Source: Cladophialophora immunda (taxonomy: Eukaryota; Ascomycota; Eurotiomycetes; Chaetothyriales; Herpotrichiellaceae). Taken from it: 64,000 nt of DNA. The position numbers were made by a program, and so were the translations under genes. Positions within the stretch are counted from its first letter, which is position 1. Every line of letters begins with the position of its first letter. The notes below the pieces were generated by a model. That model ran no database searches. It was not told the origin of the DNA and worked only from the letters and a program-made list of their open reading frames with translations. Below, one piece after another: positions 1-64,000 of this stretch. The stretch covers positions 3,674,777 to 3,738,776 of the forward strand of contig NW_015622545.1 in NCBI RefSeq assembly GCF_000835495.1, given 5' to 3'.

Positions 1-2946
1 CTGTGTGTTTTCGGTGAGAGAACAAGCCGTCGACACTGCGTACTCGGACAGGACAAGACTTGCTCGTAATCAATGTGTTGATCCGCTAAGAAGGCAATGA
101 AGATCACAACAAGAGGGGAGGGATCGGGAAATTTTCGTGAGAATAATGGGTGACTGGGTGCACGGTCAGCGTTGGGATGTCAGCCACAGACCAGCCATTA
201 CTCGTAAGCGGTATCTGAAAGCCTTGTCATCCTATTTGTTTCAGTCACGAGGCGTGAGGGAGCCTTCTCCTGGCGTAGTGCGCGCCACCAGGACCTCGTC
301 GTCAGAAGGAAGACTGAGGATTTATGGGGTCGAGTCGACAACCTGCCCGAAACAGGACGGCACCTCGACAATTTGAGAGACCATTTGAAGCCGAAAACGG
401 AGCAAGGTTGGCTTCTAACCAACAATGTCCAAGAGCGTGTGACATTGGCCGTGAGGGTTGACCCAAGGGCTAACTCACAAGGTTAATTAGTGGTGGTGGT
501 GTTGGTGGATAGCCGTGGGCGAGTGTGGTTGGAGCTGGATTGAGGTCGATTGGTGGAAGAAGCACCAGTTGCCCAAGGCACTACGCTGGCTGGCTGGGCC
601 CTTTACCAGCCACCAGCCGCCACCGATGTCATGGCGTCATTCGGCAAGGAGGATGTATGTCAATCAGGTTGCTGGCAGAGAGGAGAGAAGGGATGAAGGG
701 AGCACAGGGGAGTGGGAGAGATCGACGGAGAGATGGTTCGAATATACCTATCAGTACCTAAGGTAATTCAAGCGCCTAAGGCCGACGGTCCCAGCATTCC
801 TACCTAGGCAGCCTTTATAGGGCGTGTAGGTACCTGGACTGTGGGCAAGTTGTAACGAATGGCCCCCATTGCAGACAGGCAGCCACAAGCCTCATGACTG
901 AACCACCCTCGAACCTGCACCTGCAGCGGGCGGCCGTTCCTGGGGCCCGAGGCGCGTCATAGGGCAGCATCACTGGCTGCAAGCTCCTTCAACACTGCCA
1001 CTCTGCCACCTCTGCCACACTTGGCCATCGCATGGACGTTTGTCAATCAATTGTCTCGTTCACGAATCATTCTTGCTCATCCCCAACCCTGCTGGCTGAT
1101 CCTTCTCCTCTCATGTGCCACATCTAAACCGTCCAAAGTCAATCAGAAAAATCCCACCGTCAACCAGTGGCTCAAAGGCCTAAGCGACACAGGGGTGCTA
1201 TGGGGTAGTCCTGCCCCCCCTGCACCACCACCACCACCTCCTCCTCCTCCTCCTCCTCCTCTGCTGCCCTGGACGCCACCTGTTTATCTCTTCCCGTTGC
1301 GATCTTCGAGCCGCTTGTGGCCACCCCGGCTAAAGAGAGACAAGTTAAAACGAATCCACGTCCAGCTTCCTGCAGCTCGTAGCTGCCAGGGCCTCTTGAA
1401 CCTGCCTCTTTTTCTCCCCCCAGTCTCCGATCCCACTTGCGTATCACGATTCGGTTTGCCTGCGCCTCTTTTCCTCTTTCATCATCCTCTGCTCTCCATC
1501 CTTCTCGTCGCTCTCGTCGTTCCGTCGAACCAGACACACTGGCCACGGGGCATCCGTTGGAACAAGTCAAGCCCGGCCCAGTCCCACCAGCCAAACCACA
1601 AACCCATTCCCAGCAGAATCCACCAGCCAGGGTGTACCCAAGAACAAGGACCCTTTTATTAGTTCGTTCAGCACGGGCCTGCCTGCCTGAGCCACTCGAC
1701 CTCTCCTCGCTGCTGTTACTCCACTCGAATACCGTCACCACCTCCATCACCCGTAGCCCTCAACCACTGGGCCGGTTCACAACCATACGAGTCCGTCACT
1801 CATCTTTCCTCTCCTCTTCCCACTCGGCCTGTCGCGAACCATTTGCCATAGAAAGCCAGTACGGCCAAAAGTAAAAAAGCTTCTGCTGTATGAGAGCCCG
1901 TCGATCTGACGAGCTGACAGCCTTCGAGTCAACTTCGATCCAAGAGCCTCTCACATTCTCGAAATTTGACCCCCGCTCCCAATCGCGATTCATCAGATTG
2001 CAGTCAACTAAACAGTCAAAGATCCTCGTCATTTCAATTCGGCTATCCTGTTGAGATCCCTACCTGCTGCCAACCATTCCGAAGCATTTACGGCGCTCAC
2101 CTCGCTTCTGTCAAACGAGTACCTACCTACCAGTTATTCTGCTGCCCTCGTCGCTTTCAGTCCCTCCCTTCGCCCTTTCTCGTACACGATATCGGCAGCG
2201 GCGAAAACCACAGCAACTTCTCTTGCGCCGCAGATCCCCAGGCCGTATTTCTGTCGCGTTCGGCGGCGCGATTCCTCAACCGTTTCCCCTCACCGTCGAA
2301 ACCCGGCCTCCTGCTCCTTTCGTCTTTTTCGCACTTTCGTTCTCTTCAACTTTTGGTCGCTTGAAGTCTCCGCTCATTGAATTGAGGTTGAAGCTGTCTG
2401 TTCGCCCGAACGAATAGAAGTTCATATTTCTCGATACGCCTCAGCCTCGCCTTCTGAATCCAGCCCGCAATCAAAACCTGCGAAACCCGCCGAGAAACTG
2501 GCCAACCCCAGACATTGTGCCTTCATAACATGCTGCGCATCGCCGTTTGCCGGGTGTTTAAGAGATAGGAGAAGAAAAAGAAAGGGAATCATCGGCGTCT
2601 ATTAGCCGACCTGGCAATCTGTACAATAAAAACACCTTGCGTTGCCGTGAGGCTGAAAAGCGCCTCGTGCTCAGCCTACACTTTTTCAGCTCGGGAACCC
2701 CAGCCCTGTCCAACCTATGCGCCTTTCAAAAGGTACGCCATCCTCATGCGTCTTTATTCATGTCGCAAATCCCCTTACTCTCCTTTTATGGATTACGAAC
2801 AGTCCATGACCGCCTGCCCGCCGTTTCTACTCCTCAAGCACATCCTAACACGGGAAGAGATGTCGAATGCACAGCCTGTTGCTCAAGGACTCGCACACTG
2901 ACTATTATGTAGGCTATAGTGACTCTTGCGGCCTTAGATCTTGTTG
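1..2946. other. Long non-coding upstream region / leader of the C2H2 gene
   Basis: No convincing gene is seen. The stretch is stop-rich in all frames or low in complexity, and becomes strongly pyrimidine-rich from about 1.4 kb onward, as fungal leaders do. TACCTA/GGTA motifs lie near 757-772, 803 and 826-835. A possible leader intron runs from a GTACGC donor at about 2731 to a CTGAC branch site and TAG acceptor near 2912. This would place a short 5' UTR exon directly before the ATG at 2947. Confidence 0.5.
1222..1263. repeat. CCA/CTC trinucleotide tract
   Basis: A run of ACC repeats passes into CTC repeats within the leader region. It is low-complexity sequence that produces artificial proline or glutamate runs when translated. 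Confidence 0.85.
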
Positions 2947-4857
2947 ATGGCTGAATCCAGCCCAGATCCGCAAATATCCCCAGAGGCTTCTGTTCCGACC
3001 TCTCCCACATTCGTTAAACCACCCAGCTCAGCGCAGTCTCCTTCCAAAGCCCGAGCCAGCTTGCGCGACGACTTTGAAGAGTCGTCGAGACCTGGGAAGA
3101 AACCAAGGCTCGAAGGCCCTTTAATGACTGCCGCCGTCGCCTTTGCCGAGGAACGACACAAAGCATCTCCATCTACGCCTCCTCCGACATCTGGAACAAG
3201 TCCAAATCCGTCTCACCAAGCCCGAAGTGCGCTCATGGGCGCAAATCAGAATGTGACGAGCAAAGCTCTCGAGCCAACGTCGGACATACCTTCAGATCCT
3301 GCGACTACAGTCAGCGAGCCACTAGCTGTAGTTGCGGAAAATATTCAGCAACCAGGTGGATCTGTTCCAGAAGGCTCTGCGTCCGGAGACAACCATGCAC
3401 CGTTGACTAGTCCAACAAGTATGTCGAGCGGTGGGACGTTGGGAACCCTCGAAGGCATGCCGGCCGTCTCGGGCATGACCACCACCGTAGGCAGCCCCCT
3501 CGCGCTCGAAGAAACAGTCCGTCAGGTCGTGAATGCAGAGGCAGGCTCTACCTCTCCTGGCGGTGTCGCGAAGACGGGGGCGCTCTCGTATCCGACCCCC
3601 TTCTTACAACCACAAGTGGCGGAAAACGCTGCTAGACGAGGGATGAGCTTGCCTCATTCCGGTACACGACAAGGTACAAAATCTCCTTCCAGCAAAAAGC
3701 ACAGATGCCCCTACTGCGCCACCGAGTTTACTCGTCATCACAATCTGAAGAGCCATCTGTTAACGCATAGCCAAGAAAAACCCTACGTCTGCTCGACCTG
3801 CTCATCCCGCTTCCGCCGCCTTCATGACCTCAAGCGGCACACCAAGCTCCACACCGGCGAAAGGCCTCATATCTGCCCCAAGTGTGGCCGCAAGTTTGCC
3901 CGAGGCGATGCTTTGGCTCGCCATAACAAGGGGCCGGGAGGTTGCGCCGGACGGAGATCCAGTATGGGCAGTTTTGGTGGGGAGGAAGAAGTGGATGCGG
4001 ACGAGTCAATGGAGGGCGTGGTATACGGCGAACCCGAACCTTTGGAGGATGAAGAAGGCAACGACAAACGACCAGGTATCCGCCGACAAGCACCTTCGGG
4101 AGACGACACGCTCGACGATCCTGCCCATACGTCTCGAATTCCGAGCACGTATCCTCCAATACAGGGCCGTCCTCCGGGTGGCATCGCCAGTGGTCAATTT
4201 CCGCCTCGACCTGGATTTAACCAACAAGGTGCGGGCCCCAGCAATGCTCCGGTGACTTCACCTGCGGCAATCCCGTTCCCACCCATGTCCGGGTCGTCGT
4301 CGAGCGCGCGGACCTCCGCTCCAGGGACCGTCTACCCACAGAATCCAATGACAGAGAGTCCAAAACCTCTTTCGCCGGGCCAAACGCAGAGGGTTGGTCA
4401 ACTCCCTGGAGGCGACGGCAGCATTGGCAGGAACCGATCACCAAGCACGACCTTTTATCCCCAAGCGCACGCACGATCCGGCGGTGGCTCAGGGTCGTCT
4501 CTGGGCGTGCCCTCGAGTGGTCCTCAGTTACCACCTCCTCATGCGTTAAACCCGCCGGATGCGAGATATACCTTGCCCAGTCAAGGCGGGCCGGCGCATC
4601 CTCCCACTCAGCCTAGTGGGCCACCTACTCACATGAGTGGGAGTGGCCCCTTGTCATCTCACAGCAACAGTCTGTCGAGTCATGGTCATTCCGGCCATGG
4701 CAGCGGAGAAACGTCCAAAGCCATGTTTGCGCAAGAAGAGCGACTATGGGCATATGTGACGAGCCTCGAACAACGGATGAACAACATGCAGGAAGAGATT
4801 AATTCATTGAAGCACCAACTGGCCAATGCTACACAGCAACAACAGCAACGGGTTTGA
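2947..4857 (+). CDS. C2H2 zinc-finger transcription factor
   Basis: A 636-residue protein, probably a nuclear DNA-binding regulator. Three tandem C2H2 fingers occupy about residues 250-335; the first two are joined by an HSQEKPY linker and the next by HTGERP, the classic DNA-binding arrangement. The last finger is followed by GPGGCAGRRSSMGSFGG and an acidic stretch (EGVVYGEPEPLEDEE). The rest is Ser/Pro/Gly-rich and predicted disordered. The C terminus (about 600-636) is a short coiled coil (ERLWAYVTSLEQRMNNMQ), suggesting dimerisation. The ATG at 2947 is chosen because in-frame stops lie just upstream (about 2899-2935). The body appears intronless. It resembles the widespread fungal Azf1-type annotations, but the target genes cannot be told from sequence. 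Confidence 0.88.
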   Translation: MAESSPDPQISPEASVPTSPTFVKPPSSAQSPSKARASLRDDFEESSRPGKKPRLEGPLMTAAVAFAEERHKASPSTPPPTSGTSPNPSHQARSALMGANQNVTSKALEPTSDIPSDPATTVSEPLAVVAENIQQPGGSVPEGSASGDNHAPLTSPTSMSSGGTLGTLEGMPAVSGMTTTVGSPLALEETVRQVVNAEAGSTSPGGVAKTGALSYPTPFLQPQVAENAARRGMSLPHSGTRQGTKSPSSKKHRCPYCATEFTRHHNLKSHLLTHSQEKPYVCSTCSSRFRRLHDLKRHTKLHTGERPHICPKCGRKFARGDALARHNKGPGGCAGRRSSMGSFGGEEEVDADESMEGVVYGEPEPLEDEEGNDKRPGIRRQAPSGDDTLDDPAHTSRIPSTYPPIQGRPPGGIASGQFPPRPGFNQQGAGPSNAPVTSPAAIPFPPMSGSSSSARTSAPGTVYPQNPMTESPKPLSPGQTQRVGQLPGGDGSIGRNRSPSTTFYPQAHARSGGGSGSSLGVPSSGPQLPPPHALNPPDARYTLPSQGGPAHPPTQPSGPPTHMSGSGPLSSHSNSLSSHGHSGHGSGETSKAMFAQEERLWAYVTSLEQRMNNMQEEINSLKHQLANATQQQQQRV

Positions 4858-5694
4858 AACGTCTTTTAGTATGATACAGAGCACTCTTAAGCAACAACGA
4901 TTTTTGCTCGCCAACCAGACGGAAAGGAAAAGCAAATATGACGCTACAGATATTGTTCGGGCTTCGATGTGGAGTTCGAATACGAACAGCAAAAACATGG
5001 CACAGTCAAAAAGCATTAACAGGGCATGCTGCCGGGGTTTTATCCGATTCTAGCATTTTGCTTTGGGCACGTTACAGATACCCCTCGTGTTGCATCATTT
5101 TTTACCCCTCTCTCTTTTTAATTCACTCTATACGAAGGGACATTGCAGGTTTCCAAAAGACTGGGCGTCTTTTCTGTGTGTACGGGTTTCGGCGTTGAGG
5201 CAACGGAGGCGGGTTGGATTGGCCTTGAGATATAGGCCAAGCGCAATGCGACGGCGCCATGATGATCTCAGTGCTCGTGACGGGGATGAATGCGGGCACG
5301 GACAAAAACCGGCTAGGGATGGGATCGGTATGAGTTCATTGACTGATGGGCCAGATGATTGTGTTTGTTGTTTCACTTATTTCACACCAATGTGTATATG
5401 TACATTACGGACCATTTTTTATACTGTCAACCAAAGATTGGCCAAAAGACCGCACGGAACCTGGATTCACGCTTGCCATATAAAGGCAGTTACATCGGAA
5501 GGGGGCATGGGGCAATGGAAGCAGTGAATACAGCTGGATAGGGAGAGAAAAAAGGAAGTCTGTCCGGAAATCTAGGTGAAATGCACCATCCTGGAGTTCT
5601 CCTACTGCCCTACATGAGCCGTACCGAATCTCGATCCATTTTATCAAGTCTGCCCATCGGTATAAAACAAGATGCATCCGTATTGACTACCCTT
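4858..5694. other. Convergent intergenic region
   Basis: This lies between the 3' ends of the zinc-finger gene and the SDR gene. It is AT-richer than the flanking coding sequence and presumably holds both 3' UTRs. No RNA gene or coding potential was recognised. Confidence 0.6.
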
Positions 5695-6690
5695 TCATTG
5701 CGGCGCCACATAGCCGTCCACATCCGTCGAGTTACTGAGTGCGGCATATTTTGTGTAGTTCTGTTCGTACTGCTCCAGCTTGTTCATGACCGCCTTGTAG
5801 GCGTCGGTGCCGACGACGACCCGTAACGGCGGGTTGGGCATGATGGCCAGTTCATACATGGCCTTTGCGCCCTTCTTGGGGTCTCCTGCCTGCGTGCCGT
5901 GGCGGGCGGTCATGTGTTTCTCAGCGTTGAGATCTGGAGTGACTGTTAGTGATGGAAGGAGAAGGGGACAAGGTGAGAAGAGACGCACGGTCATACGCGG
6001 GATGGCGGGTGGCGAAGGTCATTGAGCGGCCAGCCCAGTCTGTTCTGGAGGAGTGTCAGCACCGGAGCATGTAGGAGAGAGAAGAGCATGATGATCAACA
6101 GCAAACAGCACAGGCAAGAAAGACGACACAACGTACCTGAACCCGCCCGGCTCGACCAGGGTGAACTTGATCCCCCACTCGGGCTTCACCTCATGGCTGA
6201 GAGCCTCTGTGAAGCCCTCAACCGCCCACTTGCTTGCGCAGTAGATGCTGAAGAAGGGCACGCCCCTCTGCCCGCCGATGCTGGTGATCTGCTGGATCAA
6301 GCCGCCCTGGGGCTTCTGCTTGTCCCTCATGGTCTCCAGCGCCTCGCGCGTGACGTCGAGCAGCCCGAAGAAATTGATCTCCATCTGCTGCCGGATTTGC
6401 TCGTCGGTGCACTCCTCGAAACAGCCCGAGAGGCCGTACCCGGCATTGTTGACCACCACGTCGACGCGGCCGAATTTCTTCAACGTCTCGGAAAAGGCTT
6501 GCTTGATCGACGCCTTGTCCGTGACGTCGAGCTGCAGCGCCAGGTACGTCTCGGGGGTGGTGTTGGCGAAGGATAGCTGCGACGGGTCGCGGGCGGTGGC
6601 AGCCACAATGTCACCGCGGTCCAGGACTTCTTGGGCGTAGTCGCGTCCGAAGCCGGTCGACGTGCCGGTGATGAGGAAAACTCGAGGCAT
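5695..6690 (-). CDS. Short-chain dehydrogenase/reductase (SDR), three exons
   Basis: Model: complement of 5695-5933, 5989-6044 and 6137-6690, giving 282 residues. The introns are 92 and 55 nt. The first (GTACGT..CTCCAG) restores the family sequence FRTDWAGRSM; the second has a CTAAC branch site. The N terminus has the nucleotide-binding TGTSTGFG motif (about 8-15), then NNAGYG (about 80) and the active-site YCASK. It is a classical SDR of the fungal uncharacterised oxidoreductase type, presumably NADP-dependent and cytosolic. The substrate is unknown. Neighbours do not suggest a pathway. Confidence 0.9.
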
Positions 6691-8061
6691 TGTTTTCGGT
6701 CGAGCTTGGATGATCTTGTCCCCCCTTTTTTATATTCTTCAGGGACGTTACTGATTGATCGAATCGACTGTCAGGCCTCCGAAGACACCACCAAGAGTTC
6801 AACCAGTGGACGCAGAAGCGTGTATATCGCCGACGTCACCAGACTTTCGGTTCGTCGTCTCTGCGTCGTTGGAGCTACCTTGACGTTGGTGGCCTCTTAC
6901 CTTAGAAAAACTCTTCTCCCGGATCCCTGCTATAAAAGACCAACTTGCTCTGGCTACTTTTGGTCCTGGACGTTTCCTTCTCTTCTGATTCCTTATCGCG
7001 CAAAGCAAGATTGACCTGCTCTGGACGTCTCCGAGATCCTTTATCACGGAAACGTTTGACAGAGGTCCCCGATCCACCGAAACCTTGGGTTGACCCTATC
7101 AACGGCGGCATTTTGATTTCGATACCCGACTGACCGGATTTGGGTTTTTCTGGGTGTTTACGGAGACGCCTGGGCGAATCGCAGGGAGAGAAAGACCGTC
7201 GCGAAGCTCGCCGGAGCTAGCCCCCACCGCTACAGAACTACACCTCGGGGATTTCAGCTGTGACGGCTCTATATCTTCAGGGAAGAAGAAGCAGACACTT
7301 TCTTTGGGAAGAGGAGGACAACAACAAGGACGTTTCAGCAACCGAGTCGCTGTACGTAATTGTGGTGGACCGCAACCGACCTGATCGCCAGAGTCTTGCA
7401 GCCCTTGCTTCCCGCCTTTGCGCCAAAGAAACGCCCTGTTTCGCGGCTCTTGGACCGCAATTTCGGGCGCCCTCGAAAGAACTGGATACGGGCGCCGACA
7501 TTGTCGGTCGTCGACGCGAGGCGAGCTGGAGACCCGATAGCCGACAGATACGAACGACCTTGTGAGCTATACCGGATCCTCGTATTTCGAGCCCAGGGAG
7601 CCCAGGGGATCCCCCACCTCCACCGCCTCTTCGTCCCGAGCCTCAAGGATCCCGCGAGGCCAGGACTCTTTGTCACTTCCTCCTTCTCGACTTCTGGCAT
7701 ACTACCCATTCACCACAAACCGCCAACCTTGGGGTCTTATCACTTGGTCTACCACTGTCCATTGACCTGCTTCTGCCCAGCTCTTGGGGCTTTCTGGTTC
7801 TCAAATCTCGGCAAAGCTCCACTTGCCAGTGCAGACCACGTGCGCCCCAGCGTTGTACAGAAGGGTTGAATTTTGGAATCGCGGCGACCCTTGTTGCAAC
7901 ACCACTTTAGACAGGGTCTTTGGCCTCCGTATTGCATTTGATGAGTTCAGGACAAGGCTGTAGCACGCATTGATCCCGAAAAGGACCGAACTCTTTGGAT
8001 TCAGGAGCCTTGTCTTACTCTCAGCCTTGCAGAACACACTCCCCCCAGCCAGTTTGCAATC
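6691..8061. other. Divergent promoter region and long leader of the TENA-like gene
   Basis: A 1.37 kb divergent spacer between the SDR and the TENA/THI-4-like gene. It contains a TATAAAAG at 6931-6938 on the + strand and extended pyrimidine-rich sequence. If that TATA is used, the + gene would have a leader of about 1.1 kb, perhaps with unseen introns. Short reading frames here look like chance. Confidence 0.45.
6931..6938 (+). promoter_or_regulatory. TATA-like element
   Basis: TATAAAAG lies in a region followed by pyrimidine-rich sequence, as in a fungal core promoter. It sits 1.1 kb upstream of the TENA-like ATG, so its assignment is tentative. Confidence 0.3.
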
Positions 8062-9294
8062 ATGTGGAACAATTCACCCCATTACTACCCTCACCAGGGC
8101 CCGCCTGGGCCTTACATCCATCGCCAGTCCACCATGAGCGATCAGATGTCCGTCTCTTCCGGAACGACTGGAGTCATGAGCCAGGGGAGCCATCCTCAGA
8201 GCTACAACGTCCAACAAGCGACCCCACACGCCTATAACACCACCACGACCTACTTCTACCCAAGCAGCCACGTTCATAACCCGCCTTCTCACCCACTGGC
8301 CCAGAACCATCCATATGTCTCGTCGCCACCGATCGCAACAGGCCCTCCACCATCGCTCACAAGCATCCTCTTAACTTCCGCCCCGCAACAATTCGCCCAA
8401 GCAACAGAACATCCCTTCCTCCGTCTGGCGGGGCAAGGTAGTCTTCCCAAACACACTTTATCGCGCTGGCTCTCCCAAGACCGGCTCTACGCGCAATCCT
8501 ACATCGGCTTCATCGGCTCTCTCATCGCCCGTGTCGACCTGCCCTACGTCAACGTCACGGAGAAATCGACGTCCTTGCGTTGGCGCATCGTGAATTGCCT
8601 GACCGGGGCCTTGCAGAACATCCACACCGAGTTGAAATTCTTCGCCGACACCGCTGCCAAGTACGGCCTGGAGTTGGACGCGCCAACACGCGCCGACGGC
8701 ATGTTCACGGCCGAGCAGGCCACCAAGCAGTACATCGACCTGTTTCGAGCGTTTTGGACCGACCCCAGCATGAGTCTGCTCGAGGGCATGGTCGTGCTGT
8801 GGGCGACCGAGACCGTGTACCTGAGCGCGTGGAACTACGCCAGGTCGTTTGGGGAGAAGCCTCTCGCGGCACTGGACGTGGGCGGAGACGCGAAGGAGAC
8901 GACCAAGTCCGAAGGCGTCATGTCGGAACTCGAGGGCAGCGAGGTCAACACGCTGCACAACGACAGCGACGGCGCCGCAGCGACCGACAAAAGCACCGCT
9001 CTCGACGACGCGGAACCCACCACCACGAGCACGGACCGCATGGAGTCCCCGCCCACCACCCACGCGAGCGACCTCGACGGCGGCGCGCTCCGCGACGCCT
9101 TCATCCCCAACTGGACCAGCGCCGCGTTCGAGGCCTTTGTCGCCGAGATCGCCGAGCTGACCGACCTGCTGGCCGAGCGCGAGGACGCCGTCAACCGCAA
9201 GCTGGACGTCTACCTCGCCGTGTGGAAGCATATTTTGGACGTCGAGAGGCGGTTCTGGCCCGACGTGGGCGCCGGCGCCGAGACCGGTTCTTGA
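8062..9294 (+). CDS. TENA/THI-4 (heme-oxygenase-like fold) family protein
   Basis: A 410-residue single-exon protein. Residues 1-110 are Pro/Ser/Tyr/His-rich and look disordered. The helical TENA/THI-4 domain begins near 115 (HPFLRLAGQGSLPKHTL) and includes LSRWLSQDRLYAQSYIGFIG. It continues with the fungal-type LWATETVYLSAWNYAR segment and resumes at IPNWTSAAFEAFVAEI near 350. A roughly 75-residue low-complexity insert (Asp/Thr/Ser-rich, about 270-345) interrupts the domain. Bacterial TenA acts in thiamin salvage. The fungal long-form relatives lack assigned function, so enzymatic activity is not claimed. GC at third positions is very high, which creates long antisense reading frames. The ATG is preceded by CAATC. 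Confidence 0.85.
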   Translation: MWNNSPHYYPHQGPPGPYIHRQSTMSDQMSVSSGTTGVMSQGSHPQSYNVQQATPHAYNTTTTYFYPSSHVHNPPSHPLAQNHPYVSSPPIATGPPPSLTSILLTSAPQQFAQATEHPFLRLAGQGSLPKHTLSRWLSQDRLYAQSYIGFIGSLIARVDLPYVNVTEKSTSLRWRIVNCLTGALQNIHTELKFFADTAAKYGLELDAPTRADGMFTAEQATKQYIDLFRAFWTDPSMSLLEGMVVLWATETVYLSAWNYARSFGEKPLAALDVGGDAKETTKSEGVMSELEGSEVNTLHNDSDGAAATDKSTALDDAEPTTTSTDRMESPPTTHASDLDGGALRDAFIPNWTSAAFEAFVAEIAELTDLLAEREDAVNRKLDVYLAVWKHILDVERRFWPDVGAGAETGS

Positions 9295-9536
9295 GCAGAA
9301 AACCCCTGAGAGAGAGAGGGGGGGGGAGGGGGGGGGAGAGTAAGGACCCCAGGGCCGGAGAGGGTTTACAATCACAATTTTAGAGCGACGTGGACCCCAA
9401 AAAGAAGAAAATCGGTCTCGAGATCGGAGACGAAAGTCGGATCAAAGTCACAATCAGACCCGACTGGCGATCGGTGCTAAAGGGAGAACTGGGCATGATT
9501 GTGTGTGATGCTCCCACGTTGTTTTCTTATGTATTA

Positions 9537-9555
9537 CTAGGTAGGTAGGTAGGTA
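9537..9555. repeat. TAGG tetranucleotide microsatellite
   Basis: CTAGGTAGGTAGGTAGGTAC, a short perfect tetranucleotide array. Confidence 0.85.
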
Positions 9556-9576
9556 CGTTACTATCTCGTCGACTGC

Positions 9577-9620
9577 GGGATTTGGGATTCGGGATTCGGG
9601 CTTTGGGCTTTGGGCTCTGG
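9577..9620. repeat. Degenerate heptamer array (GGGATTC / GGGCTTT)
   Basis: About six tandem 7-bp units drift from GGGATTT and GGGATTC to GGGCTTT and GGGCTCT. Confidence 0.75.
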
Positions 9621-10390
9621 CTAGCTAGTTACAGAATACCGGGTCTGGGGTATATTTGGGCTGCGATGCCCTGCTCGGTACATGTCTGTTTCGTCTAGCT
9701 GGTGTTTCTACAGCGCCAGCGGTGTATTGGGTAGGATCTAATCTGTGTGATAACTTCGAATCGGGAACGGGTTTCATCATTGTCATCCTCATGCTTCTTC
9801 TTGCCAATCATTTGAAATCTAGCTTCTCGCGCGTGCCGCAATTACCTGGACAGATGATCCCCTCATATCTCATAGCTCCAACCTCTTGCTCGGTCCGAGG
9901 GATATGCCACCCGCTCAGCAGGCTCCATGGCCATATAAAGCCTCGATCCTCGGAGTGGTGATGGACCCAACTCTCGATCCCAGTGTCTCGTAAATCCCTG
10001 ACACCGGTCCCAATGGGACGGTGTATCCCTCGCAAGGAGCTTCGTGGAAGCAAGCAGCTATATGGCAGAGAACCGAGCACCTGCACTTTCACATGGACCG
10101 CGAACCGTGACTGTTAAGGATCATGGAATGTCCGCGCCACTCCTGCTCGTCGGCCAGACCGCTGCGAAGACCTTGTAGAATTGGTCTCTGGCTCGGACAA
10201 CCGGTGACGCTGACTTTATAGCCGGGCTTTGCTGCTTTATTCCTAGCTTCGTCACATCCTCTGTTGGGCGCTCGGTGGCGTGGAATGATTTTAGGATGCA
10301 CTTGTCCCCCAGAGCTTGAGATGGTGCGTTCACATTCAGACATAGCAATTGATGCTGGGTCCGGCAGGGTTTCGGATGCAGCTCTTATCA

Positions 10391-11098
10391 CTATACTGGC
10401 CGGACGTTGTCGGCGTGCCAGAACCCCATCACAGCACCCGTCTCCGTAACCCAATCTCTGGTAGCATGAACAGCCGCCTTGGCCATTCCTGTATTCTTCC
10501 TTCTGTGGCCCTTCTTGAAACCAACACCTTCTCTTTCGCCCGTGGCATACTCGGATCCCATGCTTGGCAAAACATTCTCTCCGGCGCTGAGGCTGACGAA
10601 TAGGGCAAATGGAACGAGCCACACGCACAGCCCAAAGTATGATGCAATCTCGGTGAAAGTGGGTTGGTCATATATGGGAGGTGCCGAGTACCAATCTCGT
10701 CTGCTGCTCGGTGGTGCACCCCGATATGGACCTCCTCTTGTAGTTGCGTCGCTGAAGTGTCTGAACCATAACCAATGGTTAAGGATGACCAAGGCACAAC
10801 TCGTAAGGAAAAAGGGATCCGACAGCTTCACGATGGGGAAATGCCGCAGGTTCGTCGCGTAGACACCGTGACTGGCCACGCCCAACAAGGTGAGATACCA
10901 GGGGAATCCATCGACGAGCCAGAGCAGTAACTGTGCGACTACCACGGCATAGATCAGGCGCTTGAGGAGTTTGGCACTGAGGACGGTGTGCTCTTCGACG
11001 AGCTCGGAGAGGTAATAGAGACCCGAAGCAATGGAGAGAGTGAGGAATGCGAACCCTAGGATGAGCCCGGTGTACCCCACGAGGGGAAGAATCCACAT
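10391..11098 (-). CDS. SVP26: Svp26/Erv26 (TEX261 family) ER export cargo receptor
   Basis: A 235-residue, single-exon, multi-pass membrane protein, close to the roughly 228 residues of yeast Svp26. The N terminus MWILPLVGYTGLILGF and SGLYYLSELVEEHT are diagnostic of the TEX261/Svp26 family. Four hydrophobic segments cover about residues 1-160, including the WLVDGFPWYLTLLG region. A polar tail ends the protein. The family acts as a COPII adaptor that loads type II membrane glycosyltransferases (mannosyltransferases) into ER vesicles. Translation is taken from the ATG at 11098, where family similarity begins, although the frame is open upstream to about 11311. The tail (about 165-235) is hydrophilic and Arg/Gly-rich. 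Confidence 0.9.
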   Translation of the reverse strand: MWILPLVGYTGLILGFAFLTLSIASGLYYLSELVEEHTVLSAKLLKRLIYAVVVAQLLLWLVDGFPWYLTLLGVASHGVYATNLRHFPIVKLSDPFFLTSCALVILNHWLWFRHFSDATTRGGPYRGAPPSSRRDWYSAPPIYDQPTFTEIASYFGLCVWLVPFALFVSLSAGENVLPSMGSEYATGEREGVGFKKGHRRKNTGMAKAAVHATRDWVTETGAVMGFWHADNVRPV

Positions 11099-11781
11099 GA
11101 TTCGTTTGTGTGCGCAGGGGCACGACTTGCTCTGGTCCGAAATCAAGAGTCCGCAATGGCGACCGCCAGAATTAGGGAGGTAGGAGTGAAGATGGGAAGG
11201 GCCATGGAGGGGAGGTACGGCAGAACGAGGTGGCGTTGAGACCAATCTGTTCAATGCCTCTCTCACAAGATGACACTTTGACAAAGAATGCACGGCGCAG
11301 AGCCTGCGCAAAGTGACGTCGATTCTGCCTCAAAGGGGGTTCTTGGCATGTTTGCTAGAGAGGCCACTTTGGCGACACCGGCGGCAGCAGCGGAGCTTTA
11401 CAGTCGGCGCCGCGCCTCGGCCGCAGTTCCATTTCCTGGTGGATTCTGTTACAAATGAGAATATACCAGTACCGGGGACTACCGGATCATGAGGTTTATT
11501 TCGTCGACAGCTCATCCACCCCGAGTCTCGTCCAGCGCAACAATCAATGAACCAAAAAGTGTTGGATAAGAGATATTGACAGACTGCCGACCCTTGATGC
11601 GCTCGCTTATAAGGGGCCAGCGTCTCCGACCCGGAATCTACAAGACCAGATTCGCTCCTTTTGCGCTGATATATACCCTGCCCTCTCTGAACTTCGTATC
11701 GTGTTGTACATTGATAGATCCGTCCCTCCTCTTTTTAGTAAAGCTACGTTTGGGCCCTCGTTGGTCTCGCGTCGTTGGATA
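11099..11781. other. Intergenic region between Svp26 and the 7TM gene
   Basis: This is upstream of SVP26 (minus strand) and downstream of the rhodopsin-domain gene (minus strand), so it should carry the SVP26 promoter. No other gene was recognised. Confidence 0.5.
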
Positions 11782-13206
11782 TCAGCGGCCGCCGCTGCTG
11801 CGACTGCTCCAATCGCGATGATCCGTCGTGTGGTCTTCGTACTCGACACGGTAATCGATCGAGTGCATAATCACTCCGTCCGTGAGGCCTTTGACGCTTT
11901 CTGAGGTGTTGTCCGGTTGCCGCCCGCCGGCGCCGCGCGAGCGGTTTCTATTCGTGTTCCGAACCGTCTCGTCGTCTTCATTGTCACTCCGGCTGCGTAC
12001 CGTCGAGGTAATTTCAGCCTTGCTGGTGGATGACAGTCCCAATTTCGTGGCGATCTTGCTTCCCATGCCGCTGCCCGCGGCGTACGTGAGACCAGCACCG
12101 GTCTTGCCAGCAGAATGCTCCAATTCGAAAGGTTCAGATATGGTCACGGCACTGAGGCCGGCGGCCCAGTCGGCAAGGAAGCGCTTGATCGAAGGGATAC
12201 AGGCTGTGACGATGGACAGGTTCAAGGCACAGGAAGTCCAAACCGAGGGTGTGACTGCGTGCCAAGTGCGATCCTGGGGAACTGAATGGTAGAAATCATC
12301 ATATGCGACGATCGAGACTGCAGTGAATACCGGTGTGCTGTAAGTGTTCTGTCAGACAACTACGGGAAGCAGGCGTGGGACCACTTACGCTAATCTGATG
12401 GCAAACAGTGTGACCACCATCCATCGCTTGCCGTTGGAAACTTGGACCGACCGCATCATTAGCGCAGGCAGGAGGACAATCCCTACGTCGCTGGCGATGT
12501 CCATGGCTCGTAGTGCAATTTGCATCGCATATTGATCGATACAAGTTTGTGGATCAGCGCCAGAGCTTGGGCCGAGTGACCAATGATTCGGTGAACATTG
12601 AAAGGCCACCACGAAGACGCTGGCCACCCCCCAGACTGCGACGAAGCCGAGCATCCCATAGCAAGCAAACATAACCCATCGTAGCGGCTTGATAGCAATG
12701 ATAAGCAGAGTTACCGCTGCTTTGGCACAAGCCAACGCCAGGACGAGAAGAATGTTGGAGGCATAAAACAACTGGTCTCACGTCAGCATCTTCCAACTGT
12801 AGAAGCACGCATGATGGGGAGCTCCTTACTTTACTGAGCTCGATGAGATCTGGTTCCTTGACCGCCGTTTGGTGTCGGCCCAGTCCCTTGTCTACCGCGA
12901 GGGAGATAGATATAGTTTGTCCGTATGCCAATGTCTGCGCCAAAGCTGAGTTAACAGGCTGTCCCGATGAATCCCAAGGAAATTTGGTCCTACAATAGCT
13001 GCAAACATCACGATGTCGTTTGACCCGAAGTTTCGGGTTGTGGCATATCTTGTCCATAGTTTGACGCCCACTGTCAACGAAGAAATGACAAGCAGGGTCA
13101 CTGCGGTCGCCAGTGCAATTGGACCTCGATTCTGGGGGGTGATGTCTTGGAGTGGCGGGAGGAGAGGTTCATAGATACCACCATCGCCGGTATCGCTGCC
13201 CGACAT
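11782..13206 (-). CDS. Rhodopsin-domain seven-transmembrane protein (SAT4/PTH11-like), four exons
   Basis: Model: complement of 11782-12337, 12389-12771, 12830-12934 and 12994-13206, giving 418 residues. The introns are 51-59 nt, all GT..AG, and all phases agree. The N-terminal 25 residues are outside the membrane; TM1 is about residues 28-50 (IALATAVTLLVISSLTVGV). Further hydrophobic helices follow, with the family-typical GLGRHQ after TM2, FYASNILLVLALACAKAAV in TM3, and CIDQ plus ASDVGIVLLPALMM in TM5. The tail (about 300-418) is polar and Ser/Arg-rich, likely cytosolic. Members of this fungal family are plasma-membrane proteins; some (Pth11) act in surface sensing. No ligand can be proposed. 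Confidence 0.88.
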
Positions 13207-15641
13207 GGTGAGAAGGCTGAGCGTGTGAGATGGCTATCTACACCCTCCTTCGAAGTCCTGGTAACAGAGGAGCGGACGACCCCTGGGGGAGGGTATGGTA
13301 TATCTCTGCAGGCCAAGATGGGCGTCGTTTTGGTGGAAGTCCCAGAAACGAAAGGCACGGTATCCCGAGCAGTCAGTGCCTTGAGGACTCCCTAGCCGAC
13401 GGCCGCGCAGCCCAAACATACAGTAGTTCGTGACCCTATACGTGAATTAAAGTCTTAGCCAATTTTACCCCTGGCAAGACTCAGGAACAGGGACTGCTAA
13501 TGCAAAATGCAAAGGACCAATGCAACCGGCATGGCTTGTCCTCTGGGAGCGACGCCAATTTGATTCACTTACCGAACTGGGCGACCAGGCCAGAAGTGTC
13601 TCCGACCCTTTGCACCGACTGCAAGCGAACTGCTCAGACGGAGTTCGAGCGGAAAGGCTCTATGTCAGGAGATGTTTTGGAGTGGCAGTCAAGCTCAGAG
13701 ATATTGATCACATTCGACACAGTAAACGTCGTAGAGTTGACCGCCCTGGTAAGTGATTTCAGAGTTGAGACACGAGCCAACAGAGCGAAAACTTGATCAT
13801 GGCAAGGAAGTACTCGGTACTCGTGGCTTCACGTCCTGATCATCCAGCCACTCAAGCCTCTCAGCATCGACAAGGCACTTGACTCACTATCAGGGGCTCC
13901 GTACCAGGTGCCCGTAGCTACTGCGCAGGGCCGTCTCCGCTGCTTGCCAGGCTGGCTTGATGCCAATCCACCCAGAATGTCTGGCAAGAAATTGCTGGCC
14001 AGTTGAATTGAGGGCGAAAATGCCTCGCGTCCCAGGGGGCGTCAGGCTAGAAGCCTGGCAAGGCAGCGCATATTCAAGTCCCGTCCAGACTTCAGCTTTG
14101 CCCATCAGTTCTCTACGACTTTGCCGATCCTGCTGCTCGACGCAAGGGCCACGCTGATAAACAGTCTTGTTTCTTTCTCTGATTTGAGGACCAAACATGG
14201 CAGGCCCACAAGGAGCCGACGACGCTTCTGGCCCGGACATGCTGCCCAGAACTCTAGGAGATTTCACTGAACACAGAGTTGTACTTGGGAGTTTGTTGGC
14301 ACGAGGCTAGCGGAACAAAGCGGGCCATTTGACAAAGTGTTGGAGGATTGACACTAGATGCCCGTAACGCTACCCTGGTCCAAGGTAGCGCCGTTGATAG
14401 CGGCTGCCAAGTAGGTAGTAGGTTGCAGTAAGCGGCAGGATTGTAGTGTGTAATAGTCTTGTCGCAGGAATTGGGATTCCGCCAGTACACAAGTGCCCAT
14501 TCCCATCACTTTGATGGACAGTGAGGATCGTGTAGAGGTGATTGAACAGTATGAGATGAGCTGTAGGATGGAATTGGCCTTATCATGTCCTTGAAGTGAT
14601 GGACAAGCAGCCAATCCCAATCCTCGAGTTGGGGTAAGAGCTCGAGGTTGCAATGCTGGCAGTACTTGGCAGCATATGCCTCTAGACCTTAGATGGCATA
14701 ATACAAAGTGATCGACACCTTCGGGGAACATGGATCCGTCCCCACTTTTGCACGTATAGCGGCCCGCCCCACATTCCACCCTTCATTCCCCGCCCCGAGT
14801 CCGTCTAGTTTTCGACCCTTGTAGATATCCATTCTCGACTTATCGACCTTATTGGGTACTATCAAACCACTGTCATGTTTGCCGAGTGCCGCCAATGGCG
14901 TCTTTAGACGAAGAGCTGCCTCGAAGTGACCTTATCGTCCTTGTCTGGGCCTCTCGGGCACCCCGTCCTCCGTCCAGGTTTGTGACCCATGCTCACGCCA
15001 TGCATGTCAACTCTGCCCCTCGGTCCTGGTGATCGCTTTCAGGTAAGGGCTCGCCCCTCGTCCACAGGCGCACTTTTGGTGAAACCCACAGGTACAGCAC
15101 TACGAGTATACGGAGTACCTACGAGTACTCGTACCTTGTACATGTGGTGGGGAAATTGTGCAGCCACCCGAACCCTCAGCAGCAGCCATACGACCATGCA
15201 GCCATGCTCCTCGACAACGCCCTGCTCGTGCTGCCCAGTGTCGGGGATCCTCTATAGCTCGCTTCACCGTCTGTTCTGCCTCCGACACTCTCTGCTTGAT
15301 TGGTGGGATTTCCCCAGACTGGCCGCCACTCCTCTAACCGAGCCTTTGTACTCGACGCGAGGCGTGAACCGATCGAGGCCTTTTGTTTTCAGTCCCCTTA
15401 TCACCCTCCCTTTTCTTCCGTCTACGCTTCTCGACTCTCTGCACGCTTGCTTGCCATCGCGTGCGTTAGACCCAATCTCGGCAAACTATCCACGTTTTTT
15501 CAGGGGACCATCGGCAAGCCGCAAGCCATAACCTGCAGCTCGTTGGACCTGTCGCTCTTTCCCATTCTTCATCTCTTCTCCCTCATCTTCCAGCGCCTCT
15601 TGACATCCCAAGGCTCGTCTGTGTGGTAACCTGCGCCCAAG
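13207..15641. other. Large divergent intergenic region
   Basis: A 2.4 kb region between divergent genes. The last 500 bases are pyrimidine-rich and look like the leader of the permease gene. Around 15100-15135 there is a cluster of related motifs (TACGAGTA, TACGGAGTACC, TACGAGTACTCGTACC) that are palindromic in part. No tRNA or coding gene was recognised. Confidence 0.5.
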
Positions 15642-17385
15642 ATGGAGTCTCACGAGATGCTACCGGTCAAGACCCCTCAGGTCAACATTGAAGATGAGAA
15701 GAGAGAGTACGCTCAGGCGTATGGCGGCCAAAGGACTGAAGGAACCAGAAACACGTCAACAAGAGTTCGAGTAAGTATTCCTCGGTTTCGAAAATTGTGA
15801 CTGCGCAAAGCTAACGGTGGTTCACAGAGAATTTTCAGCTTCGCTCAGATTTTCTTTTTCGCGCTCAGTTACATGTCGTCCTGGGAGGCCATTGCATCGT
15901 ACGATCTTCTCCATGGTCACAATCAAGCCGCAAGCTAATCGCAGATAGAAACATTGCATACTTCTTCTGGAATGGCGGGCCTCGCTCTCTCTCCCTTGGT
16001 TACTTGGTTGTCATCTCAGGTGTGCTGTGTCAGGTCGCATCCATGGCTGAGATGGCTTCAGTACAGCCTATCGCAGGTGCCCAGTACCACTGGACTCACT
16101 ACCTCGCCCCTCCGTCTCAGCGACGATTCATCACCTGGATGCAAGGCTGGATCACCTGGTTCTCCTGGATCTCGCTCCTGGCTGGCGTGGCCAACATCGC
16201 TGCTCTCATGATTCAGGCACTTGTCATCGCCAACTATCCAACTTACATTCCACACGGATGGCATGTGACCTTGATCATTTACGCCTTGCTTCTTGTCCAG
16301 GGCTTGATGAACCAGTACGCTTTTTGGACAATCCCCTGGATCGAGTTGCTCTCTGGTCTTCTGCACATCATCATGTGGGTGGTCTTTGTTTCGGTCTTGG
16401 TCACCCTCGCCCCTCGCCACACCGCAGACTTTGTGTTTTTGGAGAAGTCGGCTCTTTCCGGCTGGAACAACGAGTATGTCTCATTCAATCTCGGAATGCT
16501 TACTGCTACCTGGGGCTTCGTGGGTGAGTTCACATAATATACCAAGAAATATTTGGCTTTCGGAATGCTAAGCAACCGGCTACAGGTTTCGACGGAGCAG
16601 TCCATATGTCTGAAGAGGTGCGAAAGGCACGACATGCAGTGCCGAGAGCCATGTTTTGGAGTATTGTCATGAACGGAGCGCTTGCATACGGCATGGTGCT
16701 GGTTTTCCTGTTCTGCGCAGGAGATGTCAACGACCTCCTCTCTTCGGGTTATCCTCTGCTACTCATCTGCATCAATGCGACGCAGTCCACAAGAGCGGGC
16801 TCCGCAATGGTGGGCCTGTCGATGATCGTCACTCTGGCCTGCTGTCTGGGCAGTATTGCATCTGCATCCCGATTGACCTGGGCATGGTCTCGAGACGGAG
16901 CACTCCCGGCCTATTTCTCGTACATCGACCCGAAGCACCGCATTCCCGTGCGTTCAGTCTGGTTGCCAGTCTTCATCGTCATGTTGCTGGCTCTCCTCAA
17001 CATCGGCAGCAGCATTGCCTTCAACGTTATCGTGGCGCTCTCCACCCTCGGCCTGTACCAATCGTACCTCATGGCAATTGCCTGTATGATCTGGGCTCGG
17101 TTTAGAGGGAGGGTGGAGCCGTCAGGCTGGTCGCTGGGGCGCTGGGGTATTTACATCAACGTCTTTGCGGTCATCTACTCGGCGTACATCATGGTCTTCC
17201 TCTGCTTCCCATCTTTCCTGCCCATCAACGGCTCGGACATGAACTATGCCCTCCCAATTAATGCCTTCGTCCAGCTTGTTGCGTTGGCTCTGTGGTTCTT
17301 CTGGGGCAAGCAGAACTGGAAGGGTCTTAACAAGGACGTCGTCGATGCTGTGGTGGCCGATTCGGACCGCAACACCAAGGATTAA
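15642..17385 (+). CDS. Amino acid/GABA-type permease (APC superfamily), four exons
   Basis: Model: 15642-15770, 15828-15898, 15949-16523 and 16586-17385, giving 524 residues. The introns are 50-62 nt with consistent phases. The cytosolic N terminus (about 45 residues) is followed by about 12 membrane helices. Motifs of the fungal amino acid/choline/GABA permease branch are visible: SYMSSWEAIA, IAYFFWNGGPRSL, MAEMASVQPIAGAQYHWTHY, and GFDGAVHMSEEVRKARHAVP. SRDGALPAYFSYIDPKHRIPV comes later in the sequence. The protein is expected in the plasma membrane as a proton symporter for GABA, choline, polyamines or related amines; the exact substrate cannot be read. The short second exon (71 nt) is needed to join SWEAIAS to NIAYFFW. 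Confidence 0.93.
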
Positions 17386-18051
17386 ATGCAACAACCATTG
17401 TGGGCATCGTCGGAAATATACATATTCGCTCACCTTTGGTGTTTTGGGGGCTTGTCATCCGGAACCAAAACTTTACATGTTATACTCACTCATATTCGCC
17501 TTTGGTCAATTTACCGGGTCGTCGGCAAAGTGGAAATCGGCGCATACCAGGCGGTTCGATTTACTCCGTTACTCGGCAATAGAAGAAAAGGCTATATATG
17601 TACATACACAATGCACGAAATTTGAGCAGGTCGTATCCTGATTTCGTCTATCTTGCTAGAAGTAGACCTTGTACGGCGCAAACGTCAAATTGGAGAGCTG
17701 GAGTGAGTCCTTTCAAAGCATACCTGTAAGTCTACTTGTTTTGCCATGTGGCTTTCCAGCGAGGCTCAGCAGGCCAAGGGAGTGTTTCAACGAGGCTGAA
17801 GCCCCGATGGCAAAAGGCCCCCACACAACGTCCACCATCGCATCACTGCGGAGTTGTGCATTTTGTTTCCCCACCAGAAATTTATTTTTCGTGTGCTTCT
17901 CACCGCAACAGACTGCGCTGCAACATGCACCGCCCTTGATTGAGTTCCATTCTCGTGCCCTTTGGCACCTTAGACGAGGTACAGACAACGACTCAGGAAC
18001 AAATCCATTTCCCGTTTTATCTACGTTTTCCCTCACCACAAAGTCGCAACC
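17386..18051. other. Intergenic region upstream of BUD23
   Basis: A tandem arrangement containing the permease 3' UTR and the BUD23 promoter. No other feature was recognised. Confidence 0.5.
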
Positions 18052-18876
18052 ATGTCTCGCCCCGAAGATCTCCTCCCTCCGGACCTGTACTACAACGACA
18101 CGGCGTCGGCGAAATACACGACGTCGTCGCGGATCCAGTCGATCCAGGCCTCGATGACCCATCGCGCGTTGGAGCTCCTCGACCTCGATTCCCCATCGTT
18201 CATCCTCGACGTCGGCTGCGGGTCGGGTCTCTCGGGCGAAATCCTGTCGGAGGAAGGGCACCTGTGGGTGGGCATGGACATATCGCCGAGCATGCTGGAC
18301 ATCGCGCTGCAGCGGGAGGACGTGGAGGGGGACCTGTTCCTGGCGGACATGGGCCAGGGCGTGCCGTTTCGCGCGGGGGCGTTCGACGCCGCCATCAGCA
18401 TCTCGGCGGTGCAGTGGCTGTGCAACGCCGAGTCGAGCGGCGTGTCGCCCGAGGGCCGGCTGCGGCGGTTCTTCGACGGCCTGTACGCGGCGCTGCGGCG
18501 CGGCGCGCGCGCCGTCCTGCAGTTCTACCCCAAGAACGACGCCCAGCGCGCCATGGTCGCCCAGGCCGCCGTGCGCGCCGGGTTCGGCGCGGGCATCCTC
18601 GAGGACGACGGCGGCACCAAGAACGTCAAGACCTACCTCGTCCTCAGCGTCGGGGGCGGCGACATCACAGACCGCGTCCGGAACATGGACAACGTCGACA
18701 TCGAGGACGGCAGGAGGGTCAGGGAGGCCAAGATGACGGCGCACAAGGGCGGCGGCAAGGAGGTCAAGGGCGGCAAGGCCTGGGTCATGAAGAAGAAGGA
18801 GAAGATGAGGAATAAAGGCAAAGTGGTCAAGACGGACTCGAAATATACCGCCCGCAAAAGAGGGCCCAAGTTTTGA
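18052..18876 (+). CDS. BUD23: 18S rRNA (guanine-N7) methyltransferase Bud23
   Basis: A 274-residue, single-exon protein, nearly identical in length to yeast Bud23 (275). It begins MSRPEDLLPPDLYYND, characteristic of the family. The SAM-binding motif LDVGCGSGLSGEIL is at about 51-64, followed by GMDISPSML, DMGQGVPFR and ISISAVQWLCNA. The C-terminal third is basic (GGGKEVKGG, MKKKEKMRNKGK, TARKRGPKF) and fits nucleolar localisation and the family's C-terminal domain. The enzyme methylates a guanine of the small-subunit rRNA (G1575 in yeast) together with Trm112 and is required for 40S maturation. The middle of the gene is extremely GC-rich, producing long spurious frames on both strands. Confidence 0.96.
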   Translation: MSRPEDLLPPDLYYNDTASAKYTTSSRIQSIQASMTHRALELLDLDSPSFILDVGCGSGLSGEILSEEGHLWVGMDISPSMLDIALQREDVEGDLFLADMGQGVPFRAGAFDAAISISAVQWLCNAESSGVSPEGRLRRFFDGLYAALRRGARAVLQFYPKNDAQRAMVAQAAVRAGFGAGILEDDGGTKNVKTYLVLSVGGGDITDRVRNMDNVDIEDGRRVREAKMTAHKGGGKEVKGGKAWVMKKKEKMRNKGKVVKTDSKYTARKRGPKF

Positions 18877-19758
18877 AACCCGTTCATCAGACTACCACCA
18901 CCACCCCTACTACTATTTTCGTGGGCCCTCCACGGACGACAGAACGAACCGGCCGGGCTTGACATGAGAGTCAACGACTGACGAAACTCCCGCCTTACGA
19001 GCTACGAATTTTATGCCCTCGACCGACGCTACATTTGAGAGACCATGGACGACCCACGCCCGGAGCCTGTGCTGAGAAAACACAGGGCCAACTCTCGTGC
19101 ATGTACCTGTGCCGAGCGCGAGTAAGTGCCTAGAGGCGATTGATGGTGCCGTGCACAACGACCTGCTCGTCCCGGCGACCAATCGAATACAAGTACGAGA
19201 CTGGCGCATTCGGTTTCCTGATCTACGAGGACGACCACCGACGCCAGGCCGAATGCGACTGCTCATCGAAAGAAGGAGACCGAAGGCCACTCTCCCGTGC
19301 GAGACAAAAGCTGTGCTCGCCATCCTCTGTGATGGGTAGGGCGCAGTTTTGATGTGGAGGAGACTGTGCAACGGAAACCATGATATCTTCGGCGAATGAA
19401 CAGAGATCCAGGAGATCAGAATAAAAGAAAGAGAGTGCGTGAGGGATTGCGATTCCAACATCACAAAGCCGAAAAATTGATCATTCGGTTATTCCAAACG
19501 CCTTCTATTCTATGGTTGCTTTTTCCAAAACCCCACCTCCAAAATGCTCCTGTCCATTGAGACCCTACCGTGAAGACCACCACTGCACGCACAGCCTTGT
19601 TTTCATGCAACCACAACCAGATTTTGGTACAGCGCCCCCGAAAATCAATATGCGAAGCGACCAATGACAATCGCCAGACCGACCCTATCCAACCACACCA
19701 ATGATGCAAACGAGCTTCCACATCAAGGCACGATGATTGATTCCTCTCACAGTCCACC
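18877..19758. other. Convergent intergenic region
   Basis: This separates the 3' ends of BUD23 and the GH47 mannosidase. No coding potential or RNA gene was recognised. Confidence 0.6.
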
Positions 19759-22008
19759 TTAATCGCTTTCCTCTTTGCCGATACCCTCACTTTGTCCAGG
19801 GGATTGGTGTTCGAAGTTCGTGCCATCTGAAAGTTCTGGGGCTGCTTGGTCTTCAGCAGAGTCATGCTCATTTTCTCCAACAGCAGGGATCTGTTTCTCT
19901 CCAGTCTCCGTGTCGGATGGGATGCTTTTTCCATTCTCGTCGACACGTACGCCACCCCCGACACGAACACTCTTGAGCTGAGCATAGTCATCCTCGACCA
20001 TGCTGCCCTCATGTTTCTGCTGAGAGGCCATCCCCTTGCTCCGGCGCCAGCCTGTTGTAAACACTTTGCTTCCTGATATGTCGAACTTTGGCAGTGGATG
20101 AGCCTCCGTATTGAAAACAACGCTGTCAAGAGGGAAGAAGTCGTCATCTGAAAAGAGCAGATAGAAATACTTGAGCGTCTCGGCCAACCAGAAACTTTCC
20201 ATATTATCGCGCCGTTTCCTCTCTCGGACGGGGTTCTCCATTACGGTGTCCAGGGAGGTGTACGCGTACACTTTGCCTGTCAGTTCGTCGACAACCTTGG
20301 TGTGCTCGCGGAAGGCTTCGAACATTTCCCAACCCCATTGTCGGTACTTCCTATCCTTGGTGATGCGGTACATGTAGAAGAGGGATTCGATAGTTTCCGG
20401 TCGCTGGAGATTGTGCACATCATTTGAATGGATGTCATAATCAGAGCGCCAGTCCGCATCGATATCGTCGGAGAGCTCGGCGGCGTGTGGTGGTGTCCAA
20501 GCAGGGTCAACATGTCCCCGCCATTGTGGAGCAGGATTGTCAGTATGGAAATAGCATATCTCGGGCGCGAGCCCAGTCGGTGTAACTTTGTACATGCCCC
20601 AGCACGTCTTCATCAACTCCTCAGCGAGTTTGAGGTTCTCGTCATGTCGCTTTGTCCACTTGCTCCCGAGTCTGGCTTTCGCCTGCTCAACTGTCTGTCC
20701 TTCGGTGACCGCGAGGGCTATTGTCCCGGGCATGAAACACGCTAGATGATCCATCTTGGCAGTCAGAGGGGCGCTGAGTCCATTTTGTCTTTCGGCGAGA
20801 ATGGTTAATGATGCGTGTTCAGAATAAGTGATCAAGTGTTTTTTGATCCCCTCGAGTGCCTCTTCCCACATATCCAAGTACACCGCCTCCACGCTGCTTG
20901 TTTGTAAGTACTGTTTGATCAGATATTCGTAATAGCTGTCGCCTCGAGATCCCAGCCGTATATTTTCGCCTCGAAATTCTCCCGTGGCGGGGTATATGTA
21001 GATTGGCAAGAGGCCATCTTCGCGTTTCTGGGATTCGATGACCTCAATGACGTGCTCGGCCTTCGTCCAGTAGATTGGCTCGCCTGTGATCTTGGCGAGA
21101 TATTTCATCTCAAGTTGCAGAGTGGCCGCTTCAGCGGTAGAGGAAGCACCTCCATCGACATGTGAACCAACTCCTTGGGCGGTGTTCAAGTTCACCGACG
21201 CATATGGGATCCCCGAAGGTGAGTCGTAGGCGCCGAGGAGACGGTCTGCAAGATCTGTCGCTTTCTCGATGTATAGGTCTTCTCCAGGTTGGTTCACATC
21301 GTCGTCCCGCTGCGGTGCGAGATGTGGGAAGGCTGTTGACAGGTAGTATGCTGATAACAATCCGCCCAGCATGCGAATAGTCGTCTCAAAGGTATTGACT
21401 TCGTGATGGGCGGTGTAAGAAAGCGAGGTAGATATCCATTCTCTTGCTTTGGCGACATGCGAGGTCAAGTTCATCATCATGGCAGTATCCAAAGCGTCCA
21501 CAATGATCCAACCCATGCCACCTTCAACCATGTTCTTTCCCTTCCTCGAGAGGGGTTGGTATTCATCCATTCCCCAAGCATATTTCTCGTAGCCTTCCCA
21601 AGATGTCTTGAATACCTCCTTCACAGCCTCTCTCTGCTCCGACCAGTCTTCGGCGTGGAAGAAAGAATGTTGGTGGGCAGCTGGGTCGTAGAACTGGCGG
21701 GAGCTCCAAGGTAACCATCCCGTCCACCAGAGAAATAGTAGTGATGCGGAACCGATCAAGGCCAGCACTCTTTTCCGCCGCAAGAAACCTCGGCCTCTCC
21801 GCCGACTCGAGGGAAAGTGTGGTTTGTCCTTGTACATGGGCAGGTCCTTGTCTTCGCCAAAGATGACGTTGATCTTGGATGTGATTGCACCGGCAGGTCC
21901 TCCTTTTGCATGTCCATTACCACTGTGCTTCTGCCGCCAGTAAGTGTCTTCATGCGTGCGTTGAGAGCTGGTGAATGAAGGGACATTCTGCGGGACTTGG
22001 AAGGACAT
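19759..22008 (-). CDS. GH47 alpha-1,2-mannosidase, type II membrane protein
   Basis: A 749-residue, single-exon protein. The cytosolic N terminus (about 1-78) ends in a basic cluster (SSRRRGRGFLRRKR), followed by one membrane anchor (about 79-100), typical of an ER/Golgi type II glycosidase. The GH47 domain covers about 113-640. Conserved acidic residues lie in FETTIRMLGG (about 207), LGSRGDSYYEYLIKQY, TGLAPEICYFHT and RPETIESLFYMYR. The calcium-binding threonine motif is VFNTEAHPLP. All expected catalytic positions are present, so activity is likely: trimming of alpha-1,2-linked mannose from N-glycans. An acidic, disordered tail of about 100 residues extends beyond the domain, which is longer than in minimal ER mannosidase I. 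Whether it acts in processing or in glycoprotein degradation cannot be decided. Confidence 0.93.
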   Translation of the reverse strand: MSFQVPQNVPSFTSSQRTHEDTYWRQKHSGNGHAKGGPAGAITSKINVIFGEDKDLPMYKDKPHFPSSRRRGRGFLRRKRVLALIGSASLLFLWWTGWLPWSSRQFYDPAAHQHSFFHAEDWSEQREAVKEVFKTSWEGYEKYAWGMDEYQPLSRKGKNMVEGGMGWIIVDALDTAMMMNLTSHVAKAREWISTSLSYTAHHEVNTFETTIRMLGGLLSAYYLSTAFPHLAPQRDDDVNQPGEDLYIEKATDLADRLLGAYDSPSGIPYASVNLNTAQGVGSHVDGGASSTAEAATLQLEMKYLAKITGEPIYWTKAEHVIEVIESQKREDGLLPIYIYPATGEFRGENIRLGSRGDSYYEYLIKQYLQTSSVEAVYLDMWEEALEGIKKHLITYSEHASLTILAERQNGLSAPLTAKMDHLACFMPGTIALAVTEGQTVEQAKARLGSKWTKRHDENLKLAEELMKTCWGMYKVTPTGLAPEICYFHTDNPAPQWRGHVDPAWTPPHAAELSDDIDADWRSDYDIHSNDVHNLQRPETIESLFYMYRITKDRKYRQWGWEMFEAFREHTKVVDELTGKVYAYTSLDTVMENPVRERKRRDNMESFWLAETLKYFYLLFSDDDFFPLDSVVFNTEAHPLPKFDISGSKVFTTGWRRSKGMASQQKHEGSMVEDDYAQLKSVRVGGGVRVDENGKSIPSDTETGEKQIPAVGENEHDSAEDQAAPELSDGTNFEHQSPGQSEGIGKEESD

Positions 22009-23027
22009 TGGGGGGTGAATCGGACCGGCCGAGTTGGTTCATGTAGGTTGGAGATGAGGTATGGAGGTGACAAAGTGGGTGATAGAGGCTATCGAGTGGA
22101 ATGAAGCGCTCAAAAATACATTATAATGACCCAAGAAGACTAACACACGGTCTATTGTACAAGTTGCACAGGTGTCAGGTGGCTTGTTTGAAGGCGGCGA
22201 AGCAACTCAGAAAGTCTCCTTGGAAAGCCTTGGCTCCCCAATGTTTACGCCCAGCTGCTGGTTATACCTACAACACTAATATATCAACGACCCATTGCCA
22301 AATCCATTCATTCTTGAGAGATTACACAAATACACGCACTGAGAAGTGGATTCTTTGGTTCGAGTCGATCTCGCTTCGATCTCCATCTGATGGAGGTTCC
22401 TCTCACCTCGCAGGACCATCGCCGATGCGCCATTACGCCCCTCGAAAGGCATTCCTAATGGAAACGTCCGCCAACCCTTCGATGTCTTTGGCCTATCGAC
22501 TCGCAGTCCAAAAGCACTTGAGCATTACACAAAGAGCGAGTCTTACCCTCGAAGGCATTGCATGCTATTTCATTGCATCTGAGCCGCTGTGAGATACCGG
22601 TGACAATGGCCACGGGTCAGAGCGTCTTCCCGCCATCTGCTGCCACGGAAGCATTTTACCGGGTTGTTTCTCGCCTTCTTCATCGAGCCTAGGTAGGGTT
22701 TCATCTGCCCGGGAGGCATGAACCGGCGCCGCCTCTGATAAGGAGGGACAAAAGTACGCATGGGCTCGACAAAGAGATTGGTTAACATGTTCAGTTCAAC
22801 ACGCCATCAAAGCCGGGGTGCGTAGGCGATCTACTACCTAAATGCTTGAATCGACTCCAACCCTTGCCCATTGCCATCAGGCAGCATATTTGTGAGAACT
22901 ATGACGGTCATCCTCAGAATCTTCCCGGAGAGACACTTTCTTTTTCGCGGACTTGTTTCTCTCCCATTCTTGCTGTAATGTCATTCAGCAGCTATCCCAC
23001 GTTGCCTGACAAAGTGAGGTGCGACGT
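22009..23027. other. Divergent promoter region
   Basis: A shared upstream region of the GH47 gene (minus) and the ABC transporter (plus). A reading frame at 22101-22592 lacks family features and is not accepted as a gene. Confidence 0.5.
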
Positions 23028-26000
23028 ATGACAATGGCACACTGTGAACCTGATGCAGACAACACATTTGGCCCAGTGGTAGCCTCTTGTGCTCGATCCT
23101 TCGACTTTACCCTCCTCTTCGAACAAAGCGTTCTCTCCCTTGTTCCCAATGCTGTCTTCCTGCTCTTTGCAGCCTCACGCCTATGGGTTCTGCTTCACGT
23201 ACCAACCCGCACCACCAAGCATGGCTGGACCTCGATTGCCAAAGTCATAGCCGCTTGCATCTTGGTCGTCATTCAGCTGGTGCTTCTACTGCTTTACACC
23301 GCCGCAACGTCCGTCAACAAGGCGACATCCCTTTCAGCGACGGTGGTGGCGATGTGTGTGGCTATATTCGTTGCTCCTCTGTCGTACCTCGAGCATCATC
23401 GTTCTGTTCGACCTTCGACCCTCCTCAACTCCTATCTAGCCCTCTCAATTATTCTTGACATCCCTCAAGGTCGGACACTATACCTTTTACAAGGTCAGGG
23501 TGAACTTGCAGGGATATTTTCCGCAGCGATGGCCGTCAAAGCTGTCATGCTCCTACTTGAGGCATGGAGCAAGAGAAGCTTTCTCGAAATGCAGTACCAA
23601 GCTCTGCCCGTGGAAACTACCAGCAGTATCCTGAGCCGCGGGCTGTTTGTATGGATGAACGACTTGTTCATTTCAGGATTTAGGAAGGTGATATCTTTCG
23701 AAGACCTCGGTGCAATCGATACCAAGCTCGACTCTGCGACCATTCATCGGCGAATACATGACGAGTGGTCAAAGCAAGACTGCCAAGCTAAATGGCCTCT
23801 CCTCCGGTCGCTATGGAGAGCGCTTCGGTGGTCTATCTTGTCAACAATACCTGCAAGGCTCTGCTACAGTGGATTTGTCTTCGCTCAGCCCTTTCTCATT
23901 CGTCGAGCCACTGGTTACCTAGCTCAACCACGCTCAGCAAATGACATCGGTTACGGTCTCGTGGCAGCTACCGGTTGTATCTACGCGGGAATAGCGGTAC
24001 AGGGCCTGAACCTGGTGTTATAATGGATGCTGATCCGGGTTTGTCTAGATCTCGACCGCTCTCTACAAGCACCAGTTGTACCGGCATATTACATTGGCCA
24101 GAGGTGCTCTCGTCGCGCTTATCTACTCTGAGACGCTCTCCATGGAGCAGGCCCTTGACGATCCTTCGGCTGTCTTGACGTTGATGAGCACCGACGTAGA
24201 CCGGATCTGCCAGAGTTTAGTTGTGCTTCCCGACCTCTGGTCTCGTCCCCTGGAACTGGTTGTTGGCACTACTCTGCTAGCATTACAGATCGGTTGGGTG
24301 TCTGCTATGCCGCTAATTGTTGTTCTCCTTAGCATCACCGCCGATTCTAGGGTCACCATGATGATCGGCGGAAAAGTCAAGATATGGAATGATGCGGTCC
24401 AACAAAGAATCTCGTTGACGGCTGATGTTCTGGGCTCTTTGAAGCTCATCAAAACTCTAGGACTCACCGGACCCATACATTCGATGCTGCAAAACGAAAG
24501 ACTGCGCGAATTGCGCTTCCAGGCGAAGTTCCGTCACGCGACTGTTTGGCTGAATACCTTGGGTAGATGCACCTTTGCTTAGGTCCATTGGAGATATGTC
24601 TGACGACGACTGAACAGGAAACGTACCGCCTGCTCTCGCTGCAGCCGTGACATTCATTGCATATGCAATCAAGGCCAGAATTGAGGGTTCTGCCTCACTG
24701 AACGCCTCTGACGCCTTCACGAGCCTTGCTCTTATCTCTTTGGTCACAACCCCTGCAGCCGAGATTCTGACAGCGTACCCAGCTGCAGCCTCATGCATTG
24801 GCTGTCTAAGCAGGATCGAGACACACCTACTGAAATCACAAGTTCGGACTCCGAGTCGGGATGTCGCTGAGCTTGGTGCTTTGCCGCAAAGGCCAAACTC
24901 TGGTGATCCGTGTATGTCTCATTCCGACGTCAAAATGCTCGGCGGCTCTCGTGACATTCTTCGAAATGTGGACTCGATTCTGCACCCCGGAAGCATCACG
25001 TTCATCCTTGGGCCTGCTGGCTCAGGTAAATCCACATTTTTGAAAGCTGTGATGAGTGAGATTAGTCACTCGGCGTCCATACGGTCTACAGGGGAGGTCG
25101 TCTACTGTGAACAAACCCCATGGCTCTTTACGGGCACTGTGCGGGAAAATATTTGCGGCACCAAGGCTGAAACTTTCGACGAGGGCTGGTATCAGACTGT
25201 CCTTGCTGCATGTGCTCTCCACGACGAAGTGCTCTCACTGCCACAGGGCGATCTGACACACATTGGTGGACAAGCTACCGATCTAAATGGAGGCCAGAAA
25301 CAGCGTATCGTGCTCGCCCGCGCTCTGTACCGGCGACCTCGCCTGATCGTTCTTGACAACTTACTCAGTGCTTCGAGCCTTCAGACACAACGAATGGTTA
25401 TGAAGGGTTTACTGGGCCGAGATGGACTGCTACGAAAACTCCGTGCGACTGGAGTTATTGTAGCCCAAACTGCGCGTTACGCAGAGATTGCGGACAACTT
25501 GATAATGATTGACAGTGAAAGAAATGTCACTTTGGTTCAGAAAAGAGCCAGACTGGAAGATCGCATTTTCGAGACCGATCCGAATGAATCCGAATGCACC
25601 ACAGAGCCGAAAACAATAGGCACTGTCGAGGAAAAGGACAAAATCATTGAAGTCGCCCCCGAGCCCACAACGGGAGAGAAACATGGCCGCAATGACAGTG
25701 ACTTCTCAGACTACGCTTATTATTTCAAGAGCATGAGTTGGATATGGGTGGTTTTGTTCTTCCTGTCCGCCGCCGCACAGACCCTTTGCTATTACATGTC
25801 CCAAGTCATCTTGCAGTGGTGGACCGCAGACGGTGGCCTAGACATTGCGAAATGGACGCCGCTCTATTTCACCCTGGCTTGTGGCAATGCCGTATTCTTT
25901 GGTATTACTACCTGGGCAATGTTCCTCAAGCTGGTGCCGGAATCTGCGGCAAACTTACATCACATCCTCCTCGACACTGTGACGAACGCGACATACTTGT

Positions 26001-27508
26001 TTCTAGCAAAGGCCGATGTCGGCGTATTGCTCAACAGATTCAGTCAGGATATGACTCTGATCGAATCCCAACTACCCACTGGGGTCCTCTGCACGACGAT
26101 CTATCTTTTCTGGACATTCGGATCCTTGGCGCTGATATGCAACGGATCAAGATGGATGGCCCTGACCATTCCAGCGGTCCTGCTCGCGCTGTTCTTCATT
26201 CAGTGGATCTACCTCCGAACATCTCGTCGACTTCGGGTTATTGAGCTTGAACTCAGAAGCCCGCTGTATTCCCACTTCCTCGAAACAATGAAAGGACTCA
26301 GCAGCATCCGAAGCCTCCACTGGGAGCAACAGTTTACAGACTCCATGATCAAGAAGCTCGACGACTCGCAAATTCCTTATTACCTGCTCTACTGCGCACA
26401 AAGGTGGCTCCAACTTGTTCTGGACTTGGTCATTGCCGCACTGGCGTTGATCGTGATGACCTTGGCCGTCAGCCTACGGACGTCCACCAATCCAGGTTCT
26501 CTAGGTCTTTCTCTTAACAATATCCTGAGCTTCAATGACATATTGTCCTTTTTGCTCCAGTACTGGACACTGTTGGAGATCTCGCTAGGGTCGATAGCAC
26601 GAATTCGAGAGTTTGGAACTGACACAGCGCAAGAGATGACCCCTTTAACCAGCACTCAGATCCCCCCTACTTGGCCGAGTCATGGCAGTATCGAGCTCTG
26701 TAACATCACTGCGAGTTACAGCGCAGCCAAGGACGCCCTCAAAAACCTCACAATGTCAATTCGGCCAGGTGAAAAGGTAGGGATTTGCGGCCACCCTGGG
26801 AGTGGCAAGACCTCCCTTCTCCTTGCAACCTCGAGACTGCTGGATGTATCACAAGGCTCGATCATCATCGACGGTGTCGATCTCAACACCATCCCTCACG
26901 CGGTGATCCGAGAACGTATCATCACCGTCCCCAAAGACTCCTTTCTTGTCCAGCAGAGATCTATGCGATTCAATGTGGATCCCAGCGGCGAGTATGACGA
27001 TATTCAAATCATCTCTGCACTCGCCAAGGTTTTGCTGTGGCCGACGCTCGAAAAGAAAGGCGGCCTCGACGCGATCGTCACCTCCGAGTTCCTATCCCAG
27101 GGCGAGAAGCAACTATTCAGTCTAGCGCGGGCCATTCTCCGCAAAAGCCGACACGACCTCCGCAGCAACAGTCCCGGCGGCGCCGAGACCGATACGAAAA
27201 GTCCAGAGAAACAGAAACACCCCGAATCAAAAGGCGTGCTCCTCCTCGACGAGGATATGAGCCAGCTGGACCCGGCCAGAGAGAAAGCTGTGTGGGGGGT
27301 GATCAGGGACGAGTTTGCAGGGCACACCATCTTGGCCGTCGCGGGACCTCACCAGCGGCTCGACTCGGTTTTGGACAGTGATCGCGTCGCTGTCATGGAG
27401 GACGGGAGGCTGGTCGAGTTTGATGCCCCCGGTGTCCTTCTCGCAAGGGGTGATTCGGCGCTTCAGACGTTGTATGAGACGGGCGCGAGGGAGGAGCTGT
27501 GGGGTTAG
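23028..27508 (+). CDS. ABCC-type (MRP-like) full ABC transporter, three exons
   Basis: Model: 23028-23996, 24049-24562 and 24618-27508, giving 1457 residues. Two short introns (52 and 55 nt) remove the stops that would otherwise break the frame; they join GIA to ISTALYKHQLYR and TLG to NVPPALAAAV, as in relatives. Architecture is TMD0-like N terminus, TMD1, NBD1, TMD2, NBD2. NBD1 has Walker A GPAGSGKS (about 627), signature LNGGQKQR and Walker B LIVLDNLLSASS. In the latter, the usual D-D/E and SALD residues are altered. NBD2 has Walker A GHPGSGKTS (about 1220), signature FLSQGEKQ and Walker B VLLLDED, with the catalytic Glu intact. It is a membrane exporter of unknown substrate. The fungal cluster of such proteins often lies in secondary metabolism or drug efflux, but no cluster is seen here. 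Confidence 0.92.
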
Positions 27509-28095
27509 ATTGGCAACGCCTTGTCGCCGTCTCCAGCGATGCATCTAGTGGAGAGGGATTGTCTGAATGACCTGCCACCGGCACGAGGAGATGTTACGAG
27601 CCCGGGGAATGGGATCAGGAGGACATGGAGAAGACAATCCCGAAAAACACTGCGACGGCGTCCATTACACGCGCTTCCAAGCGGAGTAGGGGACGGAGAA
27701 AACGATGGAAGTGCGACTTTGCAGTGTACTCCGCAGAGGAGGATGGATGTAGGAACTAATACTACTGCCCATTAGAAGCCCCCAAGACAGACTTTGAAAT
27801 CGACTGTCCCTTCTCTCGAACGTATGCCGACGCAACTGTTGGACTAGATACAAGACTTTTCCGCCTTCCTCTCTGCACTCCCCGGTTCGTGAATAGGTGC
27901 ACGCAGCTCTCGATGTTTCCCTTCCCCTTCCATTGCTCAAACAATCGCCATGACCCTCCTTTGCAAATCCGAAAGACCCGTCCCTCATGATCCCATTGTG
28001 CCGTTGCTGCCAATCCTCCTTTGCCAGGAGTGACTTCAGCCACGCTGTAACCCCACCACAGCCTCATCTCTCCACGCCGTTCCCACCGTCACGAC

Positions 28096-28156
28096 ACCCC
28101 TCCCTCCCTCCCTCCCTCCCTCTCCCTCCCTGTCACGACACCCCTCTCTCTCTCTG
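28096..28156. repeat. CCCT/CT pyrimidine microsatellite
   Basis: Tandem CCCT units are interrupted by GTCACGACA and followed by a CT run. The flanking phrase CACGACACCCCT is itself duplicated. Confidence 0.85.
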
Positions 28157-28228
28157 CCCCTTCCTCCACCCTCCCGTTTCAATGCGGGCATGACAAGTGT
28201 CTGCGCCAGGTGCATTGTTTCTTAGAGC

Positions 28229-28343
28229 GCCCTCTGGAGTGAGAGTCCCTCGGCCAGCAGAAATCGAGGGATTTGTTAGGTTTGCATTCGGTCGCTTTGA
28301 CCCTTGGCTTATTGTTGGACAGTTCGCCTCAGATTCTGCTGGC
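28229..28343 (+). repeat. Dispersed repeat copy A
   Basis: The segment from about CCTCGGCCAGCAG to GATTCTGCTGGCC matches the reverse complement of 53532-53648 with roughly ten differences over about 97 aligned bases, by eye. Weaker similarity extends about 20 bases upstream. It lies in gene-free sequence, and no transposon terminal repeats or target duplications were identified. It may be a small non-autonomous element or a relic. Confidence 0.7.
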
Positions 28344-29964
28344 CCCCCCTCTCTCTCGGCCCCTGTGGCTGGGCCTGCACCTCCTCCACTGCTGGGCACT
28401 GCTGGCGAAGCCCTGGCGGCGGCGGCGTTGTTGTTTGTTCTATTCTGGACAAGAGCCGGAGGCGGCCATTGTCTTTGTACCGTGAGCTCCCAGCAGCTCA
28501 CAGGGACCACTCTCCATCGTATCGAAGTGAACAATGGAGAGGGGCGGAGAAAGGAAAAGAAGAAGAAGAAATTGGGCGGAGAGAAATGTGCAGCATATAT
28601 AGCCAAAACCTCCGCCAAGACTGCTCCGACTGTGTAGAGCCACCGGGGGAAGTCCCCTGTTTCGTGCAGAGGAGGACGCCCCGGCTCTTTAGAATGTGTT
28701 GATGTTGTCAGCGTTCCCCGACTGCTGTTGTTCAGGGCGGCCGTCGTCCATCCTGTCGTGATCAACTGTCCCCAAGAATCTTATTTGGTTTTCGGCGGCT
28801 GTGACGGTCTCGCGATCACCGGCCCCGGCCCCGGCCCCAGCGACTGCATTCCAGTCCATACCTGCATCAGTGATGATTCCACGCCTTACCTTAGCCCGTT
28901 GTCGTTGTGGTCGATGTCAAAGGAAACGTCAACAACTTACAGAGTGTGCCTAGGTTCGAGAGCCAACGAGATTGGAGGTGTATCAATCACCACTACGCAC
29001 CGCCCTGAACCCACCATCCTATCCGCCGAACCACCCCTCAGTTTCGTCCGTCTCATGACCTGTGAAGACACCCATGTGCTTCCAGGAGAGCAGAATTGAG
29101 ATCGCATTCATGCATCCCAGGGGTAAAGAGCTCTTCGAATTGGACATTTATACTGCGAGAAAGACCCCTTCTTCCATCTGAATGAGGGGGCGTCCTCTCC
29201 AGCCTTACGGGTGCCCGACGCAGAATGGGAGAAGCGCGGAGTTCAGCGGGAGAAGCAAATCCGCTGCGGGAAATTCCAGGACACACCAGGCAGTACACAC
29301 CAGGCAGGACAGGACGCGGCATTGTAGCTGCCTACCGGGCCTTGTAGGTCGGCGGTTCGCTGGGCTGGTCGTCGGGCAGGTCGACAGTCATTTCCACGAA
29401 TACGAGCTGGACAGGCTGTGCTCGTTCGCCCCTCTTGAAGCGGTTAGAGCTGGCGGGCCGAAATCCGGCCTTGCTTCTTGCGGTGACGGATTTTGCAGGG
29501 TTTGTATGGCGGAAGAGACGCCACAGGATCCAAAATGGTATGGCCCGCAGCGCGGAAGTGCAGCCTGTGGTGACAGCATGCACACATCCCCAGGTTGTCA
29601 CCGCACTTGCAGGGGTTTGGCCATGTACTTTGTTCCGGCGATCCACAGAGCAGGTGAAGAGGAGAGCACCATTGGCTGTTCCATCGATCTTTTTTTTCAT
29701 CTTCTCCCCAGCGACATGACCTGCTGGCGAGAAGAGGCTTGCTGGGTAGGTAGGCAGGAAGTATATGACACGAGGCGCTGGCACGTCCCCTCCTGCCTGA
29801 TGACATGCAGAATCACTCTCTGGCCCCCTCTGCCTCCAATGCTCTCTTTTACCCCTGCTACCCCGTGAAGTGAGGTCCATATTTGCGCACGCTTCCCCTT
29901 CGTGACGTGAAAACCGCACAGCGACCCTGGCGAAGCCAATATTTGAGCCCATTCGCGCCCCAAA

Positions 29965-32900
29965 ATGAACGGGTGTTCGTCCTTCGATCCACCGTTTCAG
30001 GCCTTGGGCGACGATCCAGCCGCGCACGATGCGGTTTCGGCCAGTGATGATAGTTCAGAGGATGAACTGCCCGACCACGAGCACGACTTCGTTGACGATG
30101 AAGAGGAGCTCCGCCCATGCGTACAGACCACGAGCCTGACAACGCGGTATGTCCGATCGTGGAAAGGCCAGGAGGCCTTCCGGGAGCTATATCAAAACTG
30201 GTAACTCGTCCATGACTCCGATTCTGTTCGCCATTTGTTGACACGTTCTGCCAGGAAGGATGCCATAATCGCATCGTTTAATCTTGATCCAAGGTCCTTC
30301 CGGCCCGTTCTCAGAGAAACCCGCGCACAGATTCAAATCACCATCCACAGACGTTCCGGAGAAGATGGGGACCGACAGTCCCGGGAGCTTCTCGGATTCA
30401 TCCGCTTCATCCGCAAGGCTGGGACCGTCGAACTGGTCAACTTTCAGGCAGAGCTGAAGCGCAACAATCTGGTGATGGACAATTCGAATAAAGAAGGCCA
30501 CGGCGAGTTTGCGGGGTGCCACGGTGAGGGTTTCAAACTGGCCGCTGTGGTGCTGCGCAGGATGGGACATTCCGTCCGATTCGCAGCCTGCGAGTACTAT
30601 TGGAGCTTTGGACTGCATGGACGCTCCCGCACGAAACTCTTCTGTCGGCTCACAGCAGCCAAACCTGAGACGACGGAGAAAAAGAAGATAAAGTGCGCCC
30701 TTCAGAGTGCCAAACCGAATTTCAAAAGGGGCCTGACGTCGAATATCTGGGAGGACGTGTCCGTGAGGATCGGCAGGGCCAAGGGGGGCTTCGGGCTCAA
30801 AGTCTCAGAAGAGGACTTCCGTTCGTGGTTGACGGTCTCGATCGATCTCACTTCGCCCTCGCCCTCGCCCGGCGACGTTGTCCAGACCCGGTCCGGCGAT
30901 CTGATCCTTGACGGACGCTTCGCCAGGCACATCTATCGCAAAGGGTTGCGGATCGCCGGACATTATACTGATTATGTGCTGGGATACAACTTTGCACATG
31001 GTTCCATCGGCCGGGATCGGATTCGTCTGGAAGAGCCATCGGAAGAGCTCCAGATTGTTGGCGATATTTGGGAACAAGCCCTTCTGGGGCAAAGACCGGA
31101 TGTGATCGACATCTACATCAGACTGCTGCGGGAACAAGAGGGATGTCCTGAGGCTGCTATGACGAGTGACAAACTGCCAGAGTCGATGGCACGCTTGATC
31201 TGGGAGCGGTTGAGGAACATGGACCCCGATGCTTTCTTTTATTGCGAGGGTGATCCTTGTCGACCTCAGACTCCGGACGAGGTAAGATACTCCTATCCAC
31301 CACAGAGAAAACACCTAGACCTAATGTTGAAGCGGGAAAGATCGCCCTGATCTCAACTGAGTTCCAGAAGAGACCCGTGGCAATCTCGCGTGCCTTATGG
31401 AGCCTGCTAAGAAAGTTTTCGCTTGTTCGCACCCCTCGCGAAGAACGCTTCTATTTATTCCTCGGGTCGAAAGAGCTAGGGCGCGATGAGAGTGATCCTT
31501 TCAGCACCAACGTTGTCCGATCCTTGTTGGCCTCATTGACTTTACATCCACAGCTGCGCAAAATGAAACTTGAGTTCGTTGACGGTGGGGGCACGGATGT
31601 CGAGGTAGCGTGCAACAAACAGAAGACCCATATTCTCGTTCACCGCAAATGTCTCAGCTTTCAGAAGGTCCACGAAAACGGCCTGTGTGAGGGTCTGCGT
31701 TCAATAGGTCGCGGACACATTGGCGGCGAGGCATTCTTCTGCGACCATGTCGCCGTGGACCTGTTCGAAGCTTTCCTGTGCTTAGCGGGCAGCGCCATAG
31801 GAATTGCTCCCCAAGACATCAGGCCCCTGCGGCGCACCATGCGTGAACAGCTCGGGCTCATGCCTCGGCTGGTCCGTGTCGCTCGTACGGATAAGGCGAA
31901 CGAGCTCGAGGTCCGCTGGATCGGCAACGAATGTGGACTTGTGTCGACGGTCTGCAGCAGCAATGTCTGCTACCAGGTCATCCTCCACCGGGCTAGCTCG
32001 TGTCTGGAGAGGCAAAATGATGTGATCCATGTCCATCGGCGCGGTGTGTGATAGTATACATCGGGTTGCATACTCGGACTGATGCTCATGCGTGACTAGG
32101 AGTCCCTGTGTCCAGCGGTGCCCCCTCGGAGGATGGGCCGCCCTTTCGCGCAGAAGCCTCGATCGACTGCGATTGCGCCTTTCAAATCGTTCCTCGGGGT
32201 CGGTTGAAAGCGATATTCACCGGGTTAGATCCCCGTGAATTTTATTTTCCGATGGTCGCGCGAGTGGAAAACGGCTCCTTCTTTGCGGAGCCTCCAGCAC
32301 CCGTGGCACCTCGCAGGTTTCTCACTCGACCTTTGCCACCTCCAGGCGACGCAGAGGGCCCTCGCGTTGCGGCTAGCGAGGTCGACGAGGACGACGGGGC
32401 CGAGGGAAATCAGGACAGGTATGTGACCAATCCGAAGCTTGAAGGAACGGACGAGAAAGCTTCAGAGAGCAATAACCAAGTCACCGACGCCATCCCCGGG
32501 CCATCAGGTAAGAAGACACGGAGGCCACTTCAGTGGAAAGACGTCGAGCTTTTTGGAGAGGATATCATTGGTCTGCCAGCATTCGGAAAAGACGAGGAGG
32601 AGTGGCGGCGGTGGCATGCTGAAGAGTTGCCAAGTGCCTTTTTTAAACTCCTGGCACGTCGAGAAAAGCATCAGACCGTACGTTGAACCCTTCTGTAGCC
32701 GTAGGCCGCACGATGGACTGACATCGACTTGCAACAGCCGACCTTTCACCCCGTGGCCAGCCTTGAGTGCGCCCACTTGGAGTTTCACTTTGTCAAAGGT
32801 GAATATGCCCTCATCCGCCTGGGCGGTGACAGTGCTTCGGAGCATATCATCTTCATCCACGACATTTCCTACTGCGAAGAGGAACATGAAGCAGCCACAG

Positions 32901-34582
32901 CATATTTACTGGTCACCAAGTATTCGAAACTTGTGTCGCTTTATTCCAGTCTCCAGACGCCCGGTTTGGACAACGATGGTGTGAGCGCAAATAGTCTCGA
33001 GCTGTTGCTTCATTTCGAAGAGTTCGACAAAATGGGCATGCGAGATGATGCCGAGCTCATTCAGCTGGACGATATTGTCCATGCGGCTGATTTGATGGGC
33101 TGCTCTAACAATGCTCTAGGCGGCGTGGAGCACGTCCTTCAGCCGCCTCCAGGTAACGAAGAGGTCTTCCAGACGTGGCATCGATCAAGAAGGGCTGACC
33201 GTATGCTTCGTGTCCAGGCTCGGGGGATGGTTCCATGTTTTGCCGTTTTGCGATCCGAGGGGCCACGTCGAACGATCAGATAGCATGTTTGACACCCGTG
33301 GCCTCTCACCTGCTGCAGCGCCGTGATCGCTGGCCGGCACCACAGTTCGTCAATGCTTCGAGGCCATCCGTCGTGGATTTCACGCCCGGCATCCTGGGCC
33401 CCGCGGAAGGGTTTTCGCAAGCTGGGCTCGAAATCCAAGCTGCGCTGGGTTTTGACCAGGAGCGCCACTTGTCATGGAAGGTATGGATGACCCAGCTCTG
33501 AGGCCTTGAATCCGCTTGTTGATCTATCCAGATACGACACACGAAGAGCCAAGTGTATGATGGTCCACCGAAGAAAGTCCTCAGCGACATCTACTCTGAG
33601 CAACTTCGCCCTCCGTCGACGCCAGACCCTGCACCGCCAAATATTGCGCTGATTGCCGGGAGAAGCGCACCTTTTCGTCTGAACGAAGCAAATAACAGGA
33701 TGCCGTCGGCAGAGCATTTTGTCTCTTTGCTTGACCTTGTCGATGCGGCCGTGGAAACCCCGGGAAAGCCGGACTTTTTGGTGATGCTGAGTTCGCCGGC
33801 AATGCTCCACGCATCATTCGTGCCGCGGTTTTTGGCGACCATAATCAACCTGCTCAAGCACCGACGGTCCGTCCATATAAGGCTCTGTCGTCTTCAAGAG
33901 CACGGGCTTCCGCAAGAACGAAGCATCCTCCTCGTGGTAGCTTCTCCATTCTGTGCGCCACTCCCCTGGTATCTGCATTGGCCCTCTTTACCCAGAAAAG
34001 AACAGCCCATCACGCTCCGTGATCTGATAGTTGACCTTGACTTTGACAACCCTCGCCTTGGATCCGGATCAAAGCGGGCATTTGTCTGTTCGCCTCCTCT
34101 CGACGCAGCACACCCAGATCAACGCCGTGGCCCGTGTCTAGATCATGTCTACAATCACCAGACGGGGCAGCATCCACCGCCATCCTGCAGAATTCCCCTG
34201 CACTGGGACACTGATGCCGTGGTAACGCTGTCCAGCGTGCTGCAACCTTGGACACATCCCAGTAAGTGACCCGAGTAGAAGCTTCTCCAACTCTTTCGCC
34301 TGGCATTGTATCTGCGAACTAACCATGGGTCTCACAGGACGCCAAGATCTTCTCACTGTGCGGGAACTAGCTCGACTCCAGGGCTTCCCCGATGATTTTG
34401 TCTTTTATCATTCCACAGTGAGGCAATATCGGGACGTATGGACCGCCTTACCTCCGATAATTAGCCAGCTTGTCGGAAAGACCATTCTTCATGTCATTCA
34501 GGGCTCGCTCAGGGCCAAAGTAGGCACTCGCTTGGAAGGCCAACGGGCAGCGAAAAGATCTAGACAAGATTGTGGAGAATAA
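29965..34582 (+). CDS. GHKL ATPase-like / BAH-like / C5 DNA-methyltransferase-like fusion, eight exons, catalytic motifs lost
   Basis: Model: 29965-30200, 30255-31281, 31341-32043, 32100-32677, 32738-33152, 33218-33480, 33532-34261 and 34338-34582, giving 1398 residues. All seven introns are 51-76 nt with agreeing phases. After an acidic N terminus comes a GHKL N-box, ELYQNWKDAI (E74, N78, D81), and a glycine-rich ATP-lid motif GCHGEGFK (about 166-173) followed by LAAVVLRRMGHSVR. A BAH-like domain lies about 850-1000 (YALIRLGGDSASEHI, FIHDISYCEEE, IVHAADLMG, FCRFAIR). The C-terminal part has a C5-methyltransferase fold. The motif I equivalent is VVDFTPGILGPAEGF; motif VIII is EHGLPQERSILLV; motifs IX/X are LTVRELARLQGFPDDF and ALPPIISQLVGKTI. 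The motif IV position reads AGRSAPF instead of GPPCQ (Ala about 1120 for the nucleophilic Cys). Motif VI reads LVMLSSPAML, without ENV. It is probably a nuclear chromatin or DNA-binding pseudo-enzyme. The function is inferred, not shown. Confidence 0.85.
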
Positions 34583-35408
34583 GGGGGTGGTGTCAACTCT
34601 AGCCCGTGTCAGGACCCGAAGATCGCATGTCTCGATGTCGTGAACTTGGTGCAGAGGTTGATAAGATGGACGCTGACGCCGTCGCTCGGCAGAGATCATT
34701 GGTCGTGACGGAAGGTTTGTCCTCGAGATATGGGGTCCTGTGCCAGTGCCATTTGCTCCTCAGTCTTGGTGTTCGCCATGTGGCAGGTGCCAGAAATAGC
34801 GGGGGGCGACAGTCTCTTCAGGTATGCTCAGAACAGATTTCCCTGCTGGTGTCGCGGTGTCGATGGGTTTGCGGTTGCTCGAGCGAATAAGGCTGATGCC
34901 AAGCTTGCTGCTTGCGGGCTGGGCAGCGGGCCTTTGAGGTGGGGAGGGGAGATGAGGCTGCACGGCTGGTAGGCACGAGGCTCGCTCTGTTGTCAGCGGG
35001 AGCGGCACGAGGCTGTCACCCTATTGTTACCTACTGCATTATCCCATCCATGCTCTGTGTCCTACAAGTATATCCTGTGCAGCCCAACTAGCCCTAATCC
35101 AGTCCATCCGAGGCTCGCGGTGACGAACTAGCTGGTAGGAAAACTCGATTTAAAGCAGCCACTGCGTCTGCCGGCTCACTCCCTCCTCGTCGTTAACCTA
35201 GGTGTTGAATCCCTCGGCAGTGCTCGGGTATCTGGTAGATGAAAGTTATCATGGAAGAGGCAAGGGTTGCTGCATACTCGGCCCGAATATTGTGACTAAA
35301 CTAACTAGCTTTTGGAGAAAAGACGAGGCTGAGAGAGCTCAATCTATCAAGGTATCTCGTGAATATGTACTGTTAACGCCATCCAAATGCCAAACGAGGC
35401 CCACGACG
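34583..35408. other. Convergent intergenic region
   Basis: This lies between the methyltransferase-like gene and the Yor1-like transporter. No gene or RNA was recognised. Confidence 0.6.
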
Positions 35409-38400
35409 CTATGACTCGCGGAAGAAATCTTCTCGCACAATATGGCTCTTGTCGCACATGCCCCGGAAGATGCCACCTGCTTCGAATAGATTGATGGGAG
35501 TATCCAATTCCGCAATCCTTCCTTGGTCCATCACGCAGATGCGGTCGTAGTTGATGATGGTCTTCAGGCGGTGAGCAATACACAAGACCGTCTTGCCGGC
35601 AAAGCCCGTCCGCATGGTCCGCTGGATCTTCTCGTCGGTCTCAAAGTCGACCGAGGAGGTCGCCTCGTCACAGACGATAATCTGTGAGTTGCGCACCAGT
35701 GCTCTAGCCAAGGCCATCAGTTGCCGCTGGCCCAGTGAATAGTTCAAGCCTTCTTCATCTACGGGACTGTCGAGGTGGATCCGGCTGGCCCCGCCTGGCG
35801 CGTTGACGTTCGACGTGGATGTCGCCGCAGTCTGTGCGGTATCGGGACGATCGACCTTTTCTGCTGTCACCATTTCATCTCCAACGAGATCTGCTTTGCG
35901 CAGTGCTGCCCAGAGTTCCAGATCTGAATGCTCGTTGAAGGGGTCAAGGTTCGATCGGATAGTGCCTCGGAACAGGGTCGGGTCCTGCGGGATGATGGCT
36001 AGACGTGACCGCAGATCGTATAGACCAACGGTTGAAATGTCAACGTCGTCAATCTTGATCTGTCCCGACGTGAGTTCTGTCAATCGGAAAAGCGCCGACA
36101 TGATCGACGACTTGCCAGCTCCAGTACGACCAACAATGCCGATTCTCTCTCCACCTCGGATTTGGAAATCCAGGCCGTGAAGAACGAGCGGTAGCCCCGG
36201 TCGATACCTCATTTCAACTTTGTTGAACGTGATGGCTCCCGTTTGAGGCCAGTGGTCGGGCACTTCGGCACCTTTCAGTGGCGCTTCCTCCTCTAACTGA
36301 GTGCCATAGAAGTGCAGCCGCTCTGTTGCGTTCATGTTGTTTTCCACTTCGGCCAGTTGCCGAACGGTAAACTGGATCATCTGTACAATGGCCAAAACAT
36401 AGGACAAAACCAAACCCGCTATGCTAGGATTAACATTAAAACGATCTGTCACCACCAAGATGCCAGTAACAAAGACAAGTACATTTCCAATGGCGTCTAG
36501 CCGGGTAGACAACCATCGTTGGTTTGCAAATGTCAGGTAATATGCAGAGTTCATCCCGTCAATGGCGTCCCGCAAGCGTGTCGTGAAATAATTTTGCAGC
36601 CCGTACGCTCGAATAGATGCAACTCCTGAAATAGACTCCGAAAATCGTGCAAAGACTGTAGAACGGAGAACCGCTTCGTGTCGTTTGATTTCCCGTGCTG
36701 ATGCTCTGTAATAACTCGACGCGAACAAGAACAGGATGAATAGGGGGCCCAAAGCCACAGCGAAATAGTGAAAGTAGGCAATGATCAGGGCGAAGACAGA
36801 CGTGATCATGGCCAAGGTGAGGAAATACATCCTCATGGCATCGGTCAAACTGTTGTCCATCGAATCCACATCTTTTGAAAATCGATTGGTAATCCGGCCG
36901 AGAGGAGTAGTGTCGAAGAAGGACATGGGGGCGCGTAAGACTCGGGTCATGGCTCTTTGCAGCATGACCCTACTAGCGTTGGTGCCGCTCGTGGAAAGAA
37001 GAGTTGAGAACGTGAACATGAGCAACGCTTGCGACAGTCCCAGACATGCATATGCAGCAATGTATACCCCTTCGGAAAATCCGAACTTGTCGCTCGTCCA
37101 CCAACTGAGCCACAAGCTGGTCACGATGTTGGCTCCTTGGGATAAGATAAGGGAGATGAATATGAGCGGCCAGAGTATCGGGGATCCTGATGCACGAATG
37201 TAAGCTCCCCAGACGGTCCAGCTGACCGACTTGACGGCACGCTCTTCTTGTTGCATCAGGCCCGCAGGTTTGCTCTTCTTGGGTTTCTTTCCGGGCTTTT
37301 GCTCGTTGGCTTCTCCATCCTTGGCTTTTGCCAGCGCACTCTCGTCCTCTTGAGCCGTGGTGGCCATTAATTTCTGGAAATCGACACTGGTGGTCATCAA
37401 GTTCTCAAAGGTGTCGATGGCTTGAATATGACCGTCTTCCATCCAGATGATCCGGTCACACCGGGAAAGAACATGAAGTTGATGAGTCGCCAGGATTCTG
37501 CATTTGTCCTTCATCAGACCACAGATTGCCTTGTCCATGATGTGGCGGCCAACGTGGGCGTCCACGGCAGAGAGCGGATCATCCATTAAGACGATGTCCG
37601 CGTCAAAGTAGATTGCCCGCGCAATGTTCAACCTCTGCTTCTGACCGCCTGAGAGAGTGATGCCTCGCTCACCGATCTCTGTCTGATCTCCTGCGGGGAG
37701 GATTTCCAGGTCGGGTTTCAAGGCGCACGCATCGATGACATCCCTGTACCATTTGGACTTGTACGGCTTACCGAAAAGAATATTATCCTTCAAGGTGGCA
37801 TTCTGGATCCAAGCATATTGCGGACAAAACGCACGAGTAGATGCCATCTTGAGTTTGCCATCTGTTTTGCGCATATCTCCTGCCAGAGCGGCGAGAAGTG
37901 AGGTCTTACCAGAGCCGACCGTTCCAATGACAGCGATCAATTCATTTCGGCCCACCGTGAAGTCCATGTCGTGCAGTTTGAAGGGTTCCACCTCCGTAGT
38001 CTCGCTTGCAATGTCTTCGTTGGATGCGCCAGGGGATTTCTTGTTCTTCTTCGCTGCTTTCTCGGCCTTCTTTTGAGCCTTCTTTCGTTCCTTCTCGGCT
38101 TTTTTGGCGGCCATGAGCTCACCTCTCGTCTGGAATGTGGCAGCCCGCTCCATATCTTGATTAGCAGTCCGTTCCCAAGTGAAGGAAGCATGTTGCACTT
38201 CAACCGCTGGCTCCATGTCCTCATCCCAGATGATCTCGTCTTGCTGTTCCTCGGATAGTAGAAATTCTTGGATACGTTGGATAGCCGTTTGGGCATCGGT
38301 AACTTGTCCAAGAACCAGAGGTAGCAAGTTGAGTGGCATCCGTAGGGAGTTGAAGAGGGCCAAGGACGAAAAGATCCGCGAGGGAGCAAGACCGTGGTCA

Positions 38401-39875
38401 GAAAGTGAATATGTAATGAAGGCAAGCATTGCTGCGAACACTGGCATTGACATGGCGACCGCGTTGATGGCATTTCGGATTGACAGCAAGACCTGGACAG
38501 CCCTGATCTCTCTCTTGCGGAGTTCCTTCAGCCGGTCCAGAAAGCTCGTCTCCCATCCAAAGAATTTGACAAATCGCACGGAGCCCAGGATTTCCTGTGT
38601 CAGACCCACACGCTGATCTGTAACTTTGTTGATCTTTTTCCTCCTTGCTAGGAGAGACTTGATAGCCTTGGTCAGGATGGGAAGCACAATAACCAGTAAT
38701 GCGTAGCCGGCCAAAGCACTATATCCAATATTGATACAGAGCACGACCAGAACGACGATGATCTGAATGGGCGACGTCCACATGATATGGAACAAGCCGG
38801 AGGCTTGATCAATACGATAAGTATCAACACTCATCAAGTTGACAATCCTGCCATTGTTCCAGCCGACGCCGTCTCCAGCAATCCCGGCGCCTTTGTCAGG
38901 GGTAACTTTTGGGCCACCCTTGGGAGTAAGTCGCTTGGACAAGACGCGGGCAAGAGTCGATCTAGCCTCGTGCTTCTCGTCTTCTGCCTGTACTACCGTC
39001 TCCGACTCTCCTTCAGCTTTGATCTCCTTCCCGCCGGCTTTTGCCCTTCCGGAGATGACCAAGGATTTCTCAAAAATGGCGTTAATCAGCACCGCTCTGC
39101 ACTCTCCTCCAACCATCATGCCACGGTAAATGAAATGATTGGTCGCCATGGACTGACACATTTGCATGAATGTGATACCAATGACCAGGCCTATGCCGTG
39201 ACCAATGCTGGGAGATTTGCCACCGGTCTTGTCTGCGATCCAGGCATCTGTAGCAAACTGAATCAGGTAGCGAGTGGTGAAGGGGGAAAAGACCTGGAAC
39301 AGGGCAGAGAACAATGCACACATGGCCCCAAGCAGGAATTCGCCTCGAAAGGTGTCGAAAAGAGCGAACATCAGAGGGTTGCGCTCCCCTCGAGCAACAC
39401 GACGTTTGAAAGACGCCGACAGCTTGTCCCTCATGGTTGTGGCGCTTCTGTCAGGGTTGACAAGCCAAATGTCGTTCAACTCGATGGGCCGCTTGTAGCC
39501 CGTGGTCATGAGAGGATTCATCCATTGGAACAGGAGGAGACTGAGGAAGCTCGCGTTGTATTCTCGACATACCGTCCTCTCTTCCGGTATAGGAGGAGGG
39601 TGCCGGCGGAGCGGATTTATTCTGTAACGCCATGGTACTTTCTCTGGCTTGGTCTGTACATAGGCAGGAGTGCTGGCTTCAGTCGCTTCGGTCACGGTCG
39701 ACTCGACCTTTTCCAAACGTGCACTGTCTTGGCTCCTGCCTCGCCCTTCTCTTCTCGTGTCTCTGGGGACTTCTAGATATTGTACTCTCTCGTCTCTCTT
39801 TTCCAGATCCTGCTCCTCAACGTCGTTCCGCGAGAGGGCGCGCTCGAGGTCTCCCTCGTCGTCAGTATGCGCCAT
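35409..39875 (-). CDS. Yor1-like ABCC multidrug/oligomycin-resistance type ABC transporter
   Basis: A 1488-residue protein in one exon. The N-terminal 100 residues are charged and cytosolic. They are followed by the Yor1-type sequence PPIPEERTVCREY, FLSLLLFQWMNPLMTTGYKRP and LNDIWLVNPDRS. TMD1 precedes NBD1 (Walker A GTVGSGKTS about 650, signature LSGGQKQR, Walker B IVLMDDPLSAVD). TMD2 precedes NBD2 (Walker A GRTGAGKSS about 1249, signature YSLGQRQ, Walker B IIVCDEATSSVD, H-loop IAHRL). A Lys-rich linker (EKERKKAQKKAEKAAKKNKK) sits just before NBD1. All ATP-site motifs are intact apart from the usual ABCC NBD1 Asp. It is expected at the plasma membrane as an exporter of drugs or organic anions. 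It differs from the 23-27 kb transporter in having no introns and no TMD0. Confidence 0.95.
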   Translation of the reverse strand: MAHTDDEGDLERALSRNDVEEQDLEKRDERVQYLEVPRDTRREGRGRSQDSARLEKVESTVTEATEASTPAYVQTKPEKVPWRYRINPLRRHPPPIPEERTVCREYNASFLSLLLFQWMNPLMTTGYKRPIELNDIWLVNPDRSATTMRDKLSASFKRRVARGERNPLMFALFDTFRGEFLLGAMCALFSALFQVFSPFTTRYLIQFATDAWIADKTGGKSPSIGHGIGLVIGITFMQMCQSMATNHFIYRGMMVGGECRAVLINAIFEKSLVISGRAKAGGKEIKAEGESETVVQAEDEKHEARSTLARVLSKRLTPKGGPKVTPDKGAGIAGDGVGWNNGRIVNLMSVDTYRIDQASGLFHIMWTSPIQIIVVLVVLCINIGYSALAGYALLVIVLPILTKAIKSLLARRKKINKVTDQRVGLTQEILGSVRFVKFFGWETSFLDRLKELRKREIRAVQVLLSIRNAINAVAMSMPVFAAMLAFITYSLSDHGLAPSRIFSSLALFNSLRMPLNLLPLVLGQVTDAQTAIQRIQEFLLSEEQQDEIIWDEDMEPAVEVQHASFTWERTANQDMERAATFQTRGELMAAKKAEKERKKAQKKAEKAAKKNKKSPGASNEDIASETTEVEPFKLHDMDFTVGRNELIAVIGTVGSGKTSLLAALAGDMRKTDGKLKMASTRAFCPQYAWIQNATLKDNILFGKPYKSKWYRDVIDACALKPDLEILPAGDQTEIGERGITLSGGQKQRLNIARAIYFDADIVLMDDPLSAVDAHVGRHIMDKAICGLMKDKCRILATHQLHVLSRCDRIIWMEDGHIQAIDTFENLMTTSVDFQKLMATTAQEDESALAKAKDGEANEQKPGKKPKKSKPAGLMQQEERAVKSVSWTVWGAYIRASGSPILWPLIFISLILSQGANIVTSLWLSWWTSDKFGFSEGVYIAAYACLGLSQALLMFTFSTLLSTSGTNASRVMLQRAMTRVLRAPMSFFDTTPLGRITNRFSKDVDSMDNSLTDAMRMYFLTLAMITSVFALIIAYFHYFAVALGPLFILFLFASSYYRASAREIKRHEAVLRSTVFARFSESISGVASIRAYGLQNYFTTRLRDAIDGMNSAYYLTFANQRWLSTRLDAIGNVLVFVTGILVVTDRFNVNPSIAGLVLSYVLAIVQMIQFTVRQLAEVENNMNATERLHFYGTQLEEEAPLKGAEVPDHWPQTGAITFNKVEMRYRPGLPLVLHGLDFQIRGGERIGIVGRTGAGKSSIMSALFRLTELTSGQIKIDDVDISTVGLYDLRSRLAIIPQDPTLFRGTIRSNLDPFNEHSDLELWAALRKADLVGDEMVTAEKVDRPDTAQTAATSTSNVNAPGGASRIHLDSPVDEEGLNYSLGQRQLMALARALVRNSQIIVCDEATSSVDFETDEKIQRTMRTGFAGKTVLCIAHRLKTIINYDRICVMDQGRIAELDTPINLFEAGGIFRGMCDKSHIVREDFFRES

Positions 39876-42039
39876 GGCGATCGGTTCCGCTCTAGAGGAC
39901 AGCCAACAACGAGTGAAGGGGGATGGAATCTTGCGAACAGTCCATGACGGAGTGACTGTCCACGCGGGGAGGGGCAGCTAATATGTAGTATCACATCCGA
40001 AGAATCGGTGACGGGAGGAATGAGAGCCGGGAAGTTGATGACTGGGAGGGGGACCAGGATCAGGCGCAAAACATCCTCGGTGTTGTCGTAATGAAAGTCG
40101 AGCAGACCTTTACGGAAAAGCGGCCACAAGCGAGAGGGAAGGTGTTGAATGGGCGGAGACGTTCCTCAGTGCTGGAGCTAATGGGAGGTAGAGGAGCTGA
40201 CCGGGCAGGCTTCTCATGATGCAGAGGGTGGACACAAGAACCGGGACTTCGAGCCCTGTCGATTGGGCGGCTTTTGGCTTGCATTCTTTCGAGGCTAGCT
40301 GGACGGCGCACCTTTTGAACCACGGCCTAGGTGGGTGGGTGTTGAAAATCTGGACAATCCCCAATTGGCGCACGCGAGGCGAAGCTTGTATCTGCCCGTT
40401 TGCCCCAACAGAGTCAAGTGGGACGATACTGGCGATGCCGGTGATGCTGCTACTGGAGCTTAGCAATCCAAACGCCCTGAGCGGGCAATTTCAGATCCCC
40501 GCAAAATTCAATTTTCCTTTGCAGTAAATGAATCATCGTTCATTCTGTGATGATTGCGATGGCAATATTGACGGCTCCCACCGATTGTGGAATGTGGGCG
40601 GTGGAGCGGGCGTCGAAAAAGTGGATGTCCCATTTTTTGCCATCCGCAGGCGCAGGCAGCAAGTGAAAAACAATCATGGCAAACCGTCCATTATTCATCC
40701 TCGCATGATCTCACCACCATGTGTTACCAGCACTCATTATCGCACCCCGGTACCTGGCTGCCCGAATCCCCCAACCGCCTCGAGGCTGGCTCAAAACTCT
40801 CCACGTTCGCCGGAGTCGAGTGCTGTGCAACTGCTCAACCACGTTCTTGTGTATCCCCAGAGACCGCCACTTCACCTACTGAAAGATTTCCTGGCGCTGT
40901 GCAACAGGCGGCAATCCAGCGGTAACGACAAATCACAAGAACCCGCGGACATTATGCATGACTGCCTGAAGCCCGACCGCTTAACCCCACCAGCCGTCTG
41001 GGACCTTTTTGCCCCGGCAGATGACTCCTCGAACCTCGCTACATATACCCAGCCGGGTAAGACGTGCCGGCAGGAACAAAAACATTGAAAGGGGGTCCTT
41101 GTGGTCTGTCTAATACTCTTATGGGGGACTGCGGTCCTGGCGCCTGTTATCTCGGGGCCGAGATTTTTTCTATATTTTCCGATCGAAAGTGGAGGCAAAC
41201 ATTGTGCGTCTATTCTGCCTTGGGTACCCAGAAGAGGATGATAGCAGACACTCCACCGGCAAATCGGCTCATTTGCTTACGAAATGTCCTTCTGAAGAGG
41301 AGGAAACCAAACTCATAGTGCTATTGTACTTGAGCTCGACGTGGCACTGGTTAAGGGAGCTGTTGCAGAACGACTAATCCTTCGGCATACAGCTCAGGTC
41401 TTACATGTCCTCTTTGTAGATGGGACAGGTAAGTGGAGAGCCCTTCCCTACAAGGTGTTGCTACAAGGACCCCTCCACCTACAACTGCAGATGCTGCTGG
41501 CTCCGCTCAAAAAATAGGGTTGGTCCATCTGGGGTACGCCAGCGGCTATGTACCTAGATACGTGTAAGAGCCTTAGGCATGTAAGCTTCCTCGAGAGCCC
41601 TAATGTTGGCCAAATATGCACTACCTACAGCTTTAGTATCGGACAATTATCCAGTACTCGTCTTTCCAGTCTTAAAGGCGGTCTGGATCAACCTCCGGAA
41701 CCGGTCCGTCGAACAGGAGGCTCCAATAGAGACATGGACCTGAGATACCGGACAAGAATCTGATACAGAGAAGCTAAAACTGGTGCACTATTCTCACTAC
41801 AATCACTTTATGCAGCAAACACGGCCCTGCTTTCGATTCCCTTGTCGTCATGACCCGGCGAGGTGACTGATCGGCGCCGGAGAGGCACAGCGGCCATTGT
41901 CTGCACCGCAAAAGCAGCCGGTTCAGATGCTCGAGTCCTATGCTGAAGATCATCACCTTGGACGAGGCGAATATGCTACCAGGCTCCTTCGAGAACACAT
42001 GTTTGATGACTCGGCGCCGACACTCACCCGCCAGGGCTC
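39876..42039. other. Intergenic region, 2.2 kb
   Basis: The first part is the upstream region of the Yor1-like gene. The rest (about 41.0-42.0 kb) has short stop-broken frames without family resemblance. It might include a decayed element, but nothing could be named. Confidence 0.45.
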
Positions 42040-42921
42040 CTAAAAGTTTGTACTTGCTGCGACCTCTTTGAGAAGGTCTGTGGTTCTTCGTAGTTCAGTG
42101 ACCTTTTTGTCGACCCCTTTCCAAGAATCTGGGCCAATGATCACCCTCAGCAAGTTTTCTCTCTTGATAAGCTCTCCGGCTTCGCCTTGTCCTGTTGCAG
42201 CCTCAAACATCACTTGAGCGGCCTTGCTAGGGTCTCCAATCGCAACCTTGGGCAATGTTGAAATGAGCTGAAGCCTTTGAGTTACTGGATGGCCACCGCC
42301 ATATTCCACTGATGGCTGTATGTGTTTCCCTGTGCTCGAACTGCCGAACTCGGTTCTGTATGCCCCCGGTACAATGATGAGAACTCTGATCCCAAATTGT
42401 ACAACTTCCTGGCTGCAAGACTCGGATGCAGCTTCCAGTGCAGCCTTGCTTGCTGCATAGACGCCGCACGCAAGGCCCGGGGCGACGCCCTGTGTGCTGG
42501 AGACATTCATGATAACCCCAGATCTTCGTTTTCTCATCTGAGGAAGAACAGCTTGCATAATCCTCAATGGCCCGAGAAAATTGACTCGCATCTGGAGGAC
42601 AGTATCGGCGTCAGGTATATCCTCCAAAGCACCGAGAACACTGATCCCCGCATTGTTAACGAGTATGTCAATGCCGCCAAAGAGCGATTCTGCAGATTGT
42701 ATTGTCGTCCTGATTTCTTCTTCTGGCTGTGTCGCGTCAAGGGTGATCCATTTCCCGCCGCTATCCTCAACCTCCGATACCAACTCTGGCGTCTTTGAAG
42801 GGTTGCGCGATGATGCGATGACAATGTGGCCATTTTCAATGGCATATCGAGTCAAAGCGAGCCCCAAGCCAGCCGACGATCCGGTGATAAACCAGACTGG
42901 TGGCTTTCCATTGCTAGACAT
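42040..42921 (-). CDS. Short-chain dehydrogenase/reductase, single exon
   Basis: A 293-residue protein from the ATG at 42921; the frame is open 13 codons further but without another ATG. It has the cofactor motif ITGSSAGLGLAL (about 13-24), acidic DATQPEEEI, then VNNAGISVLGALED. NVSSTQGVAPG and the catalytic YAASK follow. It is a classical SDR related to fungal reductases acting on ketones or secondary-metabolite intermediates. It differs clearly in sequence from the SDR at 5.7-6.7 kb. Divergent from SDH2 with a 770-bp spacer. Confidence 0.92.
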   Translation of the reverse strand: MSSNGKPPVWFITGSSAGLGLALTRYAIENGHIVIASSRNPSKTPELVSEVEDSGGKWITLDATQPEEEIRTTIQSAESLFGGIDILVNNAGISVLGALEDIPDADTVLQMRVNFLGPLRIMQAVLPQMRKRRSGVIMNVSSTQGVAPGLACGVYAASKAALEAASESCSQEVVQFGIRVLIIVPGAYRTEFGSSSTGKHIQPSVEYGGGHPVTQRLQLISTLPKVAIGDPSKAAQVMFEAATGQGEAGELIKRENLLRVIIGPDSWKGVDKKVTELRRTTDLLKEVAASTNF

Positions 42922-43691
42922 TTTTGGGTGAGAGTGCGGTGGATAGAGGCTTTCTTCCACTGCAATTGAGAAGGAGAGATGGCTGCCAGTTCTCGGTGTT
43001 GAGCGAAGACATCAACCCACACAGTTCTTTTATATGTCTGCCGGCCTGTAGTCTCAAGCACGCTGTCAACATGATTAAGCAATGAAGGTTTCGGACATAT
43101 ACACGGATTTTGCAAGTCAGTCTGCGAGTTCTAACCTGCGAGAGCTTTGATCTTCTCTGATCAGAAGAATGTCTTGTGTACTCTTCTCAGCTCTGTGATT
43201 GATCAACTCCACGTGTTTACATCACAAGTGCCAGGCCAGCCAATGTCGTATTTGTTGGCTCTGCAAGCGGCTGACTCGGTGTAGTTGGGCTTAGGACCCG
43301 AGTGTCCGTATTTCCGCGCGTTGCTGTTCTGGACTGGTGTTAGAATGATAACAAGGCTGATTCAATCAGAAGAAGAGATGTGTGCAATGTGTCAGGTCTA
43401 CTGCTCCCTCGCATCGACAGGCACCTCGTAGCCATAGCTGGACGACTTGGAGTGTGCAGCAGCCACTCAGGGAGGCCTGGAACTGCCTCGGAATGGCGTC
43501 GGATGCAGAAAACGTGCAGTATTATTTAGGCGCAATGTGATTGGCTCTCCAGTTGGAAGCATTGCACGCCACTTGCCCTCGTCTTCAATCCAATCTCAAT
43601 CACCTTCGACAGCTACTCTCCGCTCCAATCCATCAGATTATTTCCGGTTCTGTGCCATCAGTGCTGTACCTGGCAAGCTTCGACATCGGCC
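42922..43691. other. Divergent promoter region of the SDR and SDH2
   Basis: It contains a CCAATCA box (minus strand) 148 bp before the SDH2 ATG. No other gene was recognised. Confidence 0.5.
43538..43544 (-). promoter_or_regulatory. CCAATCA box, candidate HAP/CBF site
   Basis: TGATTGG on the + strand is CCAATCA on the minus strand, 148 bp upstream of the SDH2 start. The fungal HAP complex binds CCAAT boxes and regulates respiratory genes. Actual use here is inference. Confidence 0.4.
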
Positions 43692-44690
43692 ATGGCAGCT
43701 CTACGCACAGCATCGCGCCTGGTGGCGCCCGCCCGAGCTACAATCCGATCTTCCTACGCTGCGAGATCATACGCCACCGTCACCAAGGACAGTGCCGCTG
43801 ATCTGTCCGCCAGCCGACCCCCAGTCCCTCCGTCGAAGACCAGCACGGTGCAAGAACCAAAACCGGACAAAGATGCAAAGATCAAGACATTCCACATCTA
43901 CAGATGGAACCCAGACGAGCCGACGTCGAAGCCGAGGATGCAGACATACACTCTGGACTTGAACAAGACTGGCCCGATGATGCTGGATGCGCTGATTCGA
44001 ATCAAGAATGAGGTCGACCCGACGCTCACCTTCCGTCGAAGCTGCCGTGAGGGTATCTGCGGCAGCTGCGCTATGAACATTGACGGAGTGAACACTCTTG
44101 CCTGCCTGTGTAAGATCTGCGGCATGTCTCTGGTATACATCTCGAATTGACAATGCGTTACAGGCCGAATCCCCACGGATACGTCTAAGGATTCCCGGAT
44201 CTACCCCTTGCCGCACACCTACGTGGTCAAAGACCTCGTCCCCGACCTGACGCAATTTTACAAGCAATACAAATCTATTAAACCTTTCCTGCAACGAGAC
44301 ACGAAGTCACCGGACGTGGGTTATGCCGCCGGGCTCAAAAAAATTCATCTGCTGATATGTTTATAGGGCAAGGAAAACCGACAGTCACCCGCCGACCGGA
44401 AGAAGTTGGATGGGTTATACGAATGCATCCTCTGCGCTTGTTGCTCAACTTCATGCCCGTCTTATTGGTGGAACAGTGACCAATATCTGGGCCCTGCCAT
44501 CCTCCTTCAGTCGTATCGCTGGCTAGCCGATTCTCGTGACGAACGCAAGGCTGAGCGCAAGGAAGCGCTGGACAATAGCATGAGCTTGTACCGTTGCCAT
44601 ACCATTCTGAACTGCTCGAGGACCTGCCCGAAGGGACTCAACCCTGCCAAGGCAATTGCAGAGATCAAGAAGAGCATGTCTTTTGCTTAG
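43692..44690 (+). CDS. SDH2: Succinate dehydrogenase iron-sulfur subunit, three exons
   Basis: Model: 43692-44109, 44164-44315 and 44367-44690, giving 297 residues. The introns are 54 and 51 nt; the second uses a GTGGGT donor and restores SPDGKENRQS. The Arg/Ala/Ser-rich presequence ends near SYAARSYAT and directs the protein to the mitochondrial matrix. The 2Fe-2S cysteines are in [15 protein letters not shown] and LACLC. The 4Fe-4S and 3Fe-4S clusters are ligated by [17 protein letters not shown] and by [17 protein letters not shown]. The protein carries electrons from the flavoprotein to ubiquinone in complex II, on the matrix side of the inner membrane. The length is normal for a fungal precursor. 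Confidence 0.97.
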
Positions 44691-45096
44691 TTCGGCGCGA
44701 GGAAACAGATCTCTGGTTGGGAGCGGACTATCGTGGCTGTTCGGGGGTGCAACTGAGGCCTTCAACGACACACTTTGGTCTGATCAGATAGTGAAATGCT
44801 GTATATATAAATGCAGTGCATGATATTTGATGACTTGGCAATTACCTGTCTCTTCACATTCATACACACAGCACGGAACAGACAACCGAAGCACTTGCAC
44901 AACTGGGATCACCCGTATCTCCATTGGCGGGCATTCCCCTGCCTTATCAACCTGCGGAATGCACTAATCGCATTCGGCCGAACATGTCTCCGTAGTCCAA
45001 TGTGTTGATTAAAAATGCAAACCCATAACAATCGCGCAATTGACCCCAGCTATTGCGATTCTCCTGCTGGCAGGTCTGAGAGCATATACATATACA
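44691..45096. other. Short intergenic region
   Basis: SDH2 3' UTR and promoter of the next + strand gene. A TATATATAAATG is present near 44801 but no clear feature follows it. Confidence 0.5.
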
Positions 45097-46224
45097 ATGG
45101 AGAGCTCGTGCTCGTGTCAAGCTCTCGGCAGCTTACAGCTCTGGATTGATTCCCTAAGACCCTCCACCACCAGTCGGAGGACGCGTTCGGCAGAATGCAT
45201 CCCGACCACGTCGCAGGCAAGACAACAACAGTCACTTGCCGATCGGGCCTTCGATCAGCTACATCCCCTCGATAAGACATCAGCTACAGATCATGATGAG
45301 GAGGAGGAGACGGTCTTGTATCTGGGATATGGGTCCAACCTGAGCGCTGAGACCTTCAAGGGAAAGAGAGGCATACATCCGGTATCGCAGGTCAACGTTC
45401 TCGTACCGAGCCTGTCCTTGACCTTTGATCTACCGGGAATACCATATTCTGAGCCGTGCTTTGGAAATGTACGCTACAGAGAGGTGACGCCCCAGCAAGA
45501 CGGAGGCTGTACGTCTACCAAAGACTACCACAAAGATCGTTGGTCAAAAGGTCTGGTTGGCGTGGTCTACGAAGTGACCAAGTCCGACTTTGTGCACATT
45601 ATCGCTACAGAAGGAGGGGGCGCAGGATATCAAGATGTCCTTGTTGATTGCTACGCCCTCACTGGGGGTCCAATGGAGGATGTCCCACTGATGCCCTCGG
45701 GACAACCTTTCAAAGCACATACCCTGTTTGCACCCTCCAAGACCACTCGACCTGACCCTTCCTACGCACAACCGAGCCCGAGATACCTCAAACTGATCAC
45801 AGACGGCGCCGAAGAGCACGGTTTACCCCTCGAGTATCAAGCCTTCCTCCACCAGATTCGAACATTTCACATCACAACCACAAAGCAGAGATTGGGCTCG
45901 TTCATCTTTCTGAGTGTGTGGTCTCCCCTGTTCTTGTTTTTCGTGGGTGGGGCCGCTGCGATATTTCTGAAACCAGACGGAACCTATCCAAAGTGGTTCG
46001 CCAAGTTCTTGAATGCTATGTTTGCGGCATGTTGGGCGAGCTACGACAACTTCTTCAAGGAGACCTTTGGAGATGGCGAGAGGACCATGAGGGACAAGGA
46101 CGAAGGTCATGAAGGTGATGCTGGTCATGAGTGTTTTGGTTCGGTCATGGACGAGAAAGAGCCATTGATTGAACGGGTCCAACATAAATACGGGGCAGTG
46201 AGCACGGTGGAACGAATTGTATGA
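45097..46224 (+). CDS. Gamma-glutamylcyclotransferase-like (AIG2/GliK-type) protein with C-terminal membrane anchor
   Basis: A 375-residue single-exon protein. The ATG at 45097 is the first in frame. The N-terminal 70 residues are Ser/Gln-rich. The catalytic fold starts at TVLYLGYGSNLSAETF (about 72-87), the hallmark of gamma-glutamylcyclotransferases. It continues with LPGIPYSEPCFGNVR, LVGVVYEVTKSDF and the ATEGGGAGYQ segment holding the expected catalytic Glu. A hydrophobic segment (about 285-310, FIFLSVWSPLFLFFVGG) is predicted to span a membrane. The tail is acidic. The family releases 5-oxoproline from gamma-glutamyl substrates; fungal relatives include GliK of gliotoxin biosynthesis. 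No such cluster is visible here, so the substrate is open. Confidence 0.85.
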   Translation: MESSCSCQALGSLQLWIDSLRPSTTSRRTRSAECIPTTSQARQQQSLADRAFDQLHPLDKTSATDHDEEEETVLYLGYGSNLSAETFKGKRGIHPVSQVNVLVPSLSLTFDLPGIPYSEPCFGNVRYREVTPQQDGGCTSTKDYHKDRWSKGLVGVVYEVTKSDFVHIIATEGGGAGYQDVLVDCYALTGGPMEDVPLMPSGQPFKAHTLFAPSKTTRPDPSYAQPSPRYLKLITDGAEEHGLPLEYQAFLHQIRTFHITTTKQRLGSFIFLSVWSPLFLFFVGGAAAIFLKPDGTYPKWFAKFLNAMFAACWASYDNFFKETFGDGERTMRDKDEGHEGDAGHECFGSVMDEKEPLIERVQHKYGAVSTVERIV

Positions 46225-46490
46225 GAATGAGTGTATGAAAATTTCAAGGGAAGTGTTTTTGATATAGAATGGAAGACTGCTCGGGATCGCCTTCTACTTG
46301 ATTTGAACCATGGCTAATGCGTTGAGTATGCGGTGAGTTGGACAAGAAATTCGTGCTCTTTCATATTGGGTTGCCGTCTGCAACGACCGAACAAGTTCTG
46401 ACATCTGTTCTTCTCTCTCCACTCCGTCCTCAGCCCACACGCGACTTCAACCATCGTTTTATTGCTTATCATCTTGTGCCATCTCACGCA

Positions 46491-49400
46491 ATGGACAAGC
46501 AGTCTCACTTCCAAGCCTCGTTTTCAGCTCTTGTGAAATGTCTCCAGCAAGGCTTCCAGAAGGGAGGAATCGTGAGGCAAGTCTGCGCCACTGAGGATTG
46601 CATACGGGAAAGCTGATCAGATCTTCTCTACAGCCTACCAGCCGAGATCGTCAAGCCCTTCAGGCAACCCTTCAGTCCAACCGAAAGCTCCTTACTTCGC
46701 AATTTGCAAAAGATTTTAGAAAATGGCCGGCCCAAAAATATCATCCGCCTTGATTCACAGTCTTTCTACGTCGTCGCGTCAGTCATTCTTCATTTCCCAT
46801 ACTCAGAGACACAGAACAAGCTACTATATCTCTTCATGGTCAGTGGCACCCCACAAATGCTGGCTGGCATCCTGCTCATTCAGTCAGGACACAATCCGAC
46901 AATATAAAAACGAGCATACCTTCGCTCCAGTCTTGTCCAGGGCTCACGGGGCTGAGCTTTCTCCCACACAAGTTAAAGAGCAGGGCGACTTCATTGGGAG
47001 AAAGCTGGGCGCTTGCATACTGCGCCATGTCGTGAGCAGTGAGAAAAGACCACAGCATCGCTGGAGGGTACTTGCTTCCTACAGCATCAACTGCTCCACA
47101 AGAATATTGAACCAAGCTGATATTGCACAGCTGGCGCAATTCCTCTCTGTCCTACTTCGCTCCACTTCGGTGGTGACAAATGAGATAATGGCTGCCGACG
47201 AAAGGTACTAAGCCGCCCGATGCCCATCCATCACTAACTCGAAGCCAGCCAGTACTTGATACCCATCCTTGAAATAGGGCAGAACTATTTCCTTCGCATA
47301 CTGATAGCCGATGTGGTCCGACAACTACTCTTCAATGGGGCAGAAAGGGAAGCTTTGAAGAAAGCATGCAGCAAGCCAAGCCTTGTGGATGGCTTCCCGC
47401 TTTCGAAGAACGGCGATTCCATGTGGTTGAGCAACTTCGTCGACCACCTCAGCGGATTTGATCTTGCAAGGGCATTTACTAGACAGTACGAAGATCTTTC
47501 GGAACGTAGTGCAATGCTTGGCTAACGTTTTGCAGAGCCGAGCGTATCTTCAGGGTGCAGCGCCTGGAATGTGATGGAAACGAGTACTTTGAAAGTCCCT
47601 CGCCATTCGTCGCAACCGTGTCAAGCGAGATCTCCTTTCTAGTACCCAATGGGGTGGATATGCTCACATTGTTTTCTGTCCCTGTTTCGAAGAATATCTC
47701 CGTCAGTCACCAGGCCTCGGAGCCTGATTCATCGATGGTCGTTGAAATCCGATACCCTGGGGTTGAGGGGGACCGTTTCATAAATGGAGCCAAAGGTGCT
47801 ATAAACAGCCTCACCATAACCCTATGTGATGAGGGTGCGGTGGAAGCCTTCATCCAAATGATTGAGGAGGCGCGGCATGAAAATGTGCATGACGACGTGC
47901 CAGGTGTCCCGGAAAATCCTAAGAAGCACTCAATTGCTTTCATTGAGCTGGAGCCAGCTTCTGCAGACGGCAACTGTGAATCGGTTGCAAGATTGAAGGC
48001 CACGGCAACCTCCGAGGCCGATGCTTCCTCCCCTCTTCGCAATATTTCATTGCGTACACGACAGCAGCAGGGATCGAAAGAGGCGCCAGTGACACAAGAC
48101 CGCGGTTCTAACGTTGCGCCTTCGGCCAGTGCCAGCGAAAAGTCGACCGAGGACACGCCGGCCTTGAAGCTTCCTCTCGAGGATAAGCCCTTGATTGAAC
48201 GACTACGTGCTTCGCAGAGAAGGCCAAGAGATGTGCAATCAAAAGACAAAGTAAGCTCTAGGAAATCACAGCTGGGTCGCAGGAATTTGAAAGCGGACGT
48301 CGCGGAAGGTGCAATGGGAAAAGGACACCCGCCTTCGACCGCCAGTGATGCTGCTCAAACTCAACCTCATTCTCCAGACCCATCCTTCCCATCCAACAAA
48401 TCGAATTACAAGCATAACGCTGAATTGGCAAACAAGCCCACTCCCGCTTCGTCGGAGAAAGTACGCAAATTCATCGGCGTCGATCCCGGACGGCGGGTTG
48501 TCGACCAGCCCGCTGAATCGACCCGCAAACGGCCCAGGCATGAAATTACTATGGCTAACCTGATTGACGTCCAACCTGACTCACGAGGCGACTCTGAAGC
48601 TGGTAAACGATCGGCCAGAACTGGCCTCAAGCGGAGGGCGGGAAAAGTCTCCACAGCGCTCCAGAACGAACAGTCGCAGAAGCCATCTAAATTCGTTTCA
48701 AAAGCAGCTGAATTTGACCTCCCACCTTCCAATGATGAGGGATCCCGGCCCGCAAAGAAAACAAAGACGAAGAATCCCAAGGCCTCGATCAAGCCCTCTC
48801 CCAGGGAATCTGCAAAAGTGAACAGGCAGAATGTTCAGGTTGCAGCTTCACCAAAACGGCACAAGGAAAAGGCAATTGGGACGAAGTTGACCAAGACTCT
48901 GGAGATAAAGACCCAGAAGACTGCCGCTTCAACGAGGGCCAGGCGGGTTACTCAAGAACCAATATACATCGAAAGTGATGATGAGATCGAAGAGGGCGGT
49001 GCAGGGGAAGCAACCAACGCAGAAAAATCTCTTGAACACCAAGAGTGTAACAGCCTTGAGGAAGCAGCGGAAGACTCGCTTCCACTCAGCAAAGGGGCGC
49101 TAGAAAATGCACTGAAAGCCCCGCAACTCAATTTCGAAACCAACATGCGAGAGATTGTCGACGGCGACGGCACTGACCGGGAAGATCGGTCGATAGCAGG
49201 TGCCGTTGCGCGCGACCCTCCAGGTGGGCAAACCGCACCAAAAGCTACCCCTGTGGTTCCATCCACCAGTCATAAACAGACTCCAGCGAAGAAAGAGAAG
49301 CGTGTATCAAACCCCCCGACCACAAAAGCCGTCTCCAAAGATACGCCTGGTTTAGAGAACAATGGTCAGCGAAAATCCACCCCCCAGCGCAACTCGATAC

Positions 49401-51352
49401 TACTGAGTGAAAGTCCGATACCTCCTGTGGAAGAGAAACTATTGCGAAAAACTAAAATCGTACACTTTGGTCCTCAAGGCCCTGCCAATCAGGCTGTTCA
49501 GCAAAAGTCCCCGGTGACGCCGGTCAGACCTGAAACAACAAAGGAGACCAGTCCGATATCTCAAGACTTAGATCTAAAGCAGGGTGAACGTGTGGAAGAC
49601 ATCGATGAACTTGTCCCGGACCACAGCTATGAGCCTATGCTGAGGCCACCAGAAATTAAGGAGACCCAACCCTCTTTTTCACATCACGGCGATGATATAC
49701 TGAAGCTGTCCATCGGAGGCCGAGATGCGGATATTAATGCATATGCTGATAACGCGGACGAGCTTGTTATCGAAGGTTACGATGAATCAACAAGAGATAT
49801 CCCTTACGACCAGGAGGCTTCTGAAAATATCGTCCCGGGAGCCGAGGACGCAGCAAGTGAGGTCTCTTTCCAGGTAAATGACCTTCACAGCTCGCACAAG
49901 AACGATACACAACAATACAGACTGCATATCCCTCTTCTTCCCGATGAACTGTCTCCCTACGACGCTCCTGGAGCCGAAGAGTCTCAAATTCCTGGTGAGC
50001 CGACACGCAAGTCCATCGGAACCAACTCGACCTTGGATCAGCAACATCCCCAACCTCAAAAGGTTGTGAGAACTAGCAAAATCCGTGCCAGTTATCGGAC
50101 ACCAGAAATGCAAGAAGTCGCGATTAGCAGTGTTGCAACCGACATGGTCCATCCGGTGTCCAAGGGAGTGGTAGAGCCTAAGAATTCTGAGGAGCCCCAT
50201 GGGTTAAACCACTCGGGACTGATCTGTGAAGGCGACACTACATCTCGCATCCTTCCAATTCCTATCTCGCAAACCGCACACGCAGATGCAGAAAATGTCC
50301 ACCGCCAACCCATTTCGGCACGGAAGGCAAATCTACAGACTGGTTCGCAAACCATGCGCAAGCCTTACACACCCCTCTCGCACCGTGTGACCGAGACGAT
50401 GGGCACTCCCCCACCACCGACGATTCCGCTCCGGTCAGTCGAGCAATCTAATCCTCTTCGCAAATCCTGGCCGGCAGCTAAGGTGGATCTGCACGTAATT
50501 GTGCCTCAAAAGTCACCAAGTGAGCCAATTAAACCCGTCATTTCTGGTCCTGTTAGAGTGAAGAAGAGCCTTAGTGTGCCCATTTCAGGCATTGAGCCCC
50601 CACTGCCTGTGCTTGAATCCGAACTGCCTCCAGCAACGCCTGTCTCCTTCTCGACGCGCCTCAACTTACACCTGCCTCTCCCGGCCACCGTGACAGCAAA
50701 CAACGAAGGCTCGAAGGCGATTGAAGGAGATACGAGTCAAAACGTCGGTAACGGCAGCTTGACCGTTGTGAATGAGGACGAAACGGTCTTTGGAGATCAC
50801 TCAGACAAGGTGCTGAGACTAGGACGGAGACGACGATCTGAATTTGGGGACGATAGCTTTGGGACCACAACCCCTTTCCACCGAACGGGAGAAGGCATCA
50901 GACGGAATGATGCATTGGTGGGCGTCGTATCTGCCCGGGAATCTCAAAGAGGTGTGGTAGATGCGATCATCAACATAACTAATGTAAGTTGATCGCTCAT
51001 GTCTCCTTGCCTTCACTGACATGTCTAGGATGTCCTTTTCCGATTCGGTGCGGAAGAAGACGCCATGAAAGCAACCGTCAACCAGTATGGCCGTGGAGGC
51101 AACGAAATCATCCGAACACTAACATCCACATGGGATCAACGTCTGGGTCACGAGCGCCGCATCTTGGGGGATGCGTTGAAGGCGGAGAAGGAGGTTCTCA
51201 CATCGGCGCTTCAGCTCGTGGAAGACGGACAGCAATCTGGTGGAGCATGGAAGGAGACAATTTATGATCGGGAGTTAACGGGAAAGGTGCAGGAAAAGAG
51301 GAATAGCCTTGTGAGGAAGATTGAAGAGCTGAGGAATAGAGGCGGTCAGTGA
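46491..51352 (+). CDS. Large mostly disordered protein with folded N-terminal region and C-terminal coiled coil; candidate Red1/SYCP2-like meiotic axis protein
   Basis: The likely start is the ATG at 46491 (MDKQSHFQASFSALVKCLQQ). Well-supported exons are the one ending 47485 (YLIPILEIGQNYFLRILIADV), 47536-50983 and 51029-51352. Exon borders between 46572 and 47250 are uncertain. The N-terminal helical region is followed by a beta-rich segment (about 47540-47900: RIFRVQRLECDGNEYF, VEIRYPG, SLTITLCDEGAVEAF). Next come about 950 residues of Lys/Arg/Ser/Pro-rich disorder, and a C-terminal helical exon (FRFGAEEDAMKATVNQY; ERRILGDALKAEKEVL) ending in a coiled coil. This order (helical domain, PH-like domain, long disorder, coiled coil) matches Red1/Rec10/SYCP2 meiotic chromosome axis proteins. 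The assignment rests on architecture, not on a diagnostic motif, and other nuclear proteins are possible. Confidence 0.6.
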
Positions 51353-51578
51353 GCTATCACGTGTGGTCGGGGATGTTGTTCGACCAGGTTCATGGGAGAA
51401 GAGGGTGGATTTACTATTGTGTGCTTGTAGTGATTATTCCAACGATGTACTGGTGCGCGGAAAAGGCATATGTTCAAGGGCAGATAAGTGAAGGTAGCAT
51501 TGAAAAGATACAAGTATTCCATTTCCCCTCCGAGTGCTAGAACTTTTTGAATCCAAACAATATCATCTTGGTCCGTGT

Positions 51579-52628
51579 TCAGAAATGTCGTCCCGTAGCC
51601 GCCTGGGCCAGAAACTCCTGGGGCATCTCGATCTTCTCCGCCGTGCAGTTCCCTTCCTTGTCCACCAAGACGCCATGGTTCTTCTCAATCACCTTCCACT
51701 CCTCGATCTTGTACGTGGTGGGCTCGCTGGCCACAATGAAGTGCTTGCCGTGGTCCTCGGGCTTGAGGGTGGCATTGGGGTTTTTCGTGCCCGCGGCGTT
51801 GCCCGGGTACTTCCGGTTCAGGGTCACGCCGGCGGTGGTGCTGTAGTACAGGCTGGGCGGATTCTCGACGGCGTGGTTGCGCAGGCGCACGGCGACCAGC
51901 TGCTCGCCGTCGGTGCAGCACACGTTCAGCGAGCAGGCCTGGACGTTCTCCGCGCCCAGCGTCTCCTGCTGCAGCCGCACGATGGCGTGGAAGGCGTCGA
52001 CCAGCGCGCCCAGCATCTCCCGCGGCGTGTACTGCCGTTCCCAGCTCTGCGGGCCGCCCCCGGCCGACTTGGTCAGGTTGGTGATGTACAGGGCCGCCAG
52101 GTGCTCCGAGTCGGTCGTGCCGTGGATGTTCTCGTACGCCGACTTCTCCATCAGGCTGAGCAAGGGTCGGCGGACGTCGGTGAAGTGCGAGATCAGGCCG
52201 TTGTGCATGATCGTGTGCCGCCCGAACACGAAGGGGTGGTTGTTGATGGCCGCCACCGAGGTGCCCGTCGCGGCGCGGATGTGCGCGAACACGGCCGTCG
52301 TCGACGTCCCCGCGCAGATGCTGTGGAAGTTGGCGTCGTTGTTCGGCGGCTGCGCGTTCTTGTACGTCGCCGGCCGCATCCCGTCAATGCTGGTGATGAA
52401 CGACGAGCGCACGGGTGTGTACCACACCAGGCCGAAGCCGTCGACGTTGTTGAGTCGGTTCCGCAGGCTGATCTCGAGCTTGGTCGTCTGCTCGCCGGGG
52501 ACGTGCGAGAAGAGCTTGGGGAGGTAGTGGTCGTGGACTTGTTTGGCAATGCCGTGTTCGGGGGTGATGAGGACGTCCTCCAGGAGGCATTCTTCATCGG
52601 GCGAGATGTAGGCAAACCACCGACACAT
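51579..52628 (-). CDS. DUG3: Class II glutamine amidotransferase-domain protein, Dug3-type
   Basis: A 349-residue single-exon protein, close to yeast Dug3 (357). The start MCRWFAYISPDE places the nucleophilic Cys at position 2, exposed after Met removal, as in N-terminal-nucleophile amidotransferases. Further family motifs are NNVDGFGLVWYT, FAHIRAATGTSVA, NNHPFVFGRHTIMHNGLI and TTDSEHLAALYI. In yeast Dug3 forms a complex with Dug2 that breaks the gamma-glutamyl bond of glutathione in the cytosol. GC-rich third positions produce a 422-codon frame on the opposite strand. Confidence 0.92.
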   Translation of the reverse strand: MCRWFAYISPDEECLLEDVLITPEHGIAKQVHDHYLPKLFSHVPGEQTTKLEISLRNRLNNVDGFGLVWYTPVRSSFITSIDGMRPATYKNAQPPNNDANFHSICAGTSTTAVFAHIRAATGTSVAAINNHPFVFGRHTIMHNGLISHFTDVRRPLLSLMEKSAYENIHGTTDSEHLAALYITNLTKSAGGGPQSWERQYTPREMLGALVDAFHAIVRLQQETLGAENVQACSLNVCCTDGEQLVAVRLRNHAVENPPSLYYSTTAGVTLNRKYPGNAAGTKNPNATLKPEDHGKHFIVASEPTTYKIEEWKVIEKNHGVLVDKEGNCTAEKIEMPQEFLAQAATGRHF

Positions 52629-53531
52629 GTTGTCGTTGTGTGTTGGTTCTTTTTTTTTTTTCCTTCTCTTCTCTTTTTTACCTTGAACTACTTAGAATCA
52701 GTATTCTCTTCTTTCCTTTCTCTCGCTTCTTTTCTTTTGGCTCTTTTGGGAGCTGTAGATGAATCAAATTCTACTCAAATATGGTATTCATATAGGAAAT
52801 GAAGGGGGAGTCGAGTGCTAAAGTATCCCGGGTATAAATGTGGCGGTCTGGCTACAGCACGGCAGATATCTCAGGCAGAGCGGAGTCAATGGGATATAGC
52901 GAGGTCCCCAATATTTATTATTGGCGAGTCGACACGCCAAAGGAATGGCTAAAAGAAAAGCAAAAAAAAGGAAGCCCGAACAAGGGAGGAAAAAGCGACG
53001 TAAGGGAATCGTGTTGGGTACATGGCAAAGAGGGGGGGGGAGGGAGGAGAAACATCAGCTCCCTCGCCGCCTACAACCACCCCACGTTTTCTCCTTCTCC
53101 AGCTGAGGCCTCGGTTTCTCCTTCCTTCCTTCCTTACTGCTTGTCCAGGCATTGGCCTTCCCAGTTCCAGGGTGTTGGGACGTTCAAACTGGGAATAAGA
53201 TGCAAGCATCTCGTCAAAAGATCTGGTCTGCGATCTCACAGCCACGTAATCGGTCAATCAGCGCCGCAGGGATTTCGGGAAAAAGGTGAACGGACCCGAT
53301 TACGTCATTGCGCACAAGCACGCTAAGCTTTTGCCAAGCCATGACGCGCTCTAGCGTGTCGAAGAACGGTCCCAAGACATATGCAGTGCGACTCTTCTGT
53401 TGTTTATTGGAGTCCCAGGCTCACTCTCTTCTTCTTCACGCTCTCGCTGCCAGAAAATTGGAGGGATCCCAGACCCCACGAATTCTCTGGGCACGAAAGA
53501 ACTCCCACACCAGGGGGCTCCTCCAAGTTGT

Positions 53532-53648
53532 GGCCAGCAGAATCTGAGGCGAACCGTCCAACAACAAGCCAAGGGTCAGAGCGACCAAATGCAAACCTAA
53601 CAAATCCCCCAGGTTTCCGCTGGCCGAGGAACTCCCACGCCAGGGGAA
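53532..53648 (-). repeat. Dispersed repeat copy B (inverted relative to 28229-28343)
   Basis: Reads on the minus strand as CCTCGGCCAGCGG to GATTCTGCTGGCC, about 90 percent identical to copy A by eye. A short phrase CTCCCACRCCAGGGG occurs twice around it (near 53503-53517 and 53632-53646), which could be an internal duplication. Confidence 0.7.
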
Positions 53649-53749
53649 ATGCAAAGTTCCAAGCAGGAAATTCCGGGGTCAAGGACGAACTGGCAGCCCT
53701 CCAGGTGGAAATGCGAAGACATGGAGCAAGAGCTTGTGGACGTGAGGCA

Positions 53750-54101
53750 GTGATATACCGCATCCAGTGTTCCGCAGCATCTGGAAAAGGACGGACAGGG
53801 CTTTCTCGACAACTTGCAGGAGACGATCACGAATGTGCGTGGGCATCGGGAGAAAATTCGCATGGACATGAGCTTACTTCACAACATTGAAAGGTGCTTG
53901 GGTTTCATTGCAGACACATTAGACATACAAGAGCAATGCAGCAGGTTGATTATTGTCACGATCTCCTCACTCGTGGATCGTCAGGGGCTTGCCGAACACG
54001 CTTACCAGGAGCATCTGCGTGACACGTCGACTCAAGTTGGAGGATCTGGCACATGAAGTCGTCGGTCATTTGCAACAATACAACAAGACCGGGACGTGAG
54101 C
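53750..54101 (+). pseudogene. Possible decayed protein-coding fragment
   Basis: One frame from about 53755 reads LEKDGQGFLDNLQETI, then an amphipathic helical stretch including SLLHNIERCLGFIADTLDI and ending near HLRDTSTQ. A shift of one base continues with RRLKLEDLAHEVVGHLQQY to a stop near 54101. Upstream in the same frame an in-frame TGA interrupts VDVRQ. The composition looks like an ordinary helical cytosolic protein, but there is no start, and the frame is broken on both sides. The family was not recognised. An unrecognised small intron is the alternative to decay. Confidence 0.3.
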
Positions 54102-55457
54102 TAGCTCATCTCGTCGACTTCTCAGTCAGCAGCAAGGATCATCGCATGCTCTGGGATGAGGTCTAGCGATGCACCAGCGGACATGATTTTGCGTTCAGTA
54201 GCAGCGTGGCTGGGAAGACGGATATGTTATTGAGAATACAAGTTCTATTGTCTATGAACTTGGTCTTCTATGGTGTCTGTTGGTTCAATCCCACCAACCG
54301 ATTCTTGCCCGAGCCAATGTCCTAGCCCCAGCACACCTGCATTGCATTTCCATCTCCATCTTCGTCTCCAGAACAGACCGAGGCATCTCATTCTGTGTCA
54401 TGCACATGAATCTCACGATGTCCTCCATCCACCTGCCTCACGAGCGCAGGGTGGACCCATGCTTTACTGATTCCCACGACCGCGACCGCGACCAGCCATA
54501 GGCCGGGCTCTTGACGTCGTCCTGTGTCGAGGGATCATTTCGGCCCATTGGGCCATCAGACCATCGTCTATCAGGCCCGAGTCCAGCATGTCGCTCAAGC
54601 CGTCCATGATTCCGACACTTGGAGACGAAAATGGAAAGCATGCAAAAGGCAATAACAAACACCAAGCTCTGCGGGCCAGCCCCGGCCAATACACGTGACC
54701 CAGACCGGTAGACGACTAGATGCGGTTAGACAGGTACACATGAGAGGAGGCTAGCAAGACTGGCAGTTCTAGCGACACTAGCGAGACTAGCGAGTGGCGG
54801 CGTCCTTAGTGTCAACGGGGAACAGCGTGTGGCGTCGGTTTGTTGATCGCCAGGACCAGCCTTCCCCATGTTTGCCCAGTCAAAGCTGCACACAGCCTGG
54901 TCACCTTTGATTGCCCTCGGATCCAGCTCCAATCGGTGGGCTGATGAAGCAAACACCTCATCTGGGGACCAGAGTCAGGCCCATGGCGCCCCAATCAATA
55001 TATTGCCCCGTAGGTTCCCCATGCGGCCATGTGAAAGAGTGACAGGTGAAACTCAGCTGGAAGACGCACCCCCAGAGCCCGCCTCTCTGCGCCAACTCCT
55101 ACGACTTCTCGTCCTCTGTACACGTACTTGACGGAGCATCTTGACATCACCAGCCAACGCTCCTGCCCTGCCTCGAGAAGTCTCTTTGGCAGATGACAGC
55201 TGGCACCTGAGCCTGCCTTGATCACCGCACTCCCTTTCTCCCAAACACCGCAATATTCCCCCTCGTTACCCGAGACATCCTCACCGACTTGACACTTTCG
55301 GGTCAACATGGGCTTTTGAAACGCTCACCTCCGCCCTTAGGCACTTTACAGTTATTTTCCTTCAGGAGCATTGGCTTCACCGACCACATCTCTACCTCCC
55401 GGCACCTCTTCAGGTTTGCATCGGCACCTCTATCACTCCAGACTGGAATACGCAACC

Positions 55458-55949
55458 ATGACCACCACAGCCGAAGCCACGGAGCTCACTGAGCAGCAAC
55501 CTCCCGCTTCACTCCAACGACCCAAGTCGGAATTCGATCCCTGCTGCAATGCCAAAGTTACCTCCCCTTTCTACCTCTACAACCATGACTCCCCCCGACC
55601 GTCCTTTGACGTGAAAAAGCCCGGCAACCCCGTCGAAGTTGCTGTCCAAGACCTCGAGGCCGGCACGTTCAACCTTTCACCGTCAATTACTCAAGAGAAG
55701 AAAGATGCACAGAGTTCGGCAGTTCGGGAGAGGTTCAAGTTTTGGAAGAGAGAGAAGCAGTGCATGACAAAACCGAAGCAGAGAGGATGCGTTTGGTTCA
55801 CTCGGTTGCCCGCACGCCAACGCCTGCTGATCAAGATTCTCATTGGGTTGCTCATCATTGGAGCTGCTGTGGGAATTGCCGTCGGTGTCAGTGTTAAGGT
55901 CCATGGAACGGTGTACAAGGGCAACAACTCGACTTCGCAGATCGGTTGA
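55458..55949 (+). CDS. Small single-pass membrane protein, function unknown
   Basis: A 163-residue single-exon protein starting MTTTAEATELTEQQP. The N-terminal 115 residues are polar, with a Pro/Ser-rich segment (KSEFDPCCNAKVTSPFYLYN). A basic stretch (KFWKREKQC, LPARQRLLIK) is followed by one hydrophobic helix of about 25 residues (about 125-149, ILIGLLIIGAAVGIAVGVSV). A short tail with NNST closes the protein. This implies a cytosolic N terminus and lumenal or outside C terminus with one possible N-glycosylation site. No enzyme motif is seen. The ATG at 55458 is the first in frame. Confidence 0.7.
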   Translation: MTTTAEATELTEQQPPASLQRPKSEFDPCCNAKVTSPFYLYNHDSPRPSFDVKKPGNPVEVAVQDLEAGTFNLSPSITQEKKDAQSSAVRERFKFWKREKQCMTKPKQRGCVWFTRLPARQRLLIKILIGLLIIGAAVGIAVGVSVKVHGTVYKGNNSTSQIG

Positions 55950-56405
55950 TCGTGTTGGCCAGTACTCGTGGCACCGCGGCAAGATTTCAAGATGAAAAAG
56001 GGACGAGAACCATCCATTCTTACCAAGACCAGTCAATCGCTGTGTTCAATTGTATACGATATTGGGAGTATAGATTATGGGGCATGGGACCACAAAAGGC
56101 GAGACCAAAACCAACAGGCAACTCGTTATTTCGACAGTGTGACAGATGATAATGACGGCGTACATAGGTAGGGGTCACGGAAGGATTCAGCGAGCGGGAC
56201 TGGTTGGTAGCTAATGCCCATGAAGCGTTTTTCGTTCGATCGACATGGATATTGACAACGTGAGCCCGTGGTATTTTTCCCATCGATGTCCCCATCCAAC
56301 ACATTTCCCTGTCAGTGTGATCTCGCTTTGACATGTTTGTTTCAGCTACACTGGCTCCGATGCCAACTCAAACGCGACCACCCCCATACGTCCTCACATG
56401 TCGGA
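55950..56405. other. Convergent intergenic region
   Basis: This lies between the 3' ends of the small membrane protein gene and the nitronate monooxygenase gene. No feature was recognised. Confidence 0.6.
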
Positions 56406-57956
56406 TCACAATCTACTCCTGGGGCCGGCCTCGATGTATGTGCCGCCGAGCTTCAACATGTCGACGGCCTGGGTGACCATTTCCTCGACAATCTCCCTGG
56501 CGGGCTTGATGTCCTTGATGATGGCGCTGACCTGGCCCATGAGGAAGGGCATGTCGATGTCGGCCTCCTGCTCGAGGTCGTAGGCCATGGGCACGATGCC
56601 CTTGTCGGTGAGCTCGCGGATGCGCTCGGGCTGGGCCTCCCATTTGGCGACGTAGTCGTTGAGGCGGACGCGCAGGGGCCGGCCGGAGACGACGAGGGTG
56701 CGCAGCGTGTCGGTGAAGCCCGCGCTGACCACGGCCTCCTTGTGCAGGCGGCTGGCGCCGCTCTCCTCGGCGGCCACGAAGCGCGTGCCCACCCACACGC
56801 CCACGGCGCCCTGCATCAGCGAGCTGGCCAGGCTGCGCCCGTCGTAGATGCCCCCCGCGGCGACCACCAGCGCGGGCTCCCCCGTCAGCGGCGACCGGTA
56901 CCTCTTCGCCACGTCGCACACCGCGGGGATGAGGATGCTGTTGGCGATGTCGCCCGTGTGCCCGCCGCCCTCGGTGCCCTGCGCGCACACAATGTCCACG
57001 CCCGCCTGCAGCGCCTTCTCCGCGTGCTTGGGCGCGCCCACCATGTTCATCACCAGGATCCCCGCCTCGTGCAGCCGCTTGATCGTCCGCGCGGGCGGCA
57101 CCCCGACCGCGCTCACGAAGATCTTGGCCCCGTTCCGGATCGTCACCTCGATCAGCTCGTCCAGCTGCCCGTGCGTGTAGTCGTGGTTCGTCTTGCGCGC
57201 GGATCCGCCCACCTGCGGGAGCGCCAGGTCCACGCCGAACGGGAGCGAGGGGTCCGTCAGGTTGGCTTTGAGGTCGTCGATGATCTAGAACGGCCAGAGC
57301 GAGGTCGTTAGTTTGTGGGTTGAGTGGGTAGAGCTGTGAATCACAATTGGGGGGGGGGNNNNNNNNNNNNNNNNNNNNNNNNNNNNNNNNNNNNNNNNNN
57401 NNNNNNNNNNNNNNNNNNNNNNNNNNNNNNNNNNNNNNNNNNNNNNNNNNNNNNNNNNGAGCAGGGCAGAGCAGGGCAGAGCAGGGCAGAGCAGGGCAGA
57501 GCAGGGCAGAGCAGAGCAGAGTAGAGCAGAGCAGGGCAGAGCAGGGCAGAGCAGAGCAGAGTAGAGCAGGAAAGTCTTTGTGTCCATCCATGTCCTCCAG
57601 GCTCACTCTCTTCTCCCCTCTCCATACTCCATATACTCATTCTTCTTCATCCTTCACACCTCGTACGTCACACGCCGTAGTCCACACTCCACACTCCCCT
57701 TTCTCATACTGTATAGCACAACAACACAAGGCCAAAGTCACGAGCGACAAGAACCAAACAAACGTAAACGTACCTCCTGCAACTGCTTGGGCGTGTACCC
57801 CAGCCCGCCGATCGTGCCGATGCCGCCGGCGTTGGACACCGCCGCGGCCAGCGGACCGCCCGAGGTGCGCGCCATGCCGGCCAGCATGATCGGGTACTTG
57901 ATTCCCAGGAGCTTGGTGAGGGGCGTGTTGAGCGCGGGGACTGACGAGGACGACAT
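56406..57956 (-). CDS. Nitronate monooxygenase (2-nitropropane dioxygenase family), two exons
   Basis: Model: complement of 56406-57284 and 57774-57956, giving 353 residues. Exon 1 encodes [29 protein letters not shown] and [16 protein letters not shown], typical of the FMN-binding NMO barrel. Exon 2 has [14 protein letters not shown], the EGGGHTGD segment with the expected catalytic His, and the phosphate-binding [22 protein letters not shown]. The enzyme oxidises alkyl nitronates such as propionate-3-nitronate using FMN and oxygen. Its intron (57285-57773, about 489 nt including 100 N) is much longer than others in the window and carries a minisatellite and an assembly gap. The acceptor (TTCTAG) and donor (GTACGT) are nonetheless clear and in phase. 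Confidence 0.93.
57359..57458. other. Assembly gap (100 N)
   Basis: A run of exactly 100 N inside the nitronate monooxygenase intron, flanked by a G run on the left and a minisatellite on the right. A round length suggests a placeholder of unknown true size. Confidence 0.99.
57459..57570. repeat. Decamer minisatellite GAGCAGGGCA
   Basis: About eleven tandem 10-bp units, GAGCAGGGCA with variants GAGCAGAGCA and GAGTAGAGCA, abut the gap. The larger pattern (blocks of GGGCA units ended by GAGCAGAGCAGAGTAGAGCA) occurs twice, a higher-order repeat. Confidence 0.9.
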
Positions 57957-58133
57957 GTTGGGCGGTGTGGTGTGGTGTGCGTTTGTGTGATATGTGGTGG
58001 AGGTAGAGACGGAGGTCTGGAGGTTGCGGTCGGATGGGCTACTCTCGGGAGACGGTCGATCGAAGAGGTCGGTGGTCAATGCCTCGACGTCGAGAGGGAT
58101 GAGGCGAGTACTCGGTGTCCGTCTCACTGTCCG

Positions 58134-58153
58134 GATAGCTAGCTAGCTAGCTC
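58134..58153. repeat. AGCT tetranucleotide tract
   Basis: Perfect tandem AGCT/CTAG units (TAGCTAGCTAGCTAGCT). Confidence 0.8.
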
Positions 58154-58605
58154 ACTAACGATAGTAGCTTTGTAGTGATGTGTATCGCTCTCTCTCACCG
58201 GCGACGGTTTCGAGGTGGTGTCGTGTCTGAGTGACAGAGCCGCGAGCGCAGTCGAAGGAATCCGAGACCTCAAGGACCAAAAAGGAATAAAGACTCTCCT
58301 CGGTGCTTAATGTATGTACGAGGTGCAGTAAGGATGTATGTAAGTAAGTAAACAAGTAAGAATACCCTTACCTAGGTAACTTGGGGGACATACGACACAA
58401 CCCCACGACTAAATACCTGAAGCCACCACAGCACAGGACCCAGGAAAGGGAGAGAGGGGGTCTCGCAAGGATTATTCTTGACCGCTGTGCCTCGCCTCGT
58501 TAACCGTGTCGTTCGTCCCCTGCGGGTTGCAGGTGGTATGTAAGACGCAGGTGTTGACTTGTAAACACTGACATGGTCCCTCCCAGGCGGAGGAGCGTTG
58601 GTGGT

Positions 58606-58634
58606 GGGGGGGGGGGGGGGGGGGGGGGGGGGGG
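58606..58634. repeat. Poly-G homopolymer (29 G)
   Basis: An uninterrupted G run in intergenic sequence. It may form G-quadruplex-type structure and its exact length is likely unreliable in sequencing. Confidence 0.9.
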
Positions 58635-59069
58635 AGGCGTTGGTATTTGACAAACACCACGCTCACGAGGGCGCGAAGGGGGCTCTGGGCCGAGGTCTGC
58701 GCGCCGCATGCCACGCTGCCTAGGAACTTGCCGAGCTTAACGAGGCCAAACGCGAGAAATGGACTGCTCGGCCCGATTGGTATGTTGTGTCGTACGTATT
58801 GGCACGTCTATTGGGCATGGGAAGAGCATAGGTACGGTAGGACAGGACATTAATACCAATCCTCCTGCCGCCGCTACTACAAGATCCCGGTTGGGGAGAA
58901 GAAACGAGTATCTTGTAACGAGGGCAGGACAGGAATCACGAATCCATTTCTAACGTCAATGCTGGGCTACCAGTGTCAAGTAAAAAGCAATGCAATTGCA
59001 CCCGTCAACCAGTCTCCGTCGGCGTGTTCAGAACCACCACCCTCGCTGCTCCATCCCGAGAATCACATC

Positions 59070-60483
59070 TTACAGTTCGGCTTCCATCTTGTCCAGAATC
59101 GTCCTGACAAACTCATGCGTCGTAGCGTCACCGCCCATGTCTCGTGTGCGCACCTTGCTGTGAACCAGTCAGTCAGAGTCGCCGTCTCACAAGTCATGAA
59201 CTTACCCATCCGCAATCACGTCGTACACCGCCCGTGAGATGCGGTTGGCATGCTCGTCAAGACCCAAGTGCCTGAGCAGCATGGTACCCGAGAGCAGAAG
59301 GGCTGTGGGGTTCGCTTGGTCTTTGCCCTGGATATCGAGACCAACGTGTCGGCACCCAGGCTCAAAGACCGCCACTTCCCGGCCCATGTTGCAACCAGGC
59401 ACCACGCCAGGCCCGCCCACAAGCGCCGCGGCGATGTTCGTAAGGATACCTCCGTACAGATTGGGCATGACCATCACGTCGAACTGTTGAGGTCGCGACA
59501 CGGCCTGCATAGAAGCGTTGTCGACAATCATGTCGTTCACCTCCAAGCTGGGATAGTCCTCCCCAATCTTCTTGACCGTGTTTCGGAACAAGCCATCGGC
59601 CAGTTTCATGATGTTCGCCTTGTGGATACAGGTCACCTTCTTCCTGTTGTTGGCCAGCGCAAAGGAAAAGGCAAACTTGGCGATCCGTTCCGACTTGGCC
59701 CGCGTGATAATCTTCAACGACTCGACCACGCCCTGCACCGACTGGTGCTCCAGCCCAGAGTACTCGCCCTCGGTGTTCTCACGCACGATGCACAGATCGA
59801 CGTTCTTGTGCCTGGTCACCAGACCGGGGATGTTCTTGACCAAAACCACCGAGGCGTAGATGTCGAGTTCTTGTCGCAGCGCCACGTTGAAGGACTGGTG
59901 GCCCGATCTCTCGATAGGGGTGTGCAGGATACCTTTCAGTCCGAGCTTGTTCCGTCTCAACGACGCTATTGATTCCTTGAAGAGCTCTTCCGAGTGCTTG
60001 TCTCCCGAGTCGACGCCCGAGACGTCAACCTGCTCCCACTCAATGGGGACGTTGTCGGCCTTGAAGATCGTCTTGACGGCTTCGGCAACTTCGGCACCGA
60101 TACCGTCACCTGTCACGGGTTTCCACGAGTGAGCACCAACACTATTCGCACGCCGCGGAGCTCGAGGGCCATATCGTACCAGGGATCAATGTCACGGTGT
60201 ATTTCCCACCATATTTTGTCGGCTTGAAGATGTCGGACTCAACGGTTGCGTAGGCTGCAGCAGGGAACAAGTACATTAGCTTCGAGTGCGGAGGATCACG
60301 GTCGAGAGATATGCTCACATCTTGCGAGGAAGGGCGAGGTAGCTTGTGGTCTGGTTGCCCGCTGAGAAGCACGGAACAGCGCCTGCGGAAAGGAAGCAAA
60401 AATGCCTGATTAGATCTCTGGCACTCGGGGTAGCTGGGGGGGATTCTCACCTGAGCGCTACGAGTCGACCTGGCCAGCGACAT
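59070..60483 (-). CDS. IDH1: NAD-dependent isocitrate dehydrogenase subunit 1, five exons
   Basis: Model: complement of 59070-59157, 59206-60109, 60180-60254, 60319-60382 and 60451-60483, giving 387 residues; all phases agree. The mitochondrial presequence is spread over the first two short exons (MSLARSTRSAQ; ALFRASQRATRPQ) and ends near LARSYATVES. The mature part opens with YTVTLIPGDGIGAEV and holds RENTEGEYSGLEHQ, HKANIMKLADGLF and the substrate/metal segment DNASMQAV. MPNLYGGILTNIAAALVGG and the C-terminal MGGDATTHEF complete the family pattern. This matches the regulatory Idh1-type subunit, which pairs with Idh2 in the matrix to oxidise isocitrate to 2-oxoglutarate. The small 5' exons are easy to miss in automatic models. 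Confidence 0.96.
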
Positions 60484-60884
60484 TGCAGCGGAGCGTCATA
60501 CAACGACTGGACTTTGGGTTCGAGGTCGGTCCTGGTCGTGGTGCGCGAAAAGCAAAGCAGAGAAAACTTATCGCAGGTGGAGGAGCTTTTGTTTCTGATG
60601 CAAAGGGCAGTTGAAGCTCCTGGCCAATCACCGCGGGGCCTGCGGGCAGCAAATCAGAATGACGTCGACGGGCCAATCCGGGCTCGCCGGGTGATTAAGC
60701 GAGGCTGCGAGGCATTTTCTCTCAGATACTCAAAGTGGGAATGCATTCAGTAAATCTGTTGCTGGATCCGAAATCACCACTACTACAAGGCTAAACGCAT
60801 GTGTCTGCTATCCTTCCTCTTTCCAATGTCTGCTGAAATACCGTTGTCCCTCTCACGGCCTCGCCAGGTCCGCGTCCGCCGAAC
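60484..60884. other. Intergenic region, IDH1 promoter
   Basis: It lies upstream of IDH1 and downstream of the MFS gene (both minus strand). It carries CCAATCA at 60624-60630 and a further CCAAT at 60673-60677. Confidence 0.5.
60624..60630 (+). promoter_or_regulatory. CCAATCA box, candidate HAP/CBF site of IDH1
   Basis: CCAATCA on the + strand lies 141-147 bp before the IDH1 start, in the same orientation relative to the gene as the box before SDH2. A second CCAAT is 43 bp further out. Binding is inferred. Confidence 0.4.
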
Positions 60885-62691
60885 CTAGTAAGTCTTGAAG
60901 TTCAACGGGCCTTGGGCGTGCCTCAACTTCGCCCCAAAGAATTGCAAGAAGACGACCACGAAGAATGCGGCTCCCATGATGCCGCTCTGAATGCCATATT
61001 CCGTCTGCGTGCCCGCCTTGGTGGCCCAGTTGATCTGGATGTACCTGGATTGACAATATTAGCCTGGGAGAAAAGTGAGACACAACCGAAACATACCCGA
61101 TGATGAATCCACCCAGTGTTCTGGCAAAGTTGAGCAGGGCTGCACACTCCCCAGCAGCCTCAGGGTAGGCGTCAAGCAAGTACGCACCCACCGCTGAAGT
61201 GGTGACAATCGTGGCGAAGTTGTGCATTCCCCACCCCACGGCGAGAACCCAGTAAGACCATGTGGGAGCATGATGCAGGGTGGTGCCGATCAGGTTGTAC
61301 CCGATGAGCTTGAACGGCAGAACAAGCCACAAGATGACCAGTCTGTTTTCGGGTGCGATGATTCCGTTGTGGCGTTTCGCCCACATTCTGGCAATGAAGT
61401 CGAACATGAAGTGACCGATGACCAGTCCCAGGATGGCGCCAACGACGGGTGCGGTGTAGATGGCTGCAAGGTTGCGGAAGTCAAAGTTATACGCAGGAAT
61501 GATGAAAACCGAGATGGTTGTATTGTTTCCAATGGTCCAGGGGACTGTATGGGGTTAGCCTGGGTTTGCAGCCACTCGAGGTCAGCCCACTTACAGTCGA
61601 AGAAGTAGAAGAGGCAAGTCAAAAACACCGGCAACTTGAGAACGGTGTATCCCAAGCGGCTTCCGGCTTCGAGGAAAGTGTTGGTCGTGTACTTGGTCTT
61701 GTACTGCTCAACACCGACAACTCGGAGAAGACGGTTCTTGCGTCTTGGAACTCGATCTGGCATCAGATGTCTGGGATAGAATGTCTCGTCGCCGAGAGTA
61801 ACAGTCAAGGCCAGTCCCAGCGTGATGATGCCAAAGTTCAGCCACATTCCTGTTCTCCACGTGCTCACACTGAGAATGGCGGCCATGAACTGCGGACCCA
61901 GGAAAGGGGAGAGAATGATGGCGGTACTCCAGATGTTGATCTTTCTCGCGTGCTGGTGGAAGAACCAGACATCCTTGATCCACATGAGACCGCCACCTGC
62001 ACCGGCAACAGCGAACATGCCGTTCAAAATGCGGGACGCCATGTATGATTCGAAGGATTTCGCGGCGGCGGACCACGCAGCTGTGCCGGCGGAAAGACAG
62101 CCAAACCAGAAGAGGACGGGAAGGCGACCAATCCAGGCCGAGAGCCAGACGGTCAGGATACCGCCGACACCCAGCATGAACGTGTTCCTTTTGACATGTT
62201 AGCGCAAGGCATGTGTTGAGCAGTGGCATCGAGACCTACCCGGCCGTGGCATGGTTGACCTCATTCGGATTAATGCGCCATTGTGTCGCTTGGGGAATCA
62301 GCGCACTTGCGCCGGTGGCGGCAGAGTAGTCCGAAGTCGCAGCGTTGACCGCAATCACCACCAAGATGGCTGCCTTTTTCCAGCTGGACCAGTTCAACGG
62401 GTCTTCTGGATCCTCGGTGGGCTGGGGAATCAGGACCTTGCCGTCGCTCGACTTCTTGAGGGGGACGTCGGGCGCAAGACCCAGCTTCTCGCGAATCTTG
62501 GCTTCGTCGAGCAAGTAGCCATCGGTCTCACCGACACGGTCGAGGTCGAGGGCGGTGGCCGTGTGAGTCGCAGCCTTCTCGTTGTTGTTCTCTCCACTAG
62601 AGATGGAAGGCGGTGTCGAGGTGTCAACGACGGGGGCCTCGGTGGCCGTCGCCTGAGGCACGTCCTTGGGTGAAGTTGGCTCGTCCGCCAT
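60885..62691 (-). CDS. Major facilitator superfamily transporter, four exons
   Basis: Model: complement of 60885-61044, 61097-61544, 61595-62187 and 62240-62691, giving 550 residues with consistent phases and 50-52-nt introns. The N-terminal 95 residues are polar and Thr/Ser/Glu-rich, followed by the fungal MFS entry motif EDPLNWSSWKKA. About 12 membrane helices follow, split by a cytosolic loop after TM6 (TFYPRHLMPDRVPRRKNRLL). Helix segments include FMLGVGGILTVWLSAWIGRLP, NGMFAVAGAGGGLMWI and the C-terminal GFIIGYIQINWATKAG. It is a plasma-membrane proton-coupled carrier of the large fungal drug/solute group; the substrate is unknown. Confidence 0.92.
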
Positions 62692-62908
62692 GACTAGACT
62701 GCGGTGGTGTGAGAAGGGTAAGGGAGGGGAACGAAGGAAGACTAGGCGACAGAGGCGGTGGTGAGGAAGGGACAAGTGAAGATGGAAGGACCAGACCTGA
62801 GTGAAGGAGATGGAGGGCAGGGGCTCGCGTGCATTCAAATAAATTTCTGTCCCTCGTGTCACTTTGTTCGCTGCAGTTGAGTAAACAACGACCAGGACCC
62901 CAGCAAGG

Positions 62909-62936
62909 CCAGCAGCCAGCAGCCAGCAGCCAGCAG
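62909..62936. repeat. CCAGCAG heptamer array
   Basis: About four tandem 7-bp units (CCAGCAG) in the MFS upstream region. Confidence 0.85.
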
Positions 62937-63877
62937 GGGAGGGGCTTGACTACTCTTTTTAGTAGTGAGCTGTCAATCACAGAGCCATTGGCTTTGGAGT
63001 GTCTGCTCGATACTTCCGTAGCGCGACGTGCCATGCAATCGAAGTATAACAGAGGGCCCCCCTGGCGAGGCTACCGGTAGATTCGCTTACGATAGGTGGA
63101 ACCAGCACGTACGAGTAGTCATCGTCAGTTGGGTCTAGGAGCTGCACCCCATGAAGAAAGGGTGATCCGACTAACCGCATTCTTGGTCTTGACACCTGTT
63201 TGACAAGTCTTGGGATCGGCGTGTTCGAAAAGGGAGCCAGAGCCCACGAGAACTTGCATTGGGTAGTTGAGACTCCGTCCGGATGCGCTGGACTGCAGGT
63301 CCAGTCTCGTGTCCCTTGCGCCCGGGCTCAGTGAGTCGGACAGACCGCTCAATGGGAGTCACAACTGCCACCATCCGACAGTCAGCCATGAGTTTCAAAA
63401 GGTCAGAGTGGCTGAGACGGCGAGGTGTGATTTGACGGAGAATTCAAGCCCAAAGCTAGGAGGTTTGCGAAAAAGATTATTTTGTTTTTGGTCGAGGAGC
63501 GACAAAGACAGCTACCTGAACCAGTATCCCCTTGTCCTGGTTCGAGGCTTGCTGGAGGCTTGCTGGAGGCCTGCTACTCGTAAAAGCGAGACGAGCGAGG
63601 TGCAGCCCAAGAGGAGAGGAGGCTAAAGGAGGCGGCTGACTGGGTGGAGGCCACGGACCCCGGCATCCACAAAGTACTATATTTTGACTAGCGCCGGCCG
63701 CCCGGTGGAGTCGGACCGCCGACCCCAGCGGCACCGGCCAATGGGAGGCTGCAACGGAGTCCTAGGGGGCCGGGCGTTAATGCATAAGGCTGGTGAGGCT
63801 GGCGGAGAGCGGATTGATTTTCAGGGGATGGATCACGAGGGAGTCGAGAGGCAGGGGGGTTGGTCAGTCTTATTGCA

Positions 63878-63925
63878 GTACGGAGTACCATTATTATTGA
63901 TGGACAAGAGGACAGTACTCCGTAC
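63878..63925. repeat. Inverted repeat GTACGGAGTAC / GTACTCCGTAC
   Basis: Two 11-bp arms (63878-63888 and 63915-63925) are perfect reverse complements, separated by 26 bases. A related TACGGAGTACC lies at 15109-15119. Confidence 0.8.
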
Positions 63926-64000
63926 TAATAGCAGCACGAATAAAAGGATGTTGACTTTACGAGTCAATATGTTGACAAAAAATGCATGTGGCCAGCCAGC

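Follow-up and report, generated by a model that had tools for sequence, protein, structure and literature searches.

A gene of the fungus Cladophialophora immunda (Eurotiomycetes, Chaetothyriales by taxonomy look-up; 42.2 Mb assembly) raises the question whether one protein joins a GHKL ATPase module, a BAH domain and a C5-methyltransferase fold, as claimed in the initial annotation of the sequence, and what the methylase part of such a protein might do. The gene lies in a stretch of 64,000 nucleotides, which was analysed as a whole and is called the window here (Table 1).

Gene structure and domain assignment

The proposed splicing was reproduced: the eight-exon frame stays open for 1398 amino acids and then reaches a stop codon, and the seven introns measure 51-76 bases each. 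In a protein search the product was identical to CLAIMM_10624 of C. immunda (100% identity, 100% query coverage).

Pfam found a single match in the product, PF00145 at residues 1315-1368 (E 5e-7). Of the profiles suggested at the outset, that of the methylase was obtained, but neither HATPase nor BAH was matched in the product or in 42 relatives scanned individually. RFTS/RFD gave no match in the same proteins with Pfam, which here overlooks even the BAH and GHKL parts. There was no SNF2 match in the window product, whereas the DNMT5-like gene of the same genome did give one.

The evidence for the folds comes from the predicted structures of two relatives, P0018 and P0017, mapped onto the window product by alignment. 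The GHKL, BAH and methylase folds of the initial annotation were all found in these structures. The predicted folds are of good confidence and match solved structures, which rules out chance motif matches.

Table 1. Features of the GHKL-methylase gene (positions are those of the window)
Feature	Residues	Position	Strand	Basis
Whole gene, 8 exons, 1398 aa (CLAIMM_10624)		29965..34582	+	Splicing; identity to public protein
Exons 1-4		30255-31281, 31341-32043 and 32100-32677, preceded by 29965-30200	+	
Exons 5-8		32738-33152, 33218-33480, 33532-34261, 34338-34582	+	
GHKL ATPase and S5/transducer	~56-375	30130..31143 (intron 30201-30254 inside)	+	P0018 AF2 structure, alignment mapping
N-box (E74, N78, D81)	70-82	30172..30264, split by intron 1	+	Conservation in relatives
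G1-box equivalent, Asn141 at presumed place of adenine-binding Asp	136-147	30424..30459	+	Spacing, predicted strand
Lid motif GxHGEGFK	165-173	30511..30537	+	Conservation in relatives
S5 loop with Arg332 (GRDR here, NRDR in most)		31000..31026	+	R332 in 51/51
FN3-like beta domain (probable)	~596-745	31863..32368 (intron 32044-32099 inside)	+	Foldseek on P0018
BAH domain	~850-985	32741..33148	+	P0017 structure
Putative pseudo C5-methyltransferase	1036-1375	33364..34510 (introns inside)	+	
Rewritten motif I, D-x-S/T-P-x-V/I-L-G-x-x-E-G-F		33376..33417	+	Conservation, alignment
Motif IV position, without catalytic Cys, reads IALIAGRSAPFRLN		33634..33687	+	Aligned position in 26 members
Motif VI position, without ENV Glu, reads DFLVMLSSPAML		33766..33810	+	Aligned position in 25 members
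Motif IX, RxDxLTVRELARxQGFPDDF		34255..34396 (intron 34262-34337 inside)	+	Pfam match, alignment
Basic KRxR C-terminal tail, possible nuclear signal		34538..34579	+	Basic cluster in relatives

The N-terminal GHKL-S5 module

P0018 is approximately 40% identical to the window product (AF2 pLDDT 81.8). Its N-terminal part has the Bergerat fold and the S5 domain of the GHKL superfamily, with Foldseek matches to Hsp90, TRAP1 and topoisomerases II and VI (TopoVI-B). In the structural search with the N-terminal half, Hsp90 and topoisomerase chains rank first; the best 50 matches include no chain of a MORC protein, which excludes nothing. The signature of MORC proteins, GhXhhpXXRhl (Iyer 2008), was sought by pattern in the S5 stretch and found in none of 51 relatives, and membership in the MORC family was rejected because of this absence. 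Of the MORC/MutL type proposed initially, the GHKL-S5 fold stands, but the strict MORC assignment does not. Passages of Iyer 2008 (PMC2292703) describe MORC ATPases as absent from, or lost in, fungi.

The N-box and the lid motif, both recognized in the initial annotation, are conserved. Among relatives with a residue at the respective place, the N-box has Glu in 46/47, Asn in 47/47 and Asp in 48/48, and the lid residues Gly166, Gly169, Gly171 and Lys173 are invariant (51/51). Arg332 of the S5 loop is our candidate for the gamma-phosphate arginine, a role that we assume from its likeness to Hsp90.

The equivalent of the G1-box was located by its spacing to a conserved Leu and by the predicted strand in the P0018 model. 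Asn141 occupies what we take, by Hsp90 numbering, to be the site of the adenine-contacting Asp of GHKL proteins. Asn stands for Asp in 48 of 49 relatives, the two glycines of the box are kept in only 5/49 and 2/49, and the family does not have the DxGxG box of the superfamily. In Hsp90, exchange of Asp for Asn at the adenine site abolishes ATP binding. As judged from sequence, the Asn points to a nucleotide specificity that is changed or lost; because the adenine Asp is Asn and the DxGxG glycines are gone, and in view of the Hsp90 precedent, the ATPase may be inert or may use another ligand. The retained N-box, lid and arginine lead us to favour a nucleotide-gated dimer.

Linking domains and the C-terminal tail

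An FN3-like domain probably lies between the ATPase module and the BAH domain with its methylase fold. Its position was set from predicted secondary structure, and the Foldseek FN3 matches of P0018 had prob 1.00, with TMt 0.6-0.7 for most single-domain chains. P0017 (~35% identical to the window product, pLDDT 82.4) has a C-terminal fold in which a BAH domain is followed by a C5-methylase, in the order of DIM-2 and DNMT1, with matches to DNMT1, DIM2, HaeIII and HhaI. The last 30 amino acids contain a basic cluster in 33 of 51 relatives, and the KRxR tail of the window product could possibly act as a nuclear signal.

The methyltransferase domain

The initial annotation had read C5-methyltransferase motifs in this domain. 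The fold with motifs VIII to X is present, but motif I is rewritten and the catalytic residues of motifs IV and VI are absent. In motif I the FxGxG loop is lost: Phe is found in 0/25 members, one Gly in 6/25 and the next Gly in 0/26. The Phe is replaced by Ser, Thr or Ala (25/25), and one glycine by Leu or Val (26/26). The rewritten motif is highly conserved, only 1.8% of segments of equal length in the domain being as conserved.

None of the 26 methylase-bearing members has the catalytic Cys at the aligned motif IV position, which is occupied by A, T, S, V, Q, G, K, P or E. In 5/26 a Cys follows one residue past this place, and an insertion at this point in P0017 includes a Cys. The stretch is of average conservation, 29% of segments scoring as high. 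Around motif IV the HMMER alignment with M.HaeIII is uncertain and sets PPK, not the post-strand loop, on PPC; the Cys equivalent was located from a predicted beta-strand whose end immediately precedes it. Since the window product is free of cysteine from residue 1011 to 1192, its loss of the Cys is independent of the alignment chosen, whereas that of the relatives depends on the choice. The Glu of motif VI (ENV) is likewise missing at the aligned position (0/25), in a stretch matched in conservation by 7.3% of equal segments. P0004, which was left out of the methylase alignment, has neither catalytic residue in the other alignments.

Two methylase genes of the same genome served as controls: one has SPPCQPF and EEA, the other, which is DNMT5-like, has SSC, IENV and an SNF2 domain.

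Because the Cys and the Glu are absent at the aligned places, the domain looks catalytically dead in the members examined, and the claim of an active methylase was not borne out. That motifs I and VI are strongly conserved despite the loss points to selection for a new function, not to decay. The label DNA (cytosine-5-)-methyltransferase, which several relatives carry in databases, is probably wrong.

Distribution and phylogeny of the family

A search of other fungi and separate trees of the two parts had been proposed together with the annotation. Three protein searches, each of which scored only ~7990 candidates sharing most words, showed exclusively fungal organism names, many metagenome entries being nameless. 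Relatives of the ATPase part occur in Eurotiomycetes, Sordariomycetes, Dothideomycetes, Leotiomycetes, Lecanoromycetes and Geoglossomycetes (one species per class looked up). The methylase-bearing relatives with an organism name presumably belong to Eurotiomycetes and Sordariomycetes only, as assigned by genus. The GHKL-methylase protein is a family, not a single oddity.

Alignment A1 comprised 25 matches, A2 42 proteins and A3 38 of those 42. For A5, 26 proteins were picked for their methylase sequence, without P0004, whose C-terminal model is broken. A6 held 51 of 83 proteins, after omission of 29 short ones and of P0012, P0031 and P0039.

The same architecture recurs: of the 51 relatives on the tree, 26 carry a methylase sequence after the ATPase and 25 are without it as annotated. 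In their annotation, relatives of the second kind consist of the ATPase part only, end after the BAH region, or have a coiled coil (L020, P0032). On the ATPase tree the presence of the methylase needs nine changes, a number possibly inflated by truncated gene models, on a tree that cannot separate gain from loss; none of 500 shuffles was as low. Either some lineages can do without the methylase part or it was missed by gene models. For 24 of the 26 proteins in A5 the trees of the two parts were compared; they are largely congruent (Mantel r 0.856, 0/2000 permutations as high) and share 15 of 21 splits.

The methylase tree has three long-branched rows, P0022, P0015 and P0017.

A second copy in C. 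immunda lies on another contig and is 30-44% identical piece by piece. Its N-box is split by an intron at the identical place. Motif IV of this copy, as translated in pieces, is GEHACFRL, its Cys lying one residue past the expected place; motif VI is without Glu.

A scan of bacterial and archaeal genomes yielded a single locus, L020, whose record is labelled a deltaproteobacterial MAG. The gene is interrupted as if by introns, and a nearby frame, to judge by its letters, presumably resembles a fungal HET protein. L020 was rejected as a prokaryotic relative on these two features and is probably fungal contamination.

A proposed nucleotide-gated clamp and its alternatives

The fused architecture is conserved across many fungi, with nucleotide-site and arginine residues kept and the catalytic residues of the methylase lost in the members examined. 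On balance we lean towards a nuclear, nucleotide-gated clamp, in which the dead methylase would be a reader of DNA or chromatin or a regulatory partner of active methylases. The GHKL-S5 module would dimerise upon nucleotide binding, as the ATPases of Hsp90, MutL, topoisomerase and MORC do. The FN3-like and BAH domains would connect it to the methyltransferase fold, which, no longer methylating, would read DNA or chromatin, or regulate the active methylases of the genome. A nuclear site of action, on DNA or chromatin, is suggested by the basic tail, by motif IX, which is intact in the methylase fold, and by the BAH domain. The protein could plausibly take part in silencing or genome defence. 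Several findings weigh against the clamp: the replaced adenine Asp and the lost DxGxG glycines, the Asp that the window copy alone has at residue 154, the average conservation around motif IV and the 25 relatives annotated without a methylase part. More tentatively, the family may represent an undescribed eukaryotic chromatin machine of filamentous ascomycetes, in which a GHKL-S5 module with a re-engineered pocket (Asn for Asp) is combined with a SAM pocket rewritten under selection for a different ligand; a former methylase would read the DNA and a former chaperone- or topoisomerase-type ATPase would clamp it.

The main rival of the clamp is a pure scaffold of the DNMT3L kind. DNMT3L, an animal protein with different accessory domains, has a methylase fold without catalytic residues that is kept by selection. 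Here both centres would be dead, and the protein would bind and steer the active methylases of the cell, a reading that we find possible but rather doubtful. It is consistent with the loss of methylase residues in the members examined, with the replaced GHKL Asp and with the two other methylase genes of the genome, which have the catalytic Cys and Glu. However, nearly all relatives retain the N-box Glu, the Mg-binding Asn, the lid and the S5 arginine, for which a pure scaffold would have no need. It is unlikely that the protein is a sensor of genome defence or non-self recognition, whose dead methylase would detect foreign or repeated DNA while the ATPase signals. The patchy methylase part and the varied C-termini (methylase, BAH end, coiled coil) would suit such a role, and bacterial GHKL proteins occur with cytosine methylases in restriction operons, according to passages of Iyer 2008 (PMC2292703). 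Against it, the gene trees by and large follow the fungal classes and do not show wide exchange. No defence gene was found among the eight scanned of the 16 other long frames in the window, and 16 tiles of the window showed no RIP signature at the usual thresholds.

That the domain still methylates cytosine by means of a diverged catalytic loop, and is coupled to the ATPase as in DNMT5, we consider very unlikely. The full fold with motifs VIII and IX, the database labels of several relatives and the displaced Cys of five members and of P0017 speak for activity, but the aligned Cys and Glu are missing in all members examined, the Phe and Gly of motif I are lost and the window product has its long cysteine-free stretch; an active C5 methylase was rejected on the missing motifs IV and VI. 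We give hardly any credence to a decaying gene, or to two genes fused by a wrong gene model. Residue 154, Gly in 50 of 51 proteins, is Asp in the window copy alone, and many relatives are annotated shorter, without the methylase. Nevertheless, all eight exons are open, the public model is identical, and a Fonsecaea multimorphosa protein is 68% identical to the product over its full length; together with the recurrent ATPase-methylase order, the agreeing trees and the N-box intron common to the paralogue, these findings led us to reject a wrong splice model or a pseudogene.

Beside DNMT5, the family is another case of an ATPase and a methylase fold in one chain, with a different kind of ATPase. 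A conserved, yet apparently dead methylase would separate DNA reading from methylation, and the family offers an experimentally approachable protein for the cooperation of a GHKL motor with a methylase fold. The probably mislabelled DNA (cytosine-5-)-methyltransferase entries could inflate counts of fungal methylases.

Comparison with known systems

Passages of a 2026 review (PMC13297926) list DIM-2, RID, DNMT1-RFD and DNMT5, and single out DNMT5 for its fusion of ATPase and methylase. The fungal DNMT1-like proteins covered in passages of a 2021 review (PMC7862722) are DNMT1/Masc2, Dim-2 and RID/Masc1. Five families are named in passages of a survey of Aspergillus (PMC9676040). The GHKL-methylase family is not mentioned in these passages, and the protein fits none of the classes named there, in agreement with the initial view that the known fungal classes (DIM-2, RID/Masc, DNMT5) have no N-terminal GHKL module. 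Titles and abstract openings of the literature searched, to which a main 2019 fungal survey does not belong, contain no description of a GHKL-methylase fusion.

The best structural matches of the N-terminal half are the GHKL-S5 parts of Hsp90 and type II topoisomerases, but these proteins have other C-terminal parts, and the nucleotide-site residues of the family are changed. With MORC and paraMORC proteins the family shares an N-terminal GHKL and S5, a link to cytosine methylation (bacterial operons, plant silencing) and, in some relatives (L020, P0032), a coiled-coil C-terminus. It differs from them by the absence of GhXhhpXXRhl (0/51), by Asn in place of the adenine Asp and by a methylase fold in the same chain. 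DNMT3L also has a methylase fold without catalytic residues, but it has no GHKL ATPase. In DIM-2 and DNMT1 a BAH region precedes a methylase of the same fold, in the same order, whereas the family is without the catalytic Cys and Glu, has a rewritten motif I and carries GHKL-S5 and FN3 in front. DNMT5 likewise contains an ATPase and a methylase fold within one fungal protein, but its ATPase is an SNF2 domain behind the methylase, in contrast to the N-terminal GHKL and the apparently dead methylase of the family; the C. immunda genome carries a separate DNMT5-like gene as well.

Catalytic position in the relatives

P0002, P0003, P0005, P0008 and other relatives of the CLAIMM_10624 product are named DNA (cytosine-5-)-methyltransferase in the databases, yet they lack the catalytic residues at the aligned places. 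In P0008, P0010, P0011, P0014 and P0043, which form a single paralogue group of Fonsecaea and Cladophialophora, a cysteine (CFRL/CFRLD) lies one residue past the expected catalytic position in motif IV; the second C. immunda copy, encoded on another contig, likewise has a cysteine at this offset. The offset cysteine of the paralogue group may be due to chance or may be a remnant.

Genomic surroundings of the family genes

In the window the family gene is flanked on either side by ABC-transporter frames.

Family gene and other open frames in the window
Feature	Position	Strand	Pfam scan
Open frame, 392 residues	17716-18891	-	no match at E 1e-5
ABC-transporter frame	23010-27505	+	ABC transporter, TMD0 domain present
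Family gene	29965-34582	+	
ABC-transporter frame	35412-39977	-	ABC transporter
Open frame, 403 residues	45013-46221	+	no match at E 1e-5
Open frame, 1160 residues	47510-50989	+	no match at E 1e-5

A gene of the CLAIMM_10624 family was also found on a contig recorded as a deltaproteobacterial MAG (L020; NYXK01000028.1, 5992-9675). This gene is broken up as if by introns and is followed by a long coiled-coil-like frame; a frame close to it resembles a fungal HET protein. The contig is probably fungal contamination within a bacterial genome record.
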